Source: Ferrimonas futtsuensis DSM 18154 (GTDB lineage: Bacteria; Pseudomonadota; Gammaproteobacteria; Enterobacterales; Shewanellaceae). Taken from it: a stretch of DNA of 64,000 nucleotides. A program made the translations under genes and the position numbers. This document shows, one piece after another, positions 1 through 64,000 of the stretch. The stretch spans positions 62,001-126,000 of the forward strand of contig NZ_AUGL01000015.1 of the NCBI RefSeq assembly GCF_000422645.1, read 5' to 3'. Every line of letters begins with the position of its first letter. Within the stretch, counting starts at the first letter, position 1. The notes under the pieces are model-generated. The model saw only the letters and a program-made list of their open reading frames with translations, searched no databases and was not told the origin of the DNA.

Positions 1-301
1 TAAAAACAGCCGGCGCGCATCAGAATTTGCCAGTTACATAAGTGACTTGGAGTGCCAGACCCAGAAAATGAACCCTATCTCTACCGCTGAAGTAGGGGAA
101 GGCTAAGCCTAAAACAGCAAAAACAACAGGCTGTTCGCCCTCATCATTGTGCGAAATTTAGAACGCTGAGTTTTCATAATTCAACTACAACAGGAAAGCT
201 CGCGGATCTCCCCGGACCCTACCCCGGATTCGCACCCTGAACACTGCGCTCCCACTGCCTCTGGCGCAACCCTACAACCTCATAGAAACAGGACAGTTGT
301 C
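1..301. other. non-coding leader upstream of purC
   Basis: No convincing open reading frame is seen here on either strand. The stretch should carry the purC promoter, but no clear promoter pair and no good match to the PurR operator stood out. The left edge may cut the end of a neighbouring transcription unit. Confidence 0.4.
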
Positions 302-1405
302 ATGAGTCTCGCCGATAAAGTTTTGGCCGTTAACAACGATCTTCCTATCCGTACCGATCAGCCGGTTCACAGCGGCAAAGTACGCAGCGTCTATTGGCTG
401 ACCCCCGAAGACAGCGCTCGCCTGATCAAGGAAAAGGGCTATGACGTCGCCGCCGATGCCCCCCTGGCCATCATGGTGATCAGTGACCGCATCAGCGCCT
501 TTGACTGCATCTGGCATGGCGAAAACGGCCTGTCCGGAGTGCCGGGTAAAGGCGCCGCCCTGAACGCCATCTCCAACCACTGGTTTAGACTGTTCCGCGA
601 GCAGGGCCTGGCGGACAGCCACATCCTGGACATTCCCCACCCCTTCGTCTGGATTGTGCAAAAAGCCCGCCCGGTGATGATTGAGGCCATTTGCCGCCAG
701 TACATCACCGGCTCCATGTGGCGCAGCTACACCAAGGGAGAGCGTGAGTTCTGTGGCATCCAGATCGCGGAAGGTCTGAAAAAAGATCAGAAACTGCCGG
801 AGCTGCTGATCACTCCCTCCACCAAGGGGATCCTCAAGGGCATTCCCGGGGTTCCAGAAGCGGATGACGTGAACATCACCCGTCAGAACATCGTCGACAA
901 CTACCAGGCCTTCAACTTCCGCACCCTGGAAGACATCGACCTGTACGAAAAACTGCTCAAAGAGGGCTTCGACGTCATCAGCGATGCCCTGGGCAAGCTG
1001 GACCAGGTGTTTGTCGACACCAAGTTCGAGTTCGGTTACGTCACCGACAGCCAGGGTCAGGAGAAGCTGATCTACATGGACGAGGTTGGCACTCCCGACT
1101 CTTCCCGCATCTGGGACGGCCCCGGCTACCGGGACGGCATCGTCGTGGAGAACTCCAAGGAGGGCTTCCGCCAGATGCTGCTGAGCCACTTCCCCGATCC
1201 GGATATCCTGCTCAACAAAGATCGCATGGATGAGCGTCAGGCCCTGGCCCGTGACAACGACCTGCCGGAATCGGTGCTGATGGCGGTCTCGCGAACCTAT
1301 GTGGACATCGCCGAGAAGATCACCGGCCAGAAGCTGGTGTTGTCCGACAACCCTAAAGCGGAGATCATCCAGATTCTTAAGGAGCAGTACGGCCTGGTTG
1401 ACTAA
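302..1405 (+). CDS. purC: phosphoribosylaminoimidazole-succinocarboxamide synthase
   Basis: SAICAR synthase of de novo purine synthesis. It joins aspartate to CAIR using ATP, in the cytoplasm. The 367-residue product has the long form found in Vibrio and Shewanella relatives rather than the roughly 237-residue E. coli form. The N-terminal [11 protein letters not shown] stretch is the family's ATP-binding start, and the middle holds the conserved SDRISAFD segment (about residues 60-67). A central [13 protein letters not shown] block supplies substrate-binding residues typical of the family. The ATG at 302 is preceded by AGGA about 9 bases upstream. It is followed by a strong hairpin, so it is probably transcribed alone. 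Identification is confident. Confidence 0.96.
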
Positions 1406-1416
1406 AGTCCCTCTTC

Positions 1417-1440
1417 GGCAAGCCGCACCCGCGGCTTGCC
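1417..1440 (+). terminator. hairpin after purC
   Basis: Perfect 10-bp stem (GGCAAGCCGC with its complement) and a 4-base loop, 12 bases past the purC stop. The T-run after it is poor, so it may be a weak or Rho-aided terminator. Confidence 0.55.
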
Positions 1441-1480
1441 GCCCTCTATCAGCAGAAATCGCCTTCGTGACACGAACTTT

Positions 1481-1503
1481 AATTTTCTCTAATTAAGAAA
1501 ATT
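1481..1503. repeat. AT-rich inverted repeat upstream of the DsrE-like gene
   Basis: Arms AATTTTCT and AGAAAATT around a 7-base spacer, 66-88 bases before the start of the DsrE-like gene and next to a TTATAT that could be its -10 element. It could be an operator; nothing in the sequence says for which regulator. Confidence 0.3.
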
Positions 1504-1568
1504 CTTATATACAGGGTTGGCTCTTCCCTTTATCCTTGCCTCAACACCTCTCAGCGCAAGGAAACACC

Positions 1569-2057
1569 ATGCCCTCTATAAGAAAACTGCTTCTCATTGG
1601 TCTGCCCCTGTTGGCCTGTCTCAATCTGGTCTCGGCTCATGCGACAGAGCGTCCGTTGGATACTCAAGCACTGAAAGGGGTGGCACAAGGCAAAGCACTG
1701 TTTGACATCAACCTGTCAGAGTTGGAGAAACTGCCGCTGTACCTGCAGGTGATTGAGATGACCCATGATGGGCTGACAGCGCAAGGCACAGCTCCCGACT
1801 TTGTCATCGCATTCCGGGGAGCATCGGTACAGTTTATCCATGGTCAGGATGGCCATAACCCTGCACGCCAAAAAATCGCCTCTCAGATTCAGCGGCTTAA
1901 AGCCAGGGGCGTTCGCATGGAGGCCTGCTCTATCGCCACCGAGCTCTTTGGGGTCGACAACAGCCAGCTACTGCCCGGCATCGAGCCGGTGGGCAACACC
2001 TTTATCTCCCTCATCGGCTACCAGTCTCAGGGCTACAGCAGTATCGTTATCATGTAA
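1569..2057 (+). CDS. periplasmic DsrE-like family protein
   Basis: A 162-residue protein with an N-terminal signal peptide (basic start, then LLLIGLPLLACLNLVSAHA). The rest matches the general plan of exported DsrE/DsrF-fold proteins: a strand reaching FRGASVQFIHG, a helix with KIASQIQRLKARGV, a single cysteine in MEACSIAT (the place where sulfur-relay members carry theirs), and an ending of GYQSQGYSSIVIM. The substrate is unknown, and a sulfur-handling role is only inferred from the fold. The ATG at 1569 is chosen over the in-frame ATG at 1536 because AAGGAAA lies just before it and the signal peptide starts there. It is monocistronic, with terminators on both sides. Confidence 0.75.
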   Translation: MPSIRKLLLIGLPLLACLNLVSAHATERPLDTQALKGVAQGKALFDINLSELEKLPLYLQVIEMTHDGLTAQGTAPDFVIAFRGASVQFIHGQDGHNPARQKIASQIQRLKARGVRMEACSIATELFGVDNSQLLPGIEPVGNTFISLIGYQSQGYSSIVIM

Positions 2058-2060
2058 AAA

Positions 2061-2081
2061 AGGGGCCCTGGCTGGGCCCCT
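2061..2081. terminator. GC-rich terminator hairpin
   Basis: Stem AGGGGCCC with a 5-base loop, directly after the DsrE-like stop and preceded by an A-run. It could stop the convergent chemoreceptor transcript (T-run on the minus strand) as well as the DsrE-like gene. Confidence 0.7.
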
Positions 2082-2103
2082 GTTACTGTCTGTGTCCGGG
2101 TCA

Positions 2104-4233
2104 CTATAGCTTAAATTGAGTGACTATCTGACGCTGCTCCACCGACAGTTGCTGCAGCTCCTCGCTTAAGCCGGCGGAGGCCTCCGCCTCCGAGGCGATA
2201 GAGCGGCTGGCTTCTCGAATGTTGCTGACATTGTGGCTGACCTCGTTGGCCACACTACTCTGCTCCGAGGCCAGGCTGGCGATCGTGGTGCCGTTTTCGG
2301 TGATATGGCGGATGTGCTCCACGATCACCTTAAGAGCGTCGTCCATCGCCTGCACCTGGCTGACCGCTGTCAGGGCTTTGTCGTTACCACTGCTGATCGC
2401 CTGGACCACATTGTGGGTGCCGCCCTGCAGCAGCTCAATCAACCGGCGAATCTCCCCGACCGACTCCTGAGTGCGCTCCGCCAGGGCCCGAACCTCGGAC
2501 GCCACCACGGCAAAGCCGCGGCCCTGCTCCCCGGCTCGCGCCGCTTCGATGGCGGCATTGAGGGCCAGCAGATTGGTCTGCTCGGCGATCTCCTGGATCA
2601 CCTTGAGGATGGACTCGATGTTCTGACTCTCCTGCTCCAGCTGTCGGGCGATGGGCATCGCCTCCGACACATCCTGCACCAGAGACTGCACCGCCAAGCT
2701 GGTATCGGTCGCCACCCGCTGGCCTTCGGCGGCTGCGTTTCCGGCATCTCCTGCGGCATCTGCAGCCTGGGCGGCATTTTCTGATACGCTGTTGGCGGTC
2801 GCCGTCATCTGCTCCAGAGCGGTGGCCACCTGCTCCATCTCCAACATCTGCTGCTGACTGCCACTGCTGCTTCGCACTGCAATCTCTGAGGCTCGAAGGG
2901 AAGTGGCCTCTCCGCTATTTACGGACTGTTCAATCGCACTGACTGTTTCATGGAGCTTTTCCAAAAACTGATTAAACCGGTGGGCCAAAACCCCAATCTC
3001 GTCGTTACTCTTCAGCGACAACCTCTGGGTCAGATCCCACTCGCCAGAGGCAATGGTCTCGATTCGCTCTGTGATCGTTCGGATAGGCTTGACCGACCGA
3101 CGGGTGGTAAACCACACCATCAACAAGGCCGTTAAAGCAATGACAGTTGCAGCGATGATCTCCTGACGGAAAGCCACACTCGTCAGTTGAGTCAATTTTC
3201 GGTCCAGATCTACTGCTGCAGCCAAAACCTTTTTAGAGGGTGCACTTAGCACCAAACCCCAGCTGGTAGCGGCATTTTCAAAACGAACCGGAGACCAGGT
3301 TCTAAGCTGTTCGCCATCGTCACTCCATTGAATCAAAGGCTGATTGGAACCCAGCCAGGACATTACCTGATCTCGGCCGATCTGCCCCGCGGCCGGCAGC
3401 GGAGCCCCCAGGCCATCCCCATTATCACGGGCCACCAGGATGCCCGCCTGGCTGACCAAGGCCACTTCACCCTCTCCGTCTACCAGACGGGAGTCCACAG
3501 ATTCGATCAGGGGCTGCAATCCGGCCAGGGAGATGTCGATGCCCAGCATGCCCACCAATTCTCCCCCTTGGAGCAGAGGATAGGTGACTGAGGTCATCAA
3601 CATCTCATTGTCACCGACATCATCCAGATAGGGGTCTAGCACACAAGCCTTCCTCTGGCGCACAGCACACTGATACCACTCAACCTCGGGGATGCCGTAG
3701 TCATTCAGAGCCGTATCATGGAGGTCCTCTTCCAGCATCACCTCCAGCCCGATCTGGCCCTCACCCTCCCTGTACCAGTAAGGGGTAAAGCGACCAACAC
3801 TGTTGGATGCCAACTCGTCATCGCCGATAAATTCCGCGTCCCGCCCCAAAGCGTCTTGGTTCCACACCATGTAGACACCGAGAACGTCTTTGTACTCAAG
3901 CAGGCTGCTTTTCAAGAATGCATTTATCTGGGCCCGTGCCTCGGCACCGGGGGCGGATTGAGTACGCATAAACAACGCCGCTTGCGCCATCGCACGAGCC
4001 CTTACTAGGTTCTTGTCGATGATCGCCTTCACCACCTGGGATTGCTCAGCCGCCAGGGCCTGAAGATGGCTTTCAGCAGAAGCCTTAAGGTTTTCGGTTG
4101 TCTGTTGCCGTGACAGCTTCTGCAGTTCACCGGAATGAAAAAGGGAAAAAGCGACCAGAATGGCCAAGGCCAGAATCAGGCAACTTCCTGAGATAAAAGA
4201 GATCTTGCGGTGAATAAAGTTTGTCTGTTCCAT
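2104..4233 (-). CDS. methyl-accepting chemotaxis protein with dCache sensor
   Basis: A 709-residue chemoreceptor. Order: cytoplasmic start, a first membrane segment (about residues 14-35), a periplasmic double-Cache domain (to about 340) with the typical GRFTPYWYR, DPYLDDVG and GMLGIDISL elements, a second membrane segment, HAMP (about 385-435), then the long signalling hairpin with the tip [23 protein letters not shown]. Dimers would signal through CheW/CheA to the flagellar motor. There is no C-terminal CheR-docking pentapeptide. The ATG at 4233 is preferred over the one at 4254 because it begins the membrane-insertion sequence. The ligand is unknown; Cache domains usually bind small acids or amino acids. 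It is paralogous to the next gene, with a nearly identical C-terminal half. Confidence 0.93.
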   Translation of the reverse strand: MEQTNFIHRKISFISGSCLILALAILVAFSLFHSGELQKLSRQQTTENLKASAESHLQALAAEQSQVVKAIIDKNLVRARAMAQAALFMRTQSAPGAEARAQINAFLKSSLLEYKDVLGVYMVWNQDALGRDAEFIGDDELASNSVGRFTPYWYREGEGQIGLEVMLEEDLHDTALNDYGIPEVEWYQCAVRQRKACVLDPYLDDVGDNEMLMTSVTYPLLQGGELVGMLGIDISLAGLQPLIESVDSRLVDGEGEVALVSQAGILVARDNGDGLGAPLPAAGQIGRDQVMSWLGSNQPLIQWSDDGEQLRTWSPVRFENAATSWGLVLSAPSKKVLAAAVDLDRKLTQLTSVAFRQEIIAATVIALTALLMVWFTTRRSVKPIRTITERIETIASGEWDLTQRLSLKSNDEIGVLAHRFNQFLEKLHETVSAIEQSVNSGEATSLRASEIAVRSSSGSQQQMLEMEQVATALEQMTATANSVSENAAQAADAAGDAGNAAAEGQRVATDTSLAVQSLVQDVSEAMPIARQLEQESQNIESILKVIQEIAEQTNLLALNAAIEAARAGEQGRGFAVVASEVRALAERTQESVGEIRRLIELLQGGTHNVVQAISSGNDKALTAVSQVQAMDDALKVIVEHIRHITENGTTIASLASEQSSVANEVSHNVSNIREASRSIASEAEASAGLSEELQQLSVEQRQIVTQFKL

Positions 4234-4463
4234 CGTTCTACAGCCGCCTGGCACTGTGACTAACTAACGAAATGGATTCAAATCTATATATGTGTATTTA
4301 CACTGTAAAGTATGCGTGACTATTTCATTCTCAGGGTTGTAAACAAATCACACTCTGGAACTGAATCTTGTTATCTGGATAATTATTAACCCAATAAAAT
4401 TGCAAATTGGATGCAGATTTGCTGGCCCTTAACAACAGGCGTGCAGAGCCATTCGACAGAATG

Positions 4464-4484
4464 GGGCTCTGATTCTCAGAGCCC
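4464..4484 (-). terminator. hairpin after the second chemoreceptor
   Basis: Perfect 9-bp stem (GGGCTCTGA with its complement) and a TTC loop, 20 bases past the chemoreceptor stop on the minus strand. A third copy of the arm (CAGAGCC at 4444-4450) can pair instead, so two hairpins compete. The T-run is weak. Confidence 0.4.
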
Positions 4485-4503
4485 TTCGACACCGGGATGA
4501 GCG

Positions 4504-6636
4504 CTACACTTTAAACTGGGTCACAATCTGCCTCTGCTCCACCGACAGTTGCTGCAACTCCTCACTGAGTCCCGCCGAGGCTTCCGCTTCTGTCGCAATA
4601 GAACGGCTGGCTTCACGAATGTTGCTGACGTTCAAACTGATCTCATTGGCGACACTGCTCTGCTCCGAAGCCAGGTTGGCGATCATGGCACCGTTGTCAG
4701 TGATGTGGCGGATGTGCTCCACGATCACCTTGAGGGCATCATCCATCGCCTGTACCTGGCTGACTGCGGCCAGGGCTTTGTCGTTGCCGCTGCTAATAGC
4801 CTGGACGACGTTACGGGTACCGCCCTGCAACAGCTCAATCAACCGGCGGATCTCGCCCACCGACTCTTGAGTGCGTTCTGCCAGGGCCCGAACCTCAGAC
4901 GCGACCACAGCAAAGCCGCGTCCCTGCTCCCCGGCCCTGGCCGCTTCGATGGCGGCATTGAGTGCCAGCAGGTTAGTCTGCTCGGCGATCTCCTGAATCA
5001 CCTTGAGGATGGACTCGATGTTCTGGCTCTCCTGCTCCAGCTGACGGGCCATGGGCATCGCCTCGGACACATCCTGCACCAGGGACTGTACCGCCACACT
5101 GGTGTCGCCGGCCACCTGTTGCCCCTCGACAGCCGCCTCGCTGGCATCGCCTGCGGCATCGGCGGCCTGAACGGCGTTTTCTGACACACTGTTGGCGGTG
5201 GCGGTCATCTGCTCCAGGGCGGTGGCCACCTGCTCCATCTCCAGCAGTTGCTGCTGACTGCTGTCACTGGTGCGCGCAGCAATCTCAGAGGCTCGCTGTG
5301 AGGTGGCCTGCCCCTGATTGACCGACTCATCGATCAATTGCACCGTGGTTTGCAGCTTTTCCAGAAACTGATTAAACCAATGCACCAAGGTGCCCACCTC
5401 ATCCCGATGCTCGATGGTCAGACGCTGAGTCAGGTCCCATTCGCCTGAGGCGATGGACTGCAGTCTGTGGGTCATGTTCCAGATGGGACGCACCAGATAC
5501 CGGGAGCTTATCCAGATGATCCCCAGGGATAGGAGGGTGATGACGACGGCAACCATCAGAGCCTGCCAGGTCACGGTGTCATTGTGCTCAGCGATACTCT
5601 TGTCCAGGGCAAGCGCACTGGCCAGCACCTGCTCGGCCGGAGCACTGAAGGCCAGGGTCCAGCTACTGTCTGTGCCACTGAAGGGGATGCTCTGAACAGC
5701 ATACAGGGAGGCCAGATCGTCACTCCACTCACAGCTACCCGGCTGCTGCTTCAGTGCCGCCTGAATGGGTTCGGGCAACATTGCCTTTCCCTGACCCAAA
5801 AGTGCGGAGTCGGTGTCATTGGCCACAACGAACCCATCCTGGCTGACCAGCGCCACCTGCCCTTTTCCGGACACCAGTTTGCTGTCCACTTGCTCAATCA
5901 GCGGCTGCATGGCAGCGACCGACAGATCGATGCCGACCACCCCGATAATTTCACCCTGGGAGATAAGCGGCAGGGTAACCGAGGTGATCAACTCCTGATC
6001 GCTGCCCACCTCATCCACATAGGGGTTCAGCACGCAGGCGCGACCGCGCTCCACCGGACAACTGAACCACTGGTTTTGTGGCATGCCCTGCTTGGTGGGA
6101 CTGCTGTTGCGGACATCTTGCTCGTTCACGACCTGCAGCACCGGCTTGCCGCTGGCGTCTCGATACCAATAGGGGGCAAAGCGCCCTTTTTCGTTCGAAG
6201 CCAGGGCAAAATTGTCATGGAACTGAAAGTCCTGCTCATCCAGACCGTCGGGGCGCATCACCAGGAAGATGCCCTTGATGTCATTGTGCGCCTCTACCAG
6301 ATGGTGAATGTACTCTTTCAGATGCCGACGCAAGTTAGCCGTGTCGCCACTTTGCCGCAATGAGTCGGCGCGCATGCTCAACACAGACTCGGCAATCACC
6401 TCAACCCGGAACAGGTGACGCTCGATGACACTGCGAACCTGGGATGCCTGCTCGGAGGCCAGGGCACCCACATAGTCACGGGCCGACTGGCGAAGATTGT
6501 CGGAGGTTTGCTGGCGAATCAGCACCTGGGACTGACTGGAGTCGTACAGAAAGAAGCTGACCATGGTCCCAAGGGCCAGGATCAGGCAGATGGCAGCCAG
6601 AATGGCTATCTTGTTACGAATTGAGATGTTATGCAT
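4504..6636 (-). CDS. methyl-accepting chemotaxis protein with dCache sensor
   Basis: A 710-residue chemoreceptor with the same plan as its downstream neighbour: membrane segment near residues 10-30, periplasmic double-Cache domain ([27 protein letters not shown]), a second membrane segment around 360-380, HAMP, and a signalling hairpin with the same [15 protein letters not shown] tip. From about residue 465 to the end the two proteins are almost identical, while their Cache domains have diverged strongly. This is the pattern of a duplication with continued exchange of the signalling half. The ligands probably differ. A 270-base gap with a hairpin separates the two genes, so each probably has its own promoter. 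Confidence 0.93.
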
Positions 6637-6817
6637 TTATCGGATCCGATTCATTTCCCCTCTGTTACCCGACACAATGATTGCTCTCTCACCTGCAATA
6701 AGGGGCCCACTTTACCCTAGGGTTATCCATATATAAATTGCGAATTATCAAATAGATGGCCAAAACACTCGCGACCGCACAAAACCGGCGCAGAGTGACT
6801 CACTGAGTGGCGTCGAC

Positions 6818-7480
6818 TCAAGAATCATTGATCACTGGGTAGTAGGGATCCCCCCAGTGAGACTGAGCAGCATCCATCATGATGTTGATGATGCTGGGCA
6901 CCAGTGCCTGCATCAGATGTGTGCAGTCCCTGACCTGGTTGCGGTTGATGCCACTGTTCCAGGTCGCACCACCATGCACCAGCTGATTGCGTAGGGTATA
7001 GACTCGCGCCAATACGATGGAAAGCAGTTTGGGCGTGTCATTGTTGCTCAGCGCCTTCGAGGCCGCCCTTTTGGCACGGGCAAAGCTGGCCTTCCACGCC
7101 TCTTCGCTCAGCTTGCCATTCAGATGGTCCCAGTAGGGCTGGAACACAAACCGGTTATCCAGCAAAACTCGGATGGGCCCGGTAAAGCTCTGCCACACCA
7201 ATTGCGACAGACGCTCCTGCTTATCATGAGCGTTAAGGCGACTGATGAACTCGCCAAAGACATGCTGCTCACCGGGCCGGTACTTTATGGGGATATCGCA
7301 CGCATAGGCCGCGTTAAAGGCGATCCACAGAAAGATCAGTTTGCTGTCGTCATCCTCACAGCTTTCCGCTTTGTCTAGCCAGCTGAGCGCCCGATGGACT
7401 CTCAGATTCAACCCCTCTGGGTAGATCTCCCGCTCAAGGCGATGACGTCGTTTTAGCTGTTCGAAACATAGTGCAGTCAT
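6818..7480 (-). CDS. HEPN-domain protein (ApeA-like)
   Basis: A 220-residue soluble, mostly helical protein. The C-terminal half holds R164-N-Q-L-V-H169, the RX4-6H motif of HEPN domains, in the context YTLRNQLVHGGATWNSG typical of the ApeA-like branch. In this superfamily the Arg and His form an RNase active site, and many members act in toxin-antitoxin or antiphage systems. No antitoxin-like partner is seen beside it: both flanks are non-coding or housekeeping. The first 60 residues (LIFLWIAFNAAYA) are also conserved in this group. The start has no strong Shine-Dalgarno sequence. A nuclease role is inferred from the motif alone. Confidence 0.7.
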   Translation of the reverse strand: MTALCFEQLKRRHRLEREIYPEGLNLRVHRALSWLDKAESCEDDDSKLIFLWIAFNAAYACDIPIKYRPGEQHVFGEFISRLNAHDKQERLSQLVWQSFTGPIRVLLDNRFVFQPYWDHLNGKLSEEAWKASFARAKRAASKALSNNDTPKLLSIVLARVYTLRNQLVHGGATWNSGINRNQVRDCTHLMQALVPSIINIMMDAAQSHWGDPYYPVINDS

Positions 7481-7901
7481 GTGGCTTTGCCCTTTCCTTA
7501 CCCGCGATATAACGCCTGTTCACCTAAGGTGCCACAACCCAGCCATGGCTTTGTTGATCTAAGCTATTCTTTTTTAGCCAGTTTCTTATTGTTAAATAGA
7601 TTGCCGCTCCAGAGGCCGGGTTACAGATTCACACCTTGAGCGCCGCGTCGACCGACACCTTATCTATCCGCCTAGAATTATCCCCACTCACCGAGATTAT
7701 GATCTCTTTTCATTGGGTGTAATACATTGTTTTATATCGGGGTATATCTACTGGCAACTGTTCCCAAAATCGCCTTGTGATGGCCGATGACAAATGAGTG
7801 TTACCAACAACTCTCTTTTTCTGTTCTAAAATACTAAATCAAGAAAAATCAACACTGTGTAGCAAGCAAGACTAATCCAATCATTATCAGCGGGTGCAGA
7901 T
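7481..7901. other. intergenic region, AT-richer
   Basis: No gene is supported here. The two flanking genes are divergent, so both promoters should lie inside. A TAAAAT near 7826 could be the -10 element for the membrane protein gene. No clear operator or RNA structure was seen. Confidence 0.4.
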
Positions 7902-8585
7902 ATGAACAACAGCTTCAGTTACAAATTGCGGGATGCAGTCGCTTATCGAAAGCAGACGGATCTTCCCAAGGTCAACCCTATTATTGCCTTTGTTACTGCC
8001 TCGACTCTTGCCTATATCGTACTGGCGATTTTTGCTATTCCATCTGGAGAACACCCTGACTATCACTTCGTCAACGAAGATGGTGCGATCACCGCTTTGT
8101 CAGCCATCTATCTGGCCATGGCCAGTGCCTTCTCTCTGGGCTCATTGGCGATAACCGTTCGCGCAAAAGATCCCAATGTCTGGCCCTGGGTAATCATGAC
8201 TCTGGGTTTCGGAATTCTCGCTTTAGATGAGCTGCTTCAATTTCATGAACGCTTTGGGACTGTCCTTGCTCAATACCTAGACTCAGGCATCTATAGAAAC
8301 TGGAATGATGTCATTGTCATACTCTATGGCGTGGTTGCATTACTCATCATGGCGTCAATTTTGCCGAGCATAGTTCGCTGTCGAATGCTTCTTGAGTTGT
8401 TTGTTATAGGCTTCGCGTTCTATGTGGCCCATACCTTTATCGATGCGACCCACGAACCAAGGACCATCGTCTCTGCCATTTTTGAAGAATCCGCCAAGCT
8501 GTTTTGCGTATTATTTTTAGCCTTGGGTTCCTTTATTGGGTTTCTCGGGGTTTTATGGAATTTCAAACCGTCCAATAATCAGTGA
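7902..8585 (+). CDS. multipass membrane protein, unrecognised
   Basis: A 227-residue protein with about six hydrophobic segments. Charged motifs sit within or next to them: LALDELLQFHE (about residues 106-116), HTFIDATHE and IFEESAKL. The spacing of Asp/Glu/His residues near the membrane suggests a buried polar or metal site, but I do not recognise a characterised family. The codon composition is clearly AT-richer than the neighbours, with more ATT, TTT and TTG codons, so it may have been acquired. It is transcribed alone and convergent with the ligase/transport operon. A start at 7902 is likely, although the upstream GGTGC is a poor ribosome-binding site. Confidence 0.6.
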   Translation: MNNSFSYKLRDAVAYRKQTDLPKVNPIIAFVTASTLAYIVLAIFAIPSGEHPDYHFVNEDGAITALSAIYLAMASAFSLGSLAITVRAKDPNVWPWVIMTLGFGILALDELLQFHERFGTVLAQYLDSGIYRNWNDVIVILYGVVALLIMASILPSIVRCRMLLELFVIGFAFYVAHTFIDATHEPRTIVSAIFEESAKLFCVLFLALGSFIGFLGVLWNFKPSNNQ

Positions 8586-8630
8586 GCCGATATTCCACAG
8601 GATCGAGAAACCACACCTGTCCAGGCCCAC

Positions 8631-8656
8631 AAAAAAGCCGGTGCAGGTGCACCGGC
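8631..8656 (-). terminator. intrinsic terminator of the transport/ligase operon
   Basis: Perfect 9-bp stem GCCGGTGCA with a 2-base loop and an A6 run at the left, which reads as a T6 tail on the minus strand. It lies 35 bases past the last gene of the operon. Confidence 0.85.
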
Positions 8657-8690
8657 AAACCACTACAGTCAAAGGTTACTAGGGAAACTA

Positions 8691-9917
8691 TCAGGGAGCA
8701 GGACGGCGATCCTCGATGACGATGCCGTCTCTGGGCAGGCTGCCGGGCTCCACCCAGGTTACGTCGACGCCCAGCTTGAGCAGGGCGCGGGCCAAAGTGG
8801 CCACTTCCGACTCGGGTAAGGGTGGCGCCGCCTGGGGTTCACACAACAAGGTAAGCTGGTCATTGTGGGCCTGGCGTTCCACCAGGGCGCGGATGCGACT
8901 CATGCCTGCCACCCGGCTGCGCAGGCGCTCAAGCTGAACCGGGTGGACAAACATCCCCTTGACCTTGGTGGTCTGATCCGCCCGTCCCATCCAGCCCTTG
9001 ATGCGGCCATTGCTGCGACCACAATCGCTGGGGCCGTCCATCATGGCAGAGAGGTCACCGGTGGCGAACCGGATCAGCGGATAGTCACGATTGAAGCTGG
9101 TGACCACCACCTCGCCCACCTCGCCGTCGGCCACGGGGTCACCGCTGCCGGGACGGACGATCTCCACCAAGATGTCTTCCGCCAGCACCAGCCCCTGGTC
9201 CGGCTCACTCTCGTAGGCAATCAGGCCGATGTCGGCGGTGGCATAGGCCTGGCGCACTTCGATGCCCGCCTCCTGGAACACTCTGCGCAGTGCCCCGGGC
9301 AGGGCCTCGCCGGTCACCAGGGCGTGGGTGAAAGAGAGGCTCTGCCCCCTCTCCGCCGCCCTGTCCAGCAGAATCTTAAGGAACGACGGCGTGCCGCAGT
9401 AGCCCTGAGGCTTCAGACTGGCGTTGATCTCCAGCTGCAACTCCGTCTGACCCGGGCCGGCGGGAATCACGGTACAGCCGCAGGCGCGAGCGCCTGAGTC
9501 CAGGATAAAACCGCCTGGGCTCAGGTGATAGGAGAGGCAGTTCTGCACCAGCTGTCCGGGACGAAAGCCGGCGGCGTAAAACGCCCGGCCCATGCGCCAC
9601 CAGTCATTACTGGTGTTCTCCGGTTCGTTGATGGGACCGGGAGACTGGAACAGTCGCTCCACCCTGCCCCCCTCCGGGTTCAGCCCTCCGAAGGGGCCGC
9701 GCTCCTCCTGCAGCTCAATCAGCTGAGACTTGCGGGTCACCGGCAGTCTGGCCAGCGCCTCCCGGCTGCCCACCGGGCCATTCAGCTCAGCCAGCAGCGC
9801 GCCGAAGTAGGGGCTGCTGCCCCGGGCAAAGTCGATAAAACCATCCAGTTGCGCCAACAGGCCCGCTTCCCGCTCCTGCGGGTCCAGGCACTCCTTGTCG
9901 TCGAAAAACTCGCACAT
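8691..9917 (-). CDS. PaaK-like AMP-binding CoA ligase
   Basis: A 408-residue member of the adenylate-forming family, closest in plan to phenylacetate-CoA ligase. Recognisable parts are AYATADIGLIAYE (acyl pocket and A5-like region), RFATGDLS (A7, ATP ribose binding) and the C-terminal GWMGRADQTTKVKGMFVHP block (A8 hinge). The usual Ser/Thr/Gly-rich P-loop is missing: at that place it reads LFQSPGPINEPE. It may activate the acid brought in by the adjoining transporter; the substrate is not known. The ATG at 9917 is chosen because AAGGAGG precedes it and it starts 10 bases after the ATPase gene, whereas the upstream ATG would overlap that gene. Last gene of the operon. Confidence 0.75.
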   Translation of the reverse strand: MCEFFDDKECLDPQEREAGLLAQLDGFIDFARGSSPYFGALLAELNGPVGSREALARLPVTRKSQLIELQEERGPFGGLNPEGGRVERLFQSPGPINEPENTSNDWWRMGRAFYAAGFRPGQLVQNCLSYHLSPGGFILDSGARACGCTVIPAGPGQTELQLEINASLKPQGYCGTPSFLKILLDRAAERGQSLSFTHALVTGEALPGALRRVFQEAGIEVRQAYATADIGLIAYESEPDQGLVLAEDILVEIVRPGSGDPVADGEVGEVVVTSFNRDYPLIRFATGDLSAMMDGPSDCGRSNGRIKGWMGRADQTTKVKGMFVHPVQLERLRSRVAGMSRIRALVERQAHNDQLTLLCEPQAAPPLPESEVATLARALLKLGVDVTWVEPGSLPRDGIVIEDRRPAP

Positions 9918-9927
9918 ACCAACCTCC

Positions 9928-10749
9928 TTAGAGCCAACGTTTCCGCCGCTTATAGGACTTGAGGTTTTTAAAGCTCTTACGCTCTTCATTGCCTCCACCC
10001 AGGTAGAACTCCTTCACATCCTCATTGTTCAGCAGCTGTTCCCGGGTGCCGTCGAGCACAATCTTGCCCGACTCCATGATGTAGCCGTAATGGGCCGCCT
10101 TGAGGGCGTAATTGGCGTTCTGTTCCACCAGCAGCATGGTGATCCCCTGCTCGCGGTTGATCTTCTCGATGATGCCAAACACCTCTTTTACCAGCAGAGG
10201 TGACAAGCCCATAGATGGCTCATCCAGAAGAATCATCTTGGGGCGGGCCATCAGGGCCCGGCCGATGGCCAGCATCTGCTGTTCACCACCGGAGAGGTAA
10301 CCGGCCAGGCCGGTGCGCTCTTTGAGGCGGGGAAAGTACTCGAACACCATCTCGATGTCTTGTGCCACCTCGTTATCGCTGCGGGTATAGGCCCCCAGCT
10401 TGAGATTCTCGATCACCGTCATGTCTTCGACAATGCGGCGTCCCTCCATCACCTGGAAGATGCCGGCACGGACGATCTCCTCCGCATGGGCGGTATCGAT
10501 GCGCTGGCCCATAAAATGGATGTCCCCCCGGGTCACCTCGCCATCTTCGGTCTTCAGCAGGCCGGAGATTGCCTTGAGGGTGGTGGACTTGCCGGCACCG
10601 TTAGGGCCCAGCAGGGTGACGATCTTGCCCTTGGGTACCTCGATGCTGACGCCGCGAAGCACCTGAATCACTTCGTCATACACCACCTCGATGTTGTTGA
10701 CCGCCAGCACCGGCTCCTCGGTTTGAATCTGAACTGCAGCTTCTGTCAT
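9928..10749 (-). CDS. livF: LivF-like ABC transporter ATPase
   Basis: A 273-residue ATPase of the branched-chain amino acid type (HAAT) importers. Walker A is GPNGAGKSTTLK, the signature motif is LSGGEQQMLAIGRAL, and Walker B is MILLDEPSMGLSP. The family's LivF-type ending is extended here by a basic tail (KSFKNLKSYKRRKRW). It would pair with the LivG-like ATPase encoded at the other end of the operon to power uptake through the LivH/LivM-like channel. The substrate of the system is uncertain; the ligases next to it point to a carboxylic acid rather than leucine. The start is preceded by AAGGAG. Confidence 0.9.
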   Translation of the reverse strand: MTEAAVQIQTEEPVLAVNNIEVVYDEVIQVLRGVSIEVPKGKIVTLLGPNGAGKSTTLKAISGLLKTEDGEVTRGDIHFMGQRIDTAHAEEIVRAGIFQVMEGRRIVEDMTVIENLKLGAYTRSDNEVAQDIEMVFEYFPRLKERTGLAGYLSGGEQQMLAIGRALMARPKMILLDEPSMGLSPLLVKEVFGIIEKINREQGITMLLVEQNANYALKAAHYGYIMESGKIVLDGTREQLLNNEDVKEFYLGGGNEERKSFKNLKSYKRRKRWL

Positions 10750-10772
10750 GGGGACTCCTTTATTCCTTGACC

Positions 10773-10792
10773 GGGGGCACCGGGGTGCCCCC
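10773..10792 (-). repeat. GC-rich hairpin after the binding-protein gene
   Basis: Perfect 9-bp stem GGGGGCACC with a 2-base loop, between the substrate-binding protein stop and the livF start, without a T-run. It probably protects the upstream mRNA end or limits read-through rather than terminating fully. Confidence 0.5.
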
Positions 10793-10814
10793 CTTATCTG
10801 TTACTTCGCCAGGC

Positions 10815-12056
10815 TCAGAAACCCAGCCAGTCGTCACGGCGCTCCAGGGTCATCTGGCTGACGCGCTCAATCTGAACGTTGCCGTCGTTGTAGTTGCCCT
10901 TGTAGATGTTGACCTGGTTGATGCCGCGGTGATCCTCAGCACTCCAGTTGGCGGCCAGACAGACCCCTTCCAGACCGGCAGGCACCCAATTTTTACGGGC
11001 GTACATCCCCTTCTTGATGTTCTCACCGGTAATGCCGCCGTTGGCCTTGGCCCACTCCATCGCCTCCTTCATGTAGTAGGCGGAGCACACCCCACGGATG
11101 TAGTGGTGCAGACGCTCCTCCTTGCCGGAGGGATCGGAGACCTTGGAGATCTCCCGCACCAGCGACATGCCGGGCACCTCGTCGGTCCAGAAGGGGGTCA
11201 TGGTGGGGAAGATGTAATCCTTGATGCCTTCACCGGCGGCCTCGAACACCTTCTTGTCGCCACCCCAGATGTTGGACATAAACTGGATGTCGGTGCCGAC
11301 GGTGTTGCAGGACTTCACCAGGGACAACACCGAACCACCCAGGTTGCCGATGTAGCCATAGTTGGTGCCGGAGCTCTTCAGGCTCAGGCACTGAGCCTTG
11401 AAGTCACCGGGCTTCATGGAGATCACCACAGGGGGCATCACCTCGAACCCCAGCTCCTTGGCGTAGATGGCGCACGCCTCCTTGGGCGCATTGGGATAAG
11501 GGTGGTTAGCGCCGATGTGGGTGAACTTGGGCTTACCGCTGTTGCCCTTGGCCTTCCAGTCCTCGGCGGCCCACTGCACCAGGCCACGACAGGCATCGGA
11601 GTAAGAGGCGCCGTAGAAGAAGTTGTAGGGGGCTGGCTTGGCCGTCTTGGGGTTCTTACCCATGGGGTCGGTCAGGTGACCGGAGTAGGAGGCGGAGTAC
11701 ACCGGAATCTCATCCTTGGCCACGAAGGAGATCAGCGCTTCGGTGTCAGCCGTGCCCCAACCCTGCATGGCCACCATGCCTTTGCGGGACTTCCACTTCT
11801 TGTAGGAAGCGATCGCCTGAGGCACCTTGTAGGCGTAGTCGATGGTCTCAAACTCCAGCTTGGTGCCACTGATGCCGCCATTGGCATTAATGTAAGTCAT
11901 GGCATCGCGCACGCCATCGGCGTACACCTTGCCCACGAAAGCGGTAGGTCCGGACATGTCCGCCAGATGGCCGACGAAGACCGACTCTTCAGCCTGAGCC
12001 GGCGCACCCATCATCATGGCCGCGGTGGCGGCGAAGATCGCAGATTTCTTGTACAT
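10815..12056 (-). CDS. LIV-type periplasmic substrate-binding protein
   Basis: A 413-residue periplasmic binding protein of the Peripla_BP_6 type. It has a signal peptide (MYKKSAIFAATAAMMMGAPAQA) and the usual first-strand element VGHLADMSGPTAFVGK, with YINANGGISGTKLEF following, both standard for LIV/amide/urea-type binders. It should capture the ligand for the LivH/M channel. The start at 12056 is preferred over the ATG at 12065 because the AAGGG site abuts the latter. The gene is flanked by GC-rich hairpins on both sides, as expected for a gene whose product is needed in excess over the membrane subunits. Several cysteine pairs suggest disulfides. Confidence 0.88.
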   Translation of the reverse strand: MYKKSAIFAATAAMMMGAPAQAEESVFVGHLADMSGPTAFVGKVYADGVRDAMTYINANGGISGTKLEFETIDYAYKVPQAIASYKKWKSRKGMVAMQGWGTADTEALISFVAKDEIPVYSASYSGHLTDPMGKNPKTAKPAPYNFFYGASYSDACRGLVQWAAEDWKAKGNSGKPKFTHIGANHPYPNAPKEACAIYAKELGFEVMPPVVISMKPGDFKAQCLSLKSSGTNYGYIGNLGGSVLSLVKSCNTVGTDIQFMSNIWGGDKKVFEAAGEGIKDYIFPTMTPFWTDEVPGMSLVREISKVSDPSGKEERLHHYIRGVCSAYYMKEAMEWAKANGGITGENIKKGMYARKNWVPAGLEGVCLAANWSAEDHRGINQVNIYKGNYNDGNVQIERVSQMTLERRDDWLGF

Positions 12057-12104
12057 AGTTGTCATCCCTTGTTTGCGGGCGCCACAGGCCCGTTTTCCGT
12101 TGTT

Positions 12105-12131
12105 GGGGATGCCCGACCGCCCGGCATCCCC
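12105..12131 (-). repeat. GC-rich hairpin before the binding-protein gene
   Basis: Stem GGGGATGCC / GGCATCCCC with a 9-base loop between livM and the binding-protein gene. There is no T-run. It probably sets differential mRNA stability within the operon. Confidence 0.45.
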
Positions 12132-12171
12132 GCGCTCCCCCCGGCAAACCGGGAGGAAGGATTACACTCCC

Positions 12172-13245
12172 CTAGTAGGCGAAGGGGTAGAATTTCCAGT
12201 AGTTCTTCACTTGCTGCCAGCGGTGGGCCAGTCCCTGAGGTTCAAAAATCAGGAACAGGATGATCACCAGGCCGATGGCCATCTCCTTGATGTAGGCCAG
12301 GCCGTCCACCACCATGGGGATGTTGCCCCAGTCAGTCATCTTCAGCAGGCCAACGCCCCCCTCCAGGGCCTCGGGCAGCAGCACCATGAAGATGCAGCCC
12401 AACAGGGTGCCCTTCACCGATCCCAGGCCACCGATGATCACCATCGCCAGGAACTGCACCGACATGAAGATGGTGAAACCTTCTGCGGACACATAGCCCA
12501 GATAGTGGGCGTACAGGGCACCGCCGATGCCGGCGTAGAAGGAGGAGATGCCGAAGGAGAGCAGCCGGTACTTATTCAGCTTGACCCCCATGATCTCTGC
12601 GGACAGGTAGTGATCGCGCACCGCCACGAAAGCACGGCCATCACGGCTGCGCATCAGGTTGCAGCCCCACAGATACATGAACACCAGGGCGAACAGGGCG
12701 ATGTAGAAGAAGGCCTCATCGGTATCGAACACAAAGCCGAACAGGTTTACCGGCTCCGCCATGGACCCGGCGCTGCCGCCGGAGAACCACTCGGCGCGGC
12801 CGAAGAAGTCCTCGATGATGAACTGGGCCGCCAGGGTGGCGATGGCCAGATACAGCCCCTTGATCCTCGCCGCCGGCATGCCGAACAGCATGCCCACGCC
12901 CATGGTCAGGTAGCCCGCCAGGGGAATACAGAGAAACACCGGAATGCCAAAGCTGGTATTAAGCCAGGCGGAGGCGAAGGCACCAAACCCGAAGAAGGCG
13001 CCGTGTCCCAGGGAGATCTGCCCGGTGTAGCCCACCAGGATGTTCAGGCCCAGAGCCGCGATCCCCAGGTAGGAGATCTGGATGAACAGGGTCAGGTAGT
13101 AGGCGTCCAGCACAAAGGGGGCCAGACAGGCCAGGGCGATCCCCGCCACCGTCATCCAGTGGATGGTGCGCGTCTCGAAGATGGTGTTGTCCTGCTTATA
13201 GCTGGTGCGAAAATCGCCGCATGGACGCATGACCGGGCTAGACAT
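12172..13245 (-). CDS. livM: LivM-like ABC permease
   Basis: A 357-residue inner-membrane permease. The family core GLNILVGYTGQISLGHGAFFGFGA lies near residues 80-105, followed by the cytoplasmic coupling element (ARDHYLSAEIMGV) and GGLGSVKGTLLG near the end. A cytoplasmic N-terminal extension of about 30 residues precedes the first helix. It forms the channel with the LivH-like subunit. The ATG at 13245 has AAGGAG 8 bases upstream. It lies 40 bases after livH in the same operon. Confidence 0.9.
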   Translation of the reverse strand: MSSPVMRPCGDFRTSYKQDNTIFETRTIHWMTVAGIALACLAPFVLDAYYLTLFIQISYLGIAALGLNILVGYTGQISLGHGAFFGFGAFASAWLNTSFGIPVFLCIPLAGYLTMGVGMLFGMPAARIKGLYLAIATLAAQFIIEDFFGRAEWFSGGSAGSMAEPVNLFGFVFDTDEAFFYIALFALVFMYLWGCNLMRSRDGRAFVAVRDHYLSAEIMGVKLNKYRLLSFGISSFYAGIGGALYAHYLGYVSAEGFTIFMSVQFLAMVIIGGLGSVKGTLLGCIFMVLLPEALEGGVGLLKMTDWGNIPMVVDGLAYIKEMAIGLVIILFLIFEPQGLAHRWQQVKNYWKFYPFAY

Positions 13246-13285
13246 GGCGCACTCCTTTCACAATAAAACTCATGGTTACTTCCTT

Positions 13286-14179
13286 TTAAATCCGCTCAAT
13301 GTCTTTGGTGCCGAACAGGCCGTAGGGCTTGAACCAGAGAATCACCAACAGCACATAGAAGGGTGCAATGTCGTACATGTTGCCGACGTGCAGGTACTGG
13401 CTGTCGACAAACTCCGCCAGATTCTCCAGCACACCGATGGTGATGCCGCCGACAATGGCACCGACAATGGAATCCAGACCACCGAGGATCACCGCCGGGA
13501 ACACCTTGATCCCCATCACCGACAGGGAGTCGGAGACCCCATTGACCATGCCAATCACCACACCGGCGGTGGCCGATACCGTGGCGGCGATGCCCCAGCT
13601 CATGGCAAACACCTGTTTGACCGAGATCCCCAGGGACTGGGCCACCTGCTGGTCGAAGGCGGTGGCGCGCATCGCCAGGCCATGCTTGGAGTGGGTAAAG
13701 AACAGGTAGAAGCCCACCATGATCAGGATGGCGATGCCGGTGCTCATCAGGTACGCCAGCTCGATGTTCAGGCCAAACAGGTTGATGCTCTGGGTATCAA
13801 ACACCTTGGGGTAGCTCTCCGGTGCCACCCCGAAGATCCACTTAGTCAGGGACTGGAAGAAGATGGAGAGACCGATGGTCACCATGATCACCGAGATGAT
13901 CGGCTCGCCAATCATCGGCCTTAGGACGATCATCTGCAGCGCCACCCCGAACACCGCCATAAAGGCCAGACTCAGCAGAAAGCCGACAAAAAACGGCAGC
14001 TGCAGGTACACCAGCAGGGCCCAGCAGGTCCAGGCGCCCACCAGCAGGAATTCACCCTGGGCGAAGTTCACAATCTGGGTCGACTTGTACACCAGTACGA
14101 AGCACATCCCCACCACCCCGTACAGCAGGCCAACGATCAGTCCGTTGACCACCAGTTGCAGTAACAGCTCGAAATTCAT
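13286..14179 (-). CDS. livH: LivH-like ABC permease
   Basis: A 297-residue inner-membrane permease with about eight segments. It has the typical opening LVNGLIVGLLYGVVGMCFVLVY, FAQGEFLLVGAW, the coupling element RATAFDQQVAQSLGI, and GGLDSIVGAIVGG. It overlaps the acyl-CoA synthetase stop by ATGA, so the two are probably translationally coupled. An AAGGAG site lies in the end of the upstream gene. Partner of the LivM-like subunit. Confidence 0.9.
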   Translation of the reverse strand: MNFELLLQLVVNGLIVGLLYGVVGMCFVLVYKSTQIVNFAQGEFLLVGAWTCWALLVYLQLPFFVGFLLSLAFMAVFGVALQMIVLRPMIGEPIISVIMVTIGLSIFFQSLTKWIFGVAPESYPKVFDTQSINLFGLNIELAYLMSTGIAILIMVGFYLFFTHSKHGLAMRATAFDQQVAQSLGISVKQVFAMSWGIAATVSATAGVVIGMVNGVSDSLSVMGIKVFPAVILGGLDSIVGAIVGGITIGVLENLAEFVDSQYLHVGNMYDIAPFYVLLVILWFKPYGLFGTKDIERI

Positions 14180-16140
14180 GATGCTCTCCTTTGCTCATCG
14201 CCCGGTTCTTGGCCCTTGGGTTGCTCAATGAGGGTGGCCACTTCCAGCTGGGTCTGAACCCGGGTCTTGGAGCCGTCCTGGAAGGTGATCACCGTGTCGA
14301 TGTCCACCTGGGCCTCATCGTTGTAGATGGCGTCGATGATGTCGCCATACTTCTCGGCGACGACGCCACGGCGCACCTTACGGGTCCGGGTCAATTCACC
14401 GTCATCCGCATCCAGCTCCTTGTAGAGCAGCACGAACTTGGCGATCTTCTGCGCCGGTGGCAGAGTGGCGTTGACCCTCTCCACCTCTTGAGCCAGCTTG
14501 GCGTACACTTCCGGCAGGCTGGCCAGGTTGATGTAGTTGGTGAACGCCAGCCCCTGCTGCTCTGCCCATTTGGCGACGATGGAGAAACGGATACAGAGGA
14601 TGGCGGACAGGTAGGGGCGGTTCTTGCCCAGGATCACCGCTTCACCGATGAAGCTGGAAAACTTCAGCTTGTTCTCGATGTACTGGGGGGAGTACTGAAT
14701 GCCGGTGCTGGTGTGGGCCAGATCCTTGATGCGGTCGATCACCACCAGATGACCGGACTCCTTGAAGTAACCGGCATCGCCGGTGTGCATCCAGCCCTCG
14801 CGAACATCCTCATCATAGGCGGCCTGGTTGCCCAGATAGCCGCAGAACATCCCCTCGGTCTTGGCCACCACTTCGCCCAGCCCTTCGGCATCGGCGTTGA
14901 TCACCTTCACCTCGGCGTTGTCGAAGGCCACCCCGACGCTGTCGTAATCGACGTCATCGGCGTGGTGGATGGTGTAGGCGCCACACATCTCCGTCTGGCC
15001 ATACAGCTGACGCAGTGGCACACCGATGGACTGGAAGAAGCGGAAGGTATCCGGCCCCATGGCAGCGCCACCGGTGGCGGCGGATTTGAGGAAGGAGAAA
15101 CCCAGACGATCGCGCAGTGCCTTCATCAGCAGCCAGTCGGCCAGGGTGGATTGTTTGCCCTGGTCCAGGGCCCGCTCCGCCCGTTTCATGGCAAAGTCGT
15201 ACAGCTTCTGCTTCAGCGGAGTGGAGTCCATCATCCGCGCCTGCACGTCCGCCAGGATCTGCTCCCACACCCGTGGTGCCAGCAACACGAAACTGGGACC
15301 AATCTCCCGCAGATCGGCCATCATGGTCTCCTGCTCTTCGACGAAGTTGACGATCTGACGGGCGATGAGCGCCTGACCCACGGCGTACACCTGCTCCATG
15401 ATCCAGGGCAGAGGCAGTACGGACACATAGTTGTCACCGGCGCTGCGCGGGTCCGCTCTGAGGTAGGCACTGCAGTGCTTGATGAAGTTGCCCCCTTTGA
15501 GCAGGGCAATCTTGGGCTTGGAGGTGGTGCCTGAGGTGGTGCAGTAGATGGCCACCTCGTCGGGGTTGGTGGCATCCACCATCTGGTCAAACTGCTCGGG
15601 GTGATTGTTCTCCTGCTCACGACCGATGCGGTAGAGGTCCTCCACATCCACCAGTCGCTCGTCGTCGTACTTGCGCATCCCCCTGGGGTCGCAGTAGACG
15701 ATGTATTTTACGCCGGGGATCTGATCCTCCAGCTCCAACAGCTTGTCGCACTGCTCCTCATCCTCGGCGATCACGACACTGGTGCCGGAAAGGTTGATGA
15801 GGTAGGCCACCTCTTCGTGGAGAGAGTCCTGGTATATTCCCACCGAGTAGCAGCCCAGGGTGTGCGCCGCCAGCTCGCCCCACACCCACTCGGGGCGGTT
15901 GTCCCCCAGCAGGGCGATGGTGTCCTTAGCTTGGATTCCCAGCTTATGGAGAGCCAGAGACATCCACTTGACCCGGTCCAAATAGTCGGCCCAGGTGAAT
16001 TCGTTCCAGATACCGAACTCCTTCTCCCGCATCGCCACGTCACCGGGCCAGTGCTGGCCGTTGTGGCGCAGAATCTTGGGAAAGGTATTGAGCTCGCCCA
16101 TCTCAAAGCCGTGATCGGCCGCGTTGAATGCCTGACTCAT
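14176..16140 (-). CDS. long-chain-type acyl-CoA synthetase (AMP-forming)
   Basis: A 654-residue adenylate-forming enzyme making acyl-CoA from acid, ATP and CoA in the cytoplasm. Motifs in order: P-loop YCTTSGTTSKPK (about residues 200-211), LYGQTEMCG (A5), GWMHTGDAGYF (A7), VIDRIKDL (A8), and a C-terminal lid with ELTRTRKVRR near the catalytic lysine region. The overall form resembles FadD/FAA-type enzymes. Its position between transporter genes, and a second ligase in the same operon, suggests that imported acids are trapped as CoA esters. Its start shares one base with the livG stop (TGATG), and AGGAGG lies upstream. The chain-length preference cannot be told from sequence. Confidence 0.88.
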   Translation of the reverse strand: MSQAFNAADHGFEMGELNTFPKILRHNGQHWPGDVAMREKEFGIWNEFTWADYLDRVKWMSLALHKLGIQAKDTIALLGDNRPEWVWGELAAHTLGCYSVGIYQDSLHEEVAYLINLSGTSVVIAEDEEQCDKLLELEDQIPGVKYIVYCDPRGMRKYDDERLVDVEDLYRIGREQENNHPEQFDQMVDATNPDEVAIYCTTSGTTSKPKIALLKGGNFIKHCSAYLRADPRSAGDNYVSVLPLPWIMEQVYAVGQALIARQIVNFVEEQETMMADLREIGPSFVLLAPRVWEQILADVQARMMDSTPLKQKLYDFAMKRAERALDQGKQSTLADWLLMKALRDRLGFSFLKSAATGGAAMGPDTFRFFQSIGVPLRQLYGQTEMCGAYTIHHADDVDYDSVGVAFDNAEVKVINADAEGLGEVVAKTEGMFCGYLGNQAAYDEDVREGWMHTGDAGYFKESGHLVVIDRIKDLAHTSTGIQYSPQYIENKLKFSSFIGEAVILGKNRPYLSAILCIRFSIVAKWAEQQGLAFTNYINLASLPEVYAKLAQEVERVNATLPPAQKIAKFVLLYKELDADDGELTRTRKVRRGVVAEKYGDIIDAIYNDEAQVDIDTVITFQDGSKTRVQTQLEVATLIEQPKGQEPGDEQRRAS

Positions 16141-16937
16141 CAGCCTGCCTCCTGCATCTCGTCACCGTCTTCCAGGCCCAGATAGGCGCGTTTGACGTGT
16201 TCATCCGCCATCACCTGCTCGGGGAGTCCGCTGATCAGCTTCTTACCGAAGTCCAGCACCATCACTTCGTGGGAGATGTCCATCACCACACCCATGTCGT
16301 GTTCGATCATCACCACGGTAATGCCGAACTCCTCATTGAGATCGAGGATGTAGCGAGCCATATCCTCCTTCTCCTCCAGGTTCATCCCCGCCATGGGCTC
16401 ATCCAGGAGAATCAATTTCGGTTTGAGGGCCATGGCCCGGGCCAGCTCCACTCGCTTGCGCAGGCCATAGGAGAGGGTGCCCGCCACCGACTTACGCACG
16501 TGGGTGATGTCGAGAAAGTCGATGATCTGCTCCACCTCGCGTCGATGGGCCAGTTCCTCTTTCTCCGCCGGAGAGAACCAGTAGAGGGGGCCGGTCACCC
16601 AGTTGTTCTTCATCAGGTGGTGCCGACCCACCATGATGTTTTCCAGCACCGTCATATGGCCAAACAGCGCCAGGTTCTGGAAGGTCCGGCCAATCCCCAG
16701 ATCGGCTCGGTCGTTGGGCCGCAAGTGGGTCACCTCACGCCCGTCAAAATGGATGGCCCCCTTCTGGGGGCGGTAACGACCTGAGATGCAGTTCAGCATG
16801 GAGGTCTTGCCCGCGCCATTGGGGCCGATGATGGAAAACACCGATCCCCGGGGCACTTCAAAACTGACGTCGGTCAGCGCCTTGACCCCGCCGAAGGCGA
16901 GAGAGACGTGCTCGACTTTGAGGATGGAATCTGTCAT
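16140..16937 (-). CDS. livG: LivG-like ABC transporter ATPase
   Basis: A 265-residue ATPase: Walker A GPNGAGKTSMLN, signature LSYGLRKRVELARAM, Walker B LILLDEPMAGMN. The helical region, with an insert near YWFSPAEKEE, and the long D-loop to C-terminus are of LivG type. The ATG at 16937 is chosen: an AGGAG sits 6-10 bases upstream and the ABC fold begins there (ILKVEHVSLAFGG). The longer in-frame extension would be mostly untranslated leader and runs through the hairpin at 16997-17019. Second gene of the operon, after the porin. Confidence 0.9.
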   Translation of the reverse strand: MTDSILKVEHVSLAFGGVKALTDVSFEVPRGSVFSIIGPNGAGKTSMLNCISGRYRPQKGAIHFDGREVTHLRPNDRADLGIGRTFQNLALFGHMTVLENIMVGRHHLMKNNWVTGPLYWFSPAEKEELAHRREVEQIIDFLDITHVRKSVAGTLSYGLRKRVELARAMALKPKLILLDEPMAGMNLEEKEDMARYILDLNEEFGITVVMIEHDMGVVMDISHEVMVLDFGKKLISGLPEQVMADEHVKRAYLGLEDGDEMQEAG

Positions 16938-16996
16938 TCCCAAACTCCTGATTCTTGGGTAGGGGCATCCACTGCCCGACTGGGGTGTCACAGAGG

Positions 16997-17019
16997 GCGA
17001 CGGGGAGAATCCCCGTCGC
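16997..17019 (-). repeat. GC-rich hairpin between porin and livG
   Basis: Perfect 10-bp stem GCGACGGGGA with a GAA loop, 13 bases past the porin stop, with no T-run. It fits a partial terminator or mRNA 3'-end stabiliser that lets the porin be made in excess over the ABC subunits. Confidence 0.55.
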
Positions 17020-17032
17020 GCCGAAAGGTGCG

Positions 17033-18070
17033 CTACAGGGCGTAACGCATGGAGAACTGACCATAGAAGGAGTCTTTGTCGACCTCCTCCATCTTGAACT
17101 GACCCACCTCGAAACCGATGGCCAGCTCCTTGGTGAGGTTCTGGAACAGGTTGACGCCCCACTGACTGCGCTCAACCTTGGTGACGTCGGTCTCCACCCA
17201 ACCATAAAGCGCGGTAGAGCGCAGGGTGTCAGTCCAGTAGTGGCGATAGGCCGCCAGCCAGGCGGTGGTGTCTTCCACCTCTTCACCCACTACGTCCATG
17301 GCAGCGCCACCGGAGATGTAGCGGCCCAGCTCCCCCTGGTGGTACTGAAAGCGGAAGTCATCTTTACCGAAGGTGTTGATCTTACCTGCAATAGAAGCAC
17401 CGAAAGCGGTTTCGCTGCTGCCGCCCGTGGTATTCAGCTCGCGGCCCAAAACCGAGACGTTGACGTTACCCCAGTCTCCCTTGAAGTTATAACGACCGAC
17501 CACATCAGGCATGCTGTCGTTGGAGGTATCACCACCAAAGGTCTCGGGGTTCTCCACCGAAACCTGGAAGCCGCCAGCGGAATAGCGAATTTGTCCCTGA
17601 CGCACAAAAGAGAGGCCCACCAGGGCACCGGCGAAGTCGGCAGACTCAGGAATGGCGCTGGTGTTCATAAAGGTGGTCCAGGTTTGGCCGGCCAGGATAC
17701 CTTTGTAGCTGACGAAGGCGTGACGGATACGGGGGCTGGTGGAGTTGGAGATAACCTGGTTGCCGCCAGTGCCGAAAAAATCCATCTCAATGAAACCGGT
17801 CACATCGCCGTGGATGTACTTGGTGTTGAAACGGGTCTCGTTGGCAAAAATGCGGAACTGGGACGCGCTCTCCTCCAGAGGAGTACCACCGCCAGTCCAG
17901 AAGTCCTTATAGGCCACATCCCCGTCCACGTATCGGGCATCCACCTTGATATATCCGCCGAAAATCAGCTTGTCGTTCTCTGACAATTCAATCTCGTAAC
18001 CGGACAGAGCACTGCCGGAAAAGGCCAGCAGAGAGCCGGCAACCGCGAGTTTGACTGAGTGTTTCATCAT
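17033..18070 (-). CDS. outer-membrane porin, DcaP-like
   Basis: A 345-residue outer-membrane beta-barrel protein. It has a signal peptide (MMKHSVKLAVAGSLLAFSGSALS), then a short helical start and alternating strands with GGYIKVDARYVDGD, ANETRFNTKY, FIEMDFFG and SPRIRHAFVSYKG, which is the pattern of DcaP-type trimeric porins that pass dicarboxylic or aromatic acids. It ends in FSMRYAL, close to the aromatic-terminated barrel signal. First gene of the transport/ligase operon, so it probably admits the same compound. The ATG at 18070 has AAGGG 6 bases upstream; two further ATGs are nearby. Confidence 0.8.
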   Translation of the reverse strand: MMKHSVKLAVAGSLLAFSGSALSGYEIELSENDKLIFGGYIKVDARYVDGDVAYKDFWTGGGTPLEESASQFRIFANETRFNTKYIHGDVTGFIEMDFFGTGGNQVISNSTSPRIRHAFVSYKGILAGQTWTTFMNTSAIPESADFAGALVGLSFVRQGQIRYSAGGFQVSVENPETFGGDTSNDSMPDVVGRYNFKGDWGNVNVSVLGRELNTTGGSSETAFGASIAGKINTFGKDDFRFQYHQGELGRYISGGAAMDVVGEEVEDTTAWLAAYRHYWTDTLRSTALYGWVETDVTKVERSQWGVNLFQNLTKELAIGFEVGQFKMEEVDKDSFYGQFSMRYAL

Positions 18071-18135
18071 TTTCATCCCTTGTTGTAGTGGTGCCTTAAA
18101 CATCGTGAAAGGCGACCTGTCTCACAATTGGGAAT

Positions 18136-18157
18136 AGGTATTAGGCCAGAGGTATTA
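18136..18157. promoter_or_regulatory. direct repeat AGGTATTA between porin and crbS-like gene
   Basis: Two copies of AGGTATTA, 14 bases apart, in the divergent promoter region. A matching AGGTATT lies on the minus strand at 22585-22591 upstream of the crbR-like gene. It is a candidate site for that regulator; this is inference only. Confidence 0.3.
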
Positions 18158-18256
18158 ATACGAAAGTCTTAGGTGAGCCTTCGCTGAGCAGGGTTACACT
18201 GATGCAAAACAGGCCCTAAGGAGTTTTGGGCTAAAGAACAACGATAGGGATAGTTC

Positions 18257-21200
18257 ATGTTTCCAAACTGGCTCCTGGTGCTGGTCAGCCTGGCCTACAT
18301 CGGCCTGCTGTTTGCCATCGCATTTCTCGGCGATCGCTACCGCCACAAACTGGCGGCCCATCAGCACAGCCTTATTTACGCCCTCTCGCTCGGGGTCTAC
18401 TGCACCTCCTGGGGTTTTCTGGGGACCGCCGGCCAGGCCTCTCGCGGCGACTTCTCCTACCTGCCTGTCTACATCGCCCCTATCCTGCTGTTTGTTATTG
18501 GCTGGCCCTTTATCCAACGCATCATCCGGGTCTGCCTGAGACTGAACATCACCTCCATCGCCGATCTGCTGGCGGCCCGTTTCGGCAAGTCTCAGAAACT
18601 GGCGGTACTGGTGACCCTGGTGGCCCTGTTTGGCACCCTGCCCTACATCGCCCTGCAGCTGAAAGCGATCGTCGACTCCTACGAGATCCTGCGGGAGACC
18701 ATGACCCTGACCTCCTGGCAGCTGGGCTTGTTGGTTACCCTGGTGTTGGCGGGATTTACCATCATCTTCGGGGTCCGCGCCATCGACGTCACCGAGCGCC
18801 ACCCCGGAGTGATGGTGGCCATCGCCTTCGAATCGCTGATCAAGCTCATCGCCTTTTTGGTGGTGGGTCTGTTTGTCTCCTTTGTGGCCTTCGACTCCCC
18901 GGCCCAGATCTGGCAGCGAGCCACCGAAGCCGCCGCCCAGCCGGCGTTCACCGGCAACAGCCTGGTGTCCATGTTGGGGCTGACGGTGATCGTGGTGTGC
19001 GCCTTTCTCTGCCTGCCCCGGCAGTTTCAGGTCACCATGGTGGAGCTGAAAGACCCGGAACAGGCCAAGATCAGCCGCTGGCTGTTTCCCCTCTACGTAC
19101 TGGTGTTTGCCTTTTTCGCCGCCCCTTTGGGCCAGGCGGGCGCCCTGCTCTATGGTGATTCCATGGCACCGGACGCCTATGTACTGTTCCTGCCCGCTTA
19201 TCACGGCCACTACTGGCTGAGCCTGCTCAGCTTCCTCGGCGCCATTTCCGCCGCCAGTGCCATGGTGATCATCTCCACCATGGCCCTGAGCATCATGCTC
19301 AGCAACGAAGTGGTGTTCCCTGCCCTGTTCCGTCGCAGTGCCCTGGAGGAGACCGACTTCCTCAGGTTCAGAGCCAGGCTGCTGATGGTGCGCAAGGGCC
19401 TGGTGCTGGTGGTGATCTCCCTGGCGTTTGCCATGTTCCTGGTGGCCCCGCCCCACACCCTCTCCTCTTTGGGAGAAGTGGCCTTCGGCGCCATCGCCCA
19501 AATTGGCCCGGCGCTGTTCGCCGCCTTCTGGTGGCGCAAGGTGAGCCTGACCGGTGTAATATCCGGCATCGGCGCCGGATTTGGCATCTGGCTGCTGTTC
19601 AATCTGGCTCCTCAGTTGGGGCTCTATGCCCACCCCATGGAGGGTTCGCCTTTTGGAGCGACCACCATGGCCACCCTGTTGGGCCTGCTGGTGAATATGG
19701 GGATGATCTGGCTGATCTCCGCCCTGAGCCGGCAGACGGTCAAAGAGCAGATGCAGATGGAGTTGTTCTTCGCCCGCCCCGACATCCATGAACGCCTGCC
19801 CATCAAGGCGGGGCGCATCGACCCCAGGGAGCTGGAGCTGCTGGCCGCCCGTTTCGTCGGTCACGACAAAGCCACACAGGGATTCGATCTCTACTACCGC
19901 AACCACCCCAGGTTCAGGGAGGGGCGACAGAATGCCGATCAGGAGCTGGTGCTCTACACAGAGAACCTGCTGGCGACGGTGATGGGGTCGGCCTCGGCGC
20001 GGCTGGTGATCTCCTGTGCCCTGCAGGGAAGGGACATCGCCCTGGATGAGGTGGCTCAGCTGATGGATGAAGCCACCAGTCAGCGCACGGCACTGAGCCG
20101 AGAGCTGCTGCAGAGCGCCATCGAGAACGCCTCCGAGGGAATTTCCGTCACCGACAACAATCACAAGCTGGTGGCCTGGAACCGCCGCTACCTCAGCCTG
20201 TTTAACTACCCCGAGGGCCTGGTCTATCCCGGCTGTCCCGTGGAAGACCTCATCCATTACAACCTGAGCCAACTTATCGACGATGAGGAGGAAGTGGAAC
20301 GCCAGGTGGCCCGGCGTCTTCGCTACCTGCGCCAAGGCAGCCGCCACAGCTCGGAGCGTCAGTTGCCCGATGGCACAGTGATTCGCATCGAGGGCAACCC
20401 CATGCCCGGCGGCGGCTTTGTGATGCTGTTCTCCGACATCACCGTCTACCGGGAAGCGGAGGCGCTACTGACCGAAAAGAACCTGGATCTGGAGTCCTTG
20501 GTGTCCGAGCGCACCAACAAGCTGGCCATGGCCAATGAGCAGCTGGCCCGCTCCAACGCCAAGCTGGATGCCGCCCGGGAACAGGCGGAATCCGCACACC
20601 GCCAGAAGAGTCAGTACCTCAAAGCCTGCAGTCACGACCTGCTGCAGCCGCTGTCCGCCGCCCGACTGTTCTCCTCCACCCTGATGGAAGAGGGAAGCCT
20701 CACCCCCAACCAGAGGGCGGGCCTGGAGCAGATCGATCGCTCCCTGCAGGTGGCCAATGAACTGCTGCTGGATCTGAACGCCATCACCAAGATTGAGAGT
20801 GGCACCATAGTGCCCAAACTGGAATCCTTCCCCCTGCAATCCCTGCTGGATTCCCTGGTGGGGGAGTTCGGCGCCCTGGCCCCCCGTTACCAGGTCACCC
20901 TGAGGGCGGTGCCTTGCAGTGCCTGGGTACACAGCGACAAGCAGCTGCTACGGCGAATCCTGCAAAATCTGCTCTCCAACGCGCTCAGGTACGCCAGTGG
21001 CGGCAAGGTGGTGCTGGGCTGCCGCCGGGGCGAGCAGTTGGAGATCCAGGTACTGGACAATGGTCCCGGCATCCCCGCAGAGAAGCAGCAACTGGTGTTC
21101 GAGCAGTTCACCCGCCTGCAGAGCGGCGGCCCCAATGGCCTGGGGCTGGGACTGAACATCGCCCAGGGGCTGAGCCAGCTGCTGGGACACACGCTGTCAC

Positions 21201-21718
21201 TGGACTCTGAAGCAGGACGGGGCAGCTGCTTCTCTCTGGCATTGCCTCCTGCCCGCCCTCAGGTTCAGGCTGTGCCCACCAAGACCAGCGCCTTTACCCT
21301 GCAAGGGGTTCGGGTGCTGTGCATCGATAACGACCCGGCAGTACTCGCCGGCATGGAGCAGTTGCTCGGCAGCTGGCAATGCAGCGTCTTTGTCGCCGAC
21401 AGTCTGGCCAGCGCCCAGGCCCTGCTGCAGAGCCGCCATGGCGAGATGGACATCATGCTGGTGGATTACCAGCTGAACAACGATGAGGACGGCATCTCGG
21501 TGATGCAGCGGATGCAGCAGCTAAGTGCCCGGCCCCTGCCCGGCATCCTGATCAGTGCCACCACAGACGAAGGGGTGGTCAACCAGGCCAAAGAGGCGGG
21601 CTTCGGGTTCCTGCGCAAGCTGGTGAAGCCAGTTGCTCTGCGGGCACTGATGAGTGCCACCCTGGTCAGGGAGCTGCAACAGAACTATGGTCAGGAGCTG
21701 GATACCCAGAACAGCTAA
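18257..21718 (+). CDS. crbS: CrbS/MxtR-type hybrid histidine kinase with symporter-like sensor
   Basis: An 1153-residue membrane hybrid kinase. Residues 1 to about 495 form a sodium/solute symporter (SLC5)-like domain of about 13 helices. Then comes a STAC-type linker (ELLAARFVG ... ARLVISCAL), a PAS domain (AIENASEGISVTDNNHKL), a coiled coil, HisKA with phospho-acceptor His in KACSHDLLQPLSA, HATPase (NLLSNALRYA, DNGPGIP, GLGLGLNIA) and a C-terminal receiver with Asp in IMLVDYQLN. CrbS in Vibrio and MxtR in Pseudomonas have this order and control acetate use through CrbR/ErdR. The convergent response regulator and the divergent porin/CoA-ligase operon fit that role. The ligand here is unproven. 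Confidence 0.88.
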   Translation: MFPNWLLVLVSLAYIGLLFAIAFLGDRYRHKLAAHQHSLIYALSLGVYCTSWGFLGTAGQASRGDFSYLPVYIAPILLFVIGWPFIQRIIRVCLRLNITSIADLLAARFGKSQKLAVLVTLVALFGTLPYIALQLKAIVDSYEILRETMTLTSWQLGLLVTLVLAGFTIIFGVRAIDVTERHPGVMVAIAFESLIKLIAFLVVGLFVSFVAFDSPAQIWQRATEAAAQPAFTGNSLVSMLGLTVIVVCAFLCLPRQFQVTMVELKDPEQAKISRWLFPLYVLVFAFFAAPLGQAGALLYGDSMAPDAYVLFLPAYHGHYWLSLLSFLGAISAASAMVIISTMALSIMLSNEVVFPALFRRSALEETDFLRFRARLLMVRKGLVLVVISLAFAMFLVAPPHTLSSLGEVAFGAIAQIGPALFAAFWWRKVSLTGVISGIGAGFGIWLLFNLAPQLGLYAHPMEGSPFGATTMATLLGLLVNMGMIWLISALSRQTVKEQMQMELFFARPDIHERLPIKAGRIDPRELELLAARFVGHDKATQGFDLYYRNHPRFREGRQNADQELVLYTENLLATVMGSASARLVISCALQGRDIALDEVAQLMDEATSQRTALSRELLQSAIENASEGISVTDNNHKLVAWNRRYLSLFNYPEGLVYPGCPVEDLIHYNLSQLIDDEEEVERQVARRLRYLRQGSRHSSERQLPDGTVIRIEGNPMPGGGFVMLFSDITVYREAEALLTEKNLDLESLVSERTNKLAMANEQLARSNAKLDAAREQAESAHRQKSQYLKACSHDLLQPLSAARLFSSTLMEEGSLTPNQRAGLEQIDRSLQVANELLLDLNAITKIESGTIVPKLESFPLQSLLDSLVGEFGALAPRYQVTLRAVPCSAWVHSDKQLLRRILQNLLSNALRYASGGKVVLGCRRGEQLEIQVLDNGPGIPAEKQQLVFEQFTRLQSGGPNGLGLGLNIAQGLSQLLGHTLSLDSEAGRGSCFSLALPPARPQVQAVPTKTSAFTLQGVRVLCIDNDPAVLAGMEQLLGSWQCSVFVADSLASAQALLQSRHGEMDIMLVDYQLNNDEDGISVMQRMQQLSARPLPGILISATTDEGVVNQAKEAGFGFLRKLVKPVALRALMSATLVRELQQNYGQELDTQNS

Positions 21719-21737
21719 GTCCTGGGCGAGCATCTGG

Positions 21738-22379
21738 TCAGCTGACCGCCCCCGGTTGCAGTTGCTTCATGGCAATCACCGCCTGAGTGCGGGTGCGCAC
21801 CCCCAGCTTGAGAAAGATCGCACTGGCGTGGGCCTTGATGGTGGCCTCAGACAAACCCAGCTCCTGGGCAATCTGCTTGTTGAGCAAACCATCGGCAAAC
21901 ATCATCAGAATCTTGTGCTGGCGCGGGGAGAGACTGGCGATCTTCTCCTCGACGCCATCCCTGGCGCCATCGCTCAGGTCCGTCCCCTCGGGCAACCACT
22001 GCTGACCGGACATCACCGCTTCCACCGCCTCTATCATTCTGGGAACAGGTTGAGATTTAGGCACGAAGGCAGCGGCTCCGCAGCGAACGCTCTGGGCGAT
22101 AGTGCGATTATCCTCCTGGCCCGAAATGATGATCACTCCAAGCTCGGGGTATTCAGAGCGAATCTGCACCAGGGTATTGAAACCATGGGCATCAGGAATG
22201 TTGAGGTCGAGCAAAAGCAGGTCTGTATCACCATGCTGCGCCAACAACCCCTTCAACTGGCGCACCGACTCCCCCTCCAGCACTTGGGAATTGGGAAACT
22301 GTTTCTCCAGAACAGAGAGAAGGGCCTGACGAAACAGCGGGTGATCGTCGGCAATGATTATTTTTTCCGGTTGAAACAT
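21738..22379 (-). CDS. crbR: CrbR/ErdR-like LuxR-family response regulator
   Basis: A 213-residue NarL-type regulator. The receiver starts IIIADDHPLFRQALL; the phospho-Asp is in LLLLDLNIPD and the Lys in AAFVPKS. A C-terminal LuxR helix-turn-helix follows (LSPRQHKILMMFADGLLNKQIAQ then SEATIKAHASAIFLKLGV). It is convergent with the hybrid kinase, only 19 bases between stops, and is its likely phosphorylation partner. In Vibrio, CrbR activates acetyl-CoA synthetase. Here the adjacent acyl-CoA synthetase operon is a plausible target. The ATG at 22379 is preferred, with AAGGA upstream. Confidence 0.85.
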   Translation of the reverse strand: MFQPEKIIIADDHPLFRQALLSVLEKQFPNSQVLEGESVRQLKGLLAQHGDTDLLLLDLNIPDAHGFNTLVQIRSEYPELGVIIISGQEDNRTIAQSVRCGAAAFVPKSQPVPRMIEAVEAVMSGQQWLPEGTDLSDGARDGVEEKIASLSPRQHKILMMFADGLLNKQIAQELGLSEATIKAHASAIFLKLGVRTRTQAVIAMKQLQPGAVS

Positions 22380-22759
22380 ATGGCGTCCTTGTGGGTGCAC
22401 TCATGCCACCTCGCCCAAAGGCAGGCAGATTACGTTGGATACCCCAGGCGCCGGTGCACCTATCCATGGCGTAACAGATTAGTCAAAGTGTATCGGATTC
22501 ACCGATTCCGGCCATTAGACCTTTAGTGAATTCAACATTACCGTTACAGCCGAAGTTAACCTAATGCCTATTAGATTCCGATTCAATACCTTAGTAAGCA
22601 TGAGCCTCGCCCGCCTGGTGGCTTCTCATCGGGACTTCCTTCCACCACTGAATCCATTTCAAAGTTTTCGATAATACTCTTAGTTCAAGGTATAATTTTC
22701 TGTTTGACACGCCCTATGCAGAGACACCGTCCCTGTCAGACCAAAACCAAGTCGAGCTT
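22380..22759. other. divergent promoter region between crbR-like and nspS-like genes
   Basis: No gene is supported here. It holds AGGTATT on the minus strand (22585-22591) and a TATAAT at 22691-22696 that could be the -10 box for the polyamine-binding protein gene. No strong matching -35 element was found. Confidence 0.4.
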
Positions 22760-23785
22760 ATGCTTAATCGAACTCTTCCAGTGCTCATCCTGGCGCTTCT
22801 TCCCGCCCTCGCCTATTCAGGTGAAGTGAAGTTGCTGACTTGGGAAGCCTACCTTTCGGATAAGGTAGTCCATGCCTTTCGCCTGGAAACCGGCCACCGG
22901 GTTGAGCAGTTTTTCATCAGCTCCGACTCAGAGCGTAATGCCATGTTCGATGCAGGCGGTGCCACCCTGTTCGATCTGGTCATGGCCGACAATGGGGCTA
23001 CCCAGGCATACGCCAAACAAGGGCTCATTCAAAAGATGACTGGGGTGGTTTCCAGCCTGGCTCACATCGACGCAGACTGGCAACAGGCTTGTGGTGAGTT
23101 TGGCGCCGCCTACAGCTGGGGAACCCTGGGGATAGCCTACCGCCAATCCTTTGGGATACAGATTGACTCCTGGCAACAACTGTTTGTACCTCCAGCCCCC
23201 TTCCAGGGAAAGGTGGTGACAATGACCGACTCCAAAGAGTTTACTGCCGCCGCCCTGATGGCTCACAGTTTCAGCCCCAACAGTTCGGATCCTCGGGAAC
23301 TCCAGCGTGCCTTCGAGTTGATGCGGGCTCAGAGACAACATGTTTTGGCCTATGACTATGGGGTCTCCTATGCCCTCAGTTGGCAAAAAGAGAGCGAGAT
23401 GGCCATGGCACTGGCCTATTCCGCCGATGTGGAAGAGATCATCAGCGCCACTGGGCAGAAAGACTGGACCTATGTGGTTCCCAACGAAGGAACTCTCCTG
23501 TGGGTCGACTGTTGGGTGATCCCCTCAGGCCGTGCCGTCAATAAGGCCACCCTGGCCTTCCTGGAGTTCATAAACCGCCCCGAGATTGCTGCCCTCAATG
23601 CTGAACAGGCCTGGTTCCCCTCACCTATCGGTGCCGCCAGGAAACTCACCTCGGACGCTCACAAGGGGAATACCGAACTCTATCCCGGCACCGAGGTCAT
23701 GAAGAGAAGCGTTCTGCTCTATGACAGGCCTGAAGAAGCTAAACGCCGTATCTCGGCGGTCATCGACAACCTCAAGAACCAGTAA
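22760..23785 (+). CDS. NspS/PotD-like periplasmic polyamine-binding protein (copy 1)
   Basis: A 341-residue periplasmic binding protein with a signal peptide (LPVLILALLPALAYS). The mature part begins EVKLLTWEAYLSDKVV, the PotD/PotF-type first strand, and has DLVMADNG, AYSWGTLGIAYR, TMTDSKEFTAAAL, LAYSADVEE and LWVDCWVIPSG as ligand-cleft blocks. There are no ABC permease or ATPase genes beside it, and an MbaA-like protein lies downstream, so by analogy with Vibrio NspS it probably senses polyamine rather than imports it. About half its residues match the second copy at 24689, so these are paralogues. Which polyamine is bound cannot be told. Confidence 0.8.
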   Translation: MLNRTLPVLILALLPALAYSGEVKLLTWEAYLSDKVVHAFRLETGHRVEQFFISSDSERNAMFDAGGATLFDLVMADNGATQAYAKQGLIQKMTGVVSSLAHIDADWQQACGEFGAAYSWGTLGIAYRQSFGIQIDSWQQLFVPPAPFQGKVVTMTDSKEFTAAALMAHSFSPNSSDPRELQRAFELMRAQRQHVLAYDYGVSYALSWQKESEMAMALAYSADVEEIISATGQKDWTYVVPNEGTLLWVDCWVIPSGRAVNKATLAFLEFINRPEIAALNAEQAWFPSPIGAARKLTSDAHKGNTELYPGTEVMKRSVLLYDRPEEAKRRISAVIDNLKNQ

Positions 23786-23924
23786 CCCGCTTTCAGACCC
23801 ACTGTTTCGCACAGCCTGGTGAGTGTTCTGATAGGCTGATCACACCCCCTGATTAAAAAGTCATCGACCCTAAATCACTTATACATATAATAACTTCAGG
23901 TTATCCCTGAAAAGTGGGGGCGCG

Positions 23925-24308
23925 ATGAACAGGATCTCTACCCTTCTGCTGCTTTCCCTGCTGCTCTGTACCAAGGCCAGCGGTCACCCAGTGTTTGCCG
24001 ACGCCATGAAGCAGCAACTGAGGCTTCAAAAGGTGGAGTGCGAAGCCTGCCACGGCAAAGATGAGCAGTACCAACTGAGAAATGGTTTGGGACTGAGGTT
24101 TGAAGCCGAACTGCCTAAGAGCCTGACCTGGCAATACCACTCCGTGCTGGCCATGGGCGACCCAGATGCCATCCGCTCTCATGAAAGAGCCATGGCCAAG
24201 AGCTTCTCCCTGATTCTGCTCAAGGTGGGCCAGCAACCCCTGGGTGACGCTACCTTGATGGAGCAGATTCAAGCGGGAGAACTGGAAGGGATCCACCCAA
24301 CCAGATAA
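23925..24308 (+). CDS. small periplasmic monoheme cytochrome c-like protein
   Basis: A 127-residue protein with a signal peptide (ISTLLLLSLLLCTKASG) and one haem c motif C39-E-A-C42-H43 followed by GKD. The remainder is helical with several Met and His residues that could be the second axial ligand (LAMGDPDA). I do not recognise a named family. It sits between two polyamine-binding-protein genes, all in one direction, 139 bases after the first and 380 before the second. A TATAAT-like box near 23886 suggests its own promoter. A role in electron transfer is inferred only from the haem motif. Confidence 0.65.
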   Translation: MNRISTLLLLSLLLCTKASGHPVFADAMKQQLRLQKVECEACHGKDEQYQLRNGLGLRFEAELPKSLTWQYHSVLAMGDPDAIRSHERAMAKSFSLILLKVGQQPLGDATLMEQIQAGELEGIHPTR

Positions 24309-24688
24309 TCAACTGCGGTCGTCCGACCTATTTGCGGGAGAAATTCTTGGATCAATTTGTGTCCGTTCCCGCCTGGAAAGATGACCACCTCGATGTTCCG
24401 ATAAACCGCAGAGCGCCAGGGTGCCAACGCAAAGACCCGCAAAAAAACACAAATAATATCAAAAGATTACAGCCAAGGCGCCCACCAAAGCTCTCCGAAA
24501 ACCGAGCGGCTGTTGAAAATGCCACCGGCACGAAAACGGCATTCCGCCTCAGTATTTCAATTCCTGAGCACCCATCCCTCATGTACAGAATTCAATCAAA
24601 GAACTAAGCTCAAAAAGGGGAAACTTTTTCAAAGACTTTGGCATCTCTAGATGCCAAAGGGCTCATCTGAAGCGACCAAGGATAGGTT
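24309..24688. other. intergenic leader of the second nspS-like gene
   Basis: No convincing gene is seen: a 91-codon frame here has no ribosome-binding site and unnatural composition. It is AT-richer and contains a perfect inverted repeat at 24636-24659. Confidence 0.45.
24636..24659. repeat. perfect inverted repeat before the second nspS-like gene
   Basis: Arms CTTTGGCATCT and its exact complement AGATGCCAAAG around a 2-base centre, ending 29 bases before the ATG. No T-run follows, so it is more likely an operator or a 5'-leader hairpin than a terminator. Confidence 0.55.
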
Positions 24689-25714
24689 ATGCATAGACTG
24701 TCTCTCAGCCTGGGTGCGGCACTGTTTCTGGCCCCCTCTTTAGTCATCTCCGATGAGGTTAGAGTGCTGACCTGGGAAGCCTACCTGTCAAAAGAGGTGA
24801 TCGCTGCCTTTGCCAAGCAGACAGGACACAGCATTCATCAGGTGTTCATCAGCAGTGATACTGAACGAAACGCCATTCTGGCGACGGATGGAGGTCTGCT
24901 GTTTGATTTGGTGATGACCGACAGTAATGCAACCCGAGTCTATGCCCAGGATGGGCTGATCCAACCTCTTAGCGATAAGGTGCCAAATGGCGAACATATA
25001 GACCGGCGTTGGCAACAGGCCTGCGGAGATTACGGCCTGGCATACAGCTGGGGCACACTCGGGATTGCCTATCGCAGCTCCCTGGTCCACGACATCATCA
25101 GCTGGAAGCAGCTGTTTTCCCCGTCCCGCCCCCTGAGAGGGCGAGTGGTCATGATGACCGACATCCATGACTTCACCGCGGTGGCCCTTATCGCAGCAGG
25201 CTTCGACCCCAACAGCGAGGAACGCAGCGAACTTCAAGCGGCCTATGCATTGATGCAAGAGCAGCAACAATACGTCCTTGCGTACGATTACGGCCTCTCC
25301 TATGCCTTAAGCCGACGGCAGGACAGTCAGATGGCCATGACCCTGGCCTATTCGGCCGATGTTGAGGAGATCATCGAGGCCACCGGACAACAAGACTGGG
25401 TTTATCGCATCCCCAACGAAGGCACCATGCTTTGGGTAGACTGCTGGACTGCACCTGCAGGCCACCCCATAAAACCCGCCACCCTGGCCTTCCTTAATTT
25501 CATCAACCAACCAGAGATCGCCGCACTGAATGCGGAGACCACCTGGATGCCAACCCCCATCGCCAGCGCCAAGGCATTGACCACCCTAAAGCACAGACAG
25601 GACAGGGAGCTCTATCCCACTGAGCAGATAACCAATCGCAGCGAGGTGTTCCGCAGCTTGTCCAAGGATGCCATCGACCTTAGAGCCAAAATGGTCGCCA
25701 CCATTAAAGACTAG
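24689..25714 (+). CDS. nspS: NspS-like periplasmic polyamine-binding protein (copy 2)
   Basis: A 341-residue periplasmic binding protein, the same length as copy 1 and sharing its blocks (VLTWEAYLS, DLVMTDSNA, AYSWGTLGIAYR, MMTDIHDFTAVAL, LAYSADVEEI, LWVDCW). A signal peptide spans about residues 1-20. It ends 10 bases before the GGDEF-EAL gene, exactly as nspS precedes mbaA in Vibrio cholerae, where NspS loaded with norspermidine binds the MbaA periplasmic domain. This makes it the likely sensor partner. The start is preceded by AAGGATAGGTT, an acceptable ribosome-binding site. Confidence 0.85.
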   Translation: MHRLSLSLGAALFLAPSLVISDEVRVLTWEAYLSKEVIAAFAKQTGHSIHQVFISSDTERNAILATDGGLLFDLVMTDSNATRVYAQDGLIQPLSDKVPNGEHIDRRWQQACGDYGLAYSWGTLGIAYRSSLVHDIISWKQLFSPSRPLRGRVVMMTDIHDFTAVALIAAGFDPNSEERSELQAAYALMQEQQQYVLAYDYGLSYALSRRQDSQMAMTLAYSADVEEIIEATGQQDWVYRIPNEGTMLWVDCWTAPAGHPIKPATLAFLNFINQPEIAALNAETTWMPTPIASAKALTTLKHRQDRELYPTEQITNRSEVFRSLSKDAIDLRAKMVATIKD

Positions 25715-25724
25715 GAGGGCGGGG

Positions 25725-28154
25725 ATGAGACTGAATCAGAGACTCAACTGGACCCTGCTCCCCGTAATCACCGTGGTGTTTATTCTGGCCGCCTTGTTGA
25801 CGGTCAATCAGACCGTCAACAACTCTGAGGCCTACATCGAGCGTAGCCTTGCACTGGAGTTGGAAAACTACCAGAAGCGTCTTGAGGAACAGGCCACCCT
25901 GATGGACAACAGCCTAAGGCTTCTCCTCAGTTATCAGGTCGTCCGATCGTTAAAAGCGCCCAGCATCAGTCAAACGGGCAGCCTGTCGCTGCAGTATCTT
26001 GTAGAGCAGTTTCATTCCGGTCTGAGTCAGACACTGCCCAATCTCGAGGTGATACAGCTCTACGCACCAAACGGGGAGTTACTGGTCTCTGCAGACAACC
26101 AGGATCCTTTCGCTCCTCCCTATCAACCTCATATCCCGGACAATTTGCGGTGGTGGCAGGGGAGCGGACTCAATAACAAGGAGAGCACCGCCTTTTATCT
26201 CTACAACGGAGTGGAGGGAGAAACCTACCTGGTGATGCTCAAAGGCTTTGTGCCAGGACTGGCCAATATCCACAACAGTCGGCAACTCTCAGCCGAATCC
26301 CGATTTCATGCACTGATGACCCTGAAGCTGGACCGCGCCCTGACGCTTCAGGGAACCATCAGTGAGCCTTCGTCCAGCCTGACAGTGCAGATTGAACCTT
26401 CTGGTTCCCACTCCTGGGCGAAAACGGGCAGCCAGCCTCTCTCCGTACTGTTCCAGGGAGAGATCTCTCAGCATCAAGACACCGCCTTCAGCCGTACCCC
26501 ACTCTTCACCATCAACCTGGCGACAGAGGAAGGAATAGCCTGGCGTGACAGTCATCAGGTCATTAAGTACGAATTACTGCTGTTCTTCTGCTCTTTACTG
26601 GCCACCTACGCGCTGCTTAGAGGCTTGATACACCGCTATGTCATTGCGCCAGTGCTGACGTTGGCAGGCCAGGTAAAGCTGCATAAGAAACTTGGGCATC
26701 CATTAACAAAGTCTCCTGGACACGACGAGATCTCCCAGCTCAACAACGCCTATGTTTCTCTGCTCTCCAGCGTCAATCAGTTAGCGAGTTTTGACCCTTT
26801 GACCGGACTGGCAAATCGCCGAAACTTCCAACAAACCGCTCAGCAGATTCTCGATAAGGATAAGGAGTCGGGTCTGCTGACGGCCCTGTTGTTCATCGAT
26901 CTGGACAATTTCAAAAGGGTCAATGACAACTACGGCCATGAGACCGGCGATGAACTTCTCAAACAATATGCCCGCCGCCTTCAGGACACGGTCCGCGCCT
27001 CGGATCTCGTTCTCTCCTCGCCCAAGAAGCTGATGCTGGCTCGACTGGCAGGCGATGAATTCGCCCTGGTTCTGGGCGGACTGAGAAAGCCGGGCAATGC
27101 CGTTGCCGTGGCAAAACGGATTCTGGCGCTCACCAAAGAAGGATTGATGATCGATGACATCAAACATCGAGTTCATGTCAGCCTGGGCATCGCCCTGGCG
27201 CCGCAGGATGGACGGGATCTCATCTCATTGATGCACTGTGCTGACACCGCCATGTATCAGGCCAAGGCAAAAGGGAAAGGCCAGTGCATTTTGTTCAATC
27301 CAAATCTGGCACAGCAGCAGCAAACTCGGCTGAGTATCGAGCAAGGACTGCAGGAAGCCCTTGAGCGGAAGCAGTTCTACCTCGTGTTTCAGCCCATCCA
27401 TTTCAGCCGAAACATGCAGTTGTCCGGATTTGAAGCCCTGATTCGCTGCTCTCACCCCGACCTGCTGGAGATGGGGCCGGACGAATACATCCCCGTCGCC
27501 GAGTCCAATGGACTGATTCGGCAGATTGACTTCTGGGTCCTGGAGGAGGGACTCAAGGCGTTGGCGAGGCTGAGAGACTCCTATGGCTTTGACGGCAGCA
27601 TGAGCATCAACCTTTCCGCCATTGAGCTTCAAAACACAGAGCTGTTACTGAAGCTCAATGGGCTTCTTAGCCGATACGCCATCGCCCCCAACAGGGTGGA
27701 GCTGGAGATCACCGAAACCATGCTGGTTGACTGGGATGAATCCACCGAACAGTTGCTGGGTGAACTCAGAAAAATGGGCGTAGGGATCGCACTGGACGAT
27801 TTTGGAACAGGCTATACAGGTTTCAAGCAGCTGATTCGGCACTCCGTCAGCACCCTTAAAATCGATCGCAGCTTCATTAGTGAGCTAGCAGCGGGAACGG
27901 AACAAAACCGTCCGCTGGCAGAGGTACTGCTTGAACTCGGCTGTATCTTTAATCTGGACACCGTGGCGGAGGGGGTGGAAACAGAAACTCAATACAGCAG
28001 GCTCAAGGCTCTGGGGTGCAATCGCCTGCAAGGTTTCTATCTGTCTAAGCCGTTGAGGTGGGAGAACCTTGACCAGTACCTCAATGAGCAAGGCTATGAT
28101 GCAAACACAGAAGGAACTCGCGAAAACAGCAACAACTACCCGCTCCTGAACTGA
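25725..28154 (+). CDS. mbaA: MbaA-like GGDEF-EAL membrane protein
   Basis: An 809-residue inner-membrane c-di-GMP enzyme. Order: first membrane segment (about residues 10-30), periplasmic domain to about 280, second membrane segment (YELLLFFCSLLATYALL), a short HAMP-like linker, GGDEF domain (from about 355, with the active-site motif reading AGDEF near 441) and EAL domain (FEALIR near 569, DDFGTGY near 689, AEGVET). The EAL catalytic residues look intact, so phosphodiesterase activity is likely. The GGDEF change is seen in some active cyclases. Its start at 25725 has AGGAGGG upstream and follows the nspS stop closely. It is predicted to control biofilm in response to polyamines. Confidence 0.87.
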   Translation: MRLNQRLNWTLLPVITVVFILAALLTVNQTVNNSEAYIERSLALELENYQKRLEEQATLMDNSLRLLLSYQVVRSLKAPSISQTGSLSLQYLVEQFHSGLSQTLPNLEVIQLYAPNGELLVSADNQDPFAPPYQPHIPDNLRWWQGSGLNNKESTAFYLYNGVEGETYLVMLKGFVPGLANIHNSRQLSAESRFHALMTLKLDRALTLQGTISEPSSSLTVQIEPSGSHSWAKTGSQPLSVLFQGEISQHQDTAFSRTPLFTINLATEEGIAWRDSHQVIKYELLLFFCSLLATYALLRGLIHRYVIAPVLTLAGQVKLHKKLGHPLTKSPGHDEISQLNNAYVSLLSSVNQLASFDPLTGLANRRNFQQTAQQILDKDKESGLLTALLFIDLDNFKRVNDNYGHETGDELLKQYARRLQDTVRASDLVLSSPKKLMLARLAGDEFALVLGGLRKPGNAVAVAKRILALTKEGLMIDDIKHRVHVSLGIALAPQDGRDLISLMHCADTAMYQAKAKGKGQCILFNPNLAQQQQTRLSIEQGLQEALERKQFYLVFQPIHFSRNMQLSGFEALIRCSHPDLLEMGPDEYIPVAESNGLIRQIDFWVLEEGLKALARLRDSYGFDGSMSINLSAIELQNTELLLKLNGLLSRYAIAPNRVELEITETMLVDWDESTEQLLGELRKMGVGIALDDFGTGYTGFKQLIRHSVSTLKIDRSFISELAAGTEQNRPLAEVLLELGCIFNLDTVAEGVETETQYSRLKALGCNRLQGFYLSKPLRWENLDQYLNEQGYDANTEGTRENSNNYPLLN

Positions 28155-28189
28155 TCCCCGAATCACCGGATGCGCCCATCAGGTCAGTC

Positions 28190-28218
28190 GTGCTCAATAC
28201 TCACTGAGGGTTGAGCAC
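28190..28218. repeat. inverted repeat between convergent genes
   Basis: Arms GTGCTCAA and TTGAGCAC around a 13-base loop, in the 106-base gap between the mbaA-like stop and the pump-subunit stop. There is no T-run on either strand, so a terminator role is weakly supported. Confidence 0.3.
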
Positions 28219-28260
28219 TCAAGGAATACCAATGTCTGCCGGGAAAGGGAAACCCGATTA

Positions 28261-29307
28261 TCAGCTTCGGCTGCCCTGTACCCGCACCTTCTGCCCTTCA
28301 CGCAAACGCTCGGCGCCGCGCACGGCCACCTGATCCCCTGGAGCCAACTCCCCTTCGACGGCCACCCAGTCGCCGTCACCATGGCCCACCTCGACCAGCC
28401 GACGATGAGCCACGTTGTCCTGATCGATCATCATCACGTAGGAACCCTGGCGACGCAGGATAAGGGCATCACGATGCACCGCCAAAGTCTGACGGGCCTG
28501 CTGCACCGGAATCGCCACTTTCACCAACTCACCTGCGGTCAGGTGGTGAGCGTTGTCGGCAGGCAGAGACATTCGCAGCTCAATGGTTTGAGAGCGGGGA
28601 TCCGCCGCAGGAATGATGGCGCGGATGGTGCCCTGGGTCAGTCGGTTGTCACTCAGTACCTGCAGCGGACGCCCCTTGTCGATGTTGCCCATGTACTTCA
28701 CCGGCACATGCAGGTGCACCTCCAGGTTGCTGGTGTCCATCATCCGCAACAGCAGGTCGGCACGATTAACGTCGGTGCCCTCCCGCTGCAGCCGCTCAGT
28801 GATCACCCCGTCAAAGGGCGCTCGGACATTGGCCCTGGCGAGCTGGTCATTGAGCTGTTTCAGCTTGAGCTGGGCAATCTCAAGATCCGCGTTGGCCAAC
28901 TCATAACGGCTGCGATTTTCATCCAGTTGATATTCGGCGGCGTTGTTCTGAGCCTGCAGGGTAACCAACCGCTCCAGTTCCCGCTTCAGGTAGCGCAGGT
29001 TAATCTGGGCACGGCGGATGCGTGCCTCCTGCTCCAGCTTGGCCAGTTCCAGGGGAAAGGTGTCCATCTTCACCAGCAGTTCACCCTGGCTCACCAGGGT
29101 GCCGGGCTCCACCACCCAGGTCAGCTGGCCGCTGACCCCGGCAGTAATGGCGATGTTATGACGGCTGTGCACTGTCCCCAGCAGCTTGGCGGTGGGAGAC
29201 AAATCGGTATGGCGCACCTCGGCCACTTCGACTGGTGTCGCTGGCGGCTCGTTGGCCACAGCTCCAAAGCTGAGCAGGGCCAGCAGCAGTAGTTTCAGGT
29301 GTGTCAT
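28261..29307 (-). CDS. RND efflux membrane fusion protein
   Basis: A 348-residue periplasmic adaptor. It has a signal peptide (LKLLLLALLSFGAVA), a split lipoyl/barrel-sandwich domain (TAGVSGQLTWVVEPGTLVSQGELLVKMD and APFDGVITERLQREGTDV), an alpha-hairpin of about 70 residues between them, and a beta-barrel and membrane-proximal domain at the end. It overlaps the permease gene by ATGA and so is translated with it. No outer-membrane channel gene is nearby, so a TolC-like protein elsewhere would complete the pump. The substrate is unknown. Confidence 0.88.
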   Translation of the reverse strand: MTHLKLLLLALLSFGAVANEPPATPVEVAEVRHTDLSPTAKLLGTVHSRHNIAITAGVSGQLTWVVEPGTLVSQGELLVKMDTFPLELAKLEQEARIRRAQINLRYLKRELERLVTLQAQNNAAEYQLDENRSRYELANADLEIAQLKLKQLNDQLARANVRAPFDGVITERLQREGTDVNRADLLLRMMDTSNLEVHLHVPVKYMGNIDKGRPLQVLSDNRLTQGTIRAIIPAADPRSQTIELRMSLPADNAHHLTAGELVKVAIPVQQARQTLAVHRDALILRRQGSYVMMIDQDNVAHRRLVEVGHGDGDWVAVEGELAPGDQVAVRGAERLREGQKVRVQGSRS

Positions 29308-32300
29308 CCTCTCACCTCCAGAGGCACCGCCACAGGCTGGCCCTCGTCACTTTCTTGTTTAGAGTGTCCCTCCCCCATTCTCAGCAGGGCGGGCAGTAAA
29401 ATCAGGGTAAACAAGGCACTGATGGCCATGCCACCAACGATCACCGTGGCCAGCCCACGGTAGATCTCCGAGCCCACCCCAGGCATCAGCATCAGCGGCA
29501 GCATGCCAAACAGGCTGGTCAGGGTACTCATGTACACAGGTCGGGCCCGGATACGCACAGCCTGGGCCACCGCCTCACGCCGTGCAAGCCCCTCAGCTTC
29601 CCCCCGGCGAGTCTGGTCCACCAGCAAGATGGCGTTGTTCACCACCAGCCCCAGCAGGATGATAAAACCGATCATGGTCAGCAGATCCAGAGACTGGAAG
29701 GTCACCAGATTCAGCAATGCCAAGGCGATCACCCCACCGCCGGTAGCCAGCGGCATCACCAGCAGCACCAGCAGACTGTCCTTAGCCGACTTGAACAGCG
29801 CGGTCATCAGCAAAAACAGGATCACCAGGGCCAGGGCAAAGTTCACCAGCATCTCGTCGATGGCCTCGGCCATCTTGTTGGCGTTGCCACTGAGCTTGAT
29901 GGTGGCATTGGCCGGCAGCACCTGGCGCATCTCGGGCAGCACACTGTCGTTGAGCTTGCTCAGGGCTTCCTCCATGGACATATCCTCCGGCGGGGAGATC
30001 TCCAGGCTGATGGTGCGCTTGCCATCCACCCGCCGGAGCTGGGTTGGCCCCACGGTGCGCCGCACCTCCGCCAGCTCTCCCAGGGTCTGCAAACCCGCCA
30101 AGGGAGTGTGCACCGGCAGCGCGGCCAGCTCCTCGGGGGTACGCCATTCGCTGCCCCGCAGGATGACGTTCATCCTGTCGTTGCCGTCGAAATACTCACT
30201 GATAAACAGACCGTCGGTGTAGGCCCGCACCGTGTTGGCCACGTCGGCCCGACTCAGCCCCGCCTGGGTGATTCGCCTGTCGTTGGGGATCAGTTGCAAT
30301 TCGGGTTCTGCAATGGCCAATCCGGGCACCGGCCGGGCACTGACCCCGGGCATAGCCGCCTGAATCGCCGCCAGTCCCGCCTGGGCCGTATCAATCAGCT
30401 GCTCCAGCTCCGGACCCTGAATGTTGACGCTGATGGAGCGGCCATTGCCACCGCCACTGACGTTAATCATCGATCCCCGGAACAGGAACACCTGAGTATC
30501 GGGCAGTCCCGCCAGGATCTCCTCCTGAACCACCGCCATCAACTCCTCCACATGGGTTGGGTCCGCCGCATAGATAAAGCCGCCGCTGAACCCGGCCCCG
30601 AAAGAGTAGAAATTGTAGCTCTTGATGGCAGGCTGACGTTCGCCACTCAGATGGGGCTGAATGCGCTCGCGCACCAACTGGGCCATCTCCCGATCCACAT
30701 ACTCCAGGTTGCCCCCCGGCGGCAGGCTGATGTTAAAAAAGAAGCCGTCAATAGGTGCCCTGGGCATAAAGTCGGTCCTGGGCATCAGCAGCAGGGTCAC
30801 CGCAGCAGAACCGCCCAGCAGCCCCGCCACCCACAAGGTGCGACGCAGCGGCGTCGCGGTCAGGCTCATCACCAGCCGCGTGAGTCTTGTCCAGTAGCCC
30901 TGGAAAGGGTCGTTATCACTGATGCCCGCCAGCCAGTACTTGCTGGCGATGGGCAGCACGGTAATAGCAGTAATCAGAGAAGCCAGTACCGCAATAGACA
31001 AGGTCAGGGCCAGATCAGAAAACAGCTGGCCCTCGATTCCCTCCATGAACAGAATCGGCAGGAAGATGGCCACGCTGGTGGCGGTGGAGGCAAACAGGGC
31101 CCCGGTCACCTGCATTGCCCCCTTGAGCACCGCCTTATGACTGGCCATCCCCTCATTGCGCAGACGGACAATGTTCTCCTGGACGATGATCGCCGCATCC
31201 AGTACCAGTCCCACGGAGAATGCCAGACCGGCCAGAGAGATCACATTGAGGCTTCGGTCAAACAGGCTGAGCCCCAGGAAGGCCACCATGATGGAGATGG
31301 GAATGGTGGTGGCGATGATCAGGGTGGTCCTCACACCTCGGAGGAACAGCCACAGGATCCCCAACGCCAGCATCACCCCCAACCCCAGGTTGCTCTTCAC
31401 CAGAGTCAGGGCGTTACGGATGTGCACCGAGGAGTCGAAACTGAGATCGATGGCCAACCCCGCCTCTGCCAGGGGGCCGACATTGAGCTCGTCAATGGCC
31501 CGATTCACCTCATCCAGCAGGGTCACCGTATTGGCGTCGCTGGCCCGGCTCAGGGTGATGTAGTAGGCGGGCGAGCCGTTTCTCAGGGTAAAGCCGAAAC
31601 GGTCCACCAGAGTATCCTCGACGGTGGCGATGTCCTGCAGATAGATGGGCCGGTCGTTCTGATAGCCAACGATCATCTCGCTGAGGTTCTGCACGTCGTA
31701 CTGACCGGCAAAACGCACCGTGTACTGACGGCGTCCTACATCGGCAAAGCCGCCGGACACGTCAGATGCCCGGGCGATGGTCTGGCTGATCTGGTTTACC
31801 TGAATTCCCATGGCGGCGGCCGCGAAGGGATCGAAGCTGATCCTCAGTTCCCTGGGGCGCTGCGAGTTAAGGTTGACCTGGCTGATCCCCTGGATGCGCG
31901 CCAGCCTTGGCTCCACCACGTCTTCAATCAGTTTCTGATACTGGTCGATCTCCTGCACCGGATTGTCCGGCAGAATCTTCACCAGCAGGGAAGCGGCATT
32001 AGGGCCGTCGCGCCCCCCGCCCACCGCCACCCTAGGCTCGAAGGCATCGAGCGGCAGCGGCGGTGCCTGGTTAAGGTTATTGATCACATCCAGCATCGCC
32101 TGCTGCATGTCGGTGCCCACATCGAAGGTGAGGGTGATATTGCCAAACCCACTGTTGATGGTGGTGGCCACATCCACCACCCCACGGGTGTTCTTAACCA
32201 CGTTCTCCTGAGGCTCGATGATCACCGACTCCAACTCCTCCGGGGCGGCACTGCGCCAACCGGTGGAGATGGTGATCTGCGGCTGCTCAATATCCGGGGT

Positions 32301-32408
32301 CAGCTGAATCGGCAGCTTCAGCATCGCCAAGGTACCAAACAGGAAGATCAGCGCCACGATGACCAGCACAGCGGCAGGATTTTTCAGTGAAGAGCGGGAG
32401 AGGTTCAT
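29304..32408 (-). CDS. RND efflux permease
   Basis: A 1034-residue inner-membrane proton-driven exporter with 12 membrane segments and two large periplasmic loops. It has the typical opening (IFLFGTLAMLKLPIQLTPDIEQPQI) and a C-terminal half with GLVVNNAILLVDQ. In helix 4 the proton-relay pair of AcrB (Asp-Asp) reads Leu-Asp-Ala (GLVLDAAIIVQEN), so only one Asp remains, as in a large subgroup of these permeases. The permease comes before its adaptor gene, the reverse of the common order. The substrate cannot be assigned; an antimicrobial, dye or metabolite are all possible. Confidence 0.9.
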   Translation of the reverse strand: MNLSRSSLKNPAAVLVIVALIFLFGTLAMLKLPIQLTPDIEQPQITISTGWRSAAPEELESVIIEPQENVVKNTRGVVDVATTINSGFGNITLTFDVGTDMQQAMLDVINNLNQAPPLPLDAFEPRVAVGGGRDGPNAASLLVKILPDNPVQEIDQYQKLIEDVVEPRLARIQGISQVNLNSQRPRELRISFDPFAAAAMGIQVNQISQTIARASDVSGGFADVGRRQYTVRFAGQYDVQNLSEMIVGYQNDRPIYLQDIATVEDTLVDRFGFTLRNGSPAYYITLSRASDANTVTLLDEVNRAIDELNVGPLAEAGLAIDLSFDSSVHIRNALTLVKSNLGLGVMLALGILWLFLRGVRTTLIIATTIPISIMVAFLGLSLFDRSLNVISLAGLAFSVGLVLDAAIIVQENIVRLRNEGMASHKAVLKGAMQVTGALFASTATSVAIFLPILFMEGIEGQLFSDLALTLSIAVLASLITAITVLPIASKYWLAGISDNDPFQGYWTRLTRLVMSLTATPLRRTLWVAGLLGGSAAVTLLLMPRTDFMPRAPIDGFFFNISLPPGGNLEYVDREMAQLVRERIQPHLSGERQPAIKSYNFYSFGAGFSGGFIYAADPTHVEELMAVVQEEILAGLPDTQVFLFRGSMINVSGGGNGRSISVNIQGPELEQLIDTAQAGLAAIQAAMPGVSARPVPGLAIAEPELQLIPNDRRITQAGLSRADVANTVRAYTDGLFISEYFDGNDRMNVILRGSEWRTPEELAALPVHTPLAGLQTLGELAEVRRTVGPTQLRRVDGKRTISLEISPPEDMSMEEALSKLNDSVLPEMRQVLPANATIKLSGNANKMAEAIDEMLVNFALALVILFLLMTALFKSAKDSLLVLLVMPLATGGGVIALALLNLVTFQSLDLLTMIGFIILLGLVVNNAILLVDQTRRGEAEGLARREAVAQAVRIRARPVYMSTLTSLFGMLPLMLMPGVGSEIYRGLATVIVGGMAISALFTLILLPALLRMGEGHSKQESDEGQPVAVPLEVRG

Positions 32409-32987
32409 CGCCGTTGTCCGAAAATTTTTCGCTCAAGTATACTGGCCTGCTCACAGCAAGTTGTTATTAAAGTGTTTCAGAATTTAAGGTGGCGTGCCTC
32501 ACCCGGTCTCGGCACATACACCAAACCGATGCAGAGGACTTATTTAATGGCAGTCACACTTGTCTTGAAGAAAAAATTTATTGATTCCAATCACGTTATT
32601 TATATCCACATTTAGTTTTTTCTATTATGAATAATGCCAGCCAAGCCATATATTGAAACTCAGGCATTAAATTTTCTTCCTCATGAAAATTAACCCACCT
32701 TAAGTCACATGCTCGCACTGGTGAACTTTCCGCCAAAACAAGCGTCAGGCCGCGTAAACATGGGCCTGGCAAGGCAACCTCTCATTAACACCCGACAGAA
32801 ACAGATTACATTGCACTATCCGCAAGACACGATTTTCGCTATTGGAAAGATGGGAGCACCTCTGCAATACAACGCTTAAAATATAGCTAATGCTCCCCTC
32901 TTAATTCCGTTTCAACTATTTTATCCCCTGCCCAGTTTCTCTTTATTCAGCCTTGCCAAATTGGCCGGGCATATTAAAGGACCTCTT
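32409..32987. other. long divergent regulatory region between pump and molybdoenzyme genes
   Basis: No gene is supported over about 580 bases. It contains an FNR-like site (32581-32594), a hairpin with CAGGCC/GGCCTG arms near 32746-32768, and a longer-range pairing GGGAGCA/TGCTCCC around 32853-32899. The AT-rich composition fits promoters for both sides. Confidence 0.45.
32581..32594. promoter_or_regulatory. FNR/EtrA-like box
   Basis: TTGATTCCAATCAC matches the FNR consensus TTGAT-N4-ATCAA at 9 of 10 defined bases. It lies about 394 bases before the Fe-S subunit gene and 173 before the pump gene. Control of the anaerobic reductase is plausible, though the distance would need a long leader. 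Confidence 0.5.
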
Positions 32988-33683
32988 ATGTTAGACAGAC
33001 GTTCATTACTCAAAATGGCGGCAGGGAGTGCGGCTCTGACCCTGATCCCCAGCACCAGCCTGCTGGCCCAGACCCAGGGTAAGCGCATGGCCATGGTGTT
33101 CGACGTTCGCCGTTGTACCGGTTGCCTCTCCTGCAGCGTTTCCTGCTCCATCGAGAACCAGGTACCCGAAGGCCGCGCCCGTACCCGGGTGACCCAATCC
33201 TCTGTGGAAACCGCAGACGGTGTGGCCACCCTGGCGGTGCCCAACCAGTGTAACCACTGTGAGAACCCCTCCTGCGTCGAGGTGTGCCCTAAGAACGCCA
33301 CCTATAAGCGTCCGGAAGATGGCATCGTAGTCATCGATTACGACAAGTGCATCCACTGTCAGCGCTGCGTTAAAGCCTGTCCCTACGGCGCCCGCCGCAA
33401 GGATCCCAAGTACAAGACCGCGCCTGAGAAATGTAACTTCTGCGTGCACCGCCTGGAGCAGGGCCTGCTGCCCGCCTGTGTGGAAACCTGCATCGGCGAA
33501 GCCCGGGTATTTGGCGATCTGAACGATCCCAACAGCGACGTGGCCAAGCTGGTTCGCGACAACAAGGTATACGGCATGCTGCCCGAGTCTGGCAACCTGC
33601 CCAGCATCCTCTACATCGGCCTGCCACAGCCCAGCGATGACAAGAAGATCCTGAAACTCAACCACCTGGAATGGCAACGATAG
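32988..33683 (+). CDS. Tat-exported four-cluster Fe-S subunit (TtrB-like)
   Basis: A 231-residue periplasmic electron-transfer subunit. A twin-arginine signal (DRRSLLKMAAG) opens it; four cysteine groups for [4Fe-4S] clusters follow: CTGCLSCSVSC, CNHCENPSCVEVCP, CIHCQRCVKACP and CNFC with CVETC. This is the DmsB/PhsB/TtrB pattern. It lies 9 bases before the molybdopterin subunit and would pass electrons to it. The ATG at 32988 is chosen because it starts the Tat signal and has AAAGGA upstream; a longer frame from 32961 is not needed. Confidence 0.88.
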   Translation: MLDRRSLLKMAAGSAALTLIPSTSLLAQTQGKRMAMVFDVRRCTGCLSCSVSCSIENQVPEGRARTRVTQSSVETADGVATLAVPNQCNHCENPSCVEVCPKNATYKRPEDGIVVIDYDKCIHCQRCVKACPYGARRKDPKYKTAPEKCNFCVHRLEQGLLPACVETCIGEARVFGDLNDPNSDVAKLVRDNKVYGMLPESGNLPSILYIGLPQPSDDKKILKLNHLEWQR

Positions 33684-33692
33684 GAGATGACG

Positions 33693-36600
33693 ATGGACAG
33701 AAGAAGCTTTATCACCCGCGCCGGCATCGTCACCGCTGCGGCCGCCACCGGCACCGCCTGCAGCTCCACCCCCAAGGGTGGCGAGCCCGCGCCATTGAAC
33801 GTGGCCAAGAGCAATACCCGCTTTGGTAATCCCCTGCCGACCGAAGCCCAGCTGGGTGCCGACGGCAAGCTGCACAAGACCCCGGGCATCCGCACCATGT
33901 ACACCCGCTGCTTCACCTGCAACAACATGTGCGGCCTGCGCGTGCGCATCGACGAAGCCAGCGACAAGGTGCTCAAGGTCGGCGGTAACCCCTACTGCGA
34001 GATGAACTCCGGCTCTCCCCTGCCCCTGAGCATGCCGGTCCGTGACAGCTATGCCGCTCTGGCAGGCAACACCGGCCTGGAAAACCGCGCCACCACCTGT
34101 GGCAAAGGCGCCAGTGGCGTTGGCTGTGTGGACGACCCACGCCGTGTCACCCAGGTGCTCAAGCGTGTGGGCAAGCGCGGCGAAGGCAAATGGAAGAGCA
34201 TCAGCTACGAGCAGGCCCTGACCGAGATCCTCGAAGGGGGCGACCTGTTCGGAGAAGGCCACGTGGAGGGCATCAAGGCGATTCGTCAACTGGATAAGCC
34301 AGCAGTTCCGGGCTATCCGGAATTCGGCTCCGCCGCCAACCGCCTGCTGGCCACCTTCGGTGAAGAGGATACCCTGCGCGGCAGCCTCTACGCGCGCTTC
34401 ATGCGTCAGGCCTACGGCACCGTGAACCTGGTGACCAAGCACGCCTACTGTGGTGCGCCCACCGGCATCGGCTATGGCATCGGCCTGGCTCCCGGCCTGG
34501 AGCCCGGCCTGGGTGACATCGACTGGGATAACGTCGAGTACGCCATGTTCCTGGGTACCGCCCCAGGGTCCTCCGGCGCCAGCCTGAACCTGCTGGGTCG
34601 CAACCTGGCAGACGCCCGTGTCGAGCGCAACCTCAAGTACACCAGCGTCGACCCCCTGCTGCGTACCGAGGTGGCCAACGACACCCGTGCCCAGTGGCTG
34701 CCCATTCGCCCCGGCCGCGACGCCGCCTTTATGATGGCGATGATGCAGGTGATGTTCACTGAGAACTGGTTTAACGCCGAATTCCTGGCGATTCCCAACG
34801 CCGACGCCGCCAAGGCTGCCGGTGAAGTGAACCACAGCAACGCCAGCCACCTAGTGGTCACCGACGCCAAGCACAAGGACCTCACCCTGTTCGCCAAAGC
34901 CTCCGACTTCGGCGTGGGCGGCGACGAAGCCATGGTGGTTGAGAACGGCAAACTGGTTTCCGCCAACCTGGCGAAGAAGGCCGATCTGTTCGTCGACGGC
35001 CTGTTCACCGATGTTAACGGCAATCAGGTTCAGCTGACCTCCTCCCTGGCCCTGCTCAAGGCCCAGGCCAACCAGGCGCCTCTGGCCTCGCTGTCTGCCG
35101 ACTGCGGTATCCAGCAATCCCAGATCAAGCAGGCCGCCAAGGACCTGACTCACCATGGCCGCAAGGCCACGGTAGTGACCAACTCCGGTGCCAACAGTGG
35201 TGATGCCATCATGGTCGGCTGGCTGGTGTCCACCATGAACACCCTGATCGGTTCCCACGACGCCAAGGGCGGTACCCTGTATGCCAACGGCGCCTACTGG
35301 GGCTTCGAAGGCAATTACAACCTGGGTGGTTTCGACGGTGAACTGGATGTCAGCGCAGACATCAACATCTGCCGCTCCGGCGCCTATGAGGACTCCACCG
35401 AGTACAAGCAGAAGGTGGCCAAGGGCGAGAACCCCTACCCCGCCAGCGACATGTGGCACAACCTGGTGGCAGGCTACGCCTCCTTCAACGCCGCCGAGGC
35501 GCTGACCGCCCACACCAATGCCAACCCCTACACCGCCAAGGCCCTGTTCAACTGGCGCAGCAACGCCCTGTACAGTGCCGCCTCCATCAGCAACGATGTG
35601 GAGAAGGCGCTGGTGGACACCGACAAACTGCCTCTGTTTGTCGCCATCGACTGCTACATGAACGAAACCAACCGCTACGCCGACTACTTCATCCCGGATC
35701 GCGTGATGTACGAAGAGTACGCCGCCGACCGCATGTGGGGCGCATTCAAACTGGGTGTGGTCGCAGGTGCGCCTCTGGTGACCCCGCGTACCCCCAAGAA
35801 CGCCAAGGGCCAGCATATCTGCATGGAGCAGTTCATGATCGATATGGCCATGGCCATGGACTTGCCCGGCTTCGGTAAGGGTGCCATCCCCGCCGCCGAC
35901 GGTCGCAAGGTGGACCTGCTGACCTTCGAAGACTGGCACTCCCGCTACCTGGCCAACATCGCCGCCCAGTGCAGCAAGCTGCCAGCGGTATCCGATGAGG
36001 ACCGCGAGTGGGCGGCCCTGGAGTACTCCATGGCGCCTCTGCGTCCCCGCCTGACCGGCGAGGAAGCGGCCAAGGTGGAAGCCCTGCTCTCCCGCGGTGG
36101 TTACTACGAGGAAGCCGAGCGATACGACGGCAACTTCATCAATGGCGGCGGCGGCAAGTTCCTGCAGATCTACAACGCCGACATGGCTCAGCTGCGCCAC
36201 TGCCACTCTGGCGAGCGTTATCCTGGCGTGCCCTCCTACGAAGCCAAACGCTTCTGGAACGGCGACACCTGGGAGCAGCACTGGCCTGAGAAGGAGTTCC
36301 CGCTGCTGTTCTCCAACTACAAGCCGACCCTGCGCTCCAACTACTCCGCCGCCTTTGACCGCTGCGCCGAGGTAACACCGCAGAACTTCGTCTACATGAA
36401 CATCGATACCGCCGCCGAGATGGGGCTGACCGATGGTGACAAGGTTCGGGTGGTATCCGGCAACGGCACCCCAGCCGAAGGCGTGCTGCAGGCGGACTCC
36501 GGTGTGGCCAAAGGCTCCGTGTGTGTGTCCCACTGCTTCGGTCACAAGAAGGCCTATGGTGCAGACACCCGCATAATCGACGGCAAGGTCATCGAAGGCA

Positions 36601-36743
36601 TCGCCCGCCGTGGCGGCGGTACTGCGGTGAATCAGATGATCCCCGCCGATCCGACCCGTCCCGGCAAGGTCTCCATGCTCAACGACTACTACGCCGGCAC
36701 CAACTGCCGTCAAGGCATTCCAGTAAGAGTGGAAAAGGCGTAA
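33693..36743 (+). CDS. Tat-exported molybdopterin oxidoreductase catalytic subunit (TtrA/SrdA-like)
   Basis: A 1016-residue periplasmic molybdoenzyme. It has a Tat signal (MDRRSFITRAG), a [4Fe-4S] motif CFTCNNMC with a later Cys in TTCGKG, and a Cys in KHAYCGAP at the position of the Mo ligand in the thiosulfate/tetrathionate/arsenate branch. A C-terminal MopB-type domain (VRVVSGNGTPAEGVL) binds the cofactor. Length and gene pair resemble tetrathionate reductase TtrA or selenate reductase; the true acceptor is not proven. The start at 33693 is favoured since AGGAG abuts the ATG at 33687. There is no NrfD/TtrC-type membrane subunit here. A strong terminator follows. Confidence 0.78.
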   Translation: MDRRSFITRAGIVTAAAATGTACSSTPKGGEPAPLNVAKSNTRFGNPLPTEAQLGADGKLHKTPGIRTMYTRCFTCNNMCGLRVRIDEASDKVLKVGGNPYCEMNSGSPLPLSMPVRDSYAALAGNTGLENRATTCGKGASGVGCVDDPRRVTQVLKRVGKRGEGKWKSISYEQALTEILEGGDLFGEGHVEGIKAIRQLDKPAVPGYPEFGSAANRLLATFGEEDTLRGSLYARFMRQAYGTVNLVTKHAYCGAPTGIGYGIGLAPGLEPGLGDIDWDNVEYAMFLGTAPGSSGASLNLLGRNLADARVERNLKYTSVDPLLRTEVANDTRAQWLPIRPGRDAAFMMAMMQVMFTENWFNAEFLAIPNADAAKAAGEVNHSNASHLVVTDAKHKDLTLFAKASDFGVGGDEAMVVENGKLVSANLAKKADLFVDGLFTDVNGNQVQLTSSLALLKAQANQAPLASLSADCGIQQSQIKQAAKDLTHHGRKATVVTNSGANSGDAIMVGWLVSTMNTLIGSHDAKGGTLYANGAYWGFEGNYNLGGFDGELDVSADINICRSGAYEDSTEYKQKVAKGENPYPASDMWHNLVAGYASFNAAEALTAHTNANPYTAKALFNWRSNALYSAASISNDVEKALVDTDKLPLFVAIDCYMNETNRYADYFIPDRVMYEEYAADRMWGAFKLGVVAGAPLVTPRTPKNAKGQHICMEQFMIDMAMAMDLPGFGKGAIPAADGRKVDLLTFEDWHSRYLANIAAQCSKLPAVSDEDREWAALEYSMAPLRPRLTGEEAAKVEALLSRGGYYEEAERYDGNFINGGGGKFLQIYNADMAQLRHCHSGERYPGVPSYEAKRFWNGDTWEQHWPEKEFPLLFSNYKPTLRSNYSAAFDRCAEVTPQNFVYMNIDTAAEMGLTDGDKVRVVSGNGTPAEGVLQADSGVAKGSVCVSHCFGHKKAYGADTRIIDGKVIEGIARRGGGTAVNQMIPADPTRPGKVSMLNDYYAGTNCRQGIPVRVEKA

Positions 36744-36768
36744 GCCTGACCCGTTTTTGCTAGCGCAC

Positions 36769-36799
36769 GAGCCCTGCTAAACAGCAGGGCTCTTTTTTT
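36769..36799 (+). terminator. intrinsic terminator after the molybdoenzyme genes
   Basis: Perfect 10-bp stem GAGCCCTGCT with an AAAC loop, then seven T. It lies 25 bases past the catalytic-subunit stop. Confidence 0.93.
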
Positions 36800-36895
36800 G
36801 AAGGAACAAGCTAAAACTTGGTTACGTTATGGACTGGTGCCGGTGAGGGAGGGTTGCGTAGGATAGAGGGATATTGCCGATATGGAGTTCATCAC

Positions 36896-38077
36896 TTGCT
36901 CAGACTGCTGTTGCCCATTACCGCCGCCCTGTTGTTGCTGGCCTGCATTCAGACGCCACAGGGAGAAAGCTATCAGACCTCCTCATCCCTGCCCGGTTTC
37001 GAGCAATCCAGCTTCGATGCCTACCGGGAGGAAACCCGGCGGTGGCTGAGGGACAACCGCGCCTTTGTCTCCGGTGACACCCTGGCAGAGATTGAGGCCA
37101 ACACGCCGTTCGAGGTGATCCCCCACGAAGGGGCCAGGCGAGGAATACTGCTGGTGCACGGCTTGAGCGACTCGCCCACCTACTTCGAAGACATCGCCCA
37201 GAGCCTGGCGAATCGTGGCTTCCTAGTGCGCACCCTGCTGCTGCCGGGCCACGGAAGTCGCCCGGCGGACCTGCAACTGGCCAGTCTTCAGAGCTGGAAC
37301 CGGGCCGTGGCTCACCACACCAAACTGCTGGGCGAACAAGTGGATGAACTGTGGTTGGGGGGCTTCTCCACCGGCGCCAACCTTGTCACCACCGAAGCGA
37401 TAGATAACCCCAGAATCGACGGCTTGCTGCTGTTCTCCCCCGGGTTTGAACCCAGGTTTAAAACCACCGCCCTCTCCCCCTACCTGGACTGGCTGGTGAC
37501 CTGGGCCAACCTGGACCCGGAAACCAACTACTACCGCTATGAGTCGCTGACCATGCACGGCGCAGCCCTCTACTACCAAAGTTCGGTGCAGGTACGCGAC
37601 GCCCTGGTCCGCAAGGGGGTCGACCGCCCGGCCCTGGTGACCATCAGCGCCGCCGACAGCGTGATTGCGCCCCAGGGGGTGCTGTCGCTGTTCCAAGAGC
37701 ACTTCACCCACCCCGGTAGCCAGTTGGTGTGGTATGGCGAGCTGGAGACGCCGCCCTCCAGAACCACCACCCTGCCTGGACGCCTGCCCAAACAGCGAAT
37801 CGCCAGCATCGCCCACATGAGTGTGTTGTTCAGGCCGGACAATAAGTACTATGGCCGGCAGGGGCGTTATCGCATTTGTGACAATGGCCAGAGCGAACAG
37901 CTGGAAGCAGCCTGTCCACAGAACCCGCAGCCTTGGTACGGCGCCTGGGGCACCAAGGAGCCTGACCAGATGGTGGCCAGGCTCAGCTGGAATCCCTACT
38001 ACCGTGAGCTGGAGGCGCAACTGGACTCGATGATCGCCAGCGCCGATGGCCGAGGCAGAACCGCCAGACTGAAATAA
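36896..38077 (+). CDS. lipoprotein alpha/beta hydrolase
   Basis: A 393-residue predicted lipoprotein. A TTG start at 36896, with GGAG 8 bases upstream, gives an ideal signal: LRLLLPITAALLLLAC with lipobox Leu-Leu-Ala-Cys. The mature part is an alpha/beta hydrolase: oxyanion strand GILLVHGLSDSP, nucleophile in GFSTGA (Gly-X-Ser-X-Gly), Asp in SAADSVIAP, His in IAHMSVLF. It is probably an esterase or lipase facing the periplasm or cell surface. The frame can be extended upstream to 36818, but no good start or signal exists there. It is alone in its transcript. The substrate is unknown. Confidence 0.78.
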   Translation: MLRLLLPITAALLLLACIQTPQGESYQTSSSLPGFEQSSFDAYREETRRWLRDNRAFVSGDTLAEIEANTPFEVIPHEGARRGILLVHGLSDSPTYFEDIAQSLANRGFLVRTLLLPGHGSRPADLQLASLQSWNRAVAHHTKLLGEQVDELWLGGFSTGANLVTTEAIDNPRIDGLLLFSPGFEPRFKTTALSPYLDWLVTWANLDPETNYYRYESLTMHGAALYYQSSVQVRDALVRKGVDRPALVTISAADSVIAPQGVLSLFQEHFTHPGSQLVWYGELETPPSRTTTLPGRLPKQRIASIAHMSVLFRPDNKYYGRQGRYRICDNGQSEQLEAACPQNPQPWYGAWGTKEPDQMVARLSWNPYYRELEAQLDSMIASADGRGRTARLK

Positions 38078-38078
38078 C

Positions 38079-38104
38079 AAAGGGGAGCCGATGGCTCCCC
38101 TTTT
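38079..38104. terminator. bidirectional terminator
   Basis: 8-bp stem GGGGAGCC with a GAT loop, flanked by A and T runs, between the convergent hydrolase and TonB-receptor stops. Confidence 0.85.
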
Positions 38105-38119
38105 CATTGAGTCGTCAGG

Positions 38120-40543
38120 TTAGAGACGATAGGTCAGACTCAGACTGAAGTTGCGCTCTTCGCCAGGCATCCCGCCTAGGAACATCGCCTTCTCGTAGTA
38201 GGTCTCGTCAAACAGGTTATCCAGGTTTGCTTGCAGCTTCCAGTCGCTGGCATCGTAGGCGATGGCCGCATCCACCTTGGTGTAGGCGGGCACATGGCCA
38301 TCGGGGATGCCGAAGGCGCTGGAGTGGGTGCTGCGCTCATCCACGTAGGCTGCGCCCAGACTCAGGCTCAGGGGCTGATTCAGGTTAAACCACTGGGCAT
38401 CGTAGGTCACCCAGGCACTGGCGGTCACCTTTGGCACCCCTTTTTGAGGTACATCGTAGGTGCTGCGAGTCGGGTCCTTCTTGTCGCGGGCATCCTGATA
38501 CATGGCGTTGATGTTCAGCTTCCACTGCTCATTCAGGTGGGCATTCATGTCCAGCTCCACCCCCTTGGTCTGCTCCTCACCGTCATACAGGTACTGAGGC
38601 ACCTCGGGACCGGTCACACCCTCCTCGTAGAGAGGGTTGGTGAAACGCAGGTTGGTGCGTGAGCTTTCGAACACCACCAGGGAGGCCAGCAGCTGATCGT
38701 CGAACCCTTTATAGCGGATGCCGACGTCATTGCTGATGGACTCGGAGTCCTTGCGATCGGAGTCATCACCGGCAACGCTGCCCAGAATGCTGTAGGCGGT
38801 GCGCCCCTTGGAGTGGTTGATGAACAGTGACAGGTTGTCGCTCGGCATGTAGGTCACACCCAGGTTGTAGGTCACGCCGTTGTCCTTGGTGTCCTGCTCA
38901 GGAGTGGGCTGGGCACGGCTGGCACTGTAGCGCGGGTCCACACCGAAATGCTCATAGCTCTGCTCAATCTCGTTGAACGCCACGCCGATGCGGGTGGTCA
39001 GGCCCCAGTCCAGGTAAGCCACGTGCTGAATGCCCACCCCCCAGGCGCTGACGGTCTTGTTGTAGTTGGCGGTCATCAGAGGATCGTAGTCTTCGAAGCT
39101 GCCATCGCCCCAGTTGGGGTTACGCAGATCGTAGATGTAGGGCAGCTGGCCCTGATAGATGACCTCGCCGTCGGAATTTTTGATCACCTTGTCGGCGTCG
39201 TAGATGGAGTACTGCTTGAAACGGATATCCCGGTCTTCGTAGTTGGCGTTGACCAGCAGCTCGTTGTCGATGCCGCCCAGGCTGAAGTCGTAGCGCAGAT
39301 CTGCGAAGTACTGCCAGGAGGACTCATCCGCCTCCACCTTACGGTACTCCTGACGGCGGGCCGCATAGGGGTAGAGCACCCCGTCTTCCACCAGCGGCGC
39401 CCGGGGATCGGCGTTGATGGTGCCGCGGCGGTTCCAGTAGACGTAGTTGTAGGCACCGGTTTGACGGGCAAAACCACTGTCATAGTTGCGATACTGCAGC
39501 TGCTGGTTGAGGAACAGTTCAGGGGTGAAGTGGATGTTGTGGGTCAGCTTGAATCTGAGCTCCTCCCCTTCATTGTCCCTGGCCATGGGGGAGATGAGAT
39601 TGGAGTCCCCCAGATCGACAGGTTCCAGACCATCACCGGAGGCCAGGGAGTCCGCCAGCTGCTGACGCTGTTCGTCGGTCAATTGCAGGCCAACGCCGTT
39701 GGGATCGTTGATGAGGTCTTCCCAGGTCACTTCGCCTGCCGATTTGCCGCCGGTTGAGTCGGCGTTGTAGATGCGGATCGGGTGACCGATGGAGTCCACG
39801 GCGATGGCATCTTTGATGTAGGCCACGGAGAACAGCAGGTCCTGATCGTCGCTCAACAGCCCCTTGAGGGAGGCATACACTTCGTCACGATCGGTGCCGA
39901 CACCACGGTAGCCGTCACTGCGGGCACTCTTGGCCACCAGCCGGTAGGCGGTGTTGTCGCTCAGGGCGGCTGTGCTGTCCAGGGCCAGGGAGTAGGTGTC
40001 CCACTGGCCGACTTCGCCGGTGAATTCGTGGCTGGAGTCAAACTGAGGCTTTTTCTCAATCAGGTTGATCACCCCGCCGGCGCTGCCCATGCCATAGAGG
40101 CCGGTCGCCGGCCCCTTGAGCACCTCGATGGACTCGACGTTGGTCATGGAGCGGGTGGGGTTGAAGGTGTTGCCCAGGCCGGCACCACCATACATGCCAT
40201 CGTAGGTATAGTTGGCCCCCAGGCCACGGATCACCAGGTTGTCACCGATGCCGTAGTTGTTGCCTGCCTGGGTCAGGCCACTGATGTTGCGCACCAGATC
40301 CTGCAGCTTGTCGGCTCCCTGTGCCTGAATCAGATCCTTGTCGATCACCACCACTGCCGCCGGGGTCTCCATCAGAGACATGTCTGACTTGGTGGCAAGA
40401 CCGGAGTTCATCACCACTTGGTTCTGTCGACCGTAGACGGTAATGCGCTCAGGCTGGTCCACTTTCTCTTCCGCGGCATGGGCCATCTGGGGCATCAGGG
40501 CCGCGGTACACGCCATGGCCAATAGGGAGTAACGAAACTGCAT
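38120..40543 (-). CDS. TonB-dependent siderophore-type receptor
   Basis: An 807-residue outer-membrane receptor. It has a signal peptide ending in AHA, a TonB-box-like region (ERITVYGRQ), a plug domain (ETPAAVVVIDKDLI to about residue 170, with the conserved VESIEVLKGPATGLYG segment), and a 22-strand barrel ending FSLSLTYRL with an aliphatic last residue. It imports a ferric siderophore or similar chelate, powered by TonB. The ATG at 40543 has AGAGG upstream and is preferred over the TTG at 40561. A Fur-box-like sequence 29-47 bases upstream predicts iron repression. The exact chelate is unknown. Confidence 0.9.
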   Translation of the reverse strand: MQFRYSLLAMACTAALMPQMAHAAEEKVDQPERITVYGRQNQVVMNSGLATKSDMSLMETPAAVVVIDKDLIQAQGADKLQDLVRNISGLTQAGNNYGIGDNLVIRGLGANYTYDGMYGGAGLGNTFNPTRSMTNVESIEVLKGPATGLYGMGSAGGVINLIEKKPQFDSSHEFTGEVGQWDTYSLALDSTAALSDNTAYRLVAKSARSDGYRGVGTDRDEVYASLKGLLSDDQDLLFSVAYIKDAIAVDSIGHPIRIYNADSTGGKSAGEVTWEDLINDPNGVGLQLTDEQRQQLADSLASGDGLEPVDLGDSNLISPMARDNEGEELRFKLTHNIHFTPELFLNQQLQYRNYDSGFARQTGAYNYVYWNRRGTINADPRAPLVEDGVLYPYAARRQEYRKVEADESSWQYFADLRYDFSLGGIDNELLVNANYEDRDIRFKQYSIYDADKVIKNSDGEVIYQGQLPYIYDLRNPNWGDGSFEDYDPLMTANYNKTVSAWGVGIQHVAYLDWGLTTRIGVAFNEIEQSYEHFGVDPRYSASRAQPTPEQDTKDNGVTYNLGVTYMPSDNLSLFINHSKGRTAYSILGSVAGDDSDRKDSESISNDVGIRYKGFDDQLLASLVVFESSRTNLRFTNPLYEEGVTGPEVPQYLYDGEEQTKGVELDMNAHLNEQWKLNINAMYQDARDKKDPTRSTYDVPQKGVPKVTASAWVTYDAQWFNLNQPLSLSLGAAYVDERSTHSSAFGIPDGHVPAYTKVDAAIAYDASDWKLQANLDNLFDETYYEKAMFLGGMPGEERNFSLSLTYRL

Positions 40544-41392
40544 CTTTGTAAACCTCTGCAAACTATTCGAGGCGAATGATAATCAGTTTCATTTTCACTT
40601 CAAGGAAATATTCTGATAAATGAGGGTGATAAAATCATATTCAATGGCGAAAGTGAGATATCCGGTACTTTTTCACCAAATCCTGTTTCATTAGGTTGGC
40701 CATTGTTAAATGGCCGTTAACCACGCAGGAGCTTCGAGGCTCATCCCACCACCATTTTAAGTAATTCTGCCAAAGGACTTAATTGAGGCTTTTGTTTCAC
40801 AGTGAATTCAACTTCCTGATCGAGTCAGAAACAGCAAGAGCCGTTGGCGCCCTCCTTGATCCAGGCTCTGCGCTTATCCTCTTCCACCAGAAATATTCAC
40901 TGGCTCTGTTCATGGTCGCTTGTGATCTCTCCTCGGTGATCGGCAACCGCTGTGGCAGAGCCGGGGAATCGAGTTTCTCTAGCGCTGGCACCCACGGCGA
41001 AATGACTCCCCTGACACCACAGCCGCACTGACAGCAACATCGGCAACCTCTGATTAACCTTTCACCAACCACGCAAAAACCTATTCGGATTTTTCTGTTA
41101 AATTCAGCCGTTCCAAGCCTGCTGCCAAGCTCAAAACAGAAACATTGAAAAACACACAATTAACATTGGCAACAGAGACTTACCTTATAACTCAATGTCT
41201 CATTTTTTCATTAATAATCACGGCTAAGATCCCCTTTTCAGCAAATTGAACCTGAAGATCACACAACCGCACATCGAGATACCCGAATCGTTGTTTCGGG
41301 CCAATGGCAGGCATAGGATGGAACTACATCCTCACAGGCAGTAACGAGGCGCTTATGGACAGGCTCACTACACTTTCTAACGGGAGGCGCCC
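40544..41392. other. long intergenic region
   Basis: No supported gene over about 850 bases. Two overlapping opposite frames of 82 and 120 codons near 40783-41159 lack ribosome-binding sites and family resemblance. The region holds the Fur-like box, a perfect hairpin GGCCATT/AATGGCC at 40698-40715, and otherwise unremarkable AT-rich sequence. Confidence 0.4.
40572..40590. promoter_or_regulatory. Fur box upstream of the TonB receptor
   Basis: GCGAATGATAATCAGTTTC matches the 19-base Fur consensus at 15 positions, including the central AATGATAATCA, and sits in the receptor promoter. Confidence 0.72.
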
Positions 41393-41869
41393 ATGATTGA
41401 GCGATTTTCCCCCTCTCGAGACGGATTCCTTCGCGGCCATGGGCTGGTGGTCACCCTGGCCTTTATTGTCGCTACCCTGGTGTCGATCGCGATTACAGGC
41501 CATATGGCCGGCGGCCTGTTTGTGGCCGGTGTCATCAGCGTCTTCTTTCAGGTCAGAGATAAAGGCGACCACGTGGTCGAAGTCAACCCACAGAATCTGT
41601 CGGGCATGATGGGAGAACTGGGTGACAGCCCGGAGCGCGGACGAATCAGCCTCTCATTGGAAGAGATTGACCTTGCCCGCTCCCGCCAGCGCACCCTGTT
41701 GGACAGAATCTGCTTCAGCTACCGGGTCCATACCCACGGCGGCCGCAGTGTCGTCGTGAGCGGCACCCTGTTTGGCCTGCTGGAAGCCCCCAAGGTGCAT
41801 GGCAGAGTCCTCTCCATGGTGGATAAGATGCAGGCCACAGCCGGGAACCGGCCCTCATTTATGGCTTGA
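41393..41869 (+). CDS. small membrane protein, unrecognised
   Basis: A 158-residue protein with one long or two close hydrophobic segments (about residues 17-52: GLVVTLAFIVATLVSIAITG and GGLFVAGVISVFFQV) followed by a soluble cytoplasmic-type region of about 100 residues rich in charged residues (RGRISLSLEEIDLARSRQRT). No known family is recognised. GGGAGG just before the ATG supports the start. Neighbours on both sides are non-coding, so context gives no function. Confidence 0.6.
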   Translation: MIERFSPSRDGFLRGHGLVVTLAFIVATLVSIAITGHMAGGLFVAGVISVFFQVRDKGDHVVEVNPQNLSGMMGELGDSPERGRISLSLEEIDLARSRQRTLLDRICFSYRVHTHGGRSVVVSGTLFGLLEAPKVHGRVLSMVDKMQATAGNRPSFMA

Positions 41870-42134
41870 TGCCACCTGAGAGATCACACATTTAACATTG
41901 TCATCTTTTGTCAGTGATTCTTTAGCCCGGAAACTGGATTTTCCTCTCAATTCATTGAATTGGGTTCTTAGATAGATTTGAAGGCCCCGTCACAAAGGAG
42001 TACTATCCCGACCAGTTATTTCCGCTGGTCGGAGTTATGGGGAGTTCAGGCACAAAAGGAGTTTGGCCTGCAAATCACCACTTCGAGAGGCGCTGCTCAA
42101 TCTAGGCTCAGCCCTGACATCATAGAAGGACGCT

Positions 42135-42260
42135 ATGACAGCTTTATTTCCACACCAGTTCAGCTTCAATGGTCAAATTCATCGGCCTATGCGTCTTCCC
42201 GTGCTGCCCGACTCAACGTCCCCCTTTGAGCAGAAAACCACTTATACCCCCTATTGTTAG
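42135..42260 (+). CDS. possible 41-residue small protein
   Basis: An ATG at 42135 preceded by GAAGGA at good spacing opens 41 codons ending in TAG. The product starts MTALFPHQFSFNG and has no membrane segment or known motif. The ribosome-binding site is the only support; it may be chance. Confidence 0.25.
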   Translation: MTALFPHQFSFNGQIHRPMRLPVLPDSTSPFEQKTTYTPYC

Positions 42261-42273
42261 CCCTAACCTGATG

Positions 42274-42299
42274 TACGACTCCAAGAAAGAAGAGTCGTA
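42274..42299 (+). promoter_or_regulatory. hairpin touching the ribosome-binding site of the next gene
   Basis: Arms TACGACTC and GAGTCGTA with a 10-base loop; GGAG of the following gene begins at the next base. It could tune translation of the gene at 42306. Confidence 0.35.
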
Positions 42300-42305
42300 G
42301 GAGAT

Positions 42306-42749
42306 ATGAACATGAGACGGATTTTGACCTCTGCGTTTCTACTCACCACCCTACCCGTGTTGGCGCACCCCCTCTCCAGCTCCCCAGTGGGGAGCTGGTG
42401 CCAGTCCACCGACAAAGGCCAGAGCTGTTTTCAGTACATGACCTTCCAGGCTGATGGCACCCTGCTCACTCAGGGTCAGTACACCAAGATGGGGATGGGA
42501 TTCGAAGGTGACGCGACCTGGACCCAGAAAGGTGACCAGACCTGCATCAGTGAAACCCGCATCGACACCTACAGGCTCGACACCGGTGCCTGGCTCGGCG
42601 AGGCCTACATCCCTGCCCGGTGTGATACCGTTCTGGCCATCGATGCTACCCATTACAACTACCGCAAGCCCAACGGCGATACGGAACGACTGATCAGAGT
42701 CAGTGATTCTTTGGCTCTGCATCAAGAATTTACTGCTGGTCGCAATTAA
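42306..42749 (+). CDS. exported hypothetical protein
   Basis: A 147-residue protein with a signal peptide (MRRILTSAFLLTTLPVLAHP). The mature part starts with PVGSWCQSTDKGQSCFQYMTFQADGTLLTQGQY, a pattern of small beta-barrel (lipocalin-like) proteins in which an opening Gly-X-Trp is followed by alternating strands. Four cysteines could make two disulfides. I cannot assign a function. AGGAG lies upstream of the start. It precedes a NikR-like regulator by 120 bases, on the same strand. Confidence 0.6.
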   Translation: MNMRRILTSAFLLTTLPVLAHPLSSSPVGSWCQSTDKGQSCFQYMTFQADGTLLTQGQYTKMGMGFEGDATWTQKGDQTCISETRIDTYRLDTGAWLGEAYIPARCDTVLAIDATHYNYRKPNGDTERLIRVSDSLALHQEFTAGRN

Positions 42750-42869
42750 TGCGGCATCATCATGGGGCGAATCACAAGATCGCCCCCTCCCCGATTCATC
42801 CCTGATCAAAATCAAGTTATTATGAACAATTTAAAATTAGTATGTTCCTGTTACCTGGGGAGATGAGTT

Positions 42870-43292
42870 ATGGGAACTGAGCGTATTACCGTATCACTGG
42901 ACAGCGAGTTGCTGGGTGAGCTGGATCAGCTGGCCGAAGATGGGGGCTACCGCAACCGCAGTGAGCTTTTCCGGGACATGATCAGAGAAAAGCGTAAAGA
43001 CAAACTGCTGGATACCGACCCTTTCACTCCCTGCATCGCCACCTTGAGCTATGTGTTTGACACCCGCAAACGCACTCTGGCCACTCGTCTGATGGAAAAC
43101 CTGCATCAGTACAGTCATATTGTTCGTTCCACCATGCTGGTCTGCCTGGATGAGCACTTCCGAATGGAATCCATCGCCCTGGAGGGCAATGCTCTCAGCC
43201 TGCAAGAGTTCGCCAACATCCAGCTGAGTGAAAGTGGTGTACTCAATGGCTGCTTGCACCTGGTGCCTCTGGTCGCGGATGAAACCATCTGA
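42870..43292 (+). CDS. NikR-like ribbon-helix-helix regulator with altered metal site
   Basis: A 140-residue regulator with the two-domain NikR plan. The N-terminal ribbon-helix-helix (ERITVSLDSELLGELDQLAE, then YRNRSELFRDMIREK) binds DNA; the C-terminal ACT-like domain (SYVFDTRKRTLATRLM to the end) tetramerises. NikR binds nickel through His76, His87, His89 and Cys95 (E. coli numbering). Here only the first equivalent, His79, is kept; the others read Leu90, Cys92 and Arg98. Nickel sensing as in NikR is therefore doubtful; another metal or ligand is possible. GGGGAGATGAG provides the ribosome-binding site. No nickel transporter is adjacent. Confidence 0.82.
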   Translation: MGTERITVSLDSELLGELDQLAEDGGYRNRSELFRDMIREKRKDKLLDTDPFTPCIATLSYVFDTRKRTLATRLMENLHQYSHIVRSTMLVCLDEHFRMESIALEGNALSLQEFANIQLSESGVLNGCLHLVPLVADETI

Positions 43293-43399
43293 TCTCTCAA
43301 AAAGGGGGATAACCCAGTCCCCTTCACAAACTCTCGCCACACTATTGACTGCGAATTGTTATCATTTAAACTCTGAAGCTCACCATTGAGGAGTTTCAG

Positions 43400-43738
43400 A
43401 TGGACAAGCACACCAAAAAGCAGCTCAAGCGCCAAACCAAGGCCCTCAAGAAATCCCTTAAACGCTCGTTGAAAGAGGCCAAGAAGGCCGCGAAGCAGCA
43501 ACGCGGGGAGATGGTGACACTCGATAACAAGCAACTGAAAGCGATGACCGACAAGTTGGTGGCTGAGGCTCTGCATATAGAGCCAGTCAAGGCCAAGGTC
43601 ATCAGCCTAAGACCCCTGGAGCAAGAGGCCATGGCCTTTGCCCGTCGTCCCTACAAGAAGTCTCCCTGCAAGCGCTGCCCCGCCCTCAGCGGTGGCCTCT
43701 GTGCCTGTGCCATCAAGAAGCAGAAGCGCGCCGCCTAA
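43400..43738 (+). CDS. small Lys-rich protein with C-terminal cysteine cluster
   Basis: A 112-residue, very basic soluble protein. The first 40 residues are a Lys/Arg/Ala helix (KKQLKRQTKALKKSLKRSLK), the middle is a mixed region, and the end carries SPCKRCPALSGGLCACAIKK, four cysteines in CX2CX7CXC spacing that could bind zinc or an Fe-S cluster. No family is recognised. A nucleic-acid-binding role would fit the charge but is only a guess. A GAGGAG site precedes the ATG. Its codon use looks like that of its neighbours. Confidence 0.65.
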   Translation: MDKHTKKQLKRQTKALKKSLKRSLKEAKKAAKQQRGEMVTLDNKQLKAMTDKLVAEALHIEPVKAKVISLRPLEQEAMAFARRPYKKSPCKRCPALSGGLCACAIKKQKRAA

Positions 43739-43772
43739 AGACCATGGCTTAACGACAGCCAGCAGTGAATCG

Positions 43773-44252
43773 TCAAATTAACTGACACTCTCCCCCCTTC
43801 ACAGTCCAAAGCCTGACGGGGCCGTCGATGTCACCCGCTCTGTTGCAGCTGACCCTGACCATGGCAGCCGTCGGAAACGTCTCGACAGGACAGCCCAACC
43901 ATCTCCGGACAAGCAGTTCGAGTGTCGGGTTGTGGCCCACCCATACCTGCACCTCTCCCTCGCACCAAAACTGTTTCAGCAGGGCCATAAACTCCTCGCA
44001 GTCCGCCCGGTAGAGTTGCGGCAGTGTCTCGTAACGGGCCGAAGGAAAGGCCTGTGAGACTGCTTCCGCGGTCAGTTGAGCCCGGCAGGCATCACTGGCT
44101 ACGATCAGGTCCACCCCAGACAGCCATCGATGCAACTGAGCCACCACCTTAGGCAGGGCTTTCACTCCCCTTGGATTCAACCCCCGGTGCCAATCGCTCT
44201 GATAGGGTTCCTCCCAACTGGATTTGGCATGACGTAACAGTATCAGCTCCAT
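43773..44252 (-). CDS. sixA: SixA-like histidine phosphatase
   Basis: A 159-residue protein of the histidine phosphatase superfamily. It begins LILLRHAKSSWEEP, with the catalytic His in Arg-His-Ala, then has LNPRGVKAL and a second His in VWVGHNPTLE. Length and lack of extra domains match the SixA group, which removes phosphate from phosphohistidine on signalling or PTS proteins. The real target is unknown. It is convergent with the preceding basic protein gene; AGGAGG lies upstream of the start. Confidence 0.85.
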   Translation of the reverse strand: MELILLRHAKSSWEEPYQSDWHRGLNPRGVKALPKVVAQLHRWLSGVDLIVASDACRAQLTAEAVSQAFPSARYETLPQLYRADCEEFMALLKQFWCEGEVQVWVGHNPTLELLVRRWLGCPVETFPTAAMVRVSCNRAGDIDGPVRLWTVKGGECQLI

Positions 44253-44342
44253 CTTCCCTCCTGGAACATTGACGGTCCCTTGTCTGATTCAGCCATCGAA
44301 ATGTCATCATGGGTGATTTTCACGACAATTTCTTAAAACTTA

Positions 44343-44370
44343 TTGCCATTTCAGGAAATTTTTTTATTGT
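44343..44370 (+). promoter_or_regulatory. candidate sigma-70 promoter of lpp
   Basis: TTGCCA at 44343-44348 and TATTGT at 44365-44370, 16 bases apart, in an AT-rich stretch about 90 bases before the lpp start. Sequence match only. Confidence 0.4.
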
Positions 44371-44384
44371 AACCAGATGCAATC

Positions 44385-44398
44385 GCACAAATTTGTGC
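44385..44398. repeat. 14-bp palindrome in the lpp leader
   Basis: GCACAAATTTGTGC is a perfect palindrome just after the candidate promoter; it could be an operator or an early leader hairpin. Confidence 0.4.
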
Positions 44399-44455
44399 CA
44401 AACTAATCTCGGCACATTCGATTCGGTGCCGTGTTGATGAAGGAAAGGAGAGGAT

Positions 44456-44722
44456 ATGAAGTCCAAATTTTTGATGGCGGCCGCTGCCGCTTCCGCACTG
44501 ATGCTGACTGGTTGTGCCAACAACGCCGAACTGGAAGCTCAAGTCAGCGCTCTGTCCAACAAGGTAGAAAGCATGACCAGCGATCAGGCGCGTCAGGATC
44601 GTGAAATCAATGCAGCCAAGCAGGCCGCATCCAATGCTCAGCGTGCAGCCGATGACGCCGCCGCCGAAGCGATGCGCGCCAACCAGCGCATCGACAACAT
44701 TGCCGAGTCCTACCGCAAGTAA
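44456..44722 (+). CDS. lpp: Braun-type major outer-membrane lipoprotein
   Basis: An 88-residue lipoprotein: signal peptide with lipobox LTGC (Cys20), then a continuous heptad-pattern helix (ELEAQVSALSNKVESMTSDQ and an alanine-rich part) that trimerises, ending Tyr-Arg-Lys. The final Lys is the residue that L,D-transpeptidases attach to diaminopimelate in peptidoglycan. It tethers the outer membrane to the wall. AAGGAGAGG before the ATG predicts strong translation. The gene next door, convergent, encodes an L,D-transpeptidase that may perform the attachment. Confidence 0.93.
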   Translation: MKSKFLMAAAAASALMLTGCANNAELEAQVSALSNKVESMTSDQARQDREINAAKQAASNAQRAADDAAAEAMRANQRIDNIAESYRK

Positions 44723-44731
44723 GAATCGGCC

Positions 44732-44755
44732 GTGGGCTGGCTAGGGCCAGCCCAC
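44732..44755. terminator. terminator between lpp and ldt
   Basis: Stem GTGGGCTGG/CCAGCCCAC with a 6-base loop just after the lpp stop and overlapping the end of the convergent transpeptidase gene. The T-run is short. Confidence 0.65.
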
Positions 44756-45637
44756 TACTTTCGGCACCCCACTCTGCTCAACCAGAGCCTGAGTCACCCA
44801 CTCCGCACTGACGTGGTTCTGTTCTACAACCCTCAACTGCTCCAGCGAAAACTTTAACGGCTGCTTCTGGCCATCTTTCGAGGTCAGGGGTGAATGAACC
44901 TCCAGCATCACCTCTCCCTGAGGCCCGGTAGCCACTTTGATGGGCTGATTGATCACCCTCACCTTCTCGCCCCACTGAACCTGGCCGAACAGCTCCTCAA
45001 TGTCCGAGGGCCACAAGCGGATGCAGCCGGCACTGACACGCAGGCCGATTCCAAACTCCTTGTTGGTGCCGTGGATCAGGTACTGGCCTTTGTCGAAGCC
45101 AAGGCGCAAGGCAAACTTGCCAAGGGGATTATTGGGGCCCGCCGGGACCACCTGAGGCAATTCGATGCCTTGAGCCAGATACTCTGCACGCGTTGAGGCG
45201 GTGGGTGTCCAGGTGGGATCCGGGGTCTTCTGGGTCACCTTGGTTGCCCCCAGAGGCGTGTCATGGCCGATGCGGCCTATGCCTATGGGATAGACATGCA
45301 CCTGCTCACCCTGAAAGTGATACAACCTCAGCTCTGCCAGGTTGATCACCACCCCTGTGCGCGGCACATCGGGCAGCAGCATGTAAGTGGGCAGCTTGAG
45401 CTTGGTTCCTGGTGTGGGGAGGAAGGGATCCACACCAGGGTTGAGCTCCATCAGGGCAATAAGCCCGACGCCATACTTCTCGGCGATGGGGGCCAGATGC
45501 TCTCCAGGCGCCACGGTATGCCCCTGTGGGAAGCCAACCAGGTACTCCCCTTCCGCAGGCAATGGGTAACTCACAGAGTGGGCCTGAGAAGCCATCAAAG
45601 ACACCGACACGATTAAACCCTGAATCCAGCCCTTCAC
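44741..45637 (-). CDS. periplasmic L,D-transpeptidase (ErfK/YbiS/YcfS type)
   Basis: A 298-residue exported enzyme: signal peptide (about residues 1-21), a LysM-like peptidoglycan-binding part (HTVAPGEHLAPIAEKYGVGL), then a YkuD catalytic domain starting TGVVINLAELRLYHF. The active-site block reads IHGTNKEFGIGLRVSAGCIRLW, with the catalytic Cys in SAGC. A C-terminal tail of about 50 residues follows. Homologues link Lpp to peptidoglycan. Its convergent neighbour is lpp, which strengthens that role here. Confidence 0.9.
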   Translation of the reverse strand: MKGWIQGLIVSVSLMASQAHSVSYPLPAEGEYLVGFPQGHTVAPGEHLAPIAEKYGVGLIALMELNPGVDPFLPTPGTKLKLPTYMLLPDVPRTGVVINLAELRLYHFQGEQVHVYPIGIGRIGHDTPLGATKVTQKTPDPTWTPTASTRAEYLAQGIELPQVVPAGPNNPLGKFALRLGFDKGQYLIHGTNKEFGIGLRVSAGCIRLWPSDIEELFGQVQWGEKVRVINQPIKVATGPQGEVMLEVHSPLTSKDGQKQPLKFSLEQLRVVEQNHVSAEWVTQALVEQSGVPKVVGWP

Positions 45638-45684
45638 TCTGTCTCCTCACTCTGTACCAAGTGCCATAATGCCCCTGGTCTCAC

Positions 45685-45711
45685 AAAAAAGCCCGCTCTC
45701 TGCGGGCTTTT
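45685..45711 (-). terminator. intrinsic terminator of the formate dehydrogenase gene
   Basis: Stem AGCCCGC/GCGGGCT with a 5-base loop and an A6 run at the left, reading as T6 on the minus strand, 19 bases past the dehydrogenase stop. Confidence 0.88.
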
Positions 45712-45729
45712 ATACAACAACCAGGCCGC

Positions 45730-48700
45730 TTAGGCGACCACTTCTGCCTCTTCCCGCTTCTCCAGGCGCACAGCACACACCTTGAACTCAGGGATCTTAG
45801 CATGGGGATCCAGAGCCGGGTTGGTCAGCCTGTTGGCCGGAGCCTCTTCGAAGTGGAAGGCGGTAAACACCACCCCGACCTGAATCCGCTTGGTGACAAA
45901 GGCGTTGAGCTCAATTTCACCACGACGGGTGGTCAGGCGGATAGGATCACCGTTGCCAATCCCCAGGCGCTCCGCATCCGGTACCGAGATCATCGCCGTA
46001 GGACCGGCCAGATCATTCAGGCCCTGGGTCTTGCGGGTCATGGTTCCGGTGTGGAACTGCTCCAGCAGCCGGCCCGTGGTCAGAACCAAGGGGTACTCCT
46101 CGTCCGGCAGTTCGGCGGCGTACTTGAAGGGGATGGGCTCCATAAAGGCGCGCTCACCAATGGCAAAGGTATCCACGTGCATCACCGGCATGCCGTCGCA
46201 CTTGTCATCCACACAGGGCCACTGCATGCCGGCTGTGCCGACCCGGTCCCAACGGATGCCGGCGTACTGGGGCACCGCTAGGTTAATCTCATTGCAGATG
46301 GCCCGCTCATCCTTATAGCGCCAGTTGGCACCCAGTGCCTGAGCCAGCAGCTGTAGGATTTGCCAGTCCTTACGCGCGTCTCCGGGAGCCTGCACCGCAG
46401 CGTTAAGACGCTGAACCCGGCGCTCGGTATTGGTGAAATGACCGGTCTTCTCAGCAAAGGCAAAGGCCGGCAGAACCACGTCTGCCATGCGGGCGGTCTC
46501 GGTCATAAAGATGTCCTGCACCACCAGCAGATCCAGTGCCTTAAGCGCCTTGATCACATGGTGCTGGTCCGGATCGGACAATACCGGGTTTTCGCCCATC
46601 ACGTACAGACCGTCCACGCGATCATCCAGGATGGCATCCATCACCTCGGTCACGGTCAGGCCGCTGTTGCCGGAGAGGTCCGTATGCCACAACGCCTCGA
46701 ACTTCTCGCGAATCAGTGGATCTTCCGGGTTCTGGTAACCGGGCAGATAATTGGGCAGAGCCCCCATGTCGCAAGCGCCCTGTACGTTGGACTGACCGCG
46801 CAACGGGTTGATGCCCGCCCCTTCCACACCGATGTTGCCGCACAGCAGTTGCAGGTTGGCAATGGCACGAACATTGTCATGACCCGTGGTGTGCTGGGTA
46901 ATGCCCATGGCGTAGTAGACCGCGGTCTTTTCGGCGGTGCCGATGAGACGGGCCATCTCCCGAACCTGATCGGCGGGAACACCGGTGACGGCGGCGACAC
47001 GCTCCGGTTCGTAGTCCGGCTTCATCACTTCGGTCTTGAACGCTTCGAACCCTTCGGTACGACGGGACACATAGCCATCATCCTGCCAGCCATTGACCAG
47101 AACCTCCCGGGCGATGCCGTTGAGCAGCATCACATCGGTACCGGGACGGTGGCAGGCGTACAGCTGCGCACTGTCTGCCAGCCCGATGCGCTTGGGATCC
47201 GCCACCATGAGGCGGGCACCGTGGTGACGCACCGCCTGCTTGATGTGGGAAGCGATCACCGGGTGGGCGGCGGTGGTGTCAGAACCGATGACAAAGATCA
47301 GATCCGACTTTTTGATGGACGGGATGTCATTGGTCATGGCACCACTGCCCACCGCAGCGCGCAAACCGCTGACCGTGGTGGAGTGACACAGGCGGGCACA
47401 GTGGTCGATGTTGTTGGTGCCGATAACACTGCGGAACAGCTTCTGGAACAGGAAATTGTCTTCGTTGGTGGCCTTGGCGGAAGCAAAGCCCGCCATGGCG
47501 TCACCGCCCTTGGCCTTGATGATGTTCTCGATCTTGGCCGCAATGAAGGCGATGGCGTTGTGCCAGGTGGTGGGCACCAGCTCGCCATCCTTGCGAATAA
47601 GCGGCTGGGTCAGTCGCTCCTGGGAGCCGATGAAGTCAAAGCCAAAACGGCCCTTCACACAGAGCATCCCCTCGTTCACCGGGGACCCTTCCACACCGGT
47701 GACCTTAACAATCTTATTTTCCTGCTCATCAACGTGCAGGCGCACACCACAGCCCACACCACAGTAGGTGCAGATGGTGTCGACGGTTTTCAGCTGTTTG
47801 GTGCGGCCCTGACTGCGATCCCTGGCGTCGGTGAGTGCGCCCACAGGACAGGCCTGAACACAGGCGCCACACTGGCTGCAGTTGGAGTTGGCCATCAGCT
47901 CGCCATTATCGAAGCAGACGCGCTGATGCGGGGCACTCTTATCAAAGCCGAGCACACCATGAACGCCGCGCTCGTTACAGGCCACCACACACTGGCCACA
48001 ACTGATGCAACGGTTGGGGTCGAAGTTTATGAAAGGCGCACTGGAGTCGATGCGTTTCTGCTGCGCCTTGGAGTAATCCAGGTCATCGTCACTGATGCGG
48101 TACTCGGTGGCATAATCGCGCAGGCCACAGTCGGTATTGACCTGACAGCCACACTCCAGGCAACGGGCCGCTTCGGCAATGGCCTTATCCACGTCGAAGC
48201 CCAGCTCCACCTCATCGAAGCTGTCACGACGCTCCATCGGCGGGATCTCCGGCATCGCCAGGCGTCGCTCTTTCGGCCAATGGTCGAGGAAGCGGGCCTC
48301 CACCTCTTTCAGACTCTTGGCCTTACGGGCATTGAACTGGGCCTTAGGAGGCACGACCAGCCCCTGCTGCAGGAAGGCATCAATGGCCACCGCGGCCTTC
48401 TTACCGTCGCCAATCGCTTCGACCGCAGTCGCCGGACCGAGGCGGAAATCGCCGATGGCAAACAGGTTGGCCATGCCGGTGTGCATGGTGGTGGGATCCG
48501 CATCGGCGGTGGTCCAGCGGGTCAGAGGCAGAGCCTCCCCCTTGAGCTGGCTGGCTTCTGAGGCCAGCAACTCGGCATCCGGCTTCTGGGACACCGCCGC
48601 AATCACGGTATCGAACTCCATCCAGCGAAATTCGCCGGTGGACTCGGGGCGGCGACGGCCCGAAGCATCCGGCTCACCCAGTTTCAGGGTTTCCACCTTC

Positions 48701-49875
48701 ACCTTGCAGACCCGGCCATTGTCGTCAGCCAGGTTCTCTACCGGCAGGGAGAGGAACTCAAAGTTGACTCCCTCCACCTCGGCTTCATGAATTTCGTAAT
48801 CTTCCGCCGGCATGTCTGCCTTGGTACGACGGTAGATGATGCTGACCTCGGCGCCCTGGCGCAGGGCGGTACGGGCACAGTCGATGGCGGTGTTACCGCC
48901 GCCGATCACCGCCACCCTTTTACCCACGGACACCTCTTTGCCCAGGGTGAACTCCTTCAGATAGTCCACCCCCAGCATGCAGCCCTTCTGGTCGGAACCG
49001 GTGTAATCCATGGCCACCGCTTTCTGGGCGCCAATGGCCAGACAGACCGCATCATACTCCTGGCTCAGCTGATCCAGGGTAAAGTCGCGGCCCATGGCCT
49101 GGTTAAGGCGAATCTCCATGCCGGCACGGCACATCAATTCAATCTCTTTATCCAAGGTCGCCTTAGGCAGGCGGTATTCAGGGATGCCGTAGCGCAGCCA
49201 GCCACCCGCTTTGGGCATGGCTTCGAAGACTACAGCGTCATAACCGTTGTGGCTGAGGAAGTAACCTGCAGACAGACCAGCCGGACCACCACCGATGATG
49301 GCCACCTTCTTGCCCTTCTTGGGGGCGATGGGCGCCAGGTGCTGCTGGTCATTGAGATCCAGATCGGCGGCGTGTCGCTTCAGCTGACGAATGGCCAGGG
49401 GCTCATCCACCAGGGTACGACGGCAGGCAGTTTCACAAAATGCAGGACAGACCCGGCCGATGGAGAGCGGCATCGGCAGGGTGTCTTTAATGGTATTGAC
49501 CGCCTTGGTGTGATCCCCCTGAGCGATGTCGTAGAGATAGCCCTGGATGTCCACGTCTGCGGGACAGGCCACCTTACAGGGCGCTTCGCAGTCGGCGGTA
49601 TGGTCAGACAGAATCCGCTTAAGGGCAGCCCTACGGGTCTCGGTAAGCGCCTCACTCTGAGTCTGTACCTGGATCTCCTTGGTGACCGGGTAGCGGCAGC
49701 TCAGGGTCACTTCGCCGTCGATTTCGACTGCGCAGAGACCGCACGCCTCCTGGCCCTCACCGTTGGGGCCGCCGCACAAGGAGGGCACCTCAAAGCCAGC
49801 GGCCCGGCAGGCCTCCAGCAAATTGGCGGACTCCTCAACTTCAACTTCTTGATTGTTTATGGAGATCTTTATCAT
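45730..49875 (-). CDS. fused ferredoxin-flavoprotein-formate dehydrogenase
   Basis: A 1381-residue cytoplasmic multidomain enzyme. In order: [2Fe-2S] ferredoxin (Cys 34, 45, 48, 60); a GltD/AegA-like flavoprotein with an FAD motif (AIIGGGPAGLSAG, about residue 192) and an NAD(P) motif (VIGGGNTAIDC, about 323); ferredoxin clusters (CISCGQCVVAC near 623, CSQCGACVQACP); then an FdhF-type molybdenum domain with CTYCGVGC (about 703) and the Mo ligand as Cys, in HCARLCHSTT (about 825), where E. coli FdhF has selenocysteine. It may couple formate oxidation to NAD(P) reduction within one chain. The ATG at 49875 has AGAAGAG upstream. No FdhD or other subunits are adjacent. Confidence 0.85.
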   Translation of the reverse strand: MIKISINNQEVEVEESANLLEACRAAGFEVPSLCGGPNGEGQEACGLCAVEIDGEVTLSCRYPVTKEIQVQTQSEALTETRRAALKRILSDHTADCEAPCKVACPADVDIQGYLYDIAQGDHTKAVNTIKDTLPMPLSIGRVCPAFCETACRRTLVDEPLAIRQLKRHAADLDLNDQQHLAPIAPKKGKKVAIIGGGPAGLSAGYFLSHNGYDAVVFEAMPKAGGWLRYGIPEYRLPKATLDKEIELMCRAGMEIRLNQAMGRDFTLDQLSQEYDAVCLAIGAQKAVAMDYTGSDQKGCMLGVDYLKEFTLGKEVSVGKRVAVIGGGNTAIDCARTALRQGAEVSIIYRRTKADMPAEDYEIHEAEVEGVNFEFLSLPVENLADDNGRVCKVKVETLKLGEPDASGRRRPESTGEFRWMEFDTVIAAVSQKPDAELLASEASQLKGEALPLTRWTTADADPTTMHTGMANLFAIGDFRLGPATAVEAIGDGKKAAVAIDAFLQQGLVVPPKAQFNARKAKSLKEVEARFLDHWPKERRLAMPEIPPMERRDSFDEVELGFDVDKAIAEAARCLECGCQVNTDCGLRDYATEYRISDDDLDYSKAQQKRIDSSAPFINFDPNRCISCGQCVVACNERGVHGVLGFDKSAPHQRVCFDNGELMANSNCSQCGACVQACPVGALTDARDRSQGRTKQLKTVDTICTYCGVGCGVRLHVDEQENKIVKVTGVEGSPVNEGMLCVKGRFGFDFIGSQERLTQPLIRKDGELVPTTWHNAIAFIAAKIENIIKAKGGDAMAGFASAKATNEDNFLFQKLFRSVIGTNNIDHCARLCHSTTVSGLRAAVGSGAMTNDIPSIKKSDLIFVIGSDTTAAHPVIASHIKQAVRHHGARLMVADPKRIGLADSAQLYACHRPGTDVMLLNGIAREVLVNGWQDDGYVSRRTEGFEAFKTEVMKPDYEPERVAAVTGVPADQVREMARLIGTAEKTAVYYAMGITQHTTGHDNVRAIANLQLLCGNIGVEGAGINPLRGQSNVQGACDMGALPNYLPGYQNPEDPLIREKFEALWHTDLSGNSGLTVTEVMDAILDDRVDGLYVMGENPVLSDPDQHHVIKALKALDLLVVQDIFMTETARMADVVLPAFAFAEKTGHFTNTERRVQRLNAAVQAPGDARKDWQILQLLAQALGANWRYKDERAICNEINLAVPQYAGIRWDRVGTAGMQWPCVDDKCDGMPVMHVDTFAIGERAFMEPIPFKYAAELPDEEYPLVLTTGRLLEQFHTGTMTRKTQGLNDLAGPTAMISVPDAERLGIGNGDPIRLTTRRGEIELNAFVTKRIQVGVVFTAFHFEEAPANRLTNPALDPHAKIPEFKVCAVRLEKREEAEVVA

Positions 49876-50383
49876 TTTTTGCTCTTCTCTGGCCGGCGTC
49901 AGCCGCACCGGCCTACTACTTCAGAGGTAATTGTCCGGAAAGGGTCAGCTGAACCCCATTCCTGATCGATCAGGCTATCAACCCCCCAGCCAGGTTTGAA
50001 GAAAACCTGAGTGCATCCGTGATCTCAGTCATAAAGACTGCAAGAGGTAAGACCAATCTGGCCTTCATGACTTGGATTCAGGAATCCCGGGGGCTCAGAG
50101 AACAAAAATTTTCGCTAAACCCCCAAAGATTTTAGGGTAATCACCTCTTTGACCGTCGAAAAGATGACCATCACAGCTAACGAGGCAACACAAGGGGTAA
50201 AAATGTAGCCCACCACCGGCCCGGACCCGTGAGTAGGCAAAGACTAGCCGCCAAACTCACTTTGAAACAGTGGCTTTAGCCTGACTCAGTTTTTGGCAGA
50301 AACAGATAATCCGCCGACTCCTCCTAAGTTTAGTCGAGCCAGGCAATCAGACAGGGAGAGCAAAGAGTGTGTCTTTCAGCCCG
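49876..50383. other. intergenic region upstream of the fused dehydrogenase
   Basis: No supported gene. It contains a perfect 14-bp palindrome at 49961-49974 and a small CAGGTTTG-type hairpin near 49991-50009. A 97-codon plus-strand frame over the DoxX-like gene end is judged a shadow. Confidence 0.4.
49961..49974. repeat. 14-bp palindrome upstream of the fused dehydrogenase
   Basis: CCTGATCGATCAGG, perfect, 86-99 bases before the dehydrogenase start. It resembles an FNR site but with a 2-base instead of 4-base centre, so another regulator is more likely. Confidence 0.45.
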
Positions 50384-50716
50384 TCAGAGAGGCAGTGGGT
50401 GGCAATAGAGCAGCAACGACAGAGTTAGAGTCACCATGGCCGGAACCCCCTCTTTCCAGGTATCAAATCTCAAGTGACAAGCCAGAGCCCCCAAGGAGAC
50501 CAAGGCCAACAGCAGCGCCCCAAGGCCTGGGGTCAGCCACAGGGCTGCGGCGCCGCCCATCTCCGCCAGCCCCACCAGCGCCATGATGAATCGGCTTAGC
50601 CCATAACTTCGAAAGTAATCCAATTGCACGGTGAACACCGGTCTGAGCCAGCCGGTCAGCTTTACCGAACCGGCCAACAGAAAGAACAGAGTGAGAATAC
50701 TCTTTACCAGCACCAT
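50384..50716 (-). CDS. DoxX-like small membrane protein
   Basis: A 110-residue protein with four hydrophobic segments and the DoxX-family look: LVKSILTLFFLLAGSVKLTG at the start, GLAEMGGAAALWL in the middle. The function of such proteins is poorly known, with links to thiol or redox balance in some. The ATG at 50716 has AGGAG upstream and is chosen over an upstream frame that would reach into the divergent promoter. It is divergent from a LysR regulator, the usual layout of a regulator and its target. Confidence 0.7.
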   Translation of the reverse strand: MVLVKSILTLFFLLAGSVKLTGWLRPVFTVQLDYFRSYGLSRFIMALVGLAEMGGAAALWLTPGLGALLLALVSLGALACHLRFDTWKEGVPAMVTLTLSLLLYCHPLPL

Positions 50717-50799
50717 AAACGGGCTCCTAAACAGGGGGGGTAGAAGCCCACAGACTAGTCGGCGATAATCATGAATAACATAGGCCAACATCAATACGT

Positions 50800-50824
50800 A
50801 TCATGCATGATATTAATAATATCG
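50800..50824. promoter_or_regulatory. overlapping palindromes at the LysR start
   Basis: ATCATGCATGAT (50800-50811) is a perfect 12-bp palindrome containing the start codon, and GATATT/AATATC (50810-50824) follows. Possible self-regulatory site. Confidence 0.35.
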
Positions 50825-51711
50825 ATCTCAACCTGCTCAAGGCACTGAGGGTGCTACTGCAAGAGCGCAGCGTCAGTCGCGCCGCCCAACGAATGCAGCT
50901 GAGCCAATCGGCGATGAGCCATACCCTGGCCAGGCTTCGCCAGAGCCTGGGCGACCCCCTGTTCGTGCGCGCCGGTGCTGGCCTGGATCCCACGCCAAGA
51001 GCCCTGGCCCTGCAGCAACCTTTGGAATCCCTGCTGGATCAAATTAACGGCCTGCTCTCACCGTCAGAGGAGGACCCCCGCAAGCTGATACACCAGTACC
51101 GTATCGCCACCCACGATTTCATGGTGGAAGGCGCCCTTGCCCGGGGAATTAAGAATCTCAGGGCTCAGCATCCGGCAATGTCACTGGAGTTGTCGCTTCT
51201 GGACAGCCACAGCAACCAGGCCCTGGACAATGGAGAGCTGGATCTGCTCATTGGAGCCGGCATAGGCGCCAAACCCAGGTTCATACAAAAGCGGCTACGG
51301 CACGACTCCGTCGTCTGTGTCCTGGATTCTGCTCACCCTGCCCTGGACGACTGGCACCCCGGCGTGCTGAATCAGCACCCTTTGGTGGTTCACCAGCAGC
51401 TGAATCACAGCCACCCACCGACAGCCGAACTGCTTCAGGAGTGCCGGGTGGCCGTGACCACCGGCTCGCTGCAGATGCAACTGCCACTGCTCCCCGGCAG
51501 TGACCTGATTGCCCTGTTGCCTGAATCCCTGGCTCGAACAGCGTCGGCGACTCTCGACCTGGTCGCGCGCCCCTGCCCCCAGCCGATGGAGGCCATTACC
51601 ATCACCGCCCTGTGGCATCAACGGGCCAAAGCGGATACCGGCCACCGCTGGGCCCGGGATACGCTGTTTGCCCCATTCCTGCAAGGGCACGATAACAACG
51701 GCCACCGATAG
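50803..51711 (+). CDS. LysR-family transcriptional regulator
   Basis: A 302-residue regulator: N-terminal winged helix-turn-helix (LNLLKALRVLLQERSVSRAAQRMQLSQSAMSHTLARLRQ, DPLFVRAGAGLDPTPRAL) and a C-terminal inducer domain (YRIATHDFMVEGALA, ELDLLIGAGIG). The LFVRAG-PT form is that of the NodD/LinR-like LysR subgroup. No Shine-Dalgarno sequence is seen before the only in-frame ATG, so translation may be leaderless or weak. Likely target: the divergent DoxX-like gene. Confidence 0.88.
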   Translation: MHDINNIDLNLLKALRVLLQERSVSRAAQRMQLSQSAMSHTLARLRQSLGDPLFVRAGAGLDPTPRALALQQPLESLLDQINGLLSPSEEDPRKLIHQYRIATHDFMVEGALARGIKNLRAQHPAMSLELSLLDSHSNQALDNGELDLLIGAGIGAKPRFIQKRLRHDSVVCVLDSAHPALDDWHPGVLNQHPLVVHQQLNHSHPPTAELLQECRVAVTTGSLQMQLPLLPGSDLIALLPESLARTASATLDLVARPCPQPMEAITITALWHQRAKADTGHRWARDTLFAPFLQGHDNNGHR

Positions 51712-51794
51712 AGAGTTTTTGCCTGTCTCAGGTTGCTTTTTCCAATTCCATCCCCATCTTCAGTGGATAGAGTATTTCTGGCTGGAAAGGGTTT

Positions 51795-54182
51795 ATGCAG
51801 CACGAAGAGATTGATCTCATTAACGAAGAAGAGCACAGCACCACAGAGCTGATCGTCCCGGACGAACAGCGCCCCAAGCAGCTGTTGATTATGCCCATCC
51901 AGAACCGCCCCTTCTTTCCGGCTCAGGTGATGCCGGTCCTGATCAAGCAGGGTGACTGGAGCGAAACCCTGAAGCAGGTAAGCCAGACCGATCATCAGAT
52001 GCTGGCCCTGTTCTACAGCGAGGAGTTTGACCGGGACCAGGCCTTCAACCCGGAAGTGTTGCCCAAGACCGGCTGCATGGTGCGCGTCCATCAGGTCAAG
52101 GAAACTGACGATGGCGACATCCAGTTTATTGCCGAAGGAATTGAGCGGGTGCAAATAGAAAGCTGGGTCCGCAAGGAGCACCCCTATCTGGCCAACGTCA
52201 GCTACCCAGGCGAGCCCGTGGGTGAGACCAAGGAGATCAAGGCCTACGCCATGGCGCTGATCAGCGCCATCAAGGAGATGCTCCCCATCAACCCCCTGCT
52301 CTCCGAGGAACTCAAAGACTACCTGAACCGCTTCGGACCCAATGAGCCTTCACCCCTGACCGATTTCGGCGCTGCCATCACCACGGCACCGGCGCCCCTG
52401 TTGCAGGAGGTGCTGGACAACGTTGAACTGCTGCCGCGAATGCAGAAGACCCTGGCACTGCTGAAGAAGGAGCTGGACGCCTCGCGCCTACACTCGGAGA
52501 TTGCCGAAGAGGTCAATCGCAAAATCAGCAAACATGAGCGCGAATTCTTCCTCAGGGAACAGCTCAAGATCATCCAGCGGGAACTCGGGGTGGCCAAGGA
52601 CGACAAGACGGCGGATCTGGAGGAGTTCCAACACCGCCTCAAGGGCAAAACCCTGCCAGAGGCGGTGGAAAAGAAGCTCAAGGAGGAGATGCAAAAGTTC
52701 TCCGTGCTGGAGCCTGGCTCCCCAGAGTATGGAGTCACCCGCAACTACCTGGACTGGATTACCCAGATGCCCTGGGGCATCACAGGTACCGACAAGCTGG
52801 ATCTGGCCCAGGCCAGAAAGGTGCTGAACAAGCACCACGACGGCTTGGATGACGTCAAAGACCGCATTCTGGAGTTCCTGGCTCTGGGCGCCTTTAAAGG
52901 GGAGATCAGCGGCTCCATCATCCTGCTGGTGGGCCCCCCCGGCGTAGGCAAAACCTCCATCGGCCGTTCCATTGCCGAATGCCTGAGCCGTCCCTTCTAC
53001 CGCTTCAGTGTCGGCGGCATGCGGGACGAAGCAGAGATCAAAGGGCACCGACGCACCTACATTGGTGCCATGCCGGGCAAGTTGGTTCAGGCCCTGAAGG
53101 AAGCGGAGGTGATGAACCCGGTGATCATGCTGGATGAGATCGACAAGATGGGGGCCAGCTACCAGGGCGATCCCGCGTCTGCCCTGCTGGAAACCCTGGA
53201 TCCTGAGCAGAACGTCAATTTCCTGGATCACTACCTAGACCTGCGTCTGGACCTGTCCAAGGTGCTGTTTGTCTGCACCGCCAATACCCTGGACTCCATT
53301 CCCGCCCCCTTGCTGGACCGAATGGATGTGATCCACCTGTCCGGTTACCTGGCGGAAGAGAAACTGGCCATCGCCAAACACCACTTGTGGCCTCGACAGC
53401 TGAAGCGGGCCGGGATCAAGCGCAGCCAACTGAAGATCACCGAGCCAGCCTTGAAGAAGGTGATCAGCGATTACTGCCGGGAAGCGGGGGTACGCAGCCT
53501 GGACAAATCTCTGGCCAAGCTGGTGAGAAAATCCGTGGTGGAGCTGCTGAACGATGCGGACAAGAACATCTCGCTGGGGCTGAAAGCAATTCCGAAGCTA
53601 CTGGGCCCGGCCCGCTTCCGCGAAGAGCAGACCCTGGCAGGCATAGGCATAGTCACCGGGCTGGCCTGGACCTCCATGGGCGGTGCCACTTTGCCGGTGG
53701 AGGTCAACAACATCCATCAGCAGAGCCGCAACCTTAAGGTGACCGGACACCTCGGGGAGGTGATGAAGGAGTCGGCCGAGATCGCCTTCAGCTTCATTAG
53801 CAGCCACCTGGGCAAGTATGGCGGCGAAGAGAGCTATTTCGACAAACGCTTTGTGCACCTCCACGTTCCAGAGGGGGCCACCCCCAAAGATGGTCCGAGC
53901 GCAGGCATCACCATCTCCACCGCCCTGCTCTCCCTGGCCCTGGGGAAACCGCCAAAGCCCAAGCTGGCGATGACCGGTGAGATCACCCTGAATGGCTATG
54001 TGCTGGCTGTTGGTGGCATTCGGGAAAAGCTGATCGCCGCAAAACGCCAGGGGATCACCGAAGCGATCCTGCCGGAAGAGTGCCGGGGCGACTTCGATGA
54101 GTTGCCTGAGCACGTGCGCGAGGGACTCACCGTCCACTTCGTTCACCACTTCGATGAAGTGGCGAAGCTGGCCTTCGACTGA
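51795..54182 (+). CDS. lon: ATP-dependent Lon protease
   Basis: A 795-residue cytoplasmic AAA+ protease. N-terminal substrate domain (LLIMPIQNRPFFPAQVMPVLI), coiled-coil linker (KISKHEREFFLREQLKIIQ), AAA+ module with Walker A GPPGVGKTS (near residue 380) and Walker B VIMLDEIDK, and a C-terminal protease domain with the Ser of PKDGPSAGIT and the Lys of REKLIAAKR. The N-terminal acidic start and the RPFFPAQVMP segment mark the branch found beside the canonical clpX-lon locus; no clp genes are here, so it may be a second Lon. AAAGGG before the ATG. A terminator follows. Confidence 0.94.
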   Translation: MQHEEIDLINEEEHSTTELIVPDEQRPKQLLIMPIQNRPFFPAQVMPVLIKQGDWSETLKQVSQTDHQMLALFYSEEFDRDQAFNPEVLPKTGCMVRVHQVKETDDGDIQFIAEGIERVQIESWVRKEHPYLANVSYPGEPVGETKEIKAYAMALISAIKEMLPINPLLSEELKDYLNRFGPNEPSPLTDFGAAITTAPAPLLQEVLDNVELLPRMQKTLALLKKELDASRLHSEIAEEVNRKISKHEREFFLREQLKIIQRELGVAKDDKTADLEEFQHRLKGKTLPEAVEKKLKEEMQKFSVLEPGSPEYGVTRNYLDWITQMPWGITGTDKLDLAQARKVLNKHHDGLDDVKDRILEFLALGAFKGEISGSIILLVGPPGVGKTSIGRSIAECLSRPFYRFSVGGMRDEAEIKGHRRTYIGAMPGKLVQALKEAEVMNPVIMLDEIDKMGASYQGDPASALLETLDPEQNVNFLDHYLDLRLDLSKVLFVCTANTLDSIPAPLLDRMDVIHLSGYLAEEKLAIAKHHLWPRQLKRAGIKRSQLKITEPALKKVISDYCREAGVRSLDKSLAKLVRKSVVELLNDADKNISLGLKAIPKLLGPARFREEQTLAGIGIVTGLAWTSMGGATLPVEVNNIHQQSRNLKVTGHLGEVMKESAEIAFSFISSHLGKYGGEESYFDKRFVHLHVPEGATPKDGPSAGITISTALLSLALGKPPKPKLAMTGEITLNGYVLAVGGIREKLIAAKRQGITEAILPEECRGDFDELPEHVREGLTVHFVHHFDEVAKLAFD

Positions 54183-54192
54183 GACACCAAAT

Positions 54193-54221
54193 AAAAACGG
54201 GAGCCGGCGGCTCCCGTTTTT
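54193..54221. terminator. bidirectional terminator
   Basis: Stem of about 13 bp (AAAAACGGGAGCC) with a GGC loop, flanked by A and T runs, between lon and the convergent LuxR-type gene. Confidence 0.92.
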
Positions 54222-54996
54222 ACAACAATCCGGTCTGGTAGGCCTTGCTGACCAGGTTGGTGCGATTCCTGGCCCCTAGAATCTCCCGCGCCCGATCGAG
54301 GTGGTAGTTGACCCCACGTTCGGTTAAAAACAGTTTCTTACCGATCTCTTCGCTCGAGTCCCCTTCTGCCACCATGGTCAGGATCTTGATACAGGTCGGG
54401 GATAACAGCCCAAAATTGGCAATAGGGTTGATATCCAGATGAGCCAAATAGTTGAAGATCGACGAGTACTCCTCCAACAAGGCAACCAGCTCCTGGTGCC
54501 TGCTCTGCACGTTTCGTTCTATCTCGACCTCCTCCTGCTCGGAAAACAGGTGGAAGATGCCCATCCAGCCCTCCCGCCCCGCTACCTTGTGATAAAAGGT
54601 CGCGGCGCCGCCGATATTGTGTTTGGCCTTCAGGTGTTCAACGCTCCTGCGCCGTCGTTCGTCAATGCGGCGCACCGGAAAGTAGAAGGGGTGGCGATGG
54701 ATGCAGCTCGAGGGTCTCGAATAGAGAAAACTGCAATCGGCCCTGGAAAAGCGATACAGAAACTCATCTCGGAACTGAAGAATCTTGTCATCGGAGCTAA
54801 CCGCAAAGCGCATCTTCTTAAGACCGCTCGGGTTCCCGAAGAACAGCTTACTGTTTCGGCCTATACTCTCGGAGAAGCTCGGAAGATCATCGGGCAGGAT
54901 GCAATAGTAGAAACGCCCAAAACCCAAAGGCCTGAGCTTTTCTAAGAACGTATTGATGACCTGGCTGCTAACGTAACCGCTGTGCTGAGCCGGCAT
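54220..54996 (-). CDS. LuxR-type regulator of the second cytochrome unit
   Basis: A 258-residue regulator. Its N-terminal part resembles LuxR autoinducer-binding domains (LRPLGFGRFYYCILP near the start; YHKVAGREGWMGIFHLFS toward residue 150), and the C-terminal helix-turn-helix is clear: LSPTCIKILTMVAEGDSSEE, ERGVNYHLDRAREILGARNR. No signal synthase gene is near, so it would be a solo receptor for an unknown signal. It lies 72 bases downstream of a four-haem lipoprotein gene on the same strand and is the same length as its paralogue at 57209. No receiver domain is present. Function is inferred from domains. Confidence 0.75.
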   Translation of the reverse strand: MPAQHSGYVSSQVINTFLEKLRPLGFGRFYYCILPDDLPSFSESIGRNSKLFFGNPSGLKKMRFAVSSDDKILQFRDEFLYRFSRADCSFLYSRPSSCIHRHPFYFPVRRIDERRRRSVEHLKAKHNIGGAATFYHKVAGREGWMGIFHLFSEQEEVEIERNVQSRHQELVALLEEYSSIFNYLAHLDINPIANFGLLSPTCIKILTMVAEGDSSEEIGKKLFLTERGVNYHLDRAREILGARNRTNLVSKAYQTGLL

Positions 54997-55068
54997 ACCT
55001 TATCCCCTGTTTCGGAAAAATGGGAAGGGTCTCCCCTTCCCCTAAACGCCTTTCTACTTAACCTGTCG

Positions 55069-56976
55069 CTACCTGTCAACGTGGCAAGTCAGGCAGCTCT
55101 CCGGCTCCTTAAAATTGGACTCCTTGCTGTAGTAGTCGTTCTTGTCCGCGTACACATTACCGTGTTTGGCCAGAGTTTGAGAGTGACAGAAGCCACAGGT
55201 ATAACGCTCGCCGTGGTTGTTGGGCGCCCCGTTATTGCCGTGGCACTCGGCACACTCATAGGGCGCCATCGCCTCCACTACATGGCTGTTGGAGGGGTCG
55301 TGACAGGTGGTGCAATCCGGAAGTTTCCAGCCGAAGTGGCTCTCATCCAAGGGGGCTCGCGCCTTGGAGATATCCTTGAGATTGGCGATATCAATCTCGG
55401 GGGATTCCGCGTCACACCCTGAGGGCACTCCGCTATTAGTGTTCATGTCACCGAAGGCCACACCCAGGTAGTTGATGTACTCGGGACCGTAGATGATCAT
55501 GTTGTCACCGGTCAGGTGAGGGTCGTTGGCACCAAAGGGCATGCCAAACTTCATATACCCTGTGGGGCCATCATTCTCATACAGCTCCCCCGCCCCGTAG
55601 TTGCGAGGACGGAAGCCTTTGATGCCCGGCACCTTGCCCAGGCAAGCAGCCCGGTTCCAGTTTTCCGGCATATCCGTGCGACCGGCACACATCACAAACT
55701 CATACAGGACGTTCTGGGCGCCACCATCGGCGTAGTTCTCCCACTCGCCGGTGTGGTGCACAAAACCGCACTCACCGTTGTTCTTATAGGTCTGGTTGAT
55801 GATGTTGCCGAGATCATCCTTGCCGTTGAAGCTGATGGCAGTTGCCACATAGCCCTGCACGTTGGCATTGGTGCTCAGGCGCGGCCAGTAACTCCAGTCG
55901 ATCTTCAGATCCGGGCGCTGATCCACCAGGGACAGCCAGGCATCCAGCTCGGTCAGCACGCCGGGCTGATAGAGATCCAGGCGCAGGTTGTGCGGCTTCA
56001 CCTCAATGTCCTTGAATACCGCCCGCTGCCCCGGCTGCACCAGTTCACCGTTCATGTCGTAGTAAGGGGGCTTAAAGTCGATGACAATCTCAGGCACGAT
56101 CACCTTGCCACCGTTGGCCGCCAGACGATCCATCTCCCTCTGGTACTTGCGCTTACGCACCTCCATCTCACCAGGCTGAGCAGGCATTAGCACGATGCTC
56201 ATCTGGTTCTTCAACGCCAGATGGTCGATGCGGAAGTAGATCTCCTCCTCTTTGTAGTAAAGGTGGTCTGTGTTGTAATCCGTTCCTTTTTTGACTTCTT
56301 CACCTTTAATGGCAGCAAAAGGATCACCTCCGTCAATTTTTTCATCCCAAACGCTGGGGCCCACCAGGTATTTCCACCCCTGGCCTTCGGTGGCACCGAG
56401 GCGGGATTGATCAACTTTTTCAGGCGCCCCCTCAATACCGCCAATGGAGGTGACAAAGTAGGTCTTGAGTGCCTCATCTTTTTCGATCTGAACGTCGATA
56501 CCGTACTTGTCACTGACCCACATCAGCAGATCGAGCACCGAGCCACGTCCCTCAGGAAACAGATCGGGACGAAGGGTATCGATCTTGACTCCAGACATGT
56601 TGATGGCGGTTGGCGGAAGCAGATACTCAATCTTCATCCCCTTGGCTGAAGCGGTATCCTCCATCTTGGTCCGAATCAGGCCATCACCGGGGAACACCTT
56701 GGTCCCCTGAGGCCCGGCGAGGGTTTCTTGAGCGTGCGCCGGCTCTGTCTTGGCGCCGCCCTCTGCAGGCACCAACGACTTTACGATGGCAATCTGGATG
56801 GTGCCATCGAGCTGCTCGGTCGGGCCGCCAAAGACGTAATCAGGTTTATTGATTTCTGGAGGTAGTGTTTCCGGTGGAGTGGGGGTGGGAATGGGCGATG
56901 CGGGGGTATCATCACTGCCACACCCCCCCAGGACGACACTCAAGGCCAGTGCCGCCCAAATTTTGTTTTGTCTCAT
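55069..56976 (-). CDS. four-haem outer-membrane-type lipoprotein (copy 2)
   Basis: A 635-residue predicted lipoprotein: signal with lipobox LGGC, a low-complexity Pro/Thr spacer, an N-terminal part whose LDLLMWVSDKYGI, YFVTSIGGIEG and GWKYLVG elements recall DUF4430-type ubiquitin-like domains, a long middle part of unknown fold, and four haem motifs at the C-terminus (CTTCH, CAECH, CGFCH, CLTCH). Four further cysteines are shared with copy 1. It is probably attached to the outer membrane and passes electrons or binds a substrate; the partner is unknown. The second of two adjacent ATGs is taken as start, with AAGGAAG upstream. It is close to copy 1 in protein sequence from about residue 240 on. 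Confidence 0.72.
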   Translation of the reverse strand: MRQNKIWAALALSVVLGGCGSDDTPASPIPTPTPPETLPPEINKPDYVFGGPTEQLDGTIQIAIVKSLVPAEGGAKTEPAHAQETLAGPQGTKVFPGDGLIRTKMEDTASAKGMKIEYLLPPTAINMSGVKIDTLRPDLFPEGRGSVLDLLMWVSDKYGIDVQIEKDEALKTYFVTSIGGIEGAPEKVDQSRLGATEGQGWKYLVGPSVWDEKIDGGDPFAAIKGEEVKKGTDYNTDHLYYKEEEIYFRIDHLALKNQMSIVLMPAQPGEMEVRKRKYQREMDRLAANGGKVIVPEIVIDFKPPYYDMNGELVQPGQRAVFKDIEVKPHNLRLDLYQPGVLTELDAWLSLVDQRPDLKIDWSYWPRLSTNANVQGYVATAISFNGKDDLGNIINQTYKNNGECGFVHHTGEWENYADGGAQNVLYEFVMCAGRTDMPENWNRAACLGKVPGIKGFRPRNYGAGELYENDGPTGYMKFGMPFGANDPHLTGDNMIIYGPEYINYLGVAFGDMNTNSGVPSGCDAESPEIDIANLKDISKARAPLDESHFGWKLPDCTTCHDPSNSHVVEAMAPYECAECHGNNGAPNNHGERYTCGFCHSQTLAKHGNVYADKNDYYSKESNFKEPESCLTCHVDR

Positions 56977-57160
56977 CATCTCTTCCTTACTGGTTGCTAT
57001 AAGCCAAGTAAGGATAAGAGCAGTCTTCATGCGTCGATACTGGCAGCAGCAACAGTACCTAAACCCAGTGTGACCGGGATCCTCACCGCTGGAAGTTCAC
57101 AGTCAAATTTGACGCCAGGATGTAATCCGCCTGACCTTAAAGCCACCGTACCAACAAAAA

Positions 57161-57187
57161 GAGCACCCGTTAGGGTGCTCATTTTTT
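57161..57187 (-). terminator. terminator between the two cytochrome units
   Basis: Stem GAGCACCC/GGGTGCTC with a GTTA loop, flanked by A5 on the left (T5 on the minus strand) and T6 on the right. It ends the first cytochrome-regulator unit, so the second must have its own promoter. Confidence 0.88.
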
Positions 57188-57208
57188 GCTCTCGAAATCT
57201 CTTGGAGC

Positions 57209-57985
57209 TCACAAAACCCCTTGCAGGTAGGCCTTACTCACCAAGTTGGTGCGGTTGCGTGCTGCCAGGATCTGCCTCGCTCTGTCCAGGTGATAGTTGA
57301 CCCCGCGCTCGGTCATAAACAGCTGCTGGCCAATCTCCTCGCTGGAAAACCCTTCCGCAACCTGCGCCAGAATCTGTATGCAGGTGGGCGACAATACTCC
57401 GAAGTTGGCCAGAGGGTTGATGCAGCGAAACGTCAGGGCATTGAAGGTCTCGGAATAAGCCCCTATCAACTCCGCCAGCTCCCGCCTTATCGAGGCCAGC
57501 ATCTCCTCCACCTCTATGGCCGGCTTGTCGGAAAACAGCATGCACAGGCCCAGCAGATCCTCCCGGCCCGGCATCACGTGAAAAAACACCAACCGAGTTT
57601 CGAAGCCGTGGCGATGCTTCAGTTGACGAAAACTGGCCTGACGCCTGGGGGGTATGCCATCGTCACTCCAGATACTGGGCAACAACTCCCACTGTGGTTT
57701 GAACCCACTCTGGCGAAAGCTGCCGTCAGTGTGGGCAAACCGTTGCAGGTACTCCTCCCGATAGAGGAGAATGTCCTCATCGGATGCGACGGCATACCGC
57801 ATCCGCTTCAAATTAAAAAACCGCTTCCAGTCCAGGGAGCGGTCACAATCCATCAAGGTCTTCTCTTTCTGAAACAGGTTGGGCAAAAGGGTGTAGTAGA
57901 ACCTGCCCAGTCCAAATTCCGCCAGGCGATTGGAAAAATCATCGATAAGCTGCTGATTTACCAGCCCGGTTAACGGTGCGGCCAT
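57209..57985 (-). CDS. LuxR-type regulator of the first cytochrome unit
   Basis: A 258-residue regulator paralogous to the one at 54220. The N-terminal half has FGLGRFYYTLLPN and FFHVMPGREDLLGLCMLFSD, like LuxR ligand-binding domains; the C-terminal helix-turn-helix (LSPTCIQILAQVAEGFSSEE, ERGVNYHLDRARQILAARNR) is nearly the same as in the paralogue while the sensor half differs strongly. The start at 57985 is chosen: GGGGAGAAG precedes it, and it makes both paralogues exactly 258 residues. It lies 59 bases after the first cytochrome gene. It could respond to a different signal than its twin. Confidence 0.75.
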   Translation of the reverse strand: MAAPLTGLVNQQLIDDFSNRLAEFGLGRFYYTLLPNLFQKEKTLMDCDRSLDWKRFFNLKRMRYAVASDEDILLYREEYLQRFAHTDGSFRQSGFKPQWELLPSIWSDDGIPPRRQASFRQLKHRHGFETRLVFFHVMPGREDLLGLCMLFSDKPAIEVEEMLASIRRELAELIGAYSETFNALTFRCINPLANFGVLSPTCIQILAQVAEGFSSEEIGQQLFMTERGVNYHLDRARQILAARNRTNLVSKAYLQGVL

Positions 57986-58044
57986 CATCTTCTCCCCATG
58001 CAGGGGGAGCCAGGCTCCCCCATCTGTTGTCATGTCTGATTAGA

Positions 58045-59913
58045 TCACTTCTGCGCATCCACGTGGCAGGTCAGACAGCTTTCCGGCTCCTTGAACCTGG
58101 AGTCCTTGCTGTAGTAGTCGGTTTTGTTGGCGTACACATTACCGTGCTTGGCCAGGGTTTGGGAGTGACAGAAGCCACAGGTATAGCGCTCGCCGTGGTT
58201 GGTGGGCGCACCGTTGTTGCCATGGCATTCTGCACACTCATAAGGCGCCATCGCCTCCACCACATGACTGTTGGAGGGGTTGTGGCAGGTGGTGCAATCC
58301 GGCAGTTTCCAACCGAAGTGACTTTCATCCAGCGGCGCCCGCGCCTGGGCAATGTCCTTGAGGTTGGCGATATCAATCTCGGGGGAATCCAGGTCACAGC
58401 CTGAAGGCACACCGTTGTTGGTGTTCAGGGCACCGAAGGCCACCCCCAGGTAGTTGATGTACTCAGGACCGTAGATGATCATGTTATCGCCGGTCAGGTG
58501 AGGATCGTTGGCGCCAAACGGCACGCCAAACTTCATGTATCCTGTGGGTCCATCATTCTCATACAGCTCCCCTGCACCATAATTGCGGGGACGAAAGCCC
58601 TTGATGCCCGGCACCTTGCCCAAGCAAGCACCTCGGTTCCAGTCTCCAGGCATATCCAGTCGGCCGGCGCACATCACATACTCATACAGGCCATTCTGGG
58701 CGCCGCCATCGGCGTAATTCTCCCATTCACCGGTGTGGTGAACGAAGCCGCACTCGCCGTTGTTCTTATAGGTCTGGTTGATGATGTTGCCCAGATCATC
58801 CTTGCCATTGAAGCTGATGGAGGTGGCCACAAAGCCCTGCACATTGGCGTTGGTGCTCAGCCGCGGCCAGTAGCTCCAGTTGATCTTCAGGTCCGGACGC
58901 TGCTCCACCAGGGAGAGCCAGGCATCCAGCTCGGTCAGCACCCCAGGCTGATAGAGATCCAGACGCAGGTTATGCGGTTTCACCTCGATGTCCTTGAACA
59001 CCGCCCGCTGACCTGGCTGAACCAGGTCACCGTTCATGTCGTAATAGGGAGGCTTAAAATCGATGACAATCTCCGGAACGATCACCTTGCCGCCATTGGC
59101 GGCCAGACGGTCCATCTCCTTCTGGTACTTGCGCTTGCGCACCTCCATCTCACCGGGTTGGGCGGGCATCAGAACGATGCTCATCTGATTCTTCAGCGCC
59201 ATGTGATCGATGCGGAAGTACATCTCCTCCTCTTTGTAGTAGAGATGGTCTGCATTAAAATCTCCGTCACCCACCTTGGCTTCCCAGGTGCTGGGCCCCA
59301 CCAGGACTTTCCAGCCCTGACCTTCGGTCTCACCCAAACGGGATGAGTCAACGCGCTCAGGGGCGCCCTCGATGCCGTCAATGGCGGTCACGAAATAGGT
59401 CTTGAGTGCATCATCCTTCTCAATCTGCACGTCAATGCCGTACTTCTCCCCGACCCACATCAGCAGGTCCAGCACAGACCCTCGGCCTTCGGGAAACAGG
59501 TCTGGACGCAGAGTGTCGATCTTCACTCCGGACATGTTGATGGCGGTCGGAGGCAACAGGTAGTCGATCTTCACCCCCATATCCGCCGCCTGCTGATCCA
59601 TCTTAGTTTCAACCAGACCATCAACGGGGATCACCTTGACTCCTTGAGGCCCGGAAGCGCCCCCTTGAGCATGCGCAGGCTCTTCCTTGGCGCTGCCCTC
59701 TGTGGGCACCAGGGACTTTACAATGGCGATTTGAATGGTGCCATCGAGCTGCTCAGTCGGGCCACCAAACACGTAGTCAGGTTTGATCACCTCCGGTGCC
59801 GTTGGCGGCGTGGGAGGTTCGGGTTTGGTCACATCATCGCTGTCGCTGCCGCAGCCAGCCAACACCAGGCTGAGAGCAACGGCAGACATTAATAGGTATT
59901 GTTTTTTCATCAT
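58045..59913 (-). CDS. four-haem outer-membrane-type lipoprotein (copy 1)
   Basis: A 622-residue paralogue of the protein at 55069: lipobox LAGC, Asp/Thr/Pro-rich spacer, DUF4430-like stretch (LDLLMWVGEKYGI, YFVTAIDGIEG, GWKVLVG), middle region, and four C-terminal haem motifs (CTTCH, CAECH, CGFCH, CLTCH). It lacks an insert of about 13 residues present in copy 2 after the DUF4430-like part. The conserved HHTGEWENYADGGAQN and DGPTGYMKFG blocks mark an uncharacterised domain. Three ATGs follow AAGGAT; the middle one is used. First gene of the first unit. A role as a surface redox protein is inferred, not shown. Confidence 0.72.
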   Translation of the reverse strand: MMKKQYLLMSAVALSLVLAGCGSDSDDVTKPEPPTPPTAPEVIKPDYVFGGPTEQLDGTIQIAIVKSLVPTEGSAKEEPAHAQGGASGPQGVKVIPVDGLVETKMDQQAADMGVKIDYLLPPTAINMSGVKIDTLRPDLFPEGRGSVLDLLMWVGEKYGIDVQIEKDDALKTYFVTAIDGIEGAPERVDSSRLGETEGQGWKVLVGPSTWEAKVGDGDFNADHLYYKEEEMYFRIDHMALKNQMSIVLMPAQPGEMEVRKRKYQKEMDRLAANGGKVIVPEIVIDFKPPYYDMNGDLVQPGQRAVFKDIEVKPHNLRLDLYQPGVLTELDAWLSLVEQRPDLKINWSYWPRLSTNANVQGFVATSISFNGKDDLGNIINQTYKNNGECGFVHHTGEWENYADGGAQNGLYEYVMCAGRLDMPGDWNRGACLGKVPGIKGFRPRNYGAGELYENDGPTGYMKFGVPFGANDPHLTGDNMIIYGPEYINYLGVAFGALNTNNGVPSGCDLDSPEIDIANLKDIAQARAPLDESHFGWKLPDCTTCHNPSNSHVVEAMAPYECAECHGNNGAPTNHGERYTCGFCHSQTLAKHGNVYANKTDYYSKDSRFKEPESCLTCHVDAQK

Positions 59914-60042
59914 CATCTTATCCTTGCATCGAATATGCAGGACAAGAATAGGAATCCGATGTGGGAGCATTCACTGGGAGAAATTACAGGAGGAAACCAA
60001 CCTGTGATTCACGCCCGCTACCAGGCCAAAAACAGTGGAGGT

Positions 60043-60072
60043 AAAGACCCCCACACTGCGGCGGGGGCCTTT
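60043..60072 (-). terminator. terminator of the DUF2189-like gene
   Basis: Stem around CCCCC/GGGGG with one mismatch and A/T flanks, just past the stop of the gene at 60077 on the minus strand. The T-run is short. Confidence 0.6.
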
Positions 60073-60076
60073 TGTG

Positions 60077-60880
60077 TTACTCGAAACGGCGAGGCCGTTT
60101 GGTCTTGATGGTGCGAATATAACCATGCCAGGTGGCATAACCCAGGATGGGCATGATAACCAACATGCCGATACCGGCCGTGGCAAAACCCGCCACCACG
60201 CAGGTGGAGATGATCAGCGCCCACACCACCATGACGCCGGCGTTGTGGTACACCGCACTGATGCTGGTGCTGATGGCGGTCATGATGTCCACCCGACGCT
60301 CCATCATCACCGGAATGGAGAAGGCAGAGATGGCGAACACACTGACGGTAAACAGCATGCCAAACAGGGTGCCCAGACTCAGAAACGGCAGGAATTGTTC
60401 AAAGTGCGCATTCTGATTGACGGGATAGAGGGCGTGGATCATCGCAGCAACCCTCATCCAGAAGATCATCATCACCGCCAGCAAAATGGCAAAGCCCCAC
60501 TCAGACACCCCGTTACGCCGAATGGCACGAGCCGAGTGAAATAGGTTGGGCTTCTTGCCCCGTTCCAGCTGCCAACTGACGTCGTAAAGGCCGGTGGCCA
60601 GGAAGGGACCAATCAACATGAAAACCACCAGAGCAGGCAGAATCACCAAATGAGTGCCGTGGATGAACACTGCAGCCCAAATCGCTATGGAGGCGATGGT
60701 AAAGCAGAAGCCGTAGAACAGGCTGACCATGGGGGCGGCAATAAAATCACGCACTCCCAAGTGCATCCAGTGGAAGGGATCGCGGTAGTTGAGGGTGTTG
60801 TGGGGAATCACACGGGCAAAAGCCGCAGTCCGGGTGGGGGATTTCTGCCCCTGCTTGGGGACGGGAACTGTCTGAGGCAT
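60077..60880 (-). CDS. DUF2189-type integral membrane protein
   Basis: A 267-residue protein with about six membrane segments. The start RDPFHWMHLGVRDFIAAPMVSLFYG, the GPFLATGLYDVSWQLERGKKP block and FAISAFSIPVMMERR are characteristic of DUF2189 proteins, whose role is unknown. Two conserved regions at the helix ends carry Arg/Glu/Lys. AGGAGA lies before the ATG. It stands alone in its transcript. Confidence 0.8.
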   Translation of the reverse strand: MPQTVPVPKQGQKSPTRTAAFARVIPHNTLNYRDPFHWMHLGVRDFIAAPMVSLFYGFCFTIASIAIWAAVFIHGTHLVILPALVVFMLIGPFLATGLYDVSWQLERGKKPNLFHSARAIRRNGVSEWGFAILLAVMMIFWMRVAAMIHALYPVNQNAHFEQFLPFLSLGTLFGMLFTVSVFAISAFSIPVMMERRVDIMTAISTSISAVYHNAGVMVVWALIISTCVVAGFATAGIGMLVIMPILGYATWHGYIRTIKTKRPRRFE

Positions 60881-61083
60881 AACGTCTCCTGTGGGCCCTT
60901 AGGCCCGGTCGACCTAACGTAAGTACACCGATTTCGGATGTGCTCAGTCAAAGAGCAGGGCCGTGCGTCGGGTACTCCCTACTGTCAGCATAGTCGCTAC
61001 AGGGAGATACGCAGATCTCAGGATTAAGAGGGGGGAATTTTACCCTGTGGTGAGCACCACACTCAGACAGTCGGGCGGAACCG

Positions 61084-61320
61084 CTACCCCTGCCGGTGCA
61101 GATCAGAGCGGTCGGAACGGTACTCTGGCAACTCGGTTTTCAGGGTGAGGAAAACCAGAAACACTATGGCCAATGGCGGGATAAAGGCACTAAAAAAGCC
61201 CAGCACGGAGCACGCTGCCGGTGATGACACCTTCTTTCTGGCCAGCAAATAGGTCAGCACCAGCATCACCAGTGCAAAACCGAACAGGTCATTGGCAGTG
61301 AGAGCAGAGACCAGACTCAT
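61084..61320 (-). CDS. small two-helix membrane protein
   Basis: A 78-residue protein with two hydrophobic segments (LFGFALVMLVLTYLLA and FIPPLAIVFLVFLTL) and a charged tail (PEYRSDRSDLHRQG). The ribosome-binding site AAAAAGAAGATG is acceptable. No family is recognised and the neighbours give no hint. Confidence 0.5.
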   Translation of the reverse strand: MSLVSALTANDLFGFALVMLVLTYLLARKKVSSPAACSVLGFFSAFIPPLAIVFLVFLTLKTELPEYRSDRSDLHRQG

Positions 61321-61530
61321 CTTCTTTTTCCTATCAAAAACATGAATGCCTCACGCCCTTTACAACGAGACAACATCATGATTATAAAGAAAAGTTTATC
61401 ACTTCAGACATATTTGCATTGTACCAGATGAGGGCATTCAATGGGTCTGCCCACGGCAAAAAAGCAGCAACCTCTGTTTGTGAGGCCGCTCACAGCTTAT
61501 CCTGTTGGCATGAGGCGCATCACCCGAGGG

Positions 61531-62013
61531 CTATAGACCCGGGCGATATTGCGCGGCGGTAATGAACTGGTCAAAAGACTCGCACCAGACAATGGCGGTG
61601 GTGTACCGATCGAGCTCAATCCCATCAGGCAGGGTTAACATGAAGTTGCGAAATACTGAGATCCCTCCCACGTCTACCATGGTGTGGCGGTTTTGAAGGA
61701 AGGCCTCCTCGGTCTCAATAAAGTTGGGCGACAGATAGAGACGATAGGCCGGTCCGGGCGCCAGCTCCCCCTCTAAGGTGATCCCCCTGTCGGACAGATA
61801 GAGGGTACCCTCACCCCAATGGAGCAGATCACTGTCTTCAAGATCCCGGCGAAACTCCCCCTGATACTCAGCCTGAGTGCGAAGCCCCGCCAACGTACTC
61901 TCGGGCGCCGGGGCAGGCTGACTTAAAATGGGCAAAAGGTAGATGCCCAGAGCGATGCCAACCACCAGGGCCAGCAGATGGCTAACAGTCAGAGTCATGG
62001 CGCGTATTGGCAT
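61531..62013 (-). CDS. membrane-anchored DM13-domain protein
   Basis: A 160-residue protein with one N-terminal membrane anchor (LLALVVGIALGIYLLPIL) and a periplasmic DM13 domain: GPAYRLYLSPNFIETEEAF, a buried Met-Val and Gly-Gly turn, and ending YTTAIVWCESFDQFITAAQY, where the single Cys is the conserved one of the family. DM13 domains are thought to be small redox or electron-transfer modules. It starts 176 bases before the divergent RegB-like kinase gene, which supports a link to redox state. AAGGA precedes the start. Confidence 0.8.
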   Translation of the reverse strand: MPIRAMTLTVSHLLALVVGIALGIYLLPILSQPAPAPESTLAGLRTQAEYQGEFRRDLEDSDLLHWGEGTLYLSDRGITLEGELAPGPAYRLYLSPNFIETEEAFLQNRHTMVDVGGISVFRNFMLTLPDGIELDRYTTAIVWCESFDQFITAAQYRPGL

Positions 62014-62189
62014 AACGGCGTCCTTATCTTAAGCAAAGCGGTGGTAACAAAGACCGGAATATTCCCCTTCCAATTTCAATGCATCAGCACCAACGGATTC
62101 GAGCACGATTGCCAGTTGTGCATTGGCGTTCATCCAGGAGCATGATAGCGTGTCTCTATTAAGAAGTTTGCGATAGTTCCCAATAGCTT

Positions 62190-63461
62190 ATGCACCAACC
62201 TCAGTTTCACTGGTGGGACATGAGACGCGCCTCGGCCATTCAGCGTCTGCTGGTGTTCCGCACCTTTGCCCTCGCGGCCATGGCCATTCTCCTGCCTGCG
62301 GCAGAGTTCTTCATCGATATGGAGATAGGCTACCCCGCCCTGATCCCCATCATCACCCTGATGATCGTGTTCCACATCTTCAGCCTGATCCGCTACCGCG
62401 ACAAGACGGTGATCAGCACACCTGCCATGCTGGGTCAGGTGCTCGGTGACCTGCTGTTTCTGGCCCTGATACTCAATAGCACTGGGGGGGCAACCAACGC
62501 CTTCGTCTCTCTGCTGCTGCTGCCCATCGTCTTTGCCGGCGTCAGCCTGAGCGTACAGCTGCTGGCCGTGGTCACCTTGCTGGCCATGGCGGCCTACAGC
62601 TATCTGCTGCTCACCATGCCTGAACACGCCATGCACATGATGGATATGAAGCAGCACTTCATCTTTATGGGCGCCAACTTCTTTATCTCTGCCCTGGTGA
62701 TCGCCCTAGTGGTGGGAGCCATGGCCAAGATGATCGCCGACAGGGAAAGAATGATGGCTCAACAGCGGGAAGAGCAGTTGCGTCAGGAGCAGCTGCTGGC
62801 TCTGGGCAGCGCATCCGCCCAGGTGACGCATCAATTGGCTACGCCCCTGGGTCACCTGCAACTGTTGTTTGACGAACTCAGGGAGGGCTACCCCAATGAA
62901 CCGGTTATCGAGGAGATGGCTCAGCCACTGGCTCAAACTTCCAAGCACCTGGAATACTTTCGAACCCTGGCACAAGCCATTCGGGAGGGCCGCTCAGAGA
63001 GGATGACCGTCAACGAACTGCTGTCGGAGCTGACCGATGCGGTGTTACTTCATTTTCCTGAGCAGACTCTGGACTACCGTCAGACCCAACATCCAGGCTC
63101 CATTGTCTGTGATGCCATGCTGCTTCCCGCCCTGCTCAACCTGGTTCAAAATGCGGTTCAGGCCAATGAAGCCAAGGGAACAAACCGTCTGGAACTGAGC
63201 TGCCTGGTGATGGGCGAGACCCTAAGTCTGACCCTGAGAGACTTTGGTCCCGGCATAGAAGAGCACAACCTGGCCCACCTGGGAGACGGGTTGCAAAAGA
63301 GTGAATCCGGCCTGGGAATGGCACTGATGCTCTCCAACGCCACATTCGAGCGTCTCGGCGGCCACCTGACCCTGTCCAATCACCCCGAGGGGGGCGCCCT
63401 GGCACGGGTCACCCTGAAACTGGAGCAAGAGAATGAAGCGTTTGCTGATAGTGGAAGATGA
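62190..63461 (+). CDS. regB: RegB/PrrB-like redox sensor histidine kinase
   Basis: A 423-residue inner-membrane kinase. About six membrane helices lie in residues 20-180, with GGATNAF at 99-105 where RegB has its quinone-binding heptapeptide GGXXNPF (Pro replaced by Ala). Then comes a coiled coil, the phospho-acceptor His214 in SAQVTHQLATPLG, and an ATPase domain (LLNLVQNAVQA, RDFGPGI, GLGMALMLS). No cysteine is found where RegB has its redox-active Cys in the linker. It overlaps the regulator gene by 29 bases. No strong ribosome-binding site precedes 62190; the ATG at 62220 is an alternative. Confidence 0.85.
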   Translation: MHQPQFHWWDMRRASAIQRLLVFRTFALAAMAILLPAAEFFIDMEIGYPALIPIITLMIVFHIFSLIRYRDKTVISTPAMLGQVLGDLLFLALILNSTGGATNAFVSLLLLPIVFAGVSLSVQLLAVVTLLAMAAYSYLLLTMPEHAMHMMDMKQHFIFMGANFFISALVIALVVGAMAKMIADRERMMAQQREEQLRQEQLLALGSASAQVTHQLATPLGHLQLLFDELREGYPNEPVIEEMAQPLAQTSKHLEYFRTLAQAIREGRSERMTVNELLSELTDAVLLHFPEQTLDYRQTQHPGSIVCDAMLLPALLNLVQNAVQANEAKGTNRLELSCLVMGETLSLTLRDFGPGIEEHNLAHLGDGLQKSESGLGMALMLSNATFERLGGHLTLSNHPEGGALARVTLKLEQENEAFADSGR

Positions 63462-63960
63462 TCAAGCCTTTGCGGCAATTCTCTCCAGACGAATGGCCAA
63501 ACAGGGGTTCGATACCCAGGTGACACACAACGCCACCGATGCCCTGCTGTGCGCCAGACAGTGGCACCCCAGCCACCTGTTGCTGGACATGAAACTGGCA
63601 ACCGAAAGCGGCCTGGAACTGCTTACCCCCCTGAGAAAGACGCTGCCTGATGCCAGGATCGTGCTGCTGACCGGCTTTGCCAGCATCGCCACGGCAGTCG
63701 AGGCGATAAAACTGGGCGCGGATCACTATCTGGCCAAGCCCGCCGATACCCACACCTTGCTCAAAGCTCTTAATGAAGAGAGCCCGTCGGAGGCCGAACT
63801 GGACGCTGAAGAGGTGATGTCACCAGAGCGGCTGGAGTGGGAACACATCCAGCAGGCGCTCAATGCCCACGATGGCAACGTCTCGGCCACCGCCCGAGCC
63901 CTGGGTATGCACCGCCGGACCCTGCAACGTAAGCTACAAAAAAAGCCGGCCCATCGCTGA
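63433..63960 (+). CDS. regA: RegA/PrrA-like response regulator
   Basis: A 175-residue regulator. Receiver: LLIVEDDQAFAAIL, phospho-Asp52 in LLLDMKL, Lys in YLAKPAD. The C-terminal Fis-type helix-turn-helix reads NVSATARALGMHRRTLQRKLQ, the RegA/ActR hallmark. With the overlapping kinase it forms a pair that, in other proteobacteria, adjusts respiration and carbon metabolism to redox state. Target genes cannot be read from this window. Confidence 0.88.
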   Translation: MKRLLIVEDDQAFAAILSRRMAKQGFDTQVTHNATDALLCARQWHPSHLLLDMKLATESGLELLTPLRKTLPDARIVLLTGFASIATAVEAIKLGADHYLAKPADTHTLLKALNEESPSEAELDAEEVMSPERLEWEHIQQALNAHDGNVSATARALGMHRRTLQRKLQKKPAHR

Positions 63961-63968
63961 TGGCCGGC
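63938..63968 (-). terminator. hairpin at the end of regA
   Basis: Stem GCCGGC plus CAT/ATG with one bulge, preceded by an A7 run that reads as T7 on the minus strand. It fits a terminator for a convergent gene beyond the right edge, overlapping the regA end. Confidence 0.6.
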
Positions 63969-64000
63969 CAACACAGAGAATATCCTTGTTGCAGGAGGGT

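Follow-up and report, generated by a model that had tools for sequence, protein, structure and literature searches.

Two adjoining gene units in Ferrimonas futtsuensis DSM 18154 raise the question of why a multihaem lipoprotein should be accompanied by a LuxR-type regulator, and why this should occur twice in a row. The units lie within a stretch of 64,000 nt of contig NZ_AUGL01000015.1, referred to here as the window. The original prediction saw in each unit a matched sensor or electron-transfer protein with its own regulator. Both units are confirmed on the minus strand, each consisting of a four-haem lipoprotein gene and a LuxR-type gene:

58045..59913, minus strand: cytochrome 1 (P0001), a 622-aa tetrahaem lipoprotein with four CXXCH motifs and a lipobox, member of a family with at least 99 sequences
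58003..58021, minus strand: hairpin between cytochrome 1 and LuxR 1 (from a scan, which gave the plus strand)
57209..57985, minus strand: LuxR 1 (P0003), a 258-aa LuxR-type solo regulator with a GerE domain and, in its model, a LasR/QscR-type fold
57161..57180, minus strand: terminator-like hairpin 3' of LuxR 1, separating the units (terminator scan)
55069..56976, minus strand: cytochrome 2 (P0002), a 635-aa tetrahaem lipoprotein, mosaic
55022..55041, minus strand: hairpin with a T-run after it, in the gap from cytochrome 2 to LuxR 2 (scan)
54220..54996, minus strand: LuxR 2 (P0004), a 258-aa LuxR-type solo regulator with a GerE domain (sequence comparison)

The predicted layout, with its lengths, haem motifs and gaps of 59-72 bases, is borne out by coordinates and motifs, the gap being 59 nt in unit 1 and 72 nt in unit 2. 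The signal peptide of both cytochromes has a lipobox cysteine, and all four CXXCH motifs are C-terminal. The terminator expected between the units is likewise present, the scan placing its hairpin at 57180-57161. Across the family, the 41 same-strand gaps between cytochrome and luxR have a mean z of -2.51 (23 below -2), compared with -1.57 in 148 control same-strand gaps (54 below -2; p 8e-4 for the difference). The control gaps also score low, and the hairpin enrichment is therefore only moderate.

The pairing of cytochrome and LuxR is a family-wide rule. A survey of 146 genomes of the window's family (Shewanellaceae) collected at least 99 full-length relatives from 18 genomes, four CXXCH motifs being the entry condition and overlapping regions being merged before counting. 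Left out of this count were a copy cut by the locus end and a fragment without the four motifs (L079, L115), a cytochrome copy below 450 aa (L050) and LuxRs below 150 aa (one in L111). Among the matches listed, 34 genomes were matched, 18 with full-length members and 16 with weak matches only; for the latter, the neighbourhoods covered were those of three (L113-L115), which contain no member or a fragment. The co-occurrence envisaged by the original prediction holds in 88 of the 99 cytochromes, which lie within 1.5 kb of a LuxR from one single family (86 of 97 without L109 and L110, from regions picked by LuxR match), so the objection that such cytochromes usually stand without the LuxR gene fails. 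The LuxR gene lies downstream, upstream, divergent or convergent in 52, 25, 9 and 2 cases, respectively, as assigned by the nearest LuxR, which misplaces a few units inside arrays, likewise for the 83 pairs. Because four orientations occur, the linkage has outlived rearrangement. Cytochrome and LuxR distances also co-vary (Mantel r 0.82; permuted maximum 0.14), and this correlation holds against within-genome permutation too.

A wider search with a 39-sequence cytochrome profile, scoring at most three candidates per genome, found few further members. Positives numbered 3 of 394 genomes in the order sample, every one from the window's genus; 3 of 398 in the phylum sample, namely two of that genus and one distant protein in G540; and 2 of 369 in the class sample, namely the own genome and G912, whose match is weak (E 8.9e-6). 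These positives include no Shewanella genome known to be positive from the family survey, and such genomes are therefore taken as not sampled. A full-text literature search turned up no description of the cytochrome-LuxR pair, in agreement with the earlier statement that no system of this composition was known. These pairs, which form a large family in Ferrimonas and Shewanella, are apparently undescribed so far.

Many cytochrome-first operons share a promoter, in which TCACA, resembling a CRP half-site, is followed usually 26 or 36 bp on by a CT-N12-AG palindrome, resembling a lux box, and about 31 bp later by a -10-like element. The window-type motif is confined, within the own genome, to the promoters of the two units:

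60003..60007, minus strand: TCACA, CRP-like half-site of promoter 1 (motif pattern; likeness to omcA/mtrC sites)
59974..59989, minus strand: lux-box-like CTGTAATTTCTCCCAG (CTG-N10-CAG) of promoter 1
59945..59950, minus strand: -10-like TATTCT of promoter 1, 31 nt past the box centre
57069..57073, minus strand: TCACA, CRP-like half-site of promoter 2
57040..57055, minus strand: lux-box-like CTGTTGCTGCTGCCAG of promoter 2
57011..57016, minus strand: -10-like TATCCT of promoter 2

This promoter, with its lux-box-like and CRP-like elements, is absent from the original prediction. The TCACA right half-site is enriched, with 40 of 52 cytochrome-first units against 11 expected, most of the 16 upstream regions in which the pattern was first noticed being among the 52. 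It is not in range for 14 of the 52, the range of -150 to -80 having been chosen after inspection. The box stands in 30 of 38 units with TCACA, the 36-bp class having been found later, and other spacings give 2-10; with 14 of 52 units lacking TCACA and 8 of 38 lacking the box, both elements are therefore present in 30 of 52. Where LuxR lies upstream on the same strand (25 units), CTG-N10-CAG is absent throughout. Within the full CRP site TGTGA-N6-TCACA, the right half is enriched and the left half poorly conserved. A plain palindrome score (18-bp inverted repeat) shows a slight excess, 5.76 against 5.16 in shuffles (sd 0.12). The window's CRP-like element resembles a putative omcA site lying inside a CRP-binding region, and CRP activates both the omcA and the mtrC promoter.

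The two regulators are only 47% identical. Their C-terminus is a GerE domain (PF00196), above cut-off in both (E 6e-10 in LuxR 1, 2e-10 in LuxR 2) and matched in 12 of 12 sequences of set A2. The model points to two globular domains of LasR/QscR/TraR fold (also RhlR), the N-terminal one of ligand-binding type; in the fold search, full-length matches have rmsd of 6-18 Å and the close fits are those of separate domains. With LuxR proteins of the quorum-sensing family and the solos among them (LasR, QscR, RhlR, TraR, SdiA), they share the predicted fold of both domains and GerE, together with a predicted CT-N12-AG site at a fitting promoter position. Unlike that family, most adjoin a single cytochrome gene, the ligand-binding half has no convincing Pfam match, and no LuxI was found in 17 of the 18 genomes with full-length members, the own genome included (one genome has a match).

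The cytochromes, in turn, are 86% identical. Identity is 57% over the first 60 aligned codons (signal peptide and linker), 70% over codons 80-140 and 71-78%, with an insertion, over codons 160-260, and it rises to 93-97% over codons 120-180 and 240-420. The differences are spread over several stretches, and it is therefore not just the DUF4430-like region that varies. Of the predicted contrast between conserved outputs and differing N-terminal parts, the regulators uphold their share, the ligand-binding-type domain diverging strongly between LuxR 1 and LuxR 2, and the cytochromes do not follow it simply. The DUF4430-like assignment itself has no significant Pfam match: among close members 4 of 13 gave a weak hit, with E 0.021 at best, among diverse members a single one of 39 did (E 0.077), and the own genome gave none at E 0.001. 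A PDB sequence search with the cytochrome returned nothing useful. Part of the cytochrome model does resemble the transcobalamin beta-domain/DUF4430 fold, which fills the top 14 rows of the fold search; the mean pLDDT is 42, and the match is therefore tentative. Compared with transcobalamin/intrinsic factor and the DUF4430-like protein 3u7z, the window domain shows no significant sequence match and is fused to four haems. A cobalamin riboswitch was also considered, and Rfam gave no match in the window, L032, L036 or L058.

Features in common with MtrC/OmcA of Shewanella are the lipoprotein character, a multihaem stretch at the C-terminus and a promoter element that is CRP-like, as those of omcA and mtrC are; in addition, 29 of 39 members weakly match the Pfam model of MtrC/MtrF domains II/IV (best 1.6e-5). 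TIGR03507, the decahaem OmcA/MtrC family, matches 5 of 39 members weakly (best E 8.4e-5) and neither window cytochrome at E 1. In six genomes, MtrA/DmsE-like and MtrB-like genes, called by size and haem count with one confirmed by profile, lie 1.3-6.2 kb from a member. Unlike MtrC/OmcA, the window cytochromes have four haems rather than ten, a transcobalamin-like non-haem N-terminal part and their own LuxR; in the window they are not part of an mtrAB operon, and the own genome's three MtrB genes are on contigs other than that of the pair.

Unit 2 has a mosaic origin. Roughly the first 110 nt of its cytochrome gene come from one lineage, the remainder being like cytochrome 1, and LuxR 2 is nearest to the fourth LuxR in the array of F. 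kyonanensis. In this unit, promoter, signal peptide and LuxR have a common ancestry, whereas the body of the cytochrome belongs to the type seen in the neighbour; in the tree test, clades were named after the identities had been seen, and long branches were flagged (K1, K2, G145, G007). Regulator-promoter module and cytochrome body can therefore separate. Judged from sequence, this argues against a strictly matched pair, and signal and cytochrome need not match. The proposed matching of each cytochrome with its own regulator thus survives in the pairing and in the diverging ligand-binding-type domains, and loses ground on the match in the variable N-terminal parts.

These data bear on several explanations. 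The proposal that the cytochrome itself is a sensor, relaying redox or ligand information to LuxR, could draw upon how closely the two genes are linked and upon the possibility that the N-terminal domain binds a soluble ligand. We found no evidence for it: no link is visible between a lipoprotein outside the inner membrane and the two-globular-domain LuxR model, and the cytochrome 2 body was exchanged while LuxR 2 stayed, making this idea very improbable. Hardly more credible is that one ancestral cluster was duplicated repeatedly and that the pairing simply came along, with no regulatory meaning. The family does contain tandem arrays and clear duplications, but this explanation is already disfavoured by the four orientations, by the co-varying distances and by the box at fixed spacing in two operon classes.

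The LuxR-like fold and the lux-box-like sites would also fit AHL receptors, placing the cytochromes under quorum sensing or eavesdropping on neighbours' AHLs. The near absence of LuxI and the unmatched ligand-binding half speak against this, as do L74 and E78 of LuxR 1 at what we take, counting by eye from the invariant D87, to be the positions of TraR W57 and Y61, presumably typical of AHL binding; we consider it quite improbable. It is unlikely, though less so, that LuxR is an autoregulatory repressor of its own operon, relieved by ligand, with CRP alone activating. A box over the presumed -35 region would block RNA polymerase too, and the best matches by fold and by sequence include QscR, whose entry names it a control repressor. 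Yet the constant distance from box to -10 resembles activator-dependent promoters, as does the lack of a consensus -35/-10 promoter between 54100 and 60200 on the minus strand, and activation by LuxR has been described for a lux box placed 42.5 nt upstream of the start.

We therefore favour, as reasonably probable in its entirety, self-contained inducible respiratory operons, each composed of promoter, cytochrome, intercistronic hairpin and luxR, in which LuxR, with CRP, would activate its own cytochrome. The solo, of LasR/QscR/TraR structural type, would bind a small molecule and sit as a dimer on the CT-N12-AG palindrome, presumably centred near -42, acting jointly with cAMP-CRP bound upstream on the same helix face. 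A box near -42 is compatible with repression as well. The product would be a tetrahaem lipoprotein, probably on the outer surface, with one or, more probably, two transcobalamin-beta/DUF4430-like domains in its N-terminal part that may bind a soluble ligand, and with a haem tail that may exchange electrons with an MtrAB-type conduit.

A broader reading, possible but rather doubtful when its parts are taken jointly, is that the Ferrimonas/Shewanella lineage multiplied one cassette, up to about ten copies per genome, for extracellular respiration. The cassette would comprise a LuxR solo, a private lux-box promoter under CRP and a surface tetrahaem protein with transcobalamin-type ligand domains, each LuxR being a chemosensor for one acceptor or shuttle. 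Gene conversion would re-assort regulator-promoter modules and cytochrome bodies, so one electron-transfer body could come under a new signal; a corrinoid, or another soluble redox carrier of that kind, is a candidate for the cytochrome ligand.

LuxR solos whose ligand is not known are common and difficult to assign. Here, a solo family comes with a single kind of target gene, for which site and spacing are predicted, and ligand searches therefore reduce to simple reporter tests. With this family, extracellular respiration would gain a multi-copy class of regulated cytochromes, probably at the cell surface, and the re-assortment of regulator and effector within an array would have a natural example.

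The two units, each pairing a tetrahaem lipoprotein cytochrome gene with a LuxR gene, are arranged on the minus strand as follows.

59913-58045, minus strand: cytochrome 1, 622 aa; it has a lipobox and, in its C-terminal part, four CXXCH motifs
57985-57209, minus strand: LuxR 1, 258 aa, with a GerE domain
57180-57161, minus strand: terminator-like hairpin between LuxR 1 and cytochrome 2
56976-55069, minus strand: cytochrome 2, 635 aa; it has a lipobox and, in its C-terminal part, four CXXCH motifs
54996-54220, minus strand: LuxR 2, 258 aa, with a GerE domain

ORFs at 32961-36743 and 45730-49908 of the window resemble, on reading by eye, a molybdopterin oxidoreductase accompanied by an iron-sulphur subunit, and a fusion similar to formate dehydrogenase. 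Compared with named relatives, the genome groups with Ferrimonas: its best-matching segments reach 82% with F. kyonanensis, 68% with F. sediminum and 63-64% with Shewanella.

The association of cytochrome and regulator extends well beyond the window. Cytochrome 1 as query matched 34 of the 146 genomes of the window's family, and LuxR 1 matched 19 of them at 1e-12, mostly at the same places. Eighty neighbourhoods were taken, their genes called, and both protein families gathered with iterated profiles; cytochromes were kept if longer than 450 aa with four CXXCH motifs, after overlapping regions had been merged. This gave at least 99 cytochromes (578-849 aa) in 18 genomes, with up to ten per genome among the matches listed, and 99 LuxRs of the family. 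Haem lipoprotein and LuxR type occur together in most of the collection: for 88 of the 99 cytochromes, a LuxR of the family lies no more than 1.5 kb away, either downstream (52) or upstream (25) on the same strand, upstream and divergent (9), or downstream and convergent (2). Coordinates place ten of the other 11 in a cluster that also contains a family LuxR, at a distance of about 2.7-6.2 kb, and the eleventh is on a 4.8-kb contig. Conversely, 88 of the 99 LuxRs lie within 1.5 kb of a cytochrome and 11 do not. Pairwise distances of cytochromes and LuxRs are correlated (r 0.82, 83 one-to-one pairs), against permuted maxima of 0.14 (5000 permutations) and 0.32 within genomes (2000). The own genome holds seven tetrahaem cytochromes in all, adjoined by 5 of its 20 GerE genes; at G000:C6 165955-170433 and G000:C4 57389-63454, a pair of neighbouring cytochromes flanks or adjoins a single LuxR. 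Full-text open-licence literature yielded no paper on such a pair in Ferrimonas, Shewanella or multiheme contexts, and description elsewhere is possible; a term search of PMC11475568, a paper on Ferrimonas and multiheme matches, gave no occurrence of LuxR, tetraheme or lipoprotein.

Alignment of 16 upstream regions revealed TCACA (a CRP-like half-site), a CTG-N10-CAG-type palindrome resembling a lux box, and a TATTCT-like element. Among 52 cytochrome-first units, TCACA occurs in 40 (11 expected), at -150 to -80 in 38, and TGTGA in 8. CT-N12-AG follows 10-60 nt past TCACA in 30 of these 38 units, as against 2-10 when the spacer is 6-11 or 13-18 nt; in a non-redundant set the figures are 23 of 31 against 1-10. 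Taking every unit that has both elements, TCACA lies 26 bp from the box centre in 15 units (the window's clade), 36 bp in another 15 and 37 bp in 3. The -10-like element starts 31 nt (26-bp class) or 30 nt (36-bp class) past the box centre. The box would then fall near -42 of the inferred start site and, in the second class, TCACA would be displaced outwards by one more helical turn; lux boxes are placed 42.5 nt upstream of the start in a passage of PMC7585371. The S. canadensis unit carries AGGGATCTCAATCACA, which can be set beside the S. oneidensis omcA site TCAGATCTCAATCACA, termed putative, and the mtrC half-site AAAGATCCAAGTCACA, both inside regions EMSA-tested for CRP binding according to PMC4417206. 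TCACA-N13-CTG-N10-CAG, a pattern derived from the window promoters, occurs twice in the 4.3-Mb own genome, solely at those promoters, and its backwards control not at all. CTG-N10-CAG is found in 0 of the 25 units whose LuxR lies upstream in the same orientation, so the promoter rule holds for only part of the family.

The history of unit 2 is composite. LuxR 2 shares 74% identity with the LuxR of K4, the fourth unit of the F. kyonanensis array, and 47% with LuxR 1. For cytochrome 2, the identity is 86% with cytochrome 1 and 70% with the cytochrome of K4. The trees group LuxR 2 with K4, and cytochrome 2 with cytochrome 1, G025 (another genome) and K2, each with support 100/100. A clade of cytochrome 2 and K4 was rejected (AU p 7e-44), as was a single clade of LuxR 1, LuxR 2 and G025 (p 3e-5). 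In the stretch between -130 and +110 nt of cytochrome 2, 71 informative sites resemble K4 and 12 resemble cytochrome 1; past +110 the numbers are 109 and 333. Together, these counts and trees give promoter, signal peptide and regulator one ancestry, and assign the cytochrome body to the type of the neighbouring unit. The likely cause is a gene conversion or replacement event inside an array, the direction of which we infer. In a second array pair, K3/K4, the cytochromes are 84% alike and the LuxRs 46%.

Nine 8-haem proteins (605-663 aa) lie near tetrahaem/LuxR units in neighbourhoods L040, L049, L059, L062, L072, L083 and L093; the one scanned (L059) has a Big_9 domain and an adjoining TetR gene. 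A lipoprotein-like distant relative outside the class (L120 961-2739 and L125, on G540:C53; E 8.6e-13) has three CXXCH near its N-terminus, then part of the tetrahaem family's non-haem module. At L099 2356-9102, a same-family LuxR without an adjoining tetrahaem gene precedes two genes of apparently regulatory type together with genes for an aromatic amino acid lyase and a flavocytochrome c-type reductase, the last two assigned by profile; L116 and L117 look similar by gene sizes. Other respiratory reductases may thus also be under LuxRs of this family. A LuxI-type synthase match was seen in F. kyonanensis alone among 18 genomes (G023:C17 51606-52115).

Regarding electron-transfer partners, six genomes contain genes that size and haem count mark as MtrA/DmsE-like and MtrB-like at 1.3-6.2 kb from a member, and one such pair was confirmed with profiles. 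Three MtrB-type porins are encoded in the own genome, all on contigs other than that of the window pair. At L099 9339-14574, a tetrahaem/LuxR unit faces a decahaem gene of the OmcA/MtrC family (TIGR03507, E 4e-95). The hairpin past the cytochrome stop codon, moderately enriched over other gaps, may reduce luxR expression or stabilize the cytochrome message. On the simplest reading of the sequences, the unit would be an autoregulated, CRP-dependent operon of a LuxR solo and a surface lipoprotein: the solo would respond to some molecule and regulate its own operon, and the cytochrome would act as a surface electron-transfer or reductase lipoprotein.
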